Source of the DNA: a virus
DNA: 41,317 nt
Direction: 5' to 3' (one strand)
IMG/VR virus record: IMGVR_UViG_3300023223_000591
Coordinates: 1-41,317 of that record
Shown here: positions 1-41,317 of the stretch, one piece after another
Position numbering within the stretch: position 1 is the first letter of the stretch
Layout: every line of letters starts with the position of its first letter
Made by a program: the position numbers and the translations under genes
The notes under the pieces: model-generated
Databases searched by the model: none
The model's input: only the letters and a program-made list of their open reading frames with translations
Told to the model about the DNA's origin: nothing

Positions 1-59
1 GTAATAACCAAGGAGGCGTATAGGGGTTATTAAATGCGCAGATTTATTGGCTATCAAGG
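1..59. repeat. Terminal direct repeat, left copy
   Basis: The first 59 bases recur without a mismatch at 41156-41214, and the sequences diverge at base 60. The repeat includes the ribosome-binding site and first codons of the gene at 34. It marks either closure of a circular assembly graph or a short physical terminal repeat. Confidence 0.95.
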
Positions 60-324
60 CCGCGAAATGCTTCTTTGCGAGTGGGCGAGAGAATTTAAAA
101 TGACAAGGAAAACTCTTGGAGCCAGATTAAAAAGAGGGTGGTCGCTAGAGGATTCGTTAAATAGGCCGGTTAGACAGGTAAATAATGTGAGTAGAATCGA
201 ATCGCTAGAATCAGGTGACCCTTATTACGATTCGATCCCATGCAAAAATTGCGGCTGTAAAATACGAACTACCACAAAAAGCAACTGCCCTGGTTGCAGA
301 AGAAACAGGTCGCAAAAGAATTAA
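34..324 (+). CDS. Small DNA-binding protein with zinc ribbon
   Basis: The product has 96 residues in two parts. Residues 8-45 (including CEWAREF and LKRGWSLEDSL) match the short helical DNA-binding segment that recurs in phage proteins and beside HNH nucleases. Residues 70-88 carry two C-x2-C pairs (C70/C73 and C85/C88), a zinc-ribbon pattern. An AGGAGG lies 17 bases before the ATG and an AGGGG lies 7 before it; the second is the better-placed site. Across the circular join it follows the gene ending at 41143 in the same direction. Its stop overlaps the stop of the convergent gene at 321. A role as a small transcription regulator is inference. Confidence 0.8.
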   Translation: MRRFIGYQGREMLLCEWAREFKMTRKTLGARLKRGWSLEDSLNRPVRQVNNVSRIESLESGDPYYDSIPCKNCGCKIRTTTKSNCPGCRRNRSQKN

Positions 325-644
325 ATAGGGTAATTCTCTGGCAAGCCTTCTTCATACAGTTTATGACGCAGCAAATACCCCTCTAACGCCCATATCTTAT
401 TCCGAGCATTACCCCTAGCTATCTTGCGTCCAAGCGCTGCGTCGAAGTTCTCAGGGCTTGCACAGGCACTCTCCCCCAATACAGTGTAGCCATTAGCTAA
501 AGTCAGTAGGCAAGCTGTAAATGTGGTGCCAGGGAACACATGATAGGACTCTGAAGTAATTACACCATCTAAATCAGATTCTTTAATTCGCGGAGCTGTT
601 AAGCCTTTTGCTTGGATTTCTTTTTCAATATCAGTATCGGTCAT
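321..644 (-). CDS. Gp49-like phage protein
   Basis: The 107-residue product matches the phage Gp49-like family. It has the N-terminal EIQAKGLTAPRI segment, the GESACASPENFD motif and the following GRKIARGNARNKIW, which are the family hallmarks, and the length is normal. The family is common in temperate and lytic phages and has no established activity. It is read against its neighbours and converges on the gene at 34-324 with overlapping stops. An AAGAGA ribosome-binding site lies upstream of the ATG. Confidence 0.85.
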   Translation of the reverse strand: MTDTDIEKEIQAKGLTAPRIKESDLDGVITSESYHVFPGTTFTACLLTLANGYTVLGESACASPENFDAALGRKIARGNARNKIWALEGYLLRHKLYEEGLPENYPI

Positions 645-699
645 TGTATCAATCTCTTATTCAGTCATGGCTAAATTGCCAATTACCAGTATACCACGA

Positions 700-727
700 T
701 TGACAAATCAGCCTGGTAAGATAGAAT
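700..727 (+). promoter_or_regulatory. Sigma-70 promoter for a small RNA
   Basis: A perfect -35 (TTGACA, 700-705), a 16-base spacer and a near-consensus -10 (TAGAAT, 722-727) point rightward into a segment with no convincing gene that ends at a strong intrinsic terminator. It is one of the best sigma-70 promoter matches I found in the window. Confidence 0.7.
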
Positions 728-733
728 TGTAAA

Positions 734-874
734 TGTAGTACGGACGTTGGGGAACGTCTTAAAAGGTAAAGATGATGAAAGGGTTAATGTATGCAGGTTT
801 TGGTGAGTCGGGTAAGTCCCCTACTTCATCATCACCGCCCAATCATCAGGGCTTGCATTCATTAGCCCTTTTTT
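734..874 (+). ncRNA. Candidate phage small RNA
   Basis: The segment from about seven bases after the -10 box to the terminator would give an RNA of about 140 nt. It contains a perfect hairpin GACGTT-GGGG-AACGTC (743-758), a nine-pair stem GATGATGAA/TTCATCATC (771-779 with 825-833) enclosing a smaller GGG/CCC hairpin, and the terminator hairpin. A 36-codon frame from 771 (MMKGLMYAGFGESGKS...) overlaps it but has only a weak AGG ribosome site and runs through the terminator, so I treat the RNA as the product. The function is unknown. Confidence 0.55.
849..874 (+). terminator. Rho-independent terminator
   Basis: A GGGCT/AGCCC stem (849-853 with 864-868) with a ten-base loop is followed directly by six T residues (869-874). 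It ends the transcript started by the promoter at 700-727. Confidence 0.8.
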
Positions 875-984
875 GTGTCTAAACGATCTGCTCGATGTTC
901 ACCTGGTTCTCTCACCAGGCTTAAGAGTTTAGCAGCGTTGCTAGTGAGAGCTGGTAGGCACACCCTTCTAAGAATCCTTCCTAC
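875..984 (+). other. Structured spacer upstream of the branched RNA block
   Basis: No gene is visible here. There is a hairpin CCTGGT-TCTCTC-ACCAGG (902-919). A competing seven-pair stem joins CTCTCAC (909-915) to GTGAGAG (944-950), so the two folds exclude each other. GCACAC just downstream can pair with GTGTGC (986-991), the start of the next element's outer stem, offering a second possible switch. This is seen in sequence only; no function is known. Confidence 0.4.
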
Positions 985-1122
985 AGTGTGCATTGATGAG
1001 AGTAAAGCCGCGATAGGCAGAGCGAAACTGTAGCGGTGGCTGAATGTTATGTTACTCCCTAACCCTAGGTTCCGTAGGACTTGGAGTAAATCGGACCCTG
1101 GCCACTCTCTTCAATGCACATT
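985..1122 (+). ncRNA. Branched structured RNA element A
   Basis: An outer stem of 19 positions joins 985-1003 to 1104-1122 with one mismatch and one G-U. Inside are two hairpin domains: one closed by CCGC/GCGG (1008-1011 with 1033-1036) and one by TTACTCC/GGAGTAA (1052-1058 with 1083-1089). The 3' arm (CACTCT..TCAATGCA) resembles the 3' arms of the elements at 40124-40237 and 40702-40854. The strand is assigned from the neighbouring plus-strand gene at 1387. Confidence 0.5.
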
Positions 1123-1133
1123 CAACGTCTGCA

Positions 1134-1237
1134 TAGTGTAATTAGTGGTGGTACTGGTGAATAGTCACCGAATTAGCGTTGGGTAAGACGTTCAGCAGGG
1201 CGCTAACTGCAAGCCGGTATCACCCCTAATTACATTA
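1134..1237 (+). ncRNA. Branched structured RNA element B
   Basis: A 25-position outer stem joins 1134-1158 to 1213-1237 with one mismatch and four G-U pairs. The core is TGTAATTAG (1137-1145) against CTAATTACA (1226-1234). An internal hairpin TTAGCG/CGCTAA (1173-1178 with 1201-1206) lies inside, and a GGTGA/TCACC hairpin (1156-1160 with 1165-1169) competes with the inner end of the stem. The architecture parallels elements A and C. Confidence 0.5.
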
Positions 1238-1239
1238 AA

Positions 1240-1359
1240 GAGTTTGTATTTGTGGCGGTTGTGGTGATCTCATAATGTCCTTAATGGAGATCAAGTTATT
1301 TACTTACAGGTAGGATCTGATCAATGTAAATATGCCACTTCCACCTCAAATACAGATTC
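1240..1359 (+). ncRNA. Branched structured RNA element C, leader of the Cro-like gene
   Basis: A long imperfect outer stem joins 1240-1266 to 1333-1359, with TGTATTTG/CAAATACA at its heart and four mismatches. It encloses two hairpins, GATCTC/GAGATC (1266-1271 with 1287-1292) and TATTTAC/GTAAATA (1297-1303 with 1326-1332), forming a three-way junction. It ends 27 bases before the start codon at 1387, so it may act as a cis-acting leader for that gene. Confidence 0.5.
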
Positions 1360-1386
1360 ACAGGTCTATGATTAATGGAGGAAGTC

Positions 1387-1590
1387 ATGAAAGATATTTG
1401 TTCACTCAATGAAGCAATAGTATCGTTAGAGGCAGAGCATGGAGGATTAAGAGCTGCAGCAAGAGCGTTAGACTTAGACGCAGGCTATCTATCAAGATTG
1501 AAAAATGGCGATAGTTTCAACCCGTCTGGTGATGTGGTAAATAAGTTAGGTCTTATTAAAATGGTCTATTATATAAAAAAGCCCCGTTGA
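1387..1590 (+). CDS. Cro/CI-like helix-turn-helix regulator
   Basis: The product has 67 residues. Residues 18-42 (GGLRAAARALDLDAGYLSRLKNG) read as a helix-turn-helix: an AARAL first helix, a DAGYLSRL recognition helix and the final K-x-G seen in Cro-type proteins. I start at 1387 because GGAGG sits six bases upstream; an in-frame ATG at 1375 has no such site. It is the only obvious repressor-type gene. It lies downstream of three folded RNA elements and ends inside a terminator hairpin for the opposite strand. Whether it controls the early region is inference. Confidence 0.75.
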   Translation: MKDICSLNEAIVSLEAEHGGLRAAARALDLDAGYLSRLKNGDSFNPSGDVVNKLGLIKMVYYIKKPR

Positions 1591-1608
1591 CTGTTAAACC
1601 AACGAGGC
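1575..1608 (-). terminator. Minus-strand intrinsic terminator
   Basis: On the minus strand a GCCTCGTTG/CAACGGGGC stem (1600-1608 with 1581-1589, one mismatch) is followed by six T residues. It overlaps the end of the plus-strand gene at 1387-1590. I see no minus-strand gene to the right that it would serve, so an unrecognised minus transcript may end here. Confidence 0.65.
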
Positions 1609-2002
1609 GTATATTGAATTAATGCCGGGTAGTGCTGGCGAATCAAGCTAAACAGGTTTGAGTGTTGAAGTACTTAATTGCCACCGGCAAGACAATTCTA
1701 ACTCACCTCTCCGTTTGATTCCAGCCCACCCTGCATTTAGGTTTACGATGCAGTTCGATCCCTTGCGAAAGCTAGATTATCGAGACCCAAATTCCGAGCA
1801 ATGTTTGCCGACTAGTAACAACTCGGGCCGCAAAGCCGCACCATTAATAATTACTGAGTAATTTAGGTGTTTAATATGGCAGGGGGTGGAGACGCTTAGT
1901 ATCGTAAATACATTGAGTTGTATTCCTTCGTTAAGACTTGCAATAGGCAGGCAGGGGGTGGAGAAAAGTCGGCTTCCTGTGCCTTTAATTTAAGGAAACT
2001 TT
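1609..2002. other. Structured non-coding region before the HNH gene
   Basis: About 390 bases without a convincing gene; a 67-codon frame at 1658-1861 lacks a ribosome site and protein-like composition. Paired segments include GAATT...AATTC (1616-1620 with 1694-1698) with TGCCGG/CCGGCA inside it, TTGAGT/ACTTAA (1658-1663 with 1672-1677), CTGCAT/ATGCAG (1731-1736 with 1748-1753) and CCGAG/CTCGG (1794-1798 with 1822-1826). GTTCGATCCC follows the third hairpin, like a tRNA T loop without a proper stem. A 15-base direct repeat is also present. Confidence 0.4.
1878..1964. repeat. 15-bp direct repeat pair
   Basis: GGCAGGGGGTGGAGA occurs at 1878-1892 and again at 1950-1964, 72 bases apart, in the non-coding stretch before the HNH gene. 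No start codon follows at ribosome-site distance, so they are not ribosome sites for any gene I see. Confidence 0.8.
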
Positions 2003-2464
2003 ATGTCTAAAACATTAAAACAGCTATGTATTGATCGAGGTGTGGAGTATTACGAAAGAGGTAATAACGGCCATATACAGCTTAAAGGCGCTTTGTTAGT
2101 CAACTACTATCCCAATAGTAAGAATAAGTCTGCGTATGTTGCAGGAACTAAGAAAGCGCTCAAGGGTGTTACTCACGAACAGGCTATTGATATGTGCTTT
2201 AACGCTCCTGTCAGCCAGGGCAAGAACGATACTCGCGGTCGTAATGGCAGGCGCAAAAGAGCACAGATGCTAAAGAAGGGGATTACTAAGTGCTATTGGT
2301 GTAAATGCCCCTTAACGCTCGATACAAGCACAATAGAACACATCATACCGTTAGTAAGGGGTGGCCTTGAACATTCAAACAATAGGACGTTAGCGTGCGA
2401 GGATTGCAATCATGGCAGGGGTAGTGATATGCCAGAGCTGAGCACATCTAACCCACGCTCTTAG
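2003..2464 (+). CDS. HNH endonuclease
   Basis: The 153-residue product has an HNH nuclease domain in its C-terminal half. Zinc-binding CYWC at 97-100 is followed by IEHIIP (111-116) with the catalytic-type His, HSNN at 124-127 and CEDCNHGRG at 132-140. This order fits a complete C-x2-C HNH fold. The N-terminal 80 residues are unassigned, with a basic RGRNGRRKRAQ link. AAGGAA precedes the ATG. It could be a free-standing homing nuclease, given the unusual structured DNA just upstream, or a packaging or repair nuclease; its distance from the terminase favours the first. Confidence 0.85.
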   Translation: MSKTLKQLCIDRGVEYYERGNNGHIQLKGALLVNYYPNSKNKSAYVAGTKKALKGVTHEQAIDMCFNAPVSQGKNDTRGRNGRRKRAQMLKKGITKCYWCKCPLTLDTSTIEHIIPLVRGGLEHSNNRTLACEDCNHGRGSDMPELSTSNPRS

Positions 2465-2527
2465 TGGACAGTATTGATTAAAACAAACACAGTACAATTA
2501 TTGATCAATTAATCGAAGGGGAATGAT

Positions 2528-2869
2528 ATGGCAAAAGTTAAGGCAAGCTCTACAGTTAAACTATCGGTAACTCTGGAGCTAACCGAGGAGGAGGCCATAG
2601 CTCTAAACGAAATGACGAAATACGGTATCGATTCATTTTTGAAAGGATATTACAAGTTTCTTGGTAAGCACTACATGCGGCCACACGAACAAGGTATGCG
2701 CTCACTATTCAAAACGATTGACGCCGAACTTCCGCCGCACCTAAAGCGAATTTCCGAAGCGCGTAAAATCTTCGATATGCCCAAGCAAATAGAACCGCCA
2801 AAAGCTCATATGAGGAAATTTAAGGGTGAGTGGCGCTGGGTTCCGGCTTGGTGTAGAAAAGCCACGTAA
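2528..2869 (+). CDS. Conserved phage protein
   Basis: The 113-residue product starts with a strand-like segment and an LELTEEEAIALNEMTKYGIDSFL motif, then KFLGKHYMRPHEQGMRSLF. This resembles a conserved hypothetical protein I recognise from other tailed phages, without known function. The start is fixed by an AAGGGG cassette that is repeated almost exactly before the gene at 5218. It opens the run of small early genes. Confidence 0.75.
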   Translation: MAKVKASSTVKLSVTLELTEEEAIALNEMTKYGIDSFLKGYYKFLGKHYMRPHEQGMRSLFKTIDAELPPHLKRISEARKIFDMPKQIEPPKAHMRKFKGEWRWVPAWCRKAT

Positions 2870-2901
2870 AGTCCTAAATAACCCACCTAAAGGAAACTGA
2901 T

Positions 2902-3117
2902 ATGCCGTATGAAGAAATAGTAAAATATAGTGCATGTATGCGAACTGAAGCAGAGATTAGAGATATTGTTTTGGTGTGTATACAACGAGGTACGACATGG
3001 GGAGATGAAGAGATTACTAGAATCAGGAAAGAGTTTGATTCAGTCGTAGACGCCATGGTTCAAAAAGCATTCGATGATGGCCGTGATTACCAAAAATCTC
3101 GTGATAAAGGAAGCTGA
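2902..3117 (+). CDS. Small acidic hypothetical protein
   Basis: The 71-residue product is helical and charged (EAEIRDIVLVC, RIRKEFDSVVDAMVQKAFDDGRDYQ). I do not recognise it. AAAGGAAACTGAT before the ATG belongs to a repeated ribosome-binding cassette also found before 3119, 3288 and 3545. Confidence 0.65.
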   Translation: MPYEEIVKYSACMRTEAEIRDIVLVCIQRGTTWGDEEITRIRKEFDSVVDAMVQKAFDDGRDYQKSRDKGS

Positions 3118-3118
3118 T

Positions 3119-3286
3119 ATGGAAGAGACAAGAAGCGATGCAGAGTACCTGCAAGCACGCGAGATTATAAGGATTATGATGTCTGAAGGGGTTATTCCAG
3201 AATCGGTAGCAGGTGATAACTATTTGAATGCTTGGAACGCGGCCTTTGCAATACTGGATTTATTAACCACACCTAAAGGTAAGTGA
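3119..3286 (+). CDS. Small hypothetical protein
   Basis: The 55-residue product contains AREIIRIMMSEGVIPESVAGDNYLNAWNAAFAILDLL without its own motif. I start at 3119 because AAAGGAAGCTGAT precedes it; an upstream in-frame start at 3074 lies inside the previous gene and lacks this site. It begins one base after the upstream stop, so translation is probably coupled. Confidence 0.6.
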   Translation: MEETRSDAEYLQAREIIRIMMSEGVIPESVAGDNYLNAWNAAFAILDLLTTPKGK

Positions 3287-3287
3287 T

Positions 3288-3533
3288 ATGAGTATTGACG
3301 TAACATGGCTAAATGCTGGTACTGCTCACATAAAAACTAATGCAGTTAATCTATTTATCGAGCAAGAATGCATTGCGTTGGTGAGAAATGAAAAAAGTAT
3401 AAAAATAGTTAAAGATAATCTTTTAGAAAAAGGGAAATATACTCGAATTATTCATAATGAAGAAAAAGAACATGATACCCCTGTACTCTGTGATGATCCT
3501 CTTCATGACTGGGATGATTTTACTTCATTATAA
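3288..3533 (+). CDS. Small hypothetical protein
   Basis: The 81-residue product has strand-like repeats at its start (DVTWLNAGTAHIKTNAVNLFIEQE) and an acidic end (CDDPLHDWDDF). I do not recognise it. It follows the previous stop by one base with AAAGGTAAGTGAT as ribosome site. Confidence 0.6.
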   Translation: MSIDVTWLNAGTAHIKTNAVNLFIEQECIALVRNEKSIKIVKDNLLEKGKYTRIIHNEEKEHDTPVLCDDPLHDWDDFTSL

Positions 3534-3544
3534 AGGTAACTGAT

Positions 3545-3721
3545 ATGAAAACAGATTTAGAGCGGGAAGAGATTATGATTAAAGCCGAAATGGAAATATT
3601 GGAAATCCTAAAACGTCACGGTTTAACAATGAATGCCGAGAATATGATTATTTTTATAAACCATATTGAGGATTACGACAATGGGGACATGTCTGTGAGA
3701 TCAAGATCTGTTGCTTGCTAA
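3545..3721 (+). CDS. Small helical hypothetical protein
   Basis: A 58-codon gene starts MKTDLEREEIMIKAEMEILE and ends RSRSVAC. The AAAGGTAACTGAT cassette ahead of the ATG matches those of the three preceding genes, and it fills an otherwise empty gap of about 200 bases. It has two predicted helices and no known domain. Confidence 0.6.
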   Translation: MKTDLEREEIMIKAEMEILEILKRHGLTMNAENMIIFINHIEDYDNGDMSVRSRSVAC

Positions 3722-3746
3722 CACATCTAACTAACCAGGAGGCCAT

Positions 3747-3947
3747 ATGTACAAAGCAAGGAAAATGATCATCGTAGACAGCTGCGATTCTTGTCCCTAT
3801 CACGGTCAATGTAAGCCTTGGCGGGATTTAACAAGTGGGCAGCGAGTTAAATTAACAATAGGATTTGGAACCAATGAATTCATTTTAGTCGGTTGTCCGC
3901 TCCCTGATGGCGATGATAATTTGCCAGCCACTAATTTATCGATATAA
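3747..3947 (+). CDS. Small cysteine-rich protein
   Basis: The 66-residue product has CDSCPYHGQC near residues 13-22 and a further GCPL at about 49-52, suggesting one metal site. An AACCAGGAGGCCAT cassette precedes the ATG. The partner and role are unknown. Confidence 0.6.
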   Translation: MYKARKMIIVDSCDSCPYHGQCKPWRDLTSGQRVKLTIGFGTNEFILVGCPLPDGDDNLPATNLSI

Positions 3948-3966
3948 CTAACCAGAGGGTAAAGAC

Positions 3967-4155
3967 ATGAAATCTAGGCCTACAGTGGTTCAAGTGACCA
4001 TAAACGAACAAGAAGCTTTAGCAATTATTAACGCCCTTCAGCGCGGAATATCGACTGCTGAAAACAGCGAAGATGACCAAGGAGCAACAAGTCTATTAGG
4101 GCTTCTGAGGGGTAATTTTCAAAGTTCGGTGGCTGGCATACACGACCCCCGATAA
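3967..4155 (+). CDS. Small hypothetical protein
   Basis: The 62-residue product begins with a strand (TVVQVTINEQEALAIINALQRG) and a helix, a shape found in small phage regulators, but no family is evident. AACCAGAGGGTAAAG before the ATG is nearly identical to the sites before 4179 and 4378. Confidence 0.6.
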   Translation: MKSRPTVVQVTINEQEALAIINALQRGISTAENSEDDQGATSLLGLLRGNFQSSVAGIHDPR

Positions 4156-4178
4156 CTCATTAACCAGAGGGTAAAGCT

Positions 4179-4373
4179 ATGACAAAGCAAGAAATGGAAA
4201 TTGGAACAAAAGTTATGTTGACTAATGATTTTGGTGCGGAGTATGAGACGTTTACTCTATCCAAGCCATGGCAGATAGGAAGCGGTGATTGGCTTGTATC
4301 AGTTGAGGGTAAAAGGGGCGGTTATGATCTCGATAGAATCAGAGTTGTCGAGCAACCATCTAACCAGGGGTAA
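4179..4373 (+). CDS. Small beta-rich hypothetical protein
   Basis: The 64-residue product reads as a small barrel-like fold (GTKVMLTNDFGAEYETFTL, WLVSVEGKRGGYDLDRIRVV). It has no recognised domain. AACCAGAGGGTAAAG sets the start. Confidence 0.6.
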   Translation: MTKQEMEIGTKVMLTNDFGAEYETFTLSKPWQIGSGDWLVSVEGKRGGYDLDRIRVVEQPSNQG

Positions 4374-4377
4374 AGAT

Positions 4378-4677
4378 ATGGATAGCAACGAAATTTTAAT
4401 ACCGGCATTACGCCAATACATGCATAACGATGGCAGCGGGTTAGTCGCGGGATATGATATTGAAGAAACTGATAAGGCAGTTGGCGATTTGATCGAGGTG
4501 ATAAAAGTATTAAGACAGACTGTAATGGAGGTCAGGGGCGCTCAACGTAGGGGGCCTGGCTGGTATACGAAAGGAGCTAAAGGGCTATACATGCAAGTAA
4601 GCTTGCATCTTGACATGGCAGATAAAGCTATAAAATCAGTAGAGCCCTTTTTAGACACATCTAACCACACGGACTAG
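4378..4677 (+). CDS. Hypothetical helical protein
   Basis: The 99-residue product is mostly helical (ETDKAVGDLIEVIKVLRQTVMEV, MADKAIKSVEPFL). The start at 4378 is chosen because AACCAGGGGTAAAG precedes it; an upstream in-frame ATG at 4285 lies inside the previous gene. No family is recognised. Confidence 0.65.
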   Translation: MDSNEILIPALRQYMHNDGSGLVAGYDIEETDKAVGDLIEVIKVLRQTVMEVRGAQRRGPGWYTKGAKGLYMQVSLHLDMADKAIKSVEPFLDTSNHTD

Positions 4678-4690
4678 AAGATATCTATCA

Positions 4691-4723
4691 TTGACGTTAC
4701 CATACACATATGGCAATGTATGG
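4691..4723 (+). promoter_or_regulatory. Promoter with overlapping operator
   Basis: TTGACG (4691-4696) and CAATGT (4714-4719), 17 bases apart, form a weak promoter. A perfect inverted repeat CCATACA-N10-TGTATGG (4700-4706 with 4717-4723) spans the spacer and -10. The next gene encodes a ribbon-helix-helix type protein, so autoregulation through this repeat is likely. Confidence 0.5.
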
Positions 4724-4742
4724 AAACATAGGAGGGGCAGGC

Positions 4743-5216
4743 ATGAAATCAAAACGAACATTCTGTATACAGTTCGAATTATCAGAGAGACTTGATAAGA
4801 TATCAGGTGCAAGTGGTGATGGTAGAACTATTACCTGGCATCTTGAGCAAGCCTTACAGCAATATTTGGATACCATCGTCCCTATGATGGTGCCAATAGA
4901 GAAATCAAAGCTGGTACCGACACAGCGACCCAAGGCTACCAAACGATTCACCCCTCCCACCCGAGACGAAGCGTTTATCTATTTCAGTGAGAGAGGCTTA
5001 ACCAGAGCAATAACCGAATCAGAAAAGTTCGTGGATTTCTACCAGTCCAAAAACTGGATGGTGGGCAAGAACAAGATGAAGGATTGGAAGGCCGCAGCGC
5101 GCAACTGGATGAGAAAAAGCGCCGAGCATACCCAACCTACCAACAACCAAGCGCAATCGCCCATGAAGCTATTAACTGACACCTCGTGGGCACCTAACTT
5201 AATCGAAGGGGAATGA
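4743..5216 (+). CDS. Ribbon-helix-helix protein with phage replication-type C-terminal motif
   Basis: The 157-residue product has two parts. Residues 1-45 fit a ribbon-helix-helix domain: a basic strand (RTFCIQFEL) and helices SERLDKISG and ITWHLEQALQQYL. Residues 75-125 contain PPTRDEAFIYFSERG and KNKMKDWKAAARNWMRK, a segment common at the C-terminus of phage replication and helicase-loading proteins. AGGAGGGG lies five bases before the ATG at 4743, which rules out the longer frame from 4710. A palindrome just upstream may be its operator. The fusion of the two parts is unusual. Confidence 0.7.
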   Translation: MKSKRTFCIQFELSERLDKISGASGDGRTITWHLEQALQQYLDTIVPMMVPIEKSKLVPTQRPKATKRFTPPTRDEAFIYFSERGLTRAITESEKFVDFYQSKNWMVGKNKMKDWKAAARNWMRKSAEHTQPTNNQAQSPMKLLTDTSWAPNLIEGE

Positions 5217-5217
5217 T

Positions 5218-5742
5218 ATGGATATACCACATTTTTTAATGAAGATGTCATTGCAGCTAAATACTCAAGATAACAGGATTACCGCTGATCCCATCTGGAT
5301 GGTCTGCTATGACAAAGCTCATGTGACAGCTGATGGATACCACGAATACACCGAATACGCTGTTAGTGATGGTGATTACTGTCTCGTTTACAGCACAGAG
5401 GATGGAACAATTTGTGACAACGATTATGCCATCCGGTATTTATTGGAGAATCACGATGGATTTTGTGAGAGATGGTGTGATGAAAATGAGGCAGAATCAT
5501 TCCAAGAATTCAATTTTGAGAATGAAATATATGATTTACCAAAAGGCATAGAAGAGTTCCATGTGAGAAGAGAGCAGGAAGTTGTAAAGGCTTGCTTGAC
5601 TGAGTCGGACGCAAAATATTTTATTAAGCGTAAGCAACACGACTATCCAAAACTGTACACCTATGTTTTTTCAATGTGTTACTGCCCGCAAATGATTGAG
5701 CTGAGACAGTGGATTATGTCGTTAACCAAAGGGGATGTTTGA
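5218..5742 (+). CDS. Conserved phage protein
   Basis: The 174-residue product ends with SDAKYFIKRKQHDYPKLYTY, then FSMCYCPQMIELRQWIMSL, a block I recognise from conserved hypothetical proteins of many tailed phages. The middle is acidic. The function is unknown. Its ribosome site is the AAGGGGAATGAT cassette shared with the gene at 2528, and it starts right after the previous stop. Confidence 0.8.
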   Translation: MDIPHFLMKMSLQLNTQDNRITADPIWMVCYDKAHVTADGYHEYTEYAVSDGDYCLVYSTEDGTICDNDYAIRYLLENHDGFCERWCDENEAESFQEFNFENEIYDLPKGIEEFHVRREQEVVKACLTESDAKYFIKRKQHDYPKLYTYVFSMCYCPQMIELRQWIMSLTKGDV

Positions 5743-5967
5743 ATGCCTGAAATAAAATGCGGCTTAGCAATAATGGAAATACAGGATGGTGATTATGTTC
5801 TGGACAATGGATTTTGTTTACAGTTTATCAAGAAGCGCGGAGATATTTACCGATGTTCAAAAAAAGCATTCTCAGAATTTAAAAAAATAGAAAAAGTAAA
5901 AAGACAGGATTATGAAGGCCCCTTTGGCGATATGTGTCTTGACTCGTGGGTTTATCTACCTAACTAA
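5743..5967 (+). CDS. Small hypothetical protein
   Basis: The 74-residue product (MPEIKCGLAIMEIQDGDYVL...) is rich in short strands with three cysteines. No domain is recognised. It abuts the previous stop, and its AAAGGGGATG ribosome site lies in the upstream gene. Confidence 0.65.
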   Translation: MPEIKCGLAIMEIQDGDYVLDNGFCLQFIKKRGDIYRCSKKAFSEFKKIEKVKRQDYEGPFGDMCLDSWVYLPN

Positions 5968-5980
5968 AGGGGGTGATTGA

Positions 5981-6286
5981 ATGAAAGTATATGAAAATAT
6001 ATCGAAGTCAGTTGACGATAGATATCTAGCTGATGACTACGTTGATTTATTGGTCAGAACTATACAAAAGGAGGACAAAGAAATAATATTTGGTGTTTCG
6101 TACGTTCAAAGAAAACTAGGTCTTGGTTACAACGCGGCCTTTAGATTGATCGAAGGGGCAGAGGCCAGGGATTTTATAAAAAGGGATGAAGAAAATCCGA
6201 GTCAATATTATCTATTAATTGACAAAACCAAAAGAGGAAAACAACGTGATAAAGAAAATAATCGTAATGATGTTGATGACCGGTAG
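5981..6286 (+). CDS. Winged-helix protein resembling the FtsK gamma domain
   Basis: The 101-residue product has, at residues 18-68, the layout of the FtsK gamma winged helix: DDYVDLLVRTI, then IFGVSYVQRKLGLGYNAAFR and LIEGAEARDFI. The VQRKLxxGYNxAxRLIE core is the diagnostic part. In FtsK this domain reads polar DNA motifs; here it stands alone without a motor. The C-terminus is basic and overlaps the next gene. AAAGGGGGTG sets the start. Use as a DNA-binding regulator is inference. Confidence 0.7.
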   Translation: MKVYENISKSVDDRYLADDYVDLLVRTIQKEDKEIIFGVSYVQRKLGLGYNAAFRLIEGAEARDFIKRDEENPSQYYLLIDKTKRGKQRDKENNRNDVDDR

Positions 6287-6647
6287 TGCTGTAATGTCTC
6301 AGGCAGCGCTTGCACAAAGTTACACGGCAGAGTTGAAGTGGACGATACCGACAGAGAATTCAGACGGTAGTGCGTTGGATATCAATGATATTGAAAGGTA
6401 TACGATTTATGATGCTTGTGCAAAAACGGTTCATTATGTCGATGACCCAAACGACACGGGAATTACTGTAGAATTTTTCCCGCCGACTTGCCATTATCGT
6501 ATGCTTACTGTTTTAAAAAATGGTATTGAAAGTGAAGCATCAGACTATGCAACAGCCACGATAGAAACCTATATTGATCCAGTGGTTCCTAAGCCCCCTG
6601 GATCAATCACGGTAACCATTACTGTTTCTGTGCCTGATCCTCAATAA
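6246..6647 (+). CDS. Secreted fibronectin-III-like protein
   Basis: I start at GTG 6246, preceded by AGAGGA, because it gives a typical signal peptide: IKKIIVMMLMTG core and an AALAQ cleavage region near residue 23. The rest (AELKWTIPTEN, then INDIERYTIYDA) has the look of a fibronectin type III domain of the kind found in phage and secreted proteins. It overlaps the previous gene by 41 bases. Export to the periplasm or surface is likely; the partner is unknown. Confidence 0.7.
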   Translation: MIKKIIVMMLMTGSAVMSQAALAQSYTAELKWTIPTENSDGSALDINDIERYTIYDACAKTVHYVDDPNDTGITVEFFPPTCHYRMLTVLKNGIESEASDYATATIETYIDPVVPKPPGSITVTITVSVPDPQ

Positions 6648-6648
6648 C

Positions 6649-6676
6649 TGTTATAATTCCCCTTTTGAATAAGGGG
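6649..6676 (+). promoter_or_regulatory. Extended -10 promoter and ribosome-site hairpin
   Basis: TGTTATAAT at 6649-6657 is a perfect extended -10 element, with no clear -35. A hairpin CCCCTT-TTGAAT-AAGGGG (6659-6664 with 6671-6676) follows; its 3' arm is the ribosome site for the gene at 6683. Upstream transcripts would hide that site, whereas transcripts starting at the local promoter would begin inside the hairpin and leave it free. Confidence 0.45.
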
Positions 6677-6682
6677 CAGGTC

Positions 6683-6760
6683 ATGTCAGGCAGTAACGGT
6701 ACAGCGCGCAAAGTAGCAAAAGCTAAGAAAAATAAAAAAGATAAAAAGAAACCTAAATGA
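6683..6760 (+). CDS. Tiny lysine-rich protein
   Basis: A 25-codon gene (MSGSNGTARKVAKAKKNKKD...) is very basic. It has a good AAGGGG ribosome site and overlaps the next start as ATGA, so translation is probably coupled. The function is unknown. Confidence 0.5.
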   Translation: MSGSNGTARKVAKAKKNKKDKKKPK

Positions 6761-7332
6761 TAAATTCTTTATATGAGCAGTATTCGATCTATTTCTATTT
6801 GGGCATCATGTTATTGCTAGCATGGCCCATCTACAAAAATAGATACAACGCTGCTTATTCTTCACTGATCGGCGTTTTTATCTTAATGTGCGCTCTCCAG
6901 CCATTTTTTGATAATGATCCCGATATATCAGAAAAGCAGGCATTCACTAACTACGCGTATATCATCGGGTTTAATTTTGTGTATTGCGTAGGGTGTTTTC
7001 GTTACGGAGACAATACATACTGGTTTTGGCTAGCATTATTAACCGGCATCCTATGCGGCTGGTCAGGCATCAACGCATTAATGTTTTACACCATGGTTTC
7101 GGAAAGAATAACCCCTGATCAATTTATAGCCTTTTTTGATAATGGTACAGTTGCTATAATCATCGTTAAGATAGTAATGACCTACTTACTAATTAAGGCC
7201 GCTGATGGGTATCGGGGAGACATGGCAATTTTTATTAGAAATCTTAAGGGTGATATGGGATTACTTACCCGGAATATTAAAGGCCACCGGCTTATTACTA
7301 ACCTACTACCTTCTAATCGCGAAAAGAGATAA
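6757..7332 (+). CDS. Multi-span membrane protein
   Basis: The 191-residue product has about five hydrophobic spans: YFYLGIMLLLAWPIY, SSLIGVFILMCALQPFF, YIIGFNFVYCVGCF, FWLALLTGILCGWSGI and IIIVKIVMTYLLI. A basic tail of about 45 residues follows. I do not recognise a family. Its place at the head of a cluster of membrane genes suggests the lysis cassette. The last 128 bases also encode the start of another gene in a second frame (7205). Confidence 0.75.
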   Translation: MINSLYEQYSIYFYLGIMLLLAWPIYKNRYNAAYSSLIGVFILMCALQPFFDNDPDISEKQAFTNYAYIIGFNFVYCVGCFRYGDNTYWFWLALLTGILCGWSGINALMFYTMVSERITPDQFIAFFDNGTVAIIIVKIVMTYLLIKAADGYRGDMAIFIRNLKGDMGLLTRNIKGHRLITNLLPSNREKR

Positions 7333-7432
7333 AAAAGATGGCGGACAGGGTGTTGATAGCGACGGGGATATTCGGACCGGCGTTGACGGCGTTGATGCAG
7401 ACCGCCGAAAAGACGACTATCCCCCTCGTTGA
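7205..7432 (+). CDS. Small single-span membrane protein, overlapping frame
   Basis: The 75-residue frame has one membrane span (LPGILKATGLLLTYYLLI) followed by KRDKKDGGQ and an acidic, basic tail. It overlaps the end of the gene at 6757 and the start of the gene at 7338, both in other frames. The span plus charged tail looks protein-like and similar overlap is common in phage lysis cassettes (holin, antiholin or spanin genes), but the ribosome site (AAGG, eight bases away) is modest. Confidence 0.45.
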   Translation: MGIGETWQFLLEILRVIWDYLPGILKATGLLLTYYLLIAKRDKKDGGQGVDSDGDIRTGVDGVDADRRKDDYPPR

Positions 7433-7586
7433 ATACAAGGTTTTCACTTTTGACCATTACCACGTTGCCATATCCGATATAGGATTTTGTATTGGGGTTT
7501 TGGCAGGATCGGCCACTCTAGGGCTAATTATCAAGAAAGTACTAAGTTACCGCAAAGATAAGAATGATACCGGTAACACCTCATAA
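7338..7586 (+). CDS. Putative holin
   Basis: The 82-residue product has a weakly hydrophobic N-terminal helix (VLIATGIFGPALTALMQ), a polar middle and a clear membrane span (ISDIGFCIGVLAGSATLGLII) ending in KKVLSYRKDKND. Size, the C-terminal basic tail and position among membrane genes fit a small class II-type holin. No sequence motif proves this. No recognisable endolysin follows. Confidence 0.5.
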   Translation: MADRVLIATGIFGPALTALMQTAEKTTIPLVEYKVFTFDHYHVAISDIGFCIGVLAGSATLGLIIKKVLSYRKDKNDTGNTS

Positions 7587-7768
7587 TACGAACAGAAACA
7601 CACCTAATATCAATTTAAACCACAAAGTAATACTAGGGCTAAGGTAAAAATAAAGGCGCTTAGAGCAGATACTATGGGATTCTCGAGATGGTGGCGGTCA
7701 CACTAGTAAAGCTAAGGCCAGTGCTCAGGCAAGGGCGATCAATTCAAGCCCTTAACCTCATAAGGCGA
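7587..7768. other. Intergenic region with hairpins
   Basis: No supported gene. There is a hairpin AAGGGC/GCCCTT (the 3' arm near 7748-7753) and CTAAG/CTTAG further left. A 33-codon open stretch ending at 7753 (…DGGGHTSKAKASAQARAINS…) lacks any ATG, GTG or TTG and may be a gene remnant. Confidence 0.4.
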
Positions 7769-7981
7769 TTAAGCAACGCGCCTCATCTGCCTAGTGACAG
7801 GCAGCAAAGGAAGAAGGAAGAATTGTAATCTCATTTCAATTGGGAATTGGTTGATATCAACAACAGCCCGAGATCCGTCATGCTCCCTAACGCCTAATAT
7901 TTCGCCGCCGAAATCAAACCAAAATATATTCGCATTAACTGAATCACGATCGGTAGCTAGATGTCTAATAGAAAGTCCCAT
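7769..7981 (-). CDS. Small hypothetical protein, isolated on the minus strand
   Basis: The 70-residue product (MGLSIRHLATDRDSVNANIF...) has strand-like segments and ends in a basic RQMRRVA. I start at 7981 because AAGGGAG lies eight bases upstream; the longer frame to 8038 has no site. A TATAAT at about 8010 on this strand could be its -10. It is the only minus-strand gene between 645 and 32259, which suggests separate expression or later acquisition. Confidence 0.6.
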   Translation of the reverse strand: MGLSIRHLATDRDSVNANIFWFDFGGEILGVREHDGSRAVVDINQFPIEMRLQFFLLPLLPVTRQMRRVA

Positions 7982-8131
7982 TTCGTTTACTCCCTTAGTT
8001 GATGTAATCATTATAATGTAACTGTAAAAAGTTTCCATCCCTTCGAAATAGCAAAGTTCTGCGCATAAACCACATGATTGTACTAGTCATTAACACACAC
8101 TCTCTAAGCTCAGATAAAAATAAAGAATATC

Positions 8132-8159
8132 TTGCAGGTAAACGAATATAAGTTACAAT
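8132..8159 (+). promoter_or_regulatory. Candidate promoter for the 8183-11838 gene run
   Basis: TTGCAG (8132-8137), 16 bases, then TACAAT (8154-8159). The -10 is good and the -35 moderate. It lies in the only sizeable gap before a long run of overlapping small genes. Confidence 0.4.
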
Positions 8160-8182
8160 GGAGTTAACTTAAGGGGGTGATA

Positions 8183-8398
8183 ATGAATAGGAATGCAAAG
8201 TATTGGAATACTAGTCGGCCTGTTGTCGATATGGAACCTATCCTTAAATCACAAATTGAGAGGGCAGAGGGCATATTAAAAACACTTCCCGAGAAGCTCT
8301 CATCTACTGATAGGATTATTTGTTCGTCTAGGCTCAAGTTGTTAAAACGCCAGTTAGCAGAAATCAACGTTCCACGTGGAGCACCAAAAGGAGATTGA
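8183..8398 (+). CDS. Small hypothetical protein
   Basis: The 71-residue product has a central helical region (MEPILKSQIERAEGILKTLPEKL) and a basic stretch. AAGGGGG before 8183 fixes the start, two codons inside the longest frame. It begins a run of tightly packed small genes. Confidence 0.65.
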   Translation: MNRNAKYWNTSRPVVDMEPILKSQIERAEGILKTLPEKLSSTDRIICSSRLKLLKRQLAEINVPRGAPKGD

Positions 8399-8399
8399 T

Positions 8400-8720
8400 A
8401 TGGTTGATAAAATTTGCAAGTGGAGCGCGATTATAGGCGGTTTATTTTTTTTATCCCTATCATCCACAGTTATTGCTATTGAGTGCTATGGGGATACGTT
8501 ATTGAAAAACTGGTATAATGACCTAGTAAATCTGTCGTTTTATCAGTTAATCAGTATGACGATATTTTTGTTAGGTGCTTTCTTAAGTTTCGTTTATTTA
8601 CTTTGGGATGATAACAAGAGAATACAATCCAAAATAGCTGAAAATAATGGAATAATCAAAGACCTGGAAAAGGTAGTGGCAGATCTGGAAATAAGTGGGG
8701 TGACTAATGAAAAGACGTAA
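8400..8720 (+). CDS. Two-span membrane protein with coiled coil
   Basis: The 106-residue product has spans at about 8-27 (WSAIIGGLFFLSLSSTVIAI) and 47-67 (LISMTIFLLGAFLSFVYLL), then a heptad-like tail (KIAENNGIIKDLEKVVADLE). AAAGGAG before 8400 sets the start. Span plus coiled coil recalls inner-membrane spanins or anchoring proteins, but no family is recognised. Confidence 0.65.
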   Translation: MVDKICKWSAIIGGLFFLSLSSTVIAIECYGDTLLKNWYNDLVNLSFYQLISMTIFLLGAFLSFVYLLWDDNKRIQSKIAENNGIIKDLEKVVADLEISGVTNEKT

Positions 8721-8970
8721 TCTATTAAAGCTCTTTGGTGTGGCCCCTGCCATTATACTGACACCAAAATTACTAATGCCGGTTCATTCTATACAGCACC
8801 ACAACGATTACTATAGATTTCTATCTCACCCAAACGGAGACAGAATAAGAAAGGATTATCTTCCAGATGGTAATAAATTTATCGGCCTAAATCCCGGCGA
8901 CGTTATCTCAGCTCGTTCGTATCAAGCTCGAGATGCCGGAGAATTTTACATTGTATCGAGGGATGACTAA
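8707..8970 (+). CDS. Small protein with twin-arginine signal
   Basis: The 87-residue product begins MKRRNLLKLFGVAPAIILTP, close to the Tat signal pattern (RRxFLK followed by a weakly hydrophobic stretch). The mature part (about 60 residues, NGDRIRKDYLPDGNKFIG...) has no recognised domain. It overlaps the previous gene by 14 bases with GGGGTG as ribosome site. Export of a folded or membrane-bound phage protein by the host Tat system is inferred. Confidence 0.65.
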   Translation: MKRRNLLKLFGVAPAIILTPKLLMPVHSIQHHNDYYRFLSHPNGDRIRKDYLPDGNKFIGLNPGDVISARSYQARDAGEFYIVSRDD

Positions 8971-9206
8971 TGGATAGGAAGATAATTAATTATATTACGG
9001 TTAGTGAAGGTGAAACCACAGTATCTTTAGATGACCAGGTGAGAGTAATGATTGGTGATGGGTGGCAACCATTCGGGGGTATATCCTTCGAACACCACTT
9101 CCCATATCAGGCCATGGTTAAGTATGAAGATAAAGAATCAATAGCGTACAGACAGAGAGAAGGGATTAAAGGTCCAGCCTGTCGCAGTGATGGCGGAGCT
9201 TTTTAA
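8970..9206 (+). CDS. Small hypothetical protein
   Basis: The 78-residue product (MDRKIINYITVSEGETTVSL...GWQPFGGISF) resembles small DUF1737-like phage proteins, which share a GWQPFGG-type turn; I hold this loosely. The start overlaps the previous stop (TAATG). Confidence 0.6.
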   Translation: MDRKIINYITVSEGETTVSLDDQVRVMIGDGWQPFGGISFEHHFPYQAMVKYEDKESIAYRQREGIKGPACRSDGGAF

Positions 9207-9484
9207 TGACTGATACTTATATTGATAAAATAGTTTGTGTTATTTGGATAGATAGCTACGGTGGTGGTGGGTGGGTTGATATAAGTGATTACAAACCATC
9301 ATTGAGCCATATCACTACTTACGGTAAATTCGTCAAAGAAACTGATGAGTATTACACGATAGTCTCAACATACAGCGATGATCAGTATATGGACCCACTA
9401 TCAATACCTATTGTAAGTGTGAAAGGTATCGCTATTATTGATGTTGAAAATGCTCAGTTCGATATTCCAAAAGGTAATACTTAA
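9206..9484 (+). CDS. Small hypothetical protein
   Basis: The 92-residue product is beta-rich (CVIWIDSYGGGGWVDISDYK, SIPIVSVKGIAIIDVE). No family is recognised. It is joined to both neighbours by TAATG overlaps, so it belongs to one translationally coupled array. Confidence 0.6.
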   Translation: MTDTYIDKIVCVIWIDSYGGGGWVDISDYKPSLSHITTYGKFVKETDEYYTIVSTYSDDQYMDPLSIPIVSVKGIAIIDVENAQFDIPKGNT

Positions 9485-9702
9485 TGGCTGAGATAATCAG
9501 TTTCACTGACAAGAAAAACTGTAACATCGATCCAAAAAAGGTTATCAGTGATGCGCTAGAAGAAAGCTTCGAAAGTGTGGTTATAATGGGTGTAACAAAG
9601 GATGGCGAGCACTATTTTGCTTCTTCTTCGGGTGATTTTGGGCATATAAATCTAATGCTTGACCGCATGAAGGCTGGATTACTTGATATGGAGAATATTT
9701 AA
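9484..9702 (+). CDS. Small hypothetical protein
   Basis: The 72-residue product (AEIISFTDKKNCNIDPKKVI, then VVIMGVTKDGEHYFASSSGD and LMLDRMKAGLLD) resembles short phage proteins of unknown role with a strand-hairpin and a final helix. It overlaps both neighbours at TAATG junctions. Confidence 0.6.
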   Translation: MAEIISFTDKKNCNIDPKKVISDALEESFESVVIMGVTKDGEHYFASSSGDFGHINLMLDRMKAGLLDMENI

Positions 9703-9794
9703 TGATTAGTCTTAAATGTGAAATAATTATTGTTGGTTTAATTGCTATTGCGCCAGTCATTTATACACTTGGCAATGTAATAATTGGGGGATAA
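9702..9794 (+). CDS. Thirty-residue membrane peptide
   Basis: MISLKCEIIIVGLIAIAPVIYTLGNVIIGG is almost entirely one membrane span, given here only as its general shape: residues 7-28 are hydrophobic. The start overlaps the previous stop (TAATG) and the next gene begins four bases after its stop, as for the other members of the array. Confidence 0.5.
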   Translation: MISLKCEIIIVGLIAIAPVIYTLGNVIIGG

Positions 9795-9797
9795 TTA

Positions 9798-10106
9798 ATG
9801 GCCTTAGAATTCGATAAGTTCTTTTTAGTCAATTCAGACAATGAGCATGCTGTAAGTCTAGCCAAGAAAATGGCGAAAGAGGCTAAGCCTGGCGCTCTTG
9901 TGCTCTGCACTGATAATGAGCTACGCGCATATGAAGACAAAGAAATATTGTCAATCAATATCAATGACAGTAATAACATACCTATAGCCAAGGTAAGTAG
10001 CGGAGAATCCTATATTCTATTTTGCAATGATAAGGTTGATATTGATAATCTCTTTCAGGTCGCAGAGGAGCTTAGAATACAGATAGGAATTGTGAGGGTT
10101 GATTAA
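9798..10106 (+). CDS. Hypothetical protein
   Basis: The 102-residue product alternates strands and helices (ALEFDKFFLVNSDNEHAVSLAKKMAKEA..., VLCTDNELRAYEDKEIL). No known domain. GGGGGAT precedes the ATG, and its stop overlaps the next start. Confidence 0.6.
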   Translation: MALEFDKFFLVNSDNEHAVSLAKKMAKEAKPGALVLCTDNELRAYEDKEILSININDSNNIPIAKVSSGESYILFCNDKVDIDNLFQVAEELRIQIGIVRVD

Positions 10107-10303
10107 TGTCTAAATTAAAACGCATTGCATTCAAGATACTGATGTTCTTTCCATTCCATTTAGTTCTAAAGCCGTTAATAAAACGAAATTATAAAAACAG
10201 GGCGTTATCTGCTTTAAATGGAGACGGTAAATACCCTGATGAATGGTATTGGGCTGATGAGGTTGCTTGTTGCTATGGTTATTTTGTAAATGGGGGTGAT
10301 TAA
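10106..10303 (+). CDS. Small basic, membrane-associating protein
   Basis: The 65-residue product has a basic amphipathic start (KLKRIAFKILMFFPFHLVLKPLIKRNYK) and an acidic, aromatic end (YPDEWYWADEVACCYGYF). No family. TAATG overlap on both sides. Confidence 0.55.
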   Translation: MSKLKRIAFKILMFFPFHLVLKPLIKRNYKNRALSALNGDGKYPDEWYWADEVACCYGYFVNGGD

Positions 10304-10470
10304 TGATTAAGTATCTACGTTATAAATTATGGCTTTGGATTACTCAGCATAGAAAAGACTTGAGAGCAGGTGGTAAGCTAACTGATCCCAGTGGGCAGCA
10401 GTATGAGATAGTTGAGTACAATAATAATAATGGTGATGGCGGCAGTTTTATTGATTTAGAGGCTGATTAA
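10303..10470 (+). CDS. Small hypothetical protein
   Basis: A 55-codon gene begins MIKYLRYKLWLWITQHRKD and ends with an acidic tail after four Asn codons. GGGGGTGATT gives its ribosome site. It is the last member of the coupled array; the tRNA-like element starts ten bases after it. Confidence 0.55.
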   Translation: MIKYLRYKLWLWITQHRKDLRAGGKLTDPSGQQYEIVEYNNNNGDGGSFIDLEAD

Positions 10471-10479
10471 TGATTAATG

Positions 10480-10603
10480 TGCAGAGTGGTGGAATTAGGT
10501 ATACACAACCCAAGCGCAGGCAATGACAATAAGCTCCCTGCACAACCGCCCTCGATATGCTTTGGGAGAGGGATTGCAGGTTCGAGTCCTGCCTCTGCAA
10601 CCA
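10480..10603 (+). tRNA. tRNA-like element with Leu/Ser-type ends and aberrant middle
   Basis: The outer parts are canonical: acceptor TGCAGAG/CTCTGCA (10480-10486 with 10593-10599), U8, a Leu-type D arm (GTG...CAC, 10489-10506), a T arm GCAGG-TTCGAGT-CCTGC (10576-10592), A73 and an encoded CCA. The middle (10507-10575, 69 nt against about 33 in tRNA-Leu) has no seven-base anticodon loop. Instead CCCAAGC pairs with GCTTTGGG (10509-10515 with 10559-10566, one bulge) and encloses a GCAGG/CCTGC hairpin. It may be a tRNA pseudogene, an interrupted tRNA or a tRNA mimic. Confidence 0.55.
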
Positions 10604-10622
10604 ACTATTAAAAGATTTCACT

Positions 10623-10705
10623 GGAGAGTGGAAGACTCGTAGGTAGGCATACCGGAGCAGGTGGAAGCCCTGCATTAATTCACGAAAATGGTAATATGCT
10701 CCATA
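10623..10705 (+). ncRNA. Three-hairpin leader with GGA loops
   Basis: Three hairpins follow each other: GAGT-GGAAG-ACTC (10626-10638), GGTA-GGCA-TACC (10642-10653) and GCAGG-TGGAAGC-CCTGC (10657-10673). TGGAG near 10622 can pair with CTCCA near 10699-10703. The element ends about 20 bases before the ATG at 10726. Two loops carry GGA, the core of CsrA sites, and this phage encodes CsrA. The regulatory role is inference. Confidence 0.45.
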
Positions 10706-10725
10706 GACACTAAAGAGGATAATTA

Positions 10726-11115
10726 ATGAGCAATCAAAGAAAAGAAGCTCATGATTGGCTTGATAAAAACATACTGTCATTTGATATATTACTGGCTAAT
10801 ACCGAGTTAAGAGAATTATTTGTTTGGGCAGAAGACAATTTAAACAATGGGGCTGCACTTCACATCATTGTAGAGGACGGCAATCTAGAAGACAGTGATA
10901 TTGAGTATTGTGAGAACAGTATAAAATCGGGTGAATGGGATAAATTCTGCAAAGAGGGAGGTTATTCATACACAGAACAAGACAATGAGAAGATGCTCAG
11001 AATACTTGAGCTTATGAAGCCATTGACTGAAGAGCAACGAGAGATGATATACACAGGCAATACGATAACAGAGGATCTATTTGATTTGCTGTATAATAAA
11101 GCCCTAGGACACTAA
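10726..11115 (+). CDS. Hypothetical acidic helical protein
   Basis: The 129-residue product is acidic and helical (HDWLDKNILSFDILLANTEL, EQREMIYTGNTITEDLFDLL). No family recognised. AGAGGAT precedes the ATG, and the folded segments at 10480-10705 form its leader. Confidence 0.65.
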   Translation: MSNQRKEAHDWLDKNILSFDILLANTELRELFVWAEDNLNNGAALHIIVEDGNLEDSDIEYCENSIKSGEWDKFCKEGGYSYTEQDNEKMLRILELMKPLTEEQREMIYTGNTITEDLFDLLYNKALGH

Positions 11116-11130
11116 AGATAGAGGTAATAG

Positions 11131-11373
11131 ATGCCCGATATAATTGATTTATATTATGAAGGAGACAAAAAAACCCTCGTAAAGGTACACTTCAGGGCGA
11201 GAACAGAGGATATCAATGGACTATTATTGCATGAGCCAGAGATAAAACTCTCGATAGAACTAGACGGTAACTTCAGTCCTTGGGTTGATATAGATAGGTT
11301 GCAAAGTATCATAGAAAAGAACAAGCAGGACTATATTGATCGGCAAGTAGAGCTTCGAAATATAATGATTTAA
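11131..11373 (+). CDS. Hypothetical protein, paralogue of 11587 gene
   Basis: The 80-residue product shares the pattern GLLLHEPEIKLSIELDG, PWVDIDR and KQDYIDR with the protein at 11587-11838 (GLILAEPIIMLAI, PWIDAER, KQRLIDK), so the two are tandem duplicates split by one gene. The function is unknown. AGAGGTAATAG precedes the start. Confidence 0.65.
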   Translation: MPDIIDLYYEGDKKTLVKVHFRARTEDINGLLLHEPEIKLSIELDGNFSPWVDIDRLQSIIEKNKQDYIDRQVELRNIMI

Positions 11374-11384
11374 GGTAATAGATT

Positions 11385-11594
11385 ATGGCTGACGAAAGTG
11401 ATGACGTGCAATGGATAAGTATTTCCTATGACCCGGCAGATAAAGTGGATAAAGACTTATTCGAAACAATTACTCAACTAATAGACAGTCGACTACTAGC
11501 AAGCCAGCCAGCGAAAGGCCTGGATAAGCATTCATTAATAGCAAAAATAGTTCATAGATATCGCATAGGATGGGGGGGCTTAATAGATGAATGA
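11385..11594 (+). CDS. Small hypothetical protein
   Basis: The 69-residue product (MADESDDVQWISISYDPADK...) is acidic at the start and ends HRYRIGWGGLIDE. It lies between the two paralogues and overlaps the second by eight bases. No domain recognised. Confidence 0.6.
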   Translation: MADESDDVQWISISYDPADKVDKDLFETITQLIDSRLLASQPAKGLDKHSLIAKIVHRYRIGWGGLIDE

Positions 11595-11838
11595 AGTCAA
11601 GCTTACAGGTTTTAATAATTCAGAGTGTTTTTCAACAAAGGACGACTACACGATTACCTATAAAGCAGTGTCTAGAGATTCTCGCGGGTTAATACTGGCT
11701 GAACCCATCATCATGTTGGCAATATCTGATTCTACCAATCAGGGTCCATGGATTGATGCCGAGCGAGTATCGGTTATAGTTAAAGAAGAAAAGCAACGTC
11801 TTATAGATAAAATGGATACTGATTTCATACCAAATTAA
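11587..11838 (+). CDS. Hypothetical protein, paralogue of 11131 gene
   Basis: The 83-residue product is homologous to the one at 11131-11373 through G-L-[LI]-L-x-E-P-x-I-x-L, P-W-[VI]-D and a final K-Q-x-x-I-D. Its N-terminus differs. It is the last gene before the terminase. Confidence 0.65.
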   Translation: MNEVKLTGFNNSECFSTKDDYTITYKAVSRDSRGLILAEPIIMLAISDSTNQGPWIDAERVSVIVKEEKQRLIDKMDTDFIPN

Positions 11839-11851
11839 AGAGGCAAGATAG

Positions 11852-12421
11852 ATGCCAAAAGAAAAGAAAGAAGTGAAAGAGAACAAAGACAAGAACAAGG
11901 GCGGTGGCCCTAAAAACGAGAATAACCTAACAGATAAGCAGCAACTTTTTTGCGAAGAATACCTCATTGATTTGAATGCTACACAGGCTGCAATAAGGGC
12001 TGGATACAGTGAAAAAACATCATCAGAAATGGGTTACGAGAACCTCAATAAACCTCAGATAGCTCAATATATAACCTATTTGAGAGCAAAAAGAGAGAAA
12101 AGGACCGAAGTAACTAGCGATAGAGTGGTGAAAGAATTGGCCAAGCTGGCCTTTTTTAACATGGAAGATGTCATTGATGAGCGGGGTGTCACTAAGGAGC
12201 TAACCGAGTGGAGTAGAGATGATCTAGCGGCTATTCAGGAGGTCACAGAGGACAAACTAGGCAGCGAAGAGGATGCAGTAATAATAAGGCGCAAGGTCAA
12301 GGTAAGCGATAAGAAGGCCTCCTTAGAACTATTGGCAAGGCACTTAGGCATATTTAACGACAAAATAAATATAGAAGGAATCACCTTCAACATGGACTAC
12401 GGCAAAAATGAGGCAGATTGA
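11852..12421 (+). CDS. Terminase small subunit
   Basis: The 189-residue product matches the Terminase_2 family, the DNA-recognition subunit of the packaging motor. After a lysine-rich N-terminus, residues 25-75 hold the helix-turn-helix signature LTDKQQLFCEEYLIDLNATQ followed by AAIRAGYSEKTSSEMGYENL; the C-terminal region (KKASLELLARHLGIFND) is the usual oligomerisation and motor-contact end. AGAGGCAAG precedes the ATG. It overlaps the large subunit gene by 14 bases. Confidence 0.93.
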   Translation: MPKEKKEVKENKDKNKGGGPKNENNLTDKQQLFCEEYLIDLNATQAAIRAGYSEKTSSEMGYENLNKPQIAQYITYLRAKREKRTEVTSDRVVKELAKLAFFNMEDVIDERGVTKELTEWSRDDLAAIQEVTEDKLGSEEDAVIIRRKVKVSDKKASLELLARHLGIFNDKINIEGITFNMDYGKNEAD

Positions 12422-13979
12422 TTACCACGCAGAGCCCACAGCCGCCAAGTTTCATGCATCCGATAAGCTAGTCAGAGGCTTTCTAGGTCCGGTCGGTAAC
12501 GGTAAGTCAGTCACCTGCATCATGGAGATGTTACGCATAGCCTATGAGCAGTGGCCTAACAACAAGGGCGTGCGTAAGACTCGATGGGCAATCATCCGCA
12601 ATACCAATCCAGAGCTAAGAACAACAACACTCAATACCTGGAAGCAATGGATACCTGAATCCATTAGCCCGGTAGTCATGCACCCCATCATCACTACAAA
12701 GTTCATTCAAACGATCAAGAACGATGGCACTAGCATTGAGATGGAGGTGTACTTTCTAGCATTAGATAAGCCTGATGACGTCAAGAAGCTGCTCTCAATG
12801 GAGCTATCAGGGGTATTCATCAATGAAGCAAGGGAAATGCCCTATGTCATTGTAAAGGCTGCCAGAGAGCGCATAGGACGCTATCCAGCTGCTATCGATG
12901 GATACACAGCTACTGATAAGTACACGCCCCCTGAAGACATCTGCCGCCGTAAATGCCTGATCATGGACACCAACCCACCTGACACTGATCATTGGTGGTA
13001 CCAGTTGGCCGAGGAGGGTTGTTTAAAGAACTCAACCAACAAGCCATTAGCCATCAAGCAAGTAGCAGAAGTGTTTGATTTCTTTCGTGGACCGGCGCCA
13101 CTGATCAAGCAGGATGACGATACCTATCTGCCAAACCCTAAAGCTGAGAACATGGGTCACCTGCCTGGTGGTTATAAGTACTATCTGGATATGATCGCTG
13201 GTAATACTGAAGATCACATCAATGTACAGGTATTGGGTAACTACGGTGTAATCAAGGAAGGCAAGCTGGTTTATGAGCGCTATAACGATAGATTGCATTG
13301 TGCCGAGAAACACTTCCTACCTATTGAAGGGCTGGATATCTGCTTAGGGTGGGATTTTGGTCTAACTCCGGCGTGTATCATTGGTCAGATAACCGAGACC
13401 AGCCAAGTTAGGATCATCGCAGAGCTCACCAGTGAAGACATGCATGTAAGGCAATTCGCTCGGGATGTTGTTAAACCCTTTCTTCAAAACAAGTTTGGTA
13501 AGTTTCGTATCGGCTTTAGCTTTGCCGATCCAGCAGGCTCAAACAGGGGGGAGGGTGAGGGTAAGTCAGCGATAAAGATACTCAATGACGAGCACATAAT
13601 TAATGATGACGGTGATGTCATTGTGCCATTGGATATGGGATTCATTACAGAACCGGCACCCACTAACGACCCGACTAGGCGTCAAGATTCTGTCAACTCA
13701 TTCTTAATAAGATTGGTTGGCAGTGGTGAGCCTGGATTCATAATGGATAAGCGCTGTAAGATGCTGCGTAAAGGCTTTCAAGGTGGATACCACTACAAAC
13801 GCATACAGGCAGGAGGTGTTGAGGACAGATACCGCGATGTACCCAACAAGAACCAGTTCTCACACTCTCATGACGCACTACAATACCTATGCTTAGGATT
13901 CGCTGGTGGTTATGTCACACAATCGCATGATGAGTATGGCCAACATGAGGACGAGTACCGGGAGACCGGCTATTGGTAA
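12408..13979 (+). CDS. Terminase large subunit
   Basis: The 523-residue product is the packaging ATPase-nuclease. Walker A is GPVGNGKS at 27-34; the Walker B region is LSGVFINEARE; the RNase H-like nuclease has GWDFGLTPA, then SFADPAGSNR and the final HSHDALQYL, each supplying an acidic metal ligand. Both domains look intact and the length is normal. With the small subunit it recognises concatemeric DNA and drives it through the portal at 14284. The P22-like virion genes nearby suggest headful packaging, which would agree with a circularly permuted genome. Confidence 0.95.
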   Translation: MRQIDYHAEPTAAKFHASDKLVRGFLGPVGNGKSVTCIMEMLRIAYEQWPNNKGVRKTRWAIIRNTNPELRTTTLNTWKQWIPESISPVVMHPIITTKFIQTIKNDGTSIEMEVYFLALDKPDDVKKLLSMELSGVFINEAREMPYVIVKAARERIGRYPAAIDGYTATDKYTPPEDICRRKCLIMDTNPPDTDHWWYQLAEEGCLKNSTNKPLAIKQVAEVFDFFRGPAPLIKQDDDTYLPNPKAENMGHLPGGYKYYLDMIAGNTEDHINVQVLGNYGVIKEGKLVYERYNDRLHCAEKHFLPIEGLDICLGWDFGLTPACIIGQITETSQVRIIAELTSEDMHVRQFARDVVKPFLQNKFGKFRIGFSFADPAGSNRGEGEGKSAIKILNDEHIINDDGDVIVPLDMGFITEPAPTNDPTRRQDSVNSFLIRLVGSGEPGFIMDKRCKMLRKGFQGGYHYKRIQAGGVEDRYRDVPNKNQFSHSHDALQYLCLGFAGGYVTQSHDEYGQHEDEYRETGYW

Positions 13980-14000
13980 GCAGTATTGTTGTGCTATTAT
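13973..14000 (+). promoter_or_regulatory. Candidate late promoter
   Basis: TTGGTA (13973-13978), 16 bases, then an extended -10 TGC-TATTAT (13995-14000). It is in the gap between the terminase and the next gene. Confidence 0.3.
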
Positions 14001-14029
14001 TGGCCAAAAGCTGGCAACACTGAGAGATC

Positions 14030-14284
14030 ATGTACTTATTAAGCTTCGACAAGCCTGTCTATTCTGATGCTGAATTGACAAGGGAAGAAGATGGACCTTT
14101 CAAGGTTGCATCAACAACAGATCTGCCCAGTGGAATCTATTTTTCATCAACTGAGTACAAGGCAACGGCAGAAGATAACGAGGGGAATGTGGTGTGGAAA
14201 GCAACCTTTACTTATCCAACTCATGTAAAACCACCTCCTATAAAAAATGAAGTCTCTGTGGAAACCGGCGCGGTGTATGAATAA
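14030..14284 (+). CDS. Hypothetical beta-rich protein
   Basis: The 84-residue product is strand-rich (SFDKPVYSDAELTREEDGPF, VVWKATFTYPTHVKPPP). It overlaps the portal start (TAATG). A minor virion or assembly role is likely only from position. It has no clear ribosome site, only GAGAGAT. Confidence 0.6.
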   Translation: MYLLSFDKPVYSDAELTREEDGPFKVASTTDLPSGIYFSSTEYKATAEDNEGNVVWKATFTYPTHVKPPPIKNEVSVETGAVYE

Positions 14285-16350
14285 TGGCTGATGACATCAA
14301 AAAGCTAGTATCGTTTATCGGGCAACCTAATATTGCTGATGATATCCAAGACAGTGAGGACGGTGAAAACACGCTCAAGAAGTTAGCGCGCCAGGTTATC
14401 GAAGACTTTCAGCGTGATCAAGACTCTATGGTTGAGTGGTCGCAGCAAGTCGATGACGGTAAGCGCATTGCAGCTCAAGAGACGGCAGCCAAATCCCAGC
14501 CTTTCGAGGGCGCGAGCAACTTTAAATCCACAGGTATCATTGAAGCATCGATCACATTTGGTGACCGGGCAGCTACTGAGCTATTGCGCGGTCGTAACCT
14601 GGTTAAAGCTGATGTGATTGGCAGTGATCAGGAAGGCAACAAGAAGAAAGCAGCTGAGAATGTTGTTGAGTTCATGAACTGGCAGATCAACCACCAGATG
14701 CGGGGTTGGCGCAAGACTCAAGAAAAACTACTGTATGAAATCCCGGCAACCGGCGCAGTCTTTAAGAAAACATTCTTTGACTCAATTGAAGGGGTCAACA
14801 AATCAGAACTGATTCACTACCCTGACTTTGTAGTCAACCAAGCAACCACAACGATCGATGAGGCCACCTCATTCACTCACCCCATGGATTTCTCCGTCAA
14901 TGAAGTATTCGAACGCCAGGCTGCAGACTTGTGGCTTGATGTCGACTTGTACCCGGAGAATGCTGAAGGGGATGAAGGGTCCAACGAAGAGCAGCAAGTC
15001 ACTCATAACATTGATAACCCCGAAAAGTTCTTAGAGCAGAATTGTTTCTTTGATCTCGATGATGACGGATACCAAGAGCCCTACACAGTAACCGTGCACG
15101 AGCGAACCCAGCAGGTAGTTAGGATTGTCGCGCGTTTCGATGGAACGGGTATTTTTGTTAAGGATGGAGATGCGGTCAGGCGATTAGATCCCAGTGATAT
15201 CAACAATACTGAGCGGCTAAAGCTGGTTAGAATAGTGCCGATTCAAAACATCACGGCTTATGACTTCATACCGGCTACCGATGGCACGTTCTTAGGTATC
15301 GGTTACTATCACTTGCTTAGCTCATTGAGTAAGGCGCTCAATTCAACAACCAATCAACTCATGGATTCGGGCACACTCGCTAATTTGCAGGGTGGATTTT
15401 TGGCCAGAGGTTTCCGTAAACGCATGGGTAATATGCGGATGAAGCCAGGGCAATGGGAGTCTACCGACATCTCGGCCAATGAATTGCAAAGCGGGGTAAT
15501 GCCGCATTTGTTCAAAGAGCCATCACAAACCCTATTCGCATTAAACGAAAAGCTCGATGCACAGATCAAGAACTTGACAGTCAATACTGACCTGAAAGGA
15601 TTAATCTCGCCTAACGCACCGGCCACTACCACACTTGCACTGATCCAAGAAGCCACTCTCCCTCTGTCTGCGATCATGCAACGTATTATCATGAGTGAGA
15701 CAGAGGAGTTCAGAAAGCTCTTTATCCTTGATCAACGCTTCACTGATCCTGAATTGTACAGACGGGTATTGGATGACCCTAACGCAGACTTTCAGAGAGA
15801 CTTTGATTTAGCCAGCCTGGATATAGCACCCACTGCCAGCTCTGAAATGTCGTCAAGAATGCAGCGTATCCAGCGTGCTGAGACCATGACATTTAGGGCT
15901 CAAGAGATCGCGTTAACGGGCGGTGATGTAAGACCTATTTGGGAAGCCTGGTTTGATGCCATTGGTGCTGATGACCTACTAGGTCAAGTGTACCCAGATC
16001 CACAGCAGATGAACGAGGAGCAGCAAGCGCGAGCGCAGGCACAAGAAGAGCAGCAAAGACAGCAAGCACAACTATTAGCGATTGACATAGACCATAGAGA
16101 GCGTGACGTAGCTCGTAGAGAGCAAGAGACTCAAGCTAAGTTAGCAGCCGTACCATCAGATATACAAAAGACTGAATCTGAAACGGTTCTGAATTTAGAG
16201 AAAGCAGAGACCGAAGACGTAAAGAATAATGTCAATAAGTACACGACTCAGTTACAAGCAGTCAATTCTGCCATAGACAATACCATCAGAGAAAGAGAAC
16301 TCGACAATGCTGAAAGACTATCTAGAGAAACTCCAAGACCAACGCCGTAA
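14284..16350 (+). CDS. Portal protein, P22-like
   Basis: The 688-residue product fits the P22-type portal family in size and sequence. Typical parts include the N-terminal QPFEGASNFKSTGIIEASI, the wing DRAATELLRGRN region, YDFIPATDGTFLGIGYYHLL, and the core LISPNAPATTTLALIQEATL. The last 100 residues are a Gln/Arg-rich coiled coil (QQARAQAQEEQQRQQAQ), the equivalent of the P22 barrel. It forms the dodecameric DNA channel that binds terminase during packaging and the gp4-like protein (22301) afterwards. It overlaps the next gene by 44 bases. Confidence 0.93.
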   Translation: MADDIKKLVSFIGQPNIADDIQDSEDGENTLKKLARQVIEDFQRDQDSMVEWSQQVDDGKRIAAQETAAKSQPFEGASNFKSTGIIEASITFGDRAATELLRGRNLVKADVIGSDQEGNKKKAAENVVEFMNWQINHQMRGWRKTQEKLLYEIPATGAVFKKTFFDSIEGVNKSELIHYPDFVVNQATTTIDEATSFTHPMDFSVNEVFERQAADLWLDVDLYPENAEGDEGSNEEQQVTHNIDNPEKFLEQNCFFDLDDDGYQEPYTVTVHERTQQVVRIVARFDGTGIFVKDGDAVRRLDPSDINNTERLKLVRIVPIQNITAYDFIPATDGTFLGIGYYHLLSSLSKALNSTTNQLMDSGTLANLQGGFLARGFRKRMGNMRMKPGQWESTDISANELQSGVMPHLFKEPSQTLFALNEKLDAQIKNLTVNTDLKGLISPNAPATTTLALIQEATLPLSAIMQRIIMSETEEFRKLFILDQRFTDPELYRRVLDDPNADFQRDFDLASLDIAPTASSEMSSRMQRIQRAETMTFRAQEIALTGGDVRPIWEAWFDAIGADDLLGQVYPDPQQMNEEQQARAQAQEEQQRQQAQLLAIDIDHRERDVARREQETQAKLAAVPSDIQKTESETVLNLEKAETEDVKNNVNKYTTQLQAVNSAIDNTIRERELDNAERLSRETPRPTP

Positions 16351-16576
16351 CCATCCTATTACCCAAGCTGACTTTGATGCTTGGCGACAAAACATCATCA
16401 CGAAGCAATTCTTTGAAGATCTGGAATTGTTCCCCGTCGACCGTGCCAACGATATAACGGCAGATAATGCTAATACAGCAGGCCTACACGCAGCTAAACT
16501 TAATGGCGTGCAGGATACGTGTGAGTATTTTAGTGACTGGACCCCTGACTGTTTGGAGGGTAATGAGGATGAGTAA
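16307..16576 (+). CDS. Hypothetical protein in the head cluster
   Basis: The 89-residue product (RRNHPITQADFDAWRQNIIT..., FFEDLELFPVDRAND) resembles short proteins found next to portal genes in related phages. It begins inside the portal gene in another frame and ends overlapping the next start. Confidence 0.65.
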   Translation: MLKDYLEKLQDQRRNHPITQADFDAWRQNIITKQFFEDLELFPVDRANDITADNANTAGLHAAKLNGVQDTCEYFSDWTPDCLEGNEDE

Positions 16577-16865
16577 CTTTAAACAAAGATGGTTAAACGC
16601 TAAGGCTGTAAGTGAACAATTAAAAAATGATGAGTGGGAGTTTACATACAATCGTTTTACCCGAGGTTGCTGTAGAGCTGAGAGAAAGGGATTAAAACTA
16701 TGGGTAGGTAACGGTCCTTTTGGTTGTGAAATAGATAAGGAGGGGGCAAATTGTTTTGGCCTATTATTTAGACATTATGTATGGTGGTCTGCTGTCAGAA
16801 GAAAAACAAAAGAAGCCAATAAGACTCATAAGGTAAATATTATTGTTGAAGATATAACCGCATAG
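16569..16865 (+). CDS. Hypothetical basic protein
   Basis: The 98-residue product (MSNFKQRWLNAKAVSEQLKN...) is basic and rich in aromatics. I use the ATG at 16569, preceded by GGAGGGTAATGAGG; the longer frame lies inside the preceding gene. Codon use is more AT-rich than in the neighbouring head genes, so it may be an inserted gene (moron). Confidence 0.55.
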   Translation: MSNFKQRWLNAKAVSEQLKNDEWEFTYNRFTRGCCRAERKGLKLWVGNGPFGCEIDKEGANCFGLLFRHYVWWSAVRRKTKEANKTHKVNIIVEDITA

Positions 16866-16877
16866 AGGAAAACCAAG

Positions 16878-17222
16878 ATGCTACGACCAACGGGCTACTA
16901 TGTCCTAGTAAAGATGGAAGAAGTAAAGAACGAAGTTGAAGATGGCGCATTAGCAGGCTTTCAGCTAGCAAGTAAAGATCAACACACTCGTGAGCAATCG
17001 GGTCATGATGTCGGTGTATTAATCTCTCTCGGTCCTACTGCATATTGTGGATATCAAGGAGTCGAAGGGGAAACAGCAGAACAGCGCGCTGAATGCTGGG
17101 GTGTTACAGTCGGTAACAAAGTAGAGTTTAATCGTTACGATGGTAAAAAACCCAACCATCCAGACTTTCAGGACTATCGAGTTATACAAGACGGTATGAT
17201 CATTGGTGTAATAGAGGATTAA
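16878..17222 (+). CDS. GroES-like co-chaperonin
   Basis: The 114-residue product fits the Cpn10 fold: RPTGYYVLVKMEEV at the start, a loop containing a SGHDVGVLISLGP strand, GNKVEFNRYDGKK and the closing VIQDGMIIGVIED. The mobile loop (about 22-40) is longer and lacks the usual GGIVL, so binding to host GroEL may differ. Phage co-chaperonins assist coat protein folding; its place between portal and scaffold genes supports this. AGAGGAAAACCAAG precedes the start. Confidence 0.75.
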   Translation: MLRPTGYYVLVKMEEVKNEVEDGALAGFQLASKDQHTREQSGHDVGVLISLGPTAYCGYQGVEGETAEQRAECWGVTVGNKVEFNRYDGKKPNHPDFQDYRVIQDGMIIGVIED

Positions 17223-17226
17223 AGAC

Positions 17227-18018
17227 ATGGCAGAAGAACAAGAACAGATTCAAGAAGAAATCACCGAAGAGACAGCTGGTGACGAGATCCAGGAAGAGGT
17301 TGTCGAGGAAGTAAATCCTGATCACGAGCAGGCAATGCGTAATGGATGGCGACCAAAAGAGGAATGGAATGGTGATTCTGATGAATGGGTAAGCGCTAAA
17401 AAGTTCAATGAACGCGGGCAAATGATTGGTGACATCCGGCAATTAAAGCGACGCCTGGATTCGCAGGAAGAATCGTTTGGTAATAGATTAGATCATCACA
17501 AAAAGCTGCAAGAAGCACAGATGAAGGTTGCCATCTCGGATCTTGAATCACGGCGCGATGAAGCTATCGACTTGGCTGATCGGGAAAAAGCTAATTCTAT
17601 TCAAAGTCAGATTGATGATACTCGCGCACAAGCTGTTGAGCCCGCACCAGCGCCCGCACAAAACGGGCAGACTGTCCTTGATGAATGGAATGCCAATAAC
17701 TCTTGGGTAAACGAGAACACACCCAAAGCCGCTTTTGCAAAGATGATGTTTGTTCAACACTCTCAAAACAAATCAGTGGAAGATGCAATAACTGCGACAG
17801 AAGCCGATATAACCAAAGAGTACCCTGATGTGAACCCACGACGCGAACAAGCCTCAACGGTAGAGAGTGGGCGTTCTAAGCCTGGTGCCAGAGTAAGCTC
17901 CAAACTCAACTGGTCTCAGTTAACGGCAGACGAAGTTAAATGGTTTAATGTAATGCCAGGAACTTGGACAAAAGAAGAGTTTTTGCAAACCGTACAAGAT
18001 GAGAGGAGCGCCAAATGA
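17227..18018 (+). CDS. Scaffolding protein
   Basis: The 263-residue product is typical of phage scaffolds: a very acidic start (EEQEQIQEEITEET), a WRPKEEWNGDSDEWVSAKKF segment, a long coiled coil (about 70-140) and a charged C-terminus. It lies between portal and coat genes as expected. It would guide coat assembly and then leave the head. The start follows the upstream stop by four bases. Confidence 0.85.
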   Translation: MAEEQEQIQEEITEETAGDEIQEEVVEEVNPDHEQAMRNGWRPKEEWNGDSDEWVSAKKFNERGQMIGDIRQLKRRLDSQEESFGNRLDHHKKLQEAQMKVAISDLESRRDEAIDLADREKANSIQSQIDDTRAQAVEPAPAPAQNGQTVLDEWNANNSWVNENTPKAAFAKMMFVQHSQNKSVEDAITATEADITKEYPDVNPRREQASTVESGRSKPGARVSSKLNWSQLTADEVKWFNVMPGTWTKEEFLQTVQDERSAK

Positions 18019-18482
18019 GTCAACCTAAGCGTGGTCGACCAAGAGCGGATAAGACTGATTCGCAAATAGAAAACACCCGAGTTGAATTGCAGACAGACCG
18101 TATAGAAGAGGCTCACAGTCCCAATAGGCCGCCCCGTGTACCAATGAGCTCCACACTAAAGCTTAAGTTTGGTTCAGTTACTGATGATCCTAATTACCAT
18201 TTCAGGGTGTTTTCCGATCGTGACGGGCGCATTGAGCAGGCAAAACAAGCATGGTATGAGCACGTAAAAGACGGCAACGGCGACAATATCGTGCGTCATA
18301 GCGGCCCATATACTCAGTATTTGATGAAAATAAAGAAGAAATACTGGGATGCAGACCAATTATTGAAGCAAAAAAGCTTATCTGCTAAAATCCAGGAAGA
18401 GCAAAAGTTAGCCAATGATGAATACGTGCCCGATGGCCGCCATCATGTGCTACAGAAAGACGATTACGATCCGTTAGCATAA
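18015..18482 (+). CDS. Conserved structural or assembly protein
   Basis: The 155-residue product has a basic AT-hook-like start (KRGRPRADK) and a conserved block (YHFRVFSDRDGRIEQAKQAW, then SGPYTQYLMKIKKKYWDAD). It overlaps the scaffold stop (ATGA) and precedes the capsid genes, as in related podoviruses. Its exact job is unknown. Confidence 0.7.
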   Translation: MSQPKRGRPRADKTDSQIENTRVELQTDRIEEAHSPNRPPRVPMSSTLKLKFGSVTDDPNYHFRVFSDRDGRIEQAKQAWYEHVKDGNGDNIVRHSGPYTQYLMKIKKKYWDADQLLKQKSLSAKIQEEQKLANDEYVPDGRHHVLQKDDYDPLA

Positions 18483-18487
18483 GAAAG

Positions 18488-18546
18488 AGATTAGAGGCTT
18501 AGCCCTCAATCTCAGTCACCAGTCAAAGATTCTGGAAGTGATTGAG
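18488..18546 (+). promoter_or_regulatory. Two mutually exclusive hairpins before the capsid genes
   Basis: Hairpin 1 joins 18488-18497 to 18504-18512 (nine pairs, one bulged A, loop CTTAGC). Hairpin 2 joins CTCAATC (18505-18511) to GATTGAG (18540-18546) and stacks a CCAG/CTGG hairpin inside. The shared CTCAATC allows only one at a time. No T run follows, so processing or RNA stability control is as likely as attenuation. The rest of the gap to 18614 has an ATGTT-TTT-AACAT hairpin just before the ribosome site. Confidence 0.45.
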
Positions 18547-18614
18547 AATGTGAACTGTATTTCCATTTTGGAAGTATGGTTAATCATGTTTTTAACATTT
18601 TCAGGAGTCAAATC

Positions 18615-19163
18615 ATGGCTGGTTTTAATTACGTAAAATCACAAACAGGCGGGGGGACTACGGGGCATGTTTTTACATATGCCGTCGATGCTGCCCACGC
18701 CACCTTACTAGCACCAGGGGATGCCGTTGTCATTACAGGTGATGGCGATGCTTTTGGTGTATCAGAAGTCGATACTGGTAATACCGCTACAGCAAATACT
18801 GGTGTTCTTGAGTCGGTAAAAGTCAATCCAAATACCTTAAATCAAACCGGGCTAGCTGCATCCACACTGGGTGAAGTTAGAGTTCGCATTGATCAATTTG
18901 CTTTGTATGAGATTGATGCAGACGCGACTTATAACGCCGCTAGTGTTGGTTTGAATACAGGTATTAACGTCACTACCGCCACATCAACAGGCACTGTTGC
19001 AATATCCAATATGACAGCGGATTTTGCCACGGTTGCCACCACGCAGACACTACCTTACCGAGTTGTTGCTCTTTTAGAAGACACAGCTGGCGTTCTTGGT
19101 AATCGTGTTCTACTTCGCCCTAACGCAAGCACCGCCTCTGATGGCGCGGCTGGCATCGCTTAA
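18615..19163 (+). CDS. Head decoration-type structural protein
   Basis: The 183-residue product is Ala/Thr/Gly-rich and strand-rich with almost no cysteine or charged helices. It precedes the coat gene directly, the usual place for decoration or head-stabilising proteins. The start at 18615 is set by CAGGAG; a frame from 18576 has no such site. Confidence 0.7.
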   Translation: MAGFNYVKSQTGGGTTGHVFTYAVDAAHATLLAPGDAVVITGDGDAFGVSEVDTGNTATANTGVLESVKVNPNTLNQTGLAASTLGEVRVRIDQFALYEIDADATYNAASVGLNTGINVTTATSTGTVAISNMTADFATVATTQTLPYRVVALLEDTAGVLGNRVLLRPNASTASDGAAGIA

Positions 19164-19175
19164 TAGGAGGCTATC

Positions 19176-20096
19176 ATGGCTGGTTTAATCACAACAGGCA
19201 GTATACCCCGCCTATTAGAAGAGGGTTTAAACAAGATCTTTGGTGCGACGTATGAAGAGCATGCCAAAGAGTTTGATAAGATTTTCGACACGTTCGATTC
19301 TGGTAAAAACTTTGAAACCGATGCGCAGTTGGAAGGTTTGGGGCTAGCTCCTGAGAAAGACGAAGGCGACGAGATCAATTTCGACAGTTTTCGCCAAGGC
19401 TTTACCCCAACGTATCAACACCTCACCTATGCAAAGGGATTTATTGTCAGTAAAGAGGCATTGGCCGATGAACTTTACGGACAGCTACAAAATAAAACCC
19501 GTCGTTTAGCCTTTTCGATGAGTCAAACCAAGGAAGTTGTTGCGGCTAACATATTGAATCGAGGCTTTAACAGCTCGTTTACTCAGCTTAATGGTGACGG
19601 CATAGAGTTGTTTTCCACTGTTAATGAGAACGGTCCTTCTGGCGGGACATTCAGTAATAAGCTAGCCGTTGATGCTGATTTGTCAGAAGCTTCATTGGAA
19701 GATCTGTTAATTATCATCGGTCAAGCCACTGATCCGCGCGACTTACAAATTGCATTACAGGGTATACGCATGATCATACCTGTGTCATTGCAGTTTGAAG
19801 CTCAGCGCATCCTTGGCTCGGTACTTCAGAACGATACCAGTAACAATGCAACCAACGCAGTGCGTGATATGAATGCTCTGCGCGATGGCTTCACTGTTAA
19901 CCATTATCTGACTGACAACGATGCCTGGTTTATTAAGACTAACTCGCCTGATGGTATGAAGTATTTCACCCGTCAATCAGTTGAGTTTGGTCAAGATAAC
20001 GCGTTTACCTCGGGTAATGCACGAATGAAAGCTGATGAACGCTACTCATTTGGTTATTCAGATAAACGTGGAATGTATGCATCAGCCGGAGCATGA
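19176..20096 (+). CDS. Major capsid protein
   Basis: The 306-residue product fits the HK97-fold coat of the Mu gpT-like group: FGATYEEHAKEFDKIFDT near the N-terminus, a GFTPTYQHLTYAKGFIVSKE strand, the spine helix RLAFSMSQTKEVVAANILN, and the A-domain RMIIPVSLQFEAQRIL. No N-terminal delta domain is present. An AGGAGG site precedes the ATG. It is the main shell protein, built on the scaffold encoded upstream. Confidence 0.9.
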   Translation: MAGLITTGSIPRLLEEGLNKIFGATYEEHAKEFDKIFDTFDSGKNFETDAQLEGLGLAPEKDEGDEINFDSFRQGFTPTYQHLTYAKGFIVSKEALADELYGQLQNKTRRLAFSMSQTKEVVAANILNRGFNSSFTQLNGDGIELFSTVNENGPSGGTFSNKLAVDADLSEASLEDLLIIIGQATDPRDLQIALQGIRMIIPVSLQFEAQRILGSVLQNDTSNNATNAVRDMNALRDGFTVNHYLTDNDAWFIKTNSPDGMKYFTRQSVEFGQDNAFTSGNARMKADERYSFGYSDKRGMYASAGA

Positions 20097-20194
20097 CGTG
20101 GATAAAACCATGTAAAGCAATGACCATGGATGGTCTAAACGAACTATGACTATTTTCTTTTTACAAGACCGCACAGCGGTTCATAGGAACAAAA

Positions 20195-21154
20195 ATGACT
20201 ATTAGTAATTTCCCCAACGGTTTTTTAAATGGCGTCACAATCCGTGGTGTGCCATTGCAACAAACACAGCCCGGTGAGGTATTTTGGGTCAATAACAGTG
20301 GTGTATTGGCAAAAGGCGGCGTGGGTGGATCCGATGGAAACACCGGTACGTATACCAAGCCCTTTGCTACTATCGACAAAGGCATTTCCTCATGCACGGC
20401 CTCTCGTGGTGACATTGTATTGGTCATGCCTGGGCATGCTGAGACGATCTCTACAGCGACGGCCTTGGCCGCAGATGTTGCCGGTGTAGCCGTTGTTGGA
20501 CTGGGCTCAGGCACATTACGGCCGACTCTCACGCTAGGAACAGCAACCACCGCCACTATTGCGGTAAGCGCGGCTAACTTTACATTCAAGAACATCATAT
20601 TCACTGCCAATTTTGCTGATATCGCAGAGCTATTCACACCTACTGCGGTGGATTTTCATGCTGAGGATTGTGACTTTAATGCAGCGGGCGCGGACTTGAA
20701 TTTTGTTGAAATTGTTGATACTGGCACCACTGATAACGAGGTTGATGGGATCTCATTCCTGCGCTGTTCTTGGATTGAACCTGATTTAGTGACTACTTCG
20801 CTATTAAATGTCGATGCTGATATTGATAAGTTGAGTATTGTTGATTGCTATTTCAATTTAGGTGTCAACACCAGTGACTTACCTATTCTTGCTGTCGTAG
20901 CAACGGGTAAAGATCTAACGAATGTTGTAATCACGGGCAATCAGTGTATTCGTCTTAATGATGCCAACCCGCTTTTAATCACCGCAGATACAACTACTGC
21001 AAATACAGGCATTATTGCTGATAACTTCGTCAGACACTTAGACACAGCTGCCGAACTGCTTGTGACGGCTGCCACAAATATCGGCTTCTTTGATAATAAG
21101 GCCACAGCGGCGGTCGATGCGTCCGGTTTCCTATTGCCAGCCGCTGATAGTTAA
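20195..21154 (+). CDS. Beta-helix structural protein
   Basis: The 319-residue product starts with GEVFWVNNSGVLAKGGVGGS and TKPFATIDKGISSCTASRGD, then DIVLVMPGHAET, a pattern I know from predicted right-handed beta-helix virion proteins. Repeated short strands (NFTFKNIIFTANF, NVVITGNQCIRL) continue to the end. It lies just after the coat gene, so a head fibre or decoration role is likely. Catalysis is not evident. The preceding 98-bp gap holds two small hairpins. Confidence 0.7.
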   Translation: MTISNFPNGFLNGVTIRGVPLQQTQPGEVFWVNNSGVLAKGGVGGSDGNTGTYTKPFATIDKGISSCTASRGDIVLVMPGHAETISTATALAADVAGVAVVGLGSGTLRPTLTLGTATTATIAVSAANFTFKNIIFTANFADIAELFTPTAVDFHAEDCDFNAAGADLNFVEIVDTGTTDNEVDGISFLRCSWIEPDLVTTSLLNVDADIDKLSIVDCYFNLGVNTSDLPILAVVATGKDLTNVVITGNQCIRLNDANPLLITADTTTANTGIIADNFVRHLDTAAELLVTAATNIGFFDNKATAAVDASGFLLPAADS

Positions 21155-21163
21155 GGAGTTGAT

Positions 21164-21457
21164 ATGTCCAGGCATACCGTTACTTTTGCAGGTGGCACGA
21201 CAAAGAACTTTGTAGCCGATTCGCGCCGTGGTGCCGAGTACAATGCGACGATCCAGAACTTAACGGATCAGACCATTACTATCACGGTGACGAACGAGGA
21301 TATACAAAGCTCGTCACCCACCTTTGATACCCCGGCACAAGGCGCTTTAGCCATTACAGCTGGGTCTGTTGATACGCTGAACGAACCCTATGACGGCTGG
21401 TTATTGACGGCAGGTGGGGCGGCAACAGGAACGGTTAATATCACAGAAGCCGGATAA
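21164..21457 (+). CDS. Small beta-rich structural protein
   Basis: The 97-residue product (HTVTFAGGTTKNFVADSRRG..., TITVTNEDIQ) is all beta with a GGAATGTVNI end, like a small head or neck ornament. AAGGAG precedes the start. Confidence 0.6.
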   Translation: MSRHTVTFAGGTTKNFVADSRRGAEYNATIQNLTDQTITITVTNEDIQSSSPTFDTPAQGALAITAGSVDTLNEPYDGWLLTAGGAATGTVNITEAG

Positions 21458-21460
21458 ACG

Positions 21461-21943
21461 ATGACAAAACAGCATATTAATGCCGGTCTAGCAGAAACAG
21501 TGAAGAGGTTGCCTGTTAATGTTGGTGAGACTGTTATGGTTAACCCGGAAAATGTCAATATTATCACCGCTGGCAGCTTTGTACCTATAGGTGGCACCAG
21601 TTGGGTATCAGGGACCCTAAACGAATATACTAGCAATACAGCCGGTCGAATGATCTACACAGGACGTTTTCGCAGGAGTATTCAGGTTATAGCCACAGCG
21701 ACGGTGGAAAAAGTCGGAGGAGGCGCTGACTTATCTCAATTAGCTATCGCTATAAATAATATCGAACGCACAAAAACAGTCTCAGGGACAAAAAACAAGG
21801 ACCCTACCGCATTAACTAGCGTGGGTGTATTTCAACTTACTGAAGGCGAATCTATCCAGGTATTTGTGGCAAACATGGATACCACAGCAAATGTATTGGT
21901 ATCAACGGCTAATCTATCGGTTACCATTGGTTCCATCATATAA
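21461..21943 (+). CDS. Jelly-roll-like structural protein
   Basis: The 160-residue product contains GRMIYTGRFRRSIQVIATATV, then LSQLAIAINN and GVFQLTEGESIQVFVANMD, the strand order of small jelly-roll (C1q/TNF-like) trimer domains used in phage heads and fibres. It starts four bases after the previous stop. Confidence 0.6.
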   Translation: MTKQHINAGLAETVKRLPVNVGETVMVNPENVNIITAGSFVPIGGTSWVSGTLNEYTSNTAGRMIYTGRFRRSIQVIATATVEKVGGGADLSQLAIAINNIERTKTVSGTKNKDPTALTSVGVFQLTEGESIQVFVANMDTTANVLVSTANLSVTIGSII

Positions 21944-21954
21944 GGATCACAGTA

Positions 21955-22062
21955 ATGAGCAGAGTAAGAGAAACATTACAGCAAAAAGCGGGCAAACAAT
22001 TGGCTCAAGGGGCTGGCGTACACAAAAGTAGAAACAGTGTTCATAAGAGCCAAAGAAAATGA
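21955..22062 (+). CDS. Tiny basic protein
   Basis: A 35-codon gene encodes MSRVRETLQQKAGKQLAQ... and ends KSQRK. AAGGATCACAGTA precedes it and its stop overlaps the next start as ATGA. Strongly basic; the role is unknown. Confidence 0.5.
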   Translation: MSRVRETLQQKAGKQLAQGAGVHKSRNSVHKSQRK

Positions 22063-22304
22063 TAGGCCCGCGTAAAAACCGGTTTATTCTAGGTGATTAT
22101 AATGTCATTTCAGATAGATCTGGCCAGAAATTAAAGCGTTCGCAGTGTCGGTTCACATGGGATAATTTGCTAGTAGGCATTGAAGAATGGGAACCCAAAC
22201 ACGCGCAAATTGATATCAGAGGTCGTGACGAGCAGATAGCGGTACCAGATTCACGCCCTCGACAACCTGATACGTTTTTCACGCCGACTCGGGATGATTT
22301 ATGA
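22059..22304 (+). CDS. Conserved neck-region protein
   Basis: The 81-residue product (KNRFILGDYNVISDRSGQKLKRSQCRFTW, shown only in part) matches short proteins encoded beside head-completion genes in many phages, with a GDYNVISDRSG motif and an arginine-rich end. It overlaps both neighbours as ATGA-type junctions. Confidence 0.7.
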   Translation: MIGPRKNRFILGDYNVISDRSGQKLKRSQCRFTWDNLLVGIEEWEPKHAQIDIRGRDEQIAVPDSRPRQPDTFFTPTRDDL

Positions 22305-23251
22305 CAGCCACTGTTTTAACAACGACTGCCCTTGATATTGTCAATGGTGCCCTGCGATTGATTGGCGAGATTGATGCTAATCAACCAACAGGCGCACCCG
22401 AGATGCAAGATGGCTTGGAAGCGCTGAACTTTATGATTAAAGGTTGGCAATCTCAAGGCTTACATTTGTGGACAAAAACAGAGGGCATCTTATTCTTGGA
22501 TGTCGGTAAAACTGATTATTTACTGGGTCCCGGTGGTGATGAGGCCACCAATGTTGATGATTTTATCAATACTGAATTGGCCATAGCAGGCTCAGCGAGT
22601 GACACAACGATTACATTGGATACATCAACAGGAACGGCAGTTGATGACAAGATTGGAATATTGTTAGATGACGGTACGCGTCAATGGACCACCATTAAAT
22701 CAATCTCTGTTGCCACGCCAGGTGAATTAGTTATCGATGATGCCCTCACGGGAGCCGCAGCGATTGATAACACTGTCTTTACATTTACCTCATTGTTACC
22801 CCGGCCATTAAGGTTATTGCAATTACGCCGCGACAAGATTGATTCAGGCGCGGATGAAATAGAGGCTAACCAGTGGTCTAGACAGGAGTACTTTGCGCAA
22901 CCGGATAAAACCTCTCAGGGTACGATTAACAACTGGTACTACACGCCGCAATTAACCAATGGCAGAGTTTATGTGTGGCAAACAGCAAACAATGCTGATC
23001 AGTTAGCGCGTTTTACGTATATCCGACCCATTGATATTAATACTGATACTGCGGATAACCCTGATTTCCCGGCTGAATGGTTTCGAATATTAAAATACCA
23101 ATTAGCCGTTGAGATAGCGCCCGAATACCGTATCGCTCAAGACCGATTAGACAGATTAACGTTAAAAGCTGAGGCCATGCTAGAGGATGCATTAGGATAT
23201 GACAGAGAGCCGGATTCTTTAAACATACAACCGATGATGGGTAATGCCTAG
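22301..23251 (+). CDS. P22 gp4-like head-completion protein
   Basis: The 316-residue product has the gp4 signature: LDIVNGALRLIGEIDANQP, EMQDGLEALNFMIKGWQSQG, LHLWTKTEGILFL, and later RPLRLLQLRRD and FPAEWFRILKYQLAVEIAPE. It is longer than P22 gp4 (166 residues) because of an inserted beta-rich segment at about 95-160. It would close the portal after packaging. It lies before the gp10-like gene as in P22. Confidence 0.8.
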   Translation: MTATVLTTTALDIVNGALRLIGEIDANQPTGAPEMQDGLEALNFMIKGWQSQGLHLWTKTEGILFLDVGKTDYLLGPGGDEATNVDDFINTELAIAGSASDTTITLDTSTGTAVDDKIGILLDDGTRQWTTIKSISVATPGELVIDDALTGAAAIDNTVFTFTSLLPRPLRLLQLRRDKIDSGADEIEANQWSRQEYFAQPDKTSQGTINNWYYTPQLTNGRVYVWQTANNADQLARFTYIRPIDINTDTADNPDFPAEWFRILKYQLAVEIAPEYRIAQDRLDRLTLKAEAMLEDALGYDREPDSLNIQPMMGNA

Positions 23252-24707
23252 AATAGAATTATCATTTGCTGACGGCTTCTATGTGAGCCAATCGAGCGAG
23301 CTTATCGACAAGCGTGTAGTGAATGCTTACCCGGTGATTCCGCAGGCCGATGCATTGACAAAACGGGCGTTATTTAACACGCCGGGCATTAAACAGTTTG
23401 CTGACGTGTTATCAGGCACGAGTCGCGGTTCCATTGTGTTCAGTGACGGAAAACCTTATTTTGTGATTGGCACTAGTTTAATTTCACTGACGTCAACCGG
23501 TGTGATTACTAATCATGGGACGATCTCGGGTACTAACGATGTCTCGATGTCATCTAACGGGATTAACATCGCAATACAAGACCCCAAAGGAGACAGTTAT
23601 TTTTTCACTCCTTCGACCAATACATTAGAGCTTAATAATGGTGCGGTTTTTTTAAGTTTTGGTCAGGCAACTAGTATCACATTTAAAGATGGATTCTACG
23701 TTTATACCACTGATGCTATTTTTTTTAGTGGTTCAGCAAAAACAACTAATGACGGCAAGAATTTCAACGCCTTAGATTTTGCTGATGCTGAAATTAGTCC
23801 GGATAGAATTGTTACCAGCCATAACAATCATAATCAATTGTATATTTTGGGGGAAAATACGATTGAACCTTACAGAACCATTGTAACGGCTGGATTTCCT
23901 TTTCAGCGAATCCCTGGTGGCATGATACAAAAGGGATGTTCAGCACGTTTTTCTGTGGTGGAATTTGATAATTCCTTTTTGTTTATTGGTGGCGATGTCG
24001 GAGAACAACCCGCTATTTGGAGGGCGCTAGGTTCTTCAGTGCAAAAGATATCCACTAATTCCATTGACCAGTTAATGCAAAAAAACACCGCAGCGGAAAT
24101 AGCTGATGCACGCGCTTTTACCTATGCGCAAAACGGCAATTATTTTGCAGTGTTTACAGTTGGCAATAATACCTTTGCGTATGATGCGACAACCTCGGCT
24201 TTATCGGGTAAGCCAGAATGGCATGAAAGACAAACCGGTATTACTAACGGAACAGGTTTTCAGGTCTGGCGGGCAATCCATGGTATGAAAGCCTTCGGTA
24301 AAATCCTGGTAGGCGATGATCGAACCGGGAAAATAGGCGAGTTAGACTTTAACACCAAGACTGAATACGGTGATCAAGTAGAGCGTTTTTTCACCACCAA
24401 ACCCTTTACTGTACTTTCGGAGTCGGTGTTCTCCAAAGAAATAGAGCTCAGTATGCAAACAGGCGTAGGAGATGCGACCACTCCGAATCCACAAATCAGG
24501 ATGGATTATTCTGATAATGGCGGCAAGACCTTCGTGAGTGAAATTAGCCGGTCCATGGGCAAGGTGGGCGAATTTAATAAGCGGGTGAGATGGTCACGGT
24601 TGGGACGTATTCCCACTGATAGAGTATTACGGTTTAAGACAACCGAACCGGTGGAATACAATATATATGCGCTGTATGCCAATGCGGAGGTGACTAGCAG
24701 TGGTTGA
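23244..24707 (+). CDS. P22 gp10-like tail hub / DNA stabilisation protein
   Basis: The 487-residue product matches the gp10 packaged-DNA stabilisation family: a start of SELIDKRVVNAYPVIPQ, repeated beta-propeller-like strands, HNNHNQLYILGENTIEPYRT and PFQRIPGGMIQKGCSARFSV. In P22 gp10 forms the tail hub between gp4 and the needle. The start overlaps the previous gene by eight bases. Confidence 0.85.
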   Translation: MPRIELSFADGFYVSQSSELIDKRVVNAYPVIPQADALTKRALFNTPGIKQFADVLSGTSRGSIVFSDGKPYFVIGTSLISLTSTGVITNHGTISGTNDVSMSSNGINIAIQDPKGDSYFFTPSTNTLELNNGAVFLSFGQATSITFKDGFYVYTTDAIFFSGSAKTTNDGKNFNALDFADAEISPDRIVTSHNNHNQLYILGENTIEPYRTIVTAGFPFQRIPGGMIQKGCSARFSVVEFDNSFLFIGGDVGEQPAIWRALGSSVQKISTNSIDQLMQKNTAAEIADARAFTYAQNGNYFAVFTVGNNTFAYDATTSALSGKPEWHERQTGITNGTGFQVWRAIHGMKAFGKILVGDDRTGKIGELDFNTKTEYGDQVERFFTTKPFTVLSESVFSKEIELSMQTGVGDATTPNPQIRMDYSDNGGKTFVSEISRSMGKVGEFNKRVRWSRLGRIPTDRVLRFKTTEPVEYNIYALYANAEVTSSG

Positions 24708-25065
24708 AGTTGTTGCCCCGGTCAGAATAGAGCCGTTAATTGATCCAGTGACCGGAAATATTACGATCCGGTACGCTGAATATTTTGATAATATCGCCAA
24801 TGGGATCACAGAATTGAATGTCAGTTCAGAGCAGCTAGAGGGTGTTTTTTCCGAGATACAAAAAGCTCAAGCGTTCACCGCTGAATTGGTAAAGGATTTA
24901 GGTGATATCGATCAACTGACCTCATTACTACAGAATGCGAATAGCCAGTTAGCCGAAATGCGAAAACAGATAGAAGACTTGAACCAACTGATTGATAAGG
25001 ACAATAGATCTGATTTTGCTTTTTTGACTAACCGAATTAATGAATTACAGGAGCTGGTGGAATGA
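24700..25065 (+). CDS. Coiled-coil tail protein
   Basis: The 121-residue product has a beta start (VRIEPLIDPVTGNITIRYAE) and a long heptad helix (LLQNANSQLAEMRKQIEDLN). It could be a short tail needle or a chaperone of the hub; its position is that of the P22 needle gene, but it is much shorter than gp26 (233 residues). Confidence 0.6.
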   Translation: MVEVVAPVRIEPLIDPVTGNITIRYAEYFDNIANGITELNVSSEQLEGVFSEIQKAQAFTAELVKDLGDIDQLTSLLQNANSQLAEMRKQIEDLNQLIDKDNRSDFAFLTNRINELQELVE

Positions 25066-25412
25066 CGATTAAACGGGGGGTGTCTGTTGATGCCCAGTTA
25101 GTGCCGAATGCGACTGGCACGCTATTCACACCAGGAACCGGCATTAAACGAGCGGTGATAACGTCCGCGACGATGTACGCCAATGTAGCCACCTTAGATG
25201 TGGATTTATTTATTGTACCCAGTGGCGGCAGTGCATCAACGACAACAAGAATTACGCGAAAAGATTTTGCACTGGACGAGACCTTTACGGTACCCGAATT
25301 AATCGGCCAATCGATAGAAACTGGCGGTTTATTACAGGGTAATGACGGCGCCAGTGGTGGCACACAGGTCAATATTGTACTCACTGTGACAGAATTTAGT
25401 GGCGACTCGTAA
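25062..25412 (+). CDS. Small beta-rich tail protein
   Basis: The 116-residue product (MTIKRGVSVDAQLVPNATGT...) resembles short all-beta proteins near phage tail hubs, with alternating Thr/Val strands. It overlaps the previous stop (ATGA) and the next start. No family recognised. Confidence 0.6.
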   Translation: MTIKRGVSVDAQLVPNATGTLFTPGTGIKRAVITSATMYANVATLDVDLFIVPSGGSASTTTRITRKDFALDETFTVPELIGQSIETGGLLQGNDGASGGTQVNIVLTVTEFSGDS

Positions 25413-25860
25413 TTATACAGTAACAAGATGTACTGATTACGCGCTTGTAAGAGATATTTGTTTAGATCCAGAGTTATTGCATAGAGTATCAGACGATTTT
25501 TTTGATATAGCTAATTATAATATTGAGAGTGATGGAATATGGCTTAGATGTGACAGAGATGATGCTTGTGTAGGGATGGTACAAGTTAAGATATCATCAC
25601 CGCTAGATCTAAGAGTCCATATAGTTATACCTAAAAGGCATAGAGCGAGCTGCTTACCCATCGGAATGGCGTTTATTGCCTTTTTAGAACAAAACAAAGG
25701 ATGTTATATAAAACTATCAACACGGATTGCTGAAAAATACGCCAATGTTGTACGGTTTACGCAGAGGATTGGCTTTACTAATGACGGCGTAGACCGGATG
25801 TCTTACCAGCGAGACGGCCAGATATACGATACTGTTATAATGAGTTATATTTTTAAATGA
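25399..25860 (+). CDS. GNAT-like protein related to P22 gp14
   Basis: The 153-residue product has a GNAT-type layout: an IWLRCDRDDACVGMVQVKI strand pair, VHIVIPKRHRASCLPIGMAF where the acetyl-CoA loop sits, then KLSTRIAEKYANVVRFTQRIGF. It resembles the DUF2824 group that includes P22 gp14, found before the ejection genes. The classic Q/R-x-x-G-x-G/A loop is only weakly kept, so activity is uncertain. It starts at GTG inside the previous gene; codon use is AT-rich. Confidence 0.65.
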   Translation: MATRNYTVTRCTDYALVRDICLDPELLHRVSDDFFDIANYNIESDGIWLRCDRDDACVGMVQVKISSPLDLRVHIVIPKRHRASCLPIGMAFIAFLEQNKGCYIKLSTRIAEKYANVVRFTQRIGFTNDGVDRMSYQRDGQIYDTVIMSYIFK

Positions 25861-25867
25861 GGAAATT

Positions 25868-26728
25868 ATGGGGTTTTTAAAAAGCGAAGCATTCAGTTTT
25901 GTGGATCCTGTTCTCGCAGCGCAGGCGTCGGATGATCCTGAAAAATTAGATCCTTTTGACTTGTTAGGTAGAAAAGCAAAAAAAGCAGGCGAAAAGAAGC
26001 AAAAGACAGCCGCAGCCTCTTCGTTATTAGAATTACAGCGACAATTTGATATCGGTCAGGAAAGGTTGGAGCCATTTTTCCAAGAAGCTGTTCCCGCATT
26101 TCAACTTCAGTCGGCAATAAGTGGCGCACGAGGACCGGAGGCACAAGCAGAAGCCTTCCAGCAGTTTCAGGAATCCCCTGGCACCCAGTTTTTAAGAGAG
26201 CAGGGCTTAAGGCTTATTGATACCGGTGCAGGTGCCACAGGTGGCCTAGGTGGCGGAGAGCGATTAAGAGAGCTGACTAAATTCAGCCAAGGTTTGGCAC
26301 TTCAAGATCAAGAAAGGCAATTTAACCAACTCGGTGTAGTGTCAGGGCAAGGACAGGCAGCGGGACAGCAATTAGTAGGATTAGGAGAGCGATTTGCTAC
26401 CGGCACAGGCGGTATTCTAGGTCAACAAGCATCAGCTGCTGCACAAGGTATAGCCAATCAACAAGCACAACAACAAAGTACGCTAGGCACTATTGTCGGG
26501 GGAGCTGCATCAATCTTCTCTGATATTCGACTTAAAGAAAATATCGAAAAGATTGGAGAACTTAATGGGCTTAATTGGTATCAATGGGATTGGACAGAAG
26601 AGGCCAAGGCTATTGTGGGTGATCAACAACCTGAGGGTGTTATTGCTCAAGAAGTACAAGAGATCTTCCCGGCTGCCGTGACTGAAAAAGACGGCTTTAT
26701 GACCGTTGATTATTCGAGGATTCACTAA
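25868..26728 (+). CDS. Ejection-type protein with C-terminal S74-like domain
   Basis: The 286-residue product has two parts. Residues 1-210 are Gln/Ala/Gly-rich and helical, like podovirus ejection proteins (LQRQFDIGQERLEPFFQE, GGERLRELTKFSQGLALQ). Residues 215-286 match the Peptidase_S74 intramolecular chaperone: SDIRLKENIEKIG with S218 and K223 as the candidate Ser-Lys pair, then GVIAQEVQEIFPAAV and VDYSRI. S74 domains normally end tail fibres and cut themselves off after trimerisation, so this placement is unusual. AGGAAAT precedes the ATG. Confidence 0.75.
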   Translation: MGFLKSEAFSFVDPVLAAQASDDPEKLDPFDLLGRKAKKAGEKKQKTAAASSLLELQRQFDIGQERLEPFFQEAVPAFQLQSAISGARGPEAQAEAFQQFQESPGTQFLREQGLRLIDTGAGATGGLGGGERLRELTKFSQGLALQDQERQFNQLGVVSGQGQAAGQQLVGLGERFATGTGGILGQQASAAAQGIANQQAQQQSTLGTIVGGAASIFSDIRLKENIEKIGELNGLNWYQWDWTEEAKAIVGDQQPEGVIAQEVQEIFPAAVTEKDGFMTVDYSRIH

Positions 26729-27933
26729 TGGCTAATGGTTTTCAATTAAGGCCCGTACGGACTGATCCGGGTGCTTTGGGGCGCGGTGTGCAGACAGGAC
26801 TGCAATTAGGCGGTGCATTCCAGGCCGGTAGAGAGCGTAGAAGGCAGCAACCTTTAGCCGATCAACAGCAGCAGTTACCGTTGCTTGTAGAGGGTGCTAA
26901 GCGCATTAGCGTGGTGCAAGACCCACAATCTAAATTGGCTATTTTAAATACAATGCGCGGTAATTTTGAACGAGCCGGACTTTCTACAACGGTATTGGAT
27001 GAGGGCATTCAGCAATTACAGTCGGGTGACCTTGAAGGCTTCCAACAAAGTACCGATAGATTATTGGAATTGGGTCAACAGTTATCAGCGGGGGGCAGGG
27101 GCACAGGGGGCATTCAACAGGCGCAAGCAGTTCCAGGCGTTGGTTTTATAACACTATCCCGACAAGGACAGGTGGGTTTACAACAACTGCCTGAAGAAGA
27201 CAGAGCAGTTGTGCAGGAAGCTCTCCAAAATGAAGCCCAGCGCAAAGCCGAGGCCGCAGGTTTACGTACTGGCGCCACGGAAGAAGCTAAAATAGAAGCA
27301 GCGGCTGAAAAGGCGGGAGAAGTCAAAAGAGGTGGCGCTATTGAAGAAAGGCGTCAAAGTACCATTAATTTAGGGGTTGATGCATCTAAAGGACTCCCCG
27401 TCTTAAAACGATCATTAGAGCTATTAGATACCATTCAGACAGGCGGTTTTGCAGCAGCTCAATTACGTTTCCAGCAAGCCTTTGGTATTGAAGGTGCCGA
27501 CGAAGGAGAATTGTCAGCCAATTTAGGTAAGGCGGTATTAACTCAATTAAAATCTACTTTTGGTTCGGCATTTACAGAGCGAGAAGGGTCACGTTTAGAG
27601 CGGATTGAGGCCGGATTTGGTAAATCTCCTGCTACTAACCGCCGTTTATTGGGTAATTTACTGCAATTGGTTGAGCGTGAAGCCAATAGCGCTATTAAGG
27701 CCGCTGTTGAATCAAAGGATTTTAGAACCGCAGCCGAAATTCAGGAATTATTAGAATTTGAATTTCAGCAAGAGCAACCAGCAGTACAGCCAGTTCCAGC
27801 GACGCCAACCCCGACAGCAGCCGCACCAGTCCAGGCTGGAGGCCAAGAATTACCAGAGGGAGCTATTATTAGAAGCCCAGCGACAGGGCAAAGGATGCAG
27901 GTTGTTAATGGCCAGTTAGTGGAGATTCAATAA
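26728..27933 (+). CDS. DNA ejection protein
   Basis: The 401-residue product is Gln/Ala-rich and helical, with a basic start (RERRRQQPLADQQQQLPLL) and a conserved-looking LSANLGKAVLTQLKSTFGSA plus FTEREGSRLERIEAGFGKSP region, as seen in phage internal head proteins delivered with the DNA. A Pro-rich linker (about 345-370) precedes a short end domain. It overlaps both neighbouring genes by one base pair group (TAATG), as a set of three ejection genes. Confidence 0.7.
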   Translation: MANGFQLRPVRTDPGALGRGVQTGLQLGGAFQAGRERRRQQPLADQQQQLPLLVEGAKRISVVQDPQSKLAILNTMRGNFERAGLSTTVLDEGIQQLQSGDLEGFQQSTDRLLELGQQLSAGGRGTGGIQQAQAVPGVGFITLSRQGQVGLQQLPEEDRAVVQEALQNEAQRKAEAAGLRTGATEEAKIEAAAEKAGEVKRGGAIEERRQSTINLGVDASKGLPVLKRSLELLDTIQTGGFAAAQLRFQQAFGIEGADEGELSANLGKAVLTQLKSTFGSAFTEREGSRLERIEAGFGKSPATNRRLLGNLLQLVEREANSAIKAAVESKDFRTAAEIQELLEFEFQQEQPAVQPVPATPTPTAAAPVQAGGQELPEGAIIRSPATGQRMQVVNGQLVEIQ

Positions 27934-30044
27934 TGGCTACATTACCAGCAGGATTTGAATTAGAGCAACAGGCACAAGGCGATTTAACATTGCCACAAGG
28001 CTTTGAAATTGAGCGAGCGCGTCAGTTAGGTGCCGTTCCAGGTGTAGCTATTACGCCAGAACAACAAGCCCAAATTCAGCGTGGCGAGACAATACAGCCA
28101 GAACAGCCCACATTGCCAGGCAGAGAGTTTAGGCCCGTAGCAGAAACAAAGTTCGAAGATCCACTTCTTAGATCGGCAGAGCAAGGGCTGGTTAATGTTG
28201 GAGGAGGTATCTTGCGCGGACTTGGAGAGCTGTCTAATCTGGTAGGTGTAGAAGGTGCTAATCAATTTCTACAAGAACTATTAACGTCTCAGGCAATGGA
28301 GCAAGAGAAAACCGGCCAGATCGCTGCCGAGACACCTATTACTAAATTTGTTGGGGAGGTGGCTGGTGAAACTCTTGGTTTTCCTGTTGGTGGTGGAGGT
28401 GGTTCGTTACTTAGTAGGATTGTTACAGGCATGGCTGCGGGTGGTACGGCAGGGGGATTATCAGCAGCTGGAAGAGGGAAGGCGGGGGCTGATATTGCAA
28501 CAGAGGCCGGTATTGGGGCGGCGCTTGCCCCTGCCACTGAAGGTATATCTGCACTTCGCAAGGCCCGCAGAGCCGCAAAAGAGGCCAAGGAGGTCGGTGG
28601 TGTAGCGGCTGAAAGAACAGCTATCGAAGAGGCTGCAGAACAAGTTACAGAAGGCGAATTGGCACAACAGGCGACAGGCATTAGATTGTTGCCCGCTCAA
28701 AAAACACTAGATCCATTTCAGTTGGAAACACAGTCATTCATAGGGCAGAATCCAGAGGTATCAAAGAAAGCATTCAGGGTATTAAAAAATCAAAACAAAG
28801 AGGCTGCCACAGCTGTTGATAGCTTGCTTAACGTCATTGCCGCACCACAACAAACCCTCCTAGCTGCCCCGCGAGCAAGAACGGCAGCAGGAAACATAAT
28901 TAATTCAAAAGCGCTGGCAAGGACTGAGGCGGCAAGCCCTATCTTCAAGCAAGCCTTCAGGCGACAGAGACAAGGAAAGGTGCCTCTATTAGATACAGAG
29001 GCATTAGAGATAAAAATATCTGCTATGGCCAATCAATTTGATGAGACAGGCCAGGTATCCAAAAAACTTAGTGAAACTTTGGATAAAATATCCAGGTCAG
29101 AGGGTAATCTATCCAGGCTGCACAATTCCAAACTGGAAATAGATCAAATAATTGAGGCTCGCGGTGAAAATGCCATTGGACGCACCACGAAGCGTTTTTT
29201 AACCGATGTCCAAACCGATCTAGTCGCCCTGATGGAAAAACAAAGCCCATCGTACAGGGCTGCGCGTGATGAATTTAAGCGGTTATCCCCGGCTGTTGAC
29301 GATATCAGAAACGGTGTTTTTGGCCGCATCTCTGATATTAAGGATCTCGATCTAAAGAGAGTATCCGGTATTATATTTGATCCTGATCAGCCCGCAAGCA
29401 TCGCAACCAATGCCATCAAGTCATTAAAAAATGTAGAGGGAGGCGAGGAAATAGCATCAGGCCTTGTACGCAACGAACTTGAAAAACGATTAGGTCGAAT
29501 GAAAACCGTATTGGCGGAAGGTGCTGAAACAGGCGGCAGAAAGCTGGAGAACTTACCACAGCAATTGTTAACTAATTTTTTTGGAAATGCCAAGCAGAAG
29601 AAAGTGTTATTCAATGCACTGACTGAGTTGAATCCAGGAGCGCTACAGAATGCAAAATGGCTTGAGAAGTCACTCGACAGAGCTTCTGCCGGTCGCCCTG
29701 GTGGATCGCAAACGGGAATTAGGCAGGTTATAACGCAACAATTAAGGGGTGTGTCACTGGCAATCAGGGATCTATTTAGGCGTCCTATTGAGTCACTTGT
29801 AGGCCTTGGCGAAGACGCCATTTTTAGCCGCAAAGTGCAGGCACTGGGTGATACGCTTTATGATCCCACCTGGAAAGCTGACATGGACAAAATAAGAAAG
29901 TTAAACCCTAATAGCCGAATAGCTCAAAGTAAATTTGAAAGATTATTACAAAACGTTATTAATGTTAATGAATCTATTCGCACAACCACTCAAGCAGCTG
30001 TTACGGCTGAAAGAAAATCTCTACTTGGAGAGGAACAACAATGA
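27933..30044 (+). CDS. Large DNA ejection protein, P22 gp16-like
   Basis: The 703-residue product is the largest of the three ejection proteins. It starts with a duplicated LPxGFELEQ/LPQGFEIER motif, then has a Gly/Ala-rich, membrane-active-looking segment at about 145-200 (FPVGGGGGSLLSRIVTGMAA), and long helices to the end. This fits P22 gp16, which enters the envelope during DNA delivery. The central glycine stretch is a likely transmembrane element. It overlaps the tailspike start by four bases. Confidence 0.75.
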   Translation: MATLPAGFELEQQAQGDLTLPQGFEIERARQLGAVPGVAITPEQQAQIQRGETIQPEQPTLPGREFRPVAETKFEDPLLRSAEQGLVNVGGGILRGLGELSNLVGVEGANQFLQELLTSQAMEQEKTGQIAAETPITKFVGEVAGETLGFPVGGGGGSLLSRIVTGMAAGGTAGGLSAAGRGKAGADIATEAGIGAALAPATEGISALRKARRAAKEAKEVGGVAAERTAIEEAAEQVTEGELAQQATGIRLLPAQKTLDPFQLETQSFIGQNPEVSKKAFRVLKNQNKEAATAVDSLLNVIAAPQQTLLAAPRARTAAGNIINSKALARTEAASPIFKQAFRRQRQGKVPLLDTEALEIKISAMANQFDETGQVSKKLSETLDKISRSEGNLSRLHNSKLEIDQIIEARGENAIGRTTKRFLTDVQTDLVALMEKQSPSYRAARDEFKRLSPAVDDIRNGVFGRISDIKDLDLKRVSGIIFDPDQPASIATNAIKSLKNVEGGEEIASGLVRNELEKRLGRMKTVLAEGAETGGRKLENLPQQLLTNFFGNAKQKKVLFNALTELNPGALQNAKWLEKSLDRASAGRPGGSQTGIRQVITQQLRGVSLAIRDLFRRPIESLVGLGEDAIFSRKVQALGDTLYDPTWKADMDKIRKLNPNSRIAQSKFERLLQNVINVNESIRTTTQAAVTAERKSLLGEEQQ

Positions 30045-32236
30045 GTTCTAGATTTATACTACCCCTTGCTGACGTTGGTAATGGCATATCTCCAAGTGAT
30101 GGTGCACAGCTAACCTTTTTTGTCACCGGGACTTCTGACTTAAAAGATACTTTTTCCGATGAAGCATTGCTAATTGCTAATGCTAATCCTGTGATAGCTA
30201 ACAGTGATGGATTATTCCCTGAAATTTGGATAGCTGATGGCTCACGTTATAAAGTCACATTAAAAGATAAAAATAATAAGCAGACATGGGAAGAAGATCC
30301 CGTGGTTGGGGCGATATCCGCGATAGCTTCTGCTAGAACGTTTGATACTAAAGCATTAATGGTGGCTGACGAAGAATTGGTGTTAGGTCAAACTGTTGAT
30401 ATGAGCGGTTATACCGCTGTAGACACTGGTGGTGGCAGTAGCTTTGATATTGTTGCTGCTGGCTCTGCGGGCGTCGATGATGGGGGGTCAGTCATTGATC
30501 TACCCAACACAACCCCAGCACTTCAGGCTAAAAACTTATTCCCCGGCGGCGTTCGTAGCATTGACCAATGGGGCGCTGATGCTAGTGGAGATGTGGCCAC
30601 AGCAGTGCAGGCGGCTTTAGATTATTTTCTGGCAAATGGTGGCGAATTGGTTGCCGATGGCGAGAAAACCTATCAGCTAGATACTGCGATAACACTACTC
30701 AACGCACAGGCTGTATCGGCTGATGCGTTGAGTTATAAGCTTGATTTTAAAGGTGCCACACTGGATTTCAGTTCAACAGCATTAACTACGGGGGCTCTAT
30801 TTACTGTCGGCTCAACAACTGTCGGTAATTTTGAGGGAGCAATCAGTTTTAATTTAAGAGACATGATCCTTAAAGGGCCGGAAACATTAACACCGACAGG
30901 CAATGCACAAACCACGACCACAATAGGATTGAGTCTGACTTTTGCTAAAAACGTTGTACTCGAAAACATATTGACACCCAAATGGTTTGAAGGAATACGC
31001 ACTATTTTCACATTCCCTTTAACAGCAACTCAATGTGATGGCTCATTATCTTATATTCCATTGCGTTGTAAGGGAGCCAGTAATACCCAAGTATGGATAA
31101 ACCATCAATCTGCCAATACACGTTTTGGCCCGGTCATTGAAGATGAGGATGCCGATAATAAAATAGATGTTATTACCTTTATTAATCCAAGAGTTGAAGG
31201 CGCGGATGCTGGTTTTCAGATTGATACGGGTCCAGGAAGCACAGAGCGGATAAGGGATATTAATATTATAAATCCCTATTTCGCTGCTATTGAGAGTGAT
31301 TTTATACGCATAGGAACCAGCTTTACAAAAGACAGCCCATTATCACGGGGCTCTACTCGATCCTCTCATCTGAACGGTTTTACGCTCACTGGTGGTAACT
31401 GGAATAACGGATTATCCCCAGCGGGTTGGAGTGCAACCAGGGCCGCTATATTTGCAGGCTCTATGACATGGCGAGCAGCACACGTATTGTTACCGGTGAA
31501 AGAGGAGGGTGATAGCGTCCCTAATCCGCCCATCAACGGTGAAATCACGTATATCAGCTCAGTCCATGACATCTCAGCAGAGCACTCAGCGTTAGTGTTT
31601 GATAATGAAGGCAATGTTGTTAGTCGACTGGATAAGAATGGCCAGCAGTATGTGATAGCAACGTTTGTTGATTTGGATACAACGCCAGATGTTACCCAAG
31701 GCAACATATTTAAAACGGCCAATACCGGCGCGACACTGATAGCAGACTTTGACGGTCTCGGTTCATTTGGTAAAGATTTTACGATCTTCATTGGCGATAA
31801 CAACACAACCTTTGATTTTAGTAACGCCAACATATTTGGCAATAATGAAGTTGATTATCTCGCCAGGACTAACGACGTCATCGAAGTGAGCTATGACGGC
31901 ACCAGTTTCTTCTGTGAAATCAGGCATACGGGCAATGACGCTAATACCGCAATAATCGCTTCGGGTGTTATCACAGTCACCCCGGGCACTCATGATGTGC
32001 TCACTGAAACTGGCGCTACTGATGACCTGGATACCATTAATGGACTTGGCCAGGGAGAAAGAGTTACTTTCTTCCCTAGTGATGCTGCTAAAACCGTTGT
32101 ATTTAAACATGCCACAGGCAACATCAGACTCAATGGTCAGGCTGAGTTCTCACTTGATGGCCCAGATGACGTGATAGAGCTAGAGCGCAGAGGGGCTAAT
32201 ATGGTAGAGCTGACCAGTTCAAACAACGGGGCTTAA
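30041..32236 (+). CDS. Tailspike with beta-helix
   Basis: The 731-residue product has an N-terminal head-binding part (about 1-110: LPLADVGNGISPSDGAQLTF, then SDGLFPEIWIADGSRYKVTL), as seen in podovirus spikes. A linker and a pectate-lyase-like start follow (DQWGADASGDVATAVQAALD, with GGELVADGEKTYQL). Beta-helix rungs run to about 600, and a C-terminal beta domain ends it. It should bind and perhaps cut the host surface polysaccharide; catalytic residues cannot be assigned by eye. It is the last gene of the virion operon. Confidence 0.85.
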   Translation: MSSRFILPLADVGNGISPSDGAQLTFFVTGTSDLKDTFSDEALLIANANPVIANSDGLFPEIWIADGSRYKVTLKDKNNKQTWEEDPVVGAISAIASARTFDTKALMVADEELVLGQTVDMSGYTAVDTGGGSSFDIVAAGSAGVDDGGSVIDLPNTTPALQAKNLFPGGVRSIDQWGADASGDVATAVQAALDYFLANGGELVADGEKTYQLDTAITLLNAQAVSADALSYKLDFKGATLDFSSTALTTGALFTVGSTTVGNFEGAISFNLRDMILKGPETLTPTGNAQTTTTIGLSLTFAKNVVLENILTPKWFEGIRTIFTFPLTATQCDGSLSYIPLRCKGASNTQVWINHQSANTRFGPVIEDEDADNKIDVITFINPRVEGADAGFQIDTGPGSTERIRDINIINPYFAAIESDFIRIGTSFTKDSPLSRGSTRSSHLNGFTLTGGNWNNGLSPAGWSATRAAIFAGSMTWRAAHVLLPVKEEGDSVPNPPINGEITYISSVHDISAEHSALVFDNEGNVVSRLDKNGQQYVIATFVDLDTTPDVTQGNIFKTANTGATLIADFDGLGSFGKDFTIFIGDNNTTFDFSNANIFGNNEVDYLARTNDVIEVSYDGTSFFCEIRHTGNDANTAIIASGVITVTPGTHDVLTETGATDDLDTINGLGQGERVTFFPSDAAKTVVFKHATGNIRLNGQAEFSLDGPDDVIELERRGANMVELTSSNNGA

Positions 32237-32242
32237 CGCCCC
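32228..32242. terminator. Hairpin between convergent operons
   Basis: GGGGC-TTAAC-GCCCC (32228-32242) spans the tailspike stop, 18 bases before the end of the minus-strand operon. The following sequence is only moderately T-rich, so it may be a weak terminator for either direction. Confidence 0.5.
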
Positions 32243-32259
32243 TTAATCACTCTCCTTTA

Positions 32260-32682
32260 TTAATAACTAGAAATAACCCAATAAACAGCCTCATCGTGCT
32301 TTACGACCAGATCCTGAATGTAACCACTGGCACTCCCCCAAACCATACCCTTGTGATCCGTATGATAGGCGCATAACGGGCAGCCCGCAGTATCATCCAC
32401 ATCATTACCCCCATGTGGCCTAATGCCCGTAAAACGCACGCCATCGCGCTCTACTGATAGGTCACTTTGGTTGTACAGTAGCAGCATGTTTTTATTCCAT
32501 CGAGTGCTGCGCGTAATATCTACCCGGTATGTGCCTTCTGGGATACACGTCTCACCCGGCACCTTGATGCCATGTGGCTGCCTCTTATCTTCCAGCACCC
32601 AGCAAAATCGCTCACCCCCATTGATATAAAGCTGGCTTTGTGTATATTCTGGCGAGTACTTTCTAATCTGTGTGATTATAAT
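32260..32682 (-). CDS. DUF5675 family protein, non-ATG start, possible wall hydrolase
   Basis: The family N-terminus ([20 protein letters not shown], then GERFCWVLEDKRQPHGIKVP) continues upstream of the first canonical start (GTG 32598). The frame has no ATG, GTG or TTG before that, but AAGGAGG lies seven bases before an ATT at 32682, so I place the start there (140 residues). The motif PHGGNDVDDTAGCPL recalls the His...Gly-Cys arrangement of YkuD-type cysteine enzymes. As no other endolysin is visible, a cell-wall role is possible but unproven. Confidence 0.65.
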   Translation of the reverse strand: MIITQIRKYSPEYTQSQLYINGGERFCWVLEDKRQPHGIKVPGETCIPEGTYRVDITRSTRWNKNMLLLYNQSDLSVERDGVRFTGIRPHGGNDVDDTAGCPLCAYHTDHKGMVWGSASGYIQDLVVKHDEAVYWVISSY

Positions 32683-32882
32683 TTGCTGCCCTCCTTTTCT
32701 TCGTCTGCTAGTTTTATTTCTTTAAGTTCATTGAGAGTGTAACCGCCCCATGATTCGTACCCAATCGCGGTGATTACAATCCCAATACTATCTGTATGGC
32801 AATCTCCATTGAAGACCCAATCCATAGGGAGTCCATCGCTATTAAAGCAGCCTATCTTTGTGATTCTGCACTTATACGTCAT
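32676..32882 (-). CDS. Small hypothetical protein
   Basis: The 68-residue product ([20 protein letters not shown]...) has strand-rich sequence and a charged helical end. Its start overlaps the csrA stop (ATGA), so the two are probably co-translated. The end carries the ribosome site of the next gene. Confidence 0.65.
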
Positions 32883-33052
32883 TTATTCCCCTCCTTTTGC
32901 TGTCGTTTATAAAGCTCTTCCCTCAAAATAACAACCTCCTTTGGGGCAGCAATACCTAAACGAACTTGATTGCCTGATATGCCCAGTACAGTGACTCTGA
33001 TATCGTCACCAATGATCAATGTTTCTTCGAGACGGCGCGAAAGTACCAACAT
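32879..33052 (-). CDS. csrA: Carbon storage regulator homologue CsrA
   Basis: A 57-codon gene encodes [20 protein letters not shown], then [20 protein letters not shown] and [10 protein letters not shown]. This aligns along its whole length with CsrA, which binds GGA hairpins in mRNA as a dimer. The key RNA contacts L4, R6, R7 and R44 are kept; G9 is E. Two GGA motifs (AGGAG and AGGATG) flank its own start, suggesting autoregulation. It sits in the recombination operon after a yopX-type gene. Likely targets are host mRNAs, phage mRNAs, or both. Confidence 0.93.
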
Positions 33053-33053
33053 C

Positions 33054-33455
33054 CTATTTCTCCTTAATTAATTCCGGGTTGGCGTAAATATTTCCAGTCA
33101 CCGTATAAAGCTCGCATACATTTTTCTTACAAAAAGTATATCCTGAACCAGCAGGGGTGCCGTCTATCCAGTGATGATATAATCGCCCATCATCTTCAAA
33201 CCACTTTATTATCCTTATTTCTGGACAGGGATCATCCATGTCAACAATACCGGGGTTATCCACTAAGCAAACATCACCTTCATAAACATCCACGCCGTTT
33301 TTATCCTTAAGCCCGGTCCATTGCATACAAACATAATGATCCCCTCTAAAAACTGAATCAAAATATCCTTCTGACTGCCATTCCTTTTGTAGCTCATCCC
33401 ACTCCATCATACCAGGGCTTTCGATATCCCAAGCTCTAAATTTATACTCTCTCAT
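33054..33455 (-). CDS. YopX family protein
   Basis: The 133-residue product matches the YopX family of phage proteins: the start [20 protein letters not shown], then [20 protein letters not shown], and a [14 protein letters not shown] end are the family landmarks. The activity is unknown. I start at ATG 33455, eight bases after AAGGAG, one codon inside a longer TTG frame. Its stop lies one base before csrA. Confidence 0.88.
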
Positions 33456-33604
33456 CAATCATTCTCCTTAATTTCAGGTACGTATAGCAACACACAAAAC
33501 TTGCCACTAGGTAATTGTTCTTCGCACTCTGATTTTAATTTTGCGAATATATCTATGGTAGTTCTTGTCACAGATGCCGCAATACATATACAAACCACCA
33601 TCAT
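33455..33604 (-). CDS. Small hypothetical protein
   Basis: A 49-codon gene (MMVVCICIAASVTRTTIDIF...) overlaps the ninG stop (ATGA) and the YopX start, filling the gap exactly. It looks like a small alpha/beta protein (KSECEEQLPSGKFCVLLYVP). No family recognised. Confidence 0.55.
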   Translation of the reverse strand: MMVVCICIAASVTRTTIDIFAKLKSECEEQLPSGKFCVLLYVPEIKEND

Positions 33605-34149
33605 TCTTCTAACTCCTTTATTTTCCGTTTATAAACCTGCTGTAATTCTTTCAGATCTTCGATGGTGTAATTTTGTGCTTTGTGGGGGCCTTCCAGCCAC
33701 TGCACCTTCTCGAGCCCCACCTTATTAATGAGATTAATTCTGTAATTAACCAAATTCCCAGAAAGATAGTTATTGCACGCGGAGCATTGCTTATGGCAGT
33801 TATCCTCGTTGAATCGGAGTTCGCGACATGAACCAATAGAGCGATAATGTCCTGCATGATACTGACCAGTATGATGCCTCCCGCAACTGATACAAGGATC
33901 AGAAATATCATCCATACGAATAAAACGGTTAAAGAGTGCTTGAGTTTTCTTAACCTGAAATGATCGATCCTCATCCTTTAATTTCCTTTTAGCGTTCCTG
34001 TGCACTTTATCGAGCTTCTTTTTCTTTATGATCCCTGTTAACTCAATCGCGCAATCTATGCTGCACCATTTTTCCAACGTGTTAAATGGAGTATATAACG
34101 CCTTACAGACTTTGCACTTTTTCTGCTTAACCGTTTTATTCTTTTTCAT
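33601..34149 (-). CDS. ninG: NinG / Rap recombination protein
   Basis: The 182-residue product matches lambda NinG (Rap), a structure-specific nuclease acting on recombination junctions. An N-terminal CKVC...CSIDC zinc site, PCISCGRHHTGQYHAGHYRS and QCSACNNYLSGN are the family blocks, followed by VGLEKVQWLEGPH. The start is ATG 34149, inside the upstream gene. It shares the operon with Erf and the YqaJ exonuclease, forming a recombination set. Confidence 0.93.
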   Translation of the reverse strand: MKKNKTVKQKKCKVCKALYTPFNTLEKWCSIDCAIELTGIIKKKKLDKVHRNAKRKLKDEDRSFQVKKTQALFNRFIRMDDISDPCISCGRHHTGQYHAGHYRSIGSCRELRFNEDNCHKQCSACNNYLSGNLVNYRINLINKVGLEKVQWLEGPHKAQNYTIEDLKELQQVYKRKIKELEE

Positions 34150-34558
34150 CAAGTATTCTTGACTGGTCCTGAAGAATACCGTTATCGATAAACTCGCCTT
34201 CGGTCAAAGTAATTTTTTTACTGGCCAATACCATTTGCGTCTGAAGTTGATGAGTATCACTAACGTCACTGTATATAAGACTGCCTGGACCTTTTTTTAA
34301 ATAAACAAACAGATCATGAGTTTTCGGCAAATTCTCTAAGCAGCCAAAACTAGCGCCACTGAGAATACCGGCAGTATTAAATAGTCTTACAGTATTATCT
34401 CCCGATCGATAAGTTATTATGCCAACTAATTTATCATCAAGCCCATTGTTGAAGCGATCATAAACAATAAGGCAGGGATAACTTTCTTCTTTTTCGATAA
34501 AGTTGCATTTGCCGCCGTTTGCTAGGCACTGCTTAAGGTCAAATTTCTTTACGCTCAT
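34136..34558 (-). CDS. Hypothetical protein
   Basis: The 140-residue product is alpha/beta (SYPCLIVYDRFNNGLDDKLV, VRLFNTAGILSGAS). No known domain. It overlaps ninG by 14 bases and its start overlaps the previous stop. Confidence 0.65.
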   Translation of the reverse strand: MSVKKFDLKQCLANGGKCNFIEKEESYPCLIVYDRFNNGLDDKLVGIITYRSGDNTVRLFNTAGILSGASFGCLENLPKTHDLFVYLKKGPGSLIYSDVSDTHQLQTQMVLASKKITLTEGEFIDNGILQDQSRILDEKE

Positions 34559-34836
34559 TATGTATTCCCCTGGTATTTTAAGTCTTCATTGTCGTCATAG
34601 TTATCGCATGCCAGATAAATATCCAGCAATTGTTCTGTCGGTAACTCTAAGTTTTTATTATCGCGAATCAATGCGCCGATTAGGGCATAGGATGCAATAT
34701 AAATATCAGTGAGATTAACCAGGTCAGCTTGATACTGATCAATCATAACTTCCTGCACAGCGACTCTCTGCTCAAGTAAAGCTATTATCTGCTCTGGAAA
34801 TAAATCTAAATTTGGAATATCATTTGTGTCGGTCAT
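34558..34836 (-). CDS. Hypothetical helical protein
   Basis: The 92-residue product (MTDTNDIPNLDLFPEQIIAL...) is helical and acidic (EQRVAVQEVMIDQYQADLVN). I start at 34836, preceded by AGGGA; the longer frame to 34902 would leave that site inside the gene. No family recognised. Confidence 0.6.
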   Translation of the reverse strand: MTDTNDIPNLDLFPEQIIALLEQRVAVQEVMIDQYQADLVNLTDIYIASYALIGALIRDNKNLELPTEQLLDIYLACDNYDDNEDLKYQGNT

Positions 34837-34908
34837 ATCAATACATTCCCTATTGAGTGACAAGAGGTAGGCGCGGTGTTGTGGCCGCGTTTGCCCAACC
34901 ATTATAAA

Positions 34909-35055
34909 CTAAAAATGTTCCTCTATCTTGCAATAAAGATAGAACATTAATGCCCCATAACAACCAATTACTATCACTGGAGCATCAATAAATTCCAAAA
35001 AACCTCCAACAATAGAGCCAAATACAATCCAACCAATGAAAAGCACCCATTTCAT
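34909..35055 (-). CDS. Small membrane protein
   Basis: A 48-codon gene encodes two hydrophobic stretches: VLFIGWIVFGSIVGGFL and APVIVIGCYGALMFYLY. It starts one base after the previous stop with GGAG nearby. The function is unknown. Confidence 0.55.
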   Translation of the reverse strand: MKWVLFIGWIVFGSIVGGFLEFIDAPVIVIGCYGALMFYLYCKIEEHF

Positions 35056-35056
35056 C

Positions 35057-35482
35057 TCAAAACTCCATTATCGTGTTAATTTGAATATCGTTTAAGTCAT
35101 TACCATAGTATTTTAGAAACGCATTCACCACCTTGTTGAACAAGTCCTTAAAGGCAGTTTCGTCTAATTGATCCCAAGAAATAGATTGAGGCCAGTACAT
35201 AATCTTGCCATTAGCTGTGACGACTTCGGTAAAGAATCCGGCCTTCATTTGTATGTACTTTCGCCAGATATCCTTGTTATCGAACTCATCTTGCAGGTCA
35301 AATGTCATGTTGATAAAGGCGAAGAAACGGCGGTGATTGCCAACGTTGCGCCCCTTCTTGATGTCTACCATTACATCACCGCTAATATCGCTCAAATCGT
35401 CAACCAGTGGCGCTAGAACATATCCCTGGTATTCTAATTCGGCCAGATCAGCCATTGATACCTTTTTCATGGGTATTTTCAT
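35057..35482 (-). CDS. DUF1367-like protein
   Basis: The 141-residue product has the family pattern: a basic GRNVGNHRRFFAFINMTFDL block, WRKYIQMKAGFFTEVV, ANGKIMYWPQSISWDQLDE and a terminal helix. This group sits beside ninG and other recombination genes in lambdoid phages. No activity is known. The start is uncertain: 35482 as given, or 35455 (MADLAELEYQG), which has a better AAGG site. Confidence 0.8.
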   Translation of the reverse strand: MKIPMKKVSMADLAELEYQGYVLAPLVDDLSDISGDVMVDIKKGRNVGNHRRFFAFINMTFDLQDEFDNKDIWRKYIQMKAGFFTEVVTANGKIMYWPQSISWDQLDETAFKDLFNKVVNAFLKYYGNDLNDIQINTIMEF

Positions 35483-35485
35483 TGG

Positions 35486-35581
35486 CTAATGAGCCCAAAA
35501 GATAAGATAAGAAAAAAATACTATAAGATAGATACCAAGAAAAACACCAACCCAAATCTCTGTCTTGTCATCATCATGCAT
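35486..35581 (-). CDS. Thirty-one-residue membrane protein
   Basis: MHDDDKTEIWVGVFLGIYLI opens a single-span protein ending FSYLIFWAH. GGAG precedes the ATG, and the gene fits exactly between two neighbours. The function is unknown. Confidence 0.5.
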   Translation of the reverse strand: MHDDDKTEIWVGVFLGIYLIVFFSYLIFWAH

Positions 35582-35583
35582 AA

Positions 35584-35982
35584 TCACTCCTCACTCTCAG
35601 GGAAAAAGTCAGAGATATCCGGGTTCTTAGGCCAATTGGTTATCACGCCGAATTCGTTGATTTTTAGGTTTATGTAATCTCCGTATTCACCTGGTATCAA
35701 GGTATTTGGAACGTAAGAATCTTGAAGACGTTTAATAAGATTGAGCTTTCTATCTAGCAATCTATATTCTCCTTGATCGCATACCTTCATTTCAAACTCA
35801 CCAGATTTACCCTCGGGCCAGCGAAGAATTTCACCTTGATCGATGTCAATTGTAGCGTGCCACATATTATCTATTCGGCCAGGGAAATCATACGGCATAT
35901 TCTCATCACCATAGCGAACCGCTACACTAACGCCCACAAACCCAAAATCAATTTCCTTTGGCACCATCACTGTTTTAATCAT
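35584..35982 (-). CDS. Conserved phage protein
   Basis: The 132-residue product (IKTVMVPKEIDFGFVGVSVA..., FPGRIDNMWHATIDIDQGEI, WPEGKSGEFEMKVCDQGEY) resembles hypothetical proteins in recombination or early operons of other phages with a DxG-xYxLLD core. I use the ATG at 35982 because it overlaps the upstream stop (ATGA); an ATG at 35994 is possible. Confidence 0.7.
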   Translation of the reverse strand: MIKTVMVPKEIDFGFVGVSVAVRYGDENMPYDFPGRIDNMWHATIDIDQGEILRWPEGKSGEFEMKVCDQGEYRLLDRKLNLIKRLQDSYVPNTLIPGEYGDYINLKINEFGVITNWPKNPDISDFFPESEE

Positions 35983-36191
35983 CTGTTCACCCATGGTTGA
36001 GTTAAATAATGTAACCGGCGATTATTTTCGTTTTCTATCTTATCAACTTTATCCTTTTGTATTCCGTAGCGTGTTTTTTCATCGCCAGTAAGGCAAACTT
36101 TGCATCTTCCCATAAGCTGTTTTGTACGCTTGACACGTCTAAAATCAGATTCTGTTTTTTCTCCGGGGCATGTTTTACACTGCATCATCAT
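35979..36191 (-). CDS. Zinc-ribbon protein
   Basis: The 70-residue product has CKTC at residues 5-8 and CKVC at 30-33 around FRRVKRTKQLMGR, a two-knuckle zinc ribbon common in small phage nucleic-acid-binding proteins. Three ATG codons in a row allow starts at 36191, 36188 or 36185; the last has the best-spaced GGAG. Confidence 0.65.
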   Translation of the reverse strand: MMMQCKTCPGEKTESDFRRVKRTKQLMGRCKVCLTGDEKTRYGIQKDKVDKIENENNRRLHYLTQPWVNR

Positions 36192-36802
36192 TCTCCCTGT
36201 AATAATTCCACCATGTAATAAAGCTCGCTTTCAAAAATCTTGCAACTTTCTTCAAGGGTTTTTATATAGTCCTCGTCTCTATAAACTCGAGTACAAAAAA
36301 AAGATGCAGCTCCATTCATACGAGGATCGAAAGATATAAAATCAACCCAATCCCTTTCAGCTACCCACATTTGCCCCTGTACTTGCGCTTTGTGGCCTGT
36401 CGGCATTTTCCCAGACAAATACGTTTCAATCTGTGTCGTGGTTTTTGGGCATTTTATTTCAATAGAACCATCATTACCAACAAGGCCATCAGGACTGGCA
36501 GCAACATTTTTACCATCTGTAGTTATCAGGCCAACCAGATCAACTTCAACGCCCTTCTCTAGCTCATACATAGCCCTGGCAGAGGGTTCGTTAAGTGTCC
36601 CCCACTCCATGTAAGAGTTAGAATAACTGTCTTCACGCTCACCTGTAATCATCTCGCCAGCCAGCTGATACATGTATGATTTACGAGTCTTACCTTGGCC
36701 TTTTGCCATGACATCTTTAAACTTAGACGCTGTAATCATACCCATGCGAGCGTCAAACCATTGATCAGACCCTTGCTCAAAATCAAATACGGTATAGCTC
36801 AT
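36188..36802 (-). CDS. YqaJ-type exonuclease
   Basis: The 204-residue product matches the YqaJ viral recombinase nuclease family: GSDQWFDARMGMITASKFKD at the start, EWGTLNEPSARAMYE with the catalytic Glu, AASPDGLVG with the metal-binding Asp, and IEIKCPKTT giving the E-x-K motif; a QVQGQMWVA helix follows. This is the lambda Exo-like 5'-3' exonuclease that makes ssDNA for the annealing protein encoded just before it (36799). The two genes overlap (ATGA). Confidence 0.93.
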   Translation of the reverse strand: MSYTVFDFEQGSDQWFDARMGMITASKFKDVMAKGQGKTRKSYMYQLAGEMITGEREDSYSNSYMEWGTLNEPSARAMYELEKGVEVDLVGLITTDGKNVAASPDGLVGNDGSIEIKCPKTTTQIETYLSGKMPTGHKAQVQGQMWVAERDWVDFISFDPRMNGAASFFCTRVYRDEDYIKTLEESCKIFESELYYMVELLQGE

Positions 36803-37392
36803 GATTTATTTACCTGTTTTAATATAGCGTCGAATTTTTTAGCGGGGATTTCTAGAATGTTGGTGAATTTAAATGCCGAGCGAATACGCCCGCCTAATTT
36901 TGTATAGTTGCCATTCTCATCGCAGAGAAGCGGATATAATATATCGTATTGCTCATTAGTTATTAACTCATCACCTAGCAACTTTTCAGATCGACTTTCT
37001 TCATCTTCTCCTGTTTCGATCCCAAAGCCTTTCACTAACATTGTTTTCATTGCATATGTATGTGCTTTGCCAGGACCTTTATCGCCTCCATCCATTCCCT
37101 GCGCAAAACATGAGTGAGTTACTTTTTCACTGGGATTATCCATGTTAACTAAATCTAACTCGTAATAACCCTGATATATTTTTTGCTTAGTGCCCTCCAC
37201 GCCAGATAAGCACTCCATCGATGTTTGTCTTATCGCCATGACAACACCATGTGTTATTAGATGCTCTCGAAGCATAGCAATAACCTCATCGTATTTAATG
37301 CCCTTTCCTTGTTGCGCGGCTTTTTTCTGTAAATATTCACAGTCTTTCATAACTGCATTGATACGCTGATAAATATTCAATGACTCAGCCAT
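36799..37392 (-). CDS. Erf-like single-strand annealing protein
   Basis: The 197-residue product matches the ERF family: LNIYQRINAVMKDCEYLQKK, IKYDEVIAMLREHLITHGVV, QGYYELDLVNMDNPSEKVTH, and the strongly conserved GDKGPGKAHTYAMKTMLVKG, then FGIETGEDEE. It anneals complementary single strands in phage recombination, with the YqaJ exonuclease. I start at 37392, with GGAG upstream, rather than at the longer frame to 37440. The upstream gene ends inside its first codons. Confidence 0.92.
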   Translation of the reverse strand: MAESLNIYQRINAVMKDCEYLQKKAAQQGKGIKYDEVIAMLREHLITHGVVMAIRQTSMECLSGVEGTKQKIYQGYYELDLVNMDNPSEKVTHSCFAQGMDGGDKGPGKAHTYAMKTMLVKGFGIETGEDEESRSEKLLGDELITNEQYDILYPLLCDENGNYTKLGGRIRSAFKFTNILEIPAKKFDAILKQVNKS

Positions 37393-37768
37393 CTTTATTC
37401 TCCGTGAATGATAGTAGGGCATTGAGGTGTAACTGTGCATCCTCTCTAGTTAAGTGGATAATTCCAGCCGACAATCTTTTCATGTCGGTTTCTTCTCCAC
37501 TCCATGTCGAGGTTCCACACCCTAACGAAGATGTACTTGGATATGCATATCCTATACCGCTCACCAAAGGCTCTCTAACAGGCTCAGGCACATCATAGCC
37601 GTTGATGTTGATGGTCTTGGGTTTGCGTCTATGTTTGAGGTCATTACCCCAATTAATATCACAACAACAATCAGCCCAATATGGATTGACGCTACCACGC
37701 GACATCTCAAACTGCCACCTTAACCATGGTTCATCAATTTCAGACGCATCCACTGCATACATCGCCAT
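37385..37768 (-). CDS. Hypothetical protein
   Basis: The 127-residue product (MAMYAVDASEIDEPWLRWQF...) has a Trp/Cys-rich centre (WADCCCDINWGNDL) and a C-terminal helix (TREDAQLHLNALLSFTEN). No family recognised. It precedes and overlaps the erf-like gene, so it may be a partner. Confidence 0.65.
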   Translation of the reverse strand: MAMYAVDASEIDEPWLRWQFEMSRGSVNPYWADCCCDINWGNDLKHRRKPKTININGYDVPEPVREPLVSGIGYAYPSTSSLGCGTSTWSGEETDMKRLSAGIIHLTREDAQLHLNALLSFTENKDG

Positions 37769-37795
37769 TTCTTTGTATTATTGATGTGCCATGAC

Positions 37796-37987
37796 TCAAT
37801 GCTCCGATGGGTTAAAAAGCCAAAGAATCTTATTCGCGCCCTGCGCTAACAATTCATTCTGGTAATTTGCTAGCATACGTTTAGCGTGCTCGATAGCTGC
37901 CCTGTCCTTAGTGCGATTAGCAGCCGCTAGCTTTAATGTAAGCCGGTCATGCTTAAACTGTTCATCTCCAGAAAGTTCAATATCCAT
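37796..37987 (-). CDS. Small helical protein
   Basis: The 63-residue product is basic and helical (QFKHDRLTLKLAAANRTKDR, IEHAKRMLANYQNELL). No family recognised. It lies two bases after the previous gene. Confidence 0.6.
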   Translation of the reverse strand: MDIELSGDEQFKHDRLTLKLAAANRTKDRAAIEHAKRMLANYQNELLAQGANKILWLFNPSEH

Positions 37988-37989
37988 AG

Positions 37990-38289
37990 TTAATCCACCT
38001 CGTCTAACAATGCGTTAATGATTTCTTCGATTAATTCTTGCTTGCGCCTCGCGATACGTCCATTTATACCAGTGACACCACATGATTGATTCATCTCGCC
38101 TAGCTCTTTAATGCTATGTACCACATTTGGATCTAGTGTGATCGTTATTGACTCATCGCTAAAAGCAACTTGCTGAACCATGCTGTTAAATACCCCCCGG
38201 TCATCGATGTTAGGTATGTCACGTATCGCGTTTGATCTATCTCCGAACAGGTCATTGTAGAGTTCATACTCATCTACTCGATCTCTCAT
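37990..38289 (-). CDS. Hypothetical protein, possible DNA-binding
   Basis: The 99-residue product has an acidic N-terminus, a strand (SDESITITLDPNVVHSIKEL) and a basic helix pair (INGRIARRKQELIEEIINAL). Strand-helix-helix order near residues 50-95 recalls a ribbon-helix-helix protein, but this is weak. Its start overlaps the previous stop (ATGA). Confidence 0.6.
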   Translation of the reverse strand: MRDRVDEYELYNDLFGDRSNAIRDIPNIDDRGVFNSMVQQVAFSDESITITLDPNVVHSIKELGEMNQSCGVTGINGRIARRKQELIEEIINALLDEVD

Positions 38290-38432
38290 GATAAATACTT
38301 CCTGTATAAGTTTAAATGAGCTATAAATTGTTCATCGTTCATAAAGCTGGTGATAGTAAGAATATCAACGTGGGGCATCATGTTTTGAATGATGATAAGC
38401 TCTTTCCACTCTGCACTTTGATGCCTATTCAT
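38286..38432 (-). CDS. First gene of the minus-strand operon, small hypothetical
   Basis: A 48-codon gene (MNRHQSAEWKELIIIQNMMP...) has a GGAGG ribosome site seven bases before its ATG and lies just below a strong promoter. It is helical. No family recognised. Confidence 0.6.
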   Translation of the reverse strand: MNRHQSAEWKELIIIQNMMPHVDILTITSFMNDEQFIAHLNLYRKYLS

Positions 38433-38462
38433 TACTTATCCCTCCGTTGTTTGTATGACCTA

Positions 38463-41317: not shown

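Follow-up and report, generated by a model that had tools for sequence, protein, structure and literature searches.

The window (the whole stretch of DNA analyzed, a 41,317-base virus record) carries six long-stem elements within about 2.3 kb on its circular map, at 777, 985, 1134, 1240, 40124, and 40702 (Table 1). This array is probably a source of stable phage RNAs that mimic tRNAs. In kind it is phage-encoded tRNA-like stable RNA, new in its stalked, arrayed form. We tentatively read it as an array of phage RNA genes whose tRNA-derived products are excised at their long closing stems ("stalks") and act as tRNA mimics or decoys, a reading that is plausible yet falls a little short of being probable. 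The window and its relatives indicate that phages can carry whole arrays of small RNAs with tRNA-like ends and no anticodon. If these RNAs are indeed tRNA decoys, an RNA-based form of counter-defense would join those already known, and some gaps without genes in phage genomes would have an explanation.

Stalked folds on a circular map

Where does the array lie? The window holds genes for terminase, portal, capsid, a P22-gp10-like protein, Erf, NinG, and NinB, and from its sequence the genome is best read as circular and podovirus-like. Bases 1–59 are repeated exactly at 41156–41214, so the map is circular, with ~100 surplus bases at the end of the record, and the elements near 40 kb lie ~1.2–2.1 kb upstream of those at 985–1359. 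The last 103 bases (41215–41317) diverge from the sequence after base 59 and resemble an assembly tail or a variant. No ORF of at least 50 aa lies within 1034–1374. The small "Cro-like" ORF at 1387–1590 has only a weak PHROG match and no Pfam match, and no relatives of its protein were found in IMG/VR; among GenBank phages, nothing similar to window positions 640–2520 was found. An ECF-type sigma factor is encoded close to the array (38847–39275).

Are the folds more than ordinary intergenic sequence? The original prediction held that they are, having proposed three tandem branched folds at 985–1122, 1134–1237, and 1240–1359. All three are present, with long outer stems and branched interiors, and they are real, biased toward the + strand, and far above chance. 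Against dinucleotide shuffles they reach z −4.65 to −5.76 singly, with no shuffle as good as the real sequence, and the + strand of 985–1359 as a whole (minimum free energy [MFE] −141.8 kcal/mol) reaches z −7.7; the reverse strand reaches only z −4.2. Read on the + strand, the outer stems contain 17 G-U pairs against 3 A·C mismatches, a count that leans toward + because the fold was chosen on that strand. In a stem scan of the whole window, the top scores belong to 40702–40854 (50), 777–873 (47.5), 1134–1237 (46), and 985–1122 (37.5), against a maximum of 33 in shuffled windows; 1240–1359 scores 34, ungapped. Four real stems of at least 34 lie within 645–1386, while 17 of 1,000 dinucleotide shuffles of this stretch had one such stem and none had two.

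Energy, strand bias, stem statistics, compensatory changes among paralogues, and the comparable array of a related phage all speak against ordinary intergenic sequence. The observation is confirmed and also enlarged, because 777–873, 40124–40237, and 40702–40854 belong to the array as well; the interpretation first given to it is partly supported. The element at 777–873, which ends in a T run, may be a terminator-ended small RNA. The stretch 1590–2003 folds with z −1.9 and was therefore left out of the array. Elsewhere in the window, the strongest local + strand fold relative to GC (residual z −5.3) lies at ~18481–18640 and covers the short gap between an ORF end at 18482 and an ORF start at 18576.

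Table 1. Features of the array, of other tRNA-like sequences in the window, and of related elements in other viral DNA
Source	Feature	Coordinates	Strand	Details
Window	Promoter-like site, sigma-70-type TTGACA-16-TAGAAT	700..727	+	precedes array; 11/12 consensus bases, a consensus match only, the count of such sites not being above shuffles
Window	Long-stem branched element ending in T run	777..873	+	−44.9 kcal/mol, z −8.72
Window	Stalked branched RNA 1	985..1122	+	−54.7 kcal/mol, z −4.96; outer stem 18 pairs
Window	Stalked branched RNA 2	1134..1237	+	−45.7 kcal/mol, z −5.76; outer stem 24 pairs
Window	Stalked branched RNA 3	1240..1359	+	−40.4 kcal/mol, z −4.65; outer stem 22 pairs
Window	"Cro-like" small helix-turn-helix-like ORF	1387..1590	+	67 aa; ORF and ribosome-binding site
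Window	tRNA-Leu-like RNA, separate from array	10480..10603	+	acceptor TGCAGAG/CTCTGCA, Leu-type D-arm, long variable arm, T-arm, ACCA
Window	Stalked RNA with tRNA geometry	40124..40237	+	z −3.0; 22-bp stem, 3-nt linker, hairpin, 5-bp/7-nt hairpin flush with 3′ arm
Window	Stalked tRNA-like RNA	40702..40854	+	−71.4 kcal/mol, z −8.50; 22–23-bp stem, two hairpins, canonical T-arm
Window	5′ acceptor-like strand TAGAGTG	40718..40724	+	pairs with 40832–40838
Window	T-arm GCGGG-TTCGATT-CCCGC	40815..40831	+	flush with acceptor strand CACTCTA, 40832–40838
L126	Stalked element	6337–6506		26-bp stalk
L126	Stalked element	6687–6877		24-bp stalk, Leu-type D-arm, flush T-arm, long insert replacing anticodon arm
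L126	tRNA-like RNA	6883–6958		above Rfam tRNA cutoff; uncalled by ARAGORN
L126	tRNA-like RNA, almost without anticodon arm	7738–7801		above Rfam tRNA cutoff; uncalled by ARAGORN
L126	Stalked element	7808–7935		34-position stalk
L126	Element, member of tRNA-outline family	7954–8086
L252, L290, L262, L268, L244, L249, L274, L296, L297, L301, L289, L303, L254, L292, L253, L251, L298, L279, L281, L264, L255, L273, L284, L271	Other members of tRNA-outline family

tRNA-like ends and paralogy

What sets these elements apart from other stable hairpins? The original prediction overlooked their tRNA-like ends (a T-arm with an acceptor), as it did the promoter-like site and the span of the array across the circular junction. 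In the 40702 element, the 7-bp acceptor helix that abuts the T-arm extends outward by ~15 more bp into the stalk, and the T-arm pairs have probabilities of 0.94–0.95. The Rfam tmRNA model partially matches this T-arm (E = 1.5e-4; 17 nt, 17 bits against a cutoff of 47); at permissive thresholds, all other Rfam matches in the window were chance matches. A scan for a T-arm plus a 7-bp acceptor found two places in the window, both on the + strand—the 40702 element (score 51) and 10480–10599 (42)—and none in six shuffled windows. Both places, the former at 40718–40838, have a 7-bp acceptor and a flush 5-bp T-arm with a TTCRANY loop, as in tRNAs; the elements at 985, 1134, and 1240 do not. In 2.75 Mb of other phage DNA, the outward extension of the acceptor was 0–5 for ordinary tRNA genes and at most 18 for chance matches, and the only case comparable in strength to 40702 was in the related record L126 (23.5).

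The element at 40124–40237 ranks first in a sequence-free scan for geometry only (a stem, a 1–3-nt linker, a hairpin, and a flush 5–6-bp hairpin), with 57.5 against at most 44 in six shuffled windows, and the unconstrained MFE fold has a different interior, favored over the candidate T-arm-like hairpin by 5.8 kcal/mol. Two elements—40702 and, as a candidate, 40124—thus have tRNA-like ends in their modeled structures, with a T-arm or T-arm-like hairpin stacked on the acceptor helix.

None of this amounts to a conventional tRNA gene. ARAGORN called no tRNA and no tmRNA in the window, no whole-model tRNA (RF00005) match exceeded the gathering score there, and neither 40702 nor 10480 has an anticodon arm with a 7-nt loop. 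The RNA at 10480–10603 was missed by both ARAGORN and Rfam; its acceptor is perfect and its anticodon-like loop is oversized, at ~16 nt. We also considered 40702 as an attP copy of the end of a host tRNA and set this aside, since the element keeps its 5′ half and the palindrome runs on beyond that half.

Are the elements related to one another? As judged by sequence comparison, 985–1122 is a paralogue of the tRNA-like elements near 40 kb, with its stalk kept by compensatory changes. Its 3′ end is identical to that of 40702 at 20 of 24 bases in a fixed register (binomial probability about 1e-8). Across the stalks of 985, 40124, and 40702, 93% of cells are paired, against 28–50% in slid registers, and four stalk pairs have changed on both sides among these three paralogues, the only ones available. 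The 3′ arms of all three folds had been described as resembling each other and those near 40 kb. This holds for 985, whereas the arms of 1134 and 1240 resemble neither the 40-kb arms nor each other beyond chance. The arms of 1134 do show a weak, borderline resemblance to the stalks of two L126 elements (6687–6877 and 6883–6958). Because 1134 and 1240 have only their layout in common with the 40-kb elements and carry no T-arm-like hairpin, and 985 has lost its own, the tRNA link of these three rests on array membership and on the paralogy of 985.

Relatives and a covarying family

Do other phages carry such arrays? The closest relative with one, L126 (IMGVR_UViG_3300022707_002948; terminase 68% identical), holds it in a gene-poor 2.2-kb stretch (6320–8545) that lies upstream of the terminase gene, as in the window. 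Such an array is absent from the sister phage L134/G011 (terminase 64%), which shows that this phage group can do without the elements. No array was found in other terminase relatives (G003, G007, G011, and more), and the stem list held none comparable for phages reached via a gp49-like gene. A more distant phage, G025 (terminase 37%), contains odd tRNA-like sequences (L222 7287–7470 and 8600–8900). They include a tRNA-like RNA in which a 4-nt loop replaces the anticodon loop, an acceptor/T minihelix, and a YrlA-like junction, whose match to YrlA (RF02553), at 37.6 bits, is below the cutoff.

A pattern search with the 3′ arms yielded no homologues. The stalked elements of one record that the pattern matched, L213, came to light by luck. 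Four of them, alike in their CCATAT(T)GAAACAT arms, are interspersed with eight tRNA genes at 11904–13005 (L224 14284–15385 is from the same record), and one of the four has a T-arm flush with its stalk. Our search of open-license papers found no description of stalked tRNA-like phage RNAs.

Following up the array also brought out a strongly covarying family, spread over many viral contigs and open to cloning and testing. One L126 element (7954–8086) and the reverse strand of L242, a phage contig in a Colwellia MAG (terminase 58%), have the hairpin GCUGAAAGUAGAAGC in common; the L242 element, the reverse complement of 1873–2135, has a 29-bp stalk. A pattern for this hairpin matched 58 viral DNA stretches, and among 295 genomes from the order of the Colwellia MAG, the L242 phage contig was its sole match. 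The same outline recurs at 26 loci, L126 and L242 included: an outer stem, a 2-nt linker (CG, once CU), a 4-bp hairpin, 49–174 nt, a 5-bp hairpin, and, ungapped, the outer 3′ strand. The D-like loop UGAAAGUAGAA is conserved. The 5-bp hairpin ends in a T-like loop of 8 nt, usually ANURACGC, although this hairpin was picked by a filter that required the flush junction and rewarded a loop of this type; the search pattern itself specified neither the fixed linker nor the flush junction nor the 3′ loop. The predicted outline is the layout of an acceptor, positions 8–9, a D-arm, and a T-arm.

Across the 22 equally long family sequences, pairing holds in 98.6% of cells and 11 of the 16 pairs have changed in both partners, with a covariation of 0.70 against 0.15 when shuffled and 0.05–0.11 when slid, values to be read with the knowledge that the outer stems were selected for complementarity and that the 5′ hairpin is invariant partly through search design. 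Members L271, L273, and L289 have genuine tRNA genes nearby on their own strand, at a distance of 4–110 nt. Three members searched in Rfam 15 had no match at E < 1 except one unrelated chance match. The interior of another member (L244 3163–3337, reverse strand) holds an extra canonical T-arm, GCGGG-TTCGAAT-CCCGC. We regard the family as a lead in its own right, reached via the L126 array, with the window elements as putative members only.

Proposed excision and role, and known systems

How might the array work? Its + strand transcript would probably start at the promoter-like site at 700–727, with the 40-kb part transcribed from upstream, and each compact RNA would be closed by an 18–24-pair stalk in which its leader pairs with its trailer. 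Near-perfect stems that span about two helical turns are likely RNase III substrates, so the stalks would free the RNAs; a double-strand-specific RNase of this type would cut them out of the common transcript. In rRNA precursors, a long leader-trailer duplex around a structured RNA serves as an RNase III processing stalk. The array resembles these precursors in that a long leader-trailer duplex, taken here as an excision device, encloses structured RNA; it differs in that the enclosed phage RNAs are 50–110 nt and the cleavage is putative.

We infer that phage tRNAs gave rise to these RNAs through duplication and the loss of a working anticodon arm. Having no anticodon arm, they could not decode, and the T-arm/acceptor half is therefore probably what a partner recognizes; once free, the RNAs would mimic tRNAs and keep a tRNA-binding protein occupied, with no part in decoding. 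The most likely partner would be a host enzyme that attacks tRNAs. A decoy role in counter-defense is our first choice, with a precedent in YrlA, a tRNA-like RNA proposed to inhibit an anticodon nuclease competitively (PMC7790460). It is possible, though doubtful, that the array is one instance of a widespread and so far undescribed class of phage tRNA mimics that lack a working anticodon, are excised at their stalks, and serve as decoys for tRNA-attacking or tRNA-monitoring host enzymes. Such a class would combine the stalked forms with a canonical T-arm (in the window, L126, and L213) and the covarying family of 26 loci, with its own D-loop and 8-nt T-loop, a grouping that we put forward with considerable reserve.

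Might the folds instead act in cis, as 5′ untranslated structures that stabilize an mRNA or control translation of the next small gene and are not excised? Ribosome-binding sequences do lie 2–20 nt past the stalks of 40124, 40702, and 1240 (past the last, the GGAGG of the next ORF starts after 16 nt), and the L242 element is directly followed by AAGGAG. In dense phage genomes, however, most intergenic stretches precede a gene anyway; 985 and 1134 precede another element rather than a gene, L126 and L213 hold elements with no gene behind them, and a UTR regulator would not be expected to carry a T-arm stacked directly on an acceptor helix. We consider cis action unlikely. An improbable alternative is that the elements are decaying remnants of a tRNA gene cluster without present function, as the T-arms, Leu-type D-arms, CCA-like ends, and absent or distorted anticodon arms would suggest. 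Decay would break the stems first, so the stalks count against it: they are near-perfect, with compensatory changes among the paralogues and among the 22 phage sequences of the related family.

Still more improbable are hairpins acting at the DNA level as sites of single-strand recombination (for example, like integron attC), replication origin, or packaging. Long imperfect palindromes do flank small genes here, but G-U pairs on one strand, the deeper fold on the + strand, and the T-arm sequence all point to RNA, and the arms differ between elements, so that there is no shared recombinase box. Finally, one large ornate RNA of the GOLLD or ROOL type, a comparison suggested at the outset that fits several hundred nucleotides of structured noncoding phage DNA, is scarcely credible, since no Rfam 15 family, GOLLD and ROOL included, attains its gathering score in any part of the window, the array matches neither of the two in sequence or structure, and it consists of modular, independently closed units of 100–155 nt with 2–11-nt spacers rather than one RNA of several hundred nucleotides.

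If the array does encode excised tRNA mimics, which known RNAs does it most resemble? Like YrlA and the bacterial Y RNAs (RF02553), its elements would combine a tail stem with a module that mimics a tRNA but does not work as one. Unlike in YrlA, the order from acceptor to T-arm is not permuted; the YrlA covariance model has no match in the window, and no Ro60/Rsr gene was found among the ~30 window proteins scanned, a subset of the ORFs. In 40702, as in tmRNA (RF00023), a T-arm and acceptor close a long insert, but the match is limited to the 17-nt T-arm, the stalk is extended, and neither a full tRNA-like domain nor a tag reading frame was identified.

To our knowledge, the T4 tRNA cluster holds two small stable RNAs without a known function. 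In that cluster, rnaC (species 1 RNA) is a 139-nt phage RNA with hairpin domains beside tRNAs, and near its 3′ end it carries a canonical T-arm, CCGGG-TTCGAAT-CCCGG, similar to those in 40702–40854 and in L213 12660–12766. The 40702–40854 element is likewise a phage RNA with hairpin domains and a 3′ T-arm, a likeness of architecture for which we claim no sequence homology. T4 rnaC differs from the array in sequence and in having no long leader-trailer stalk, and it is a single RNA beside working tRNAs, whereas the window holds a whole array without them.
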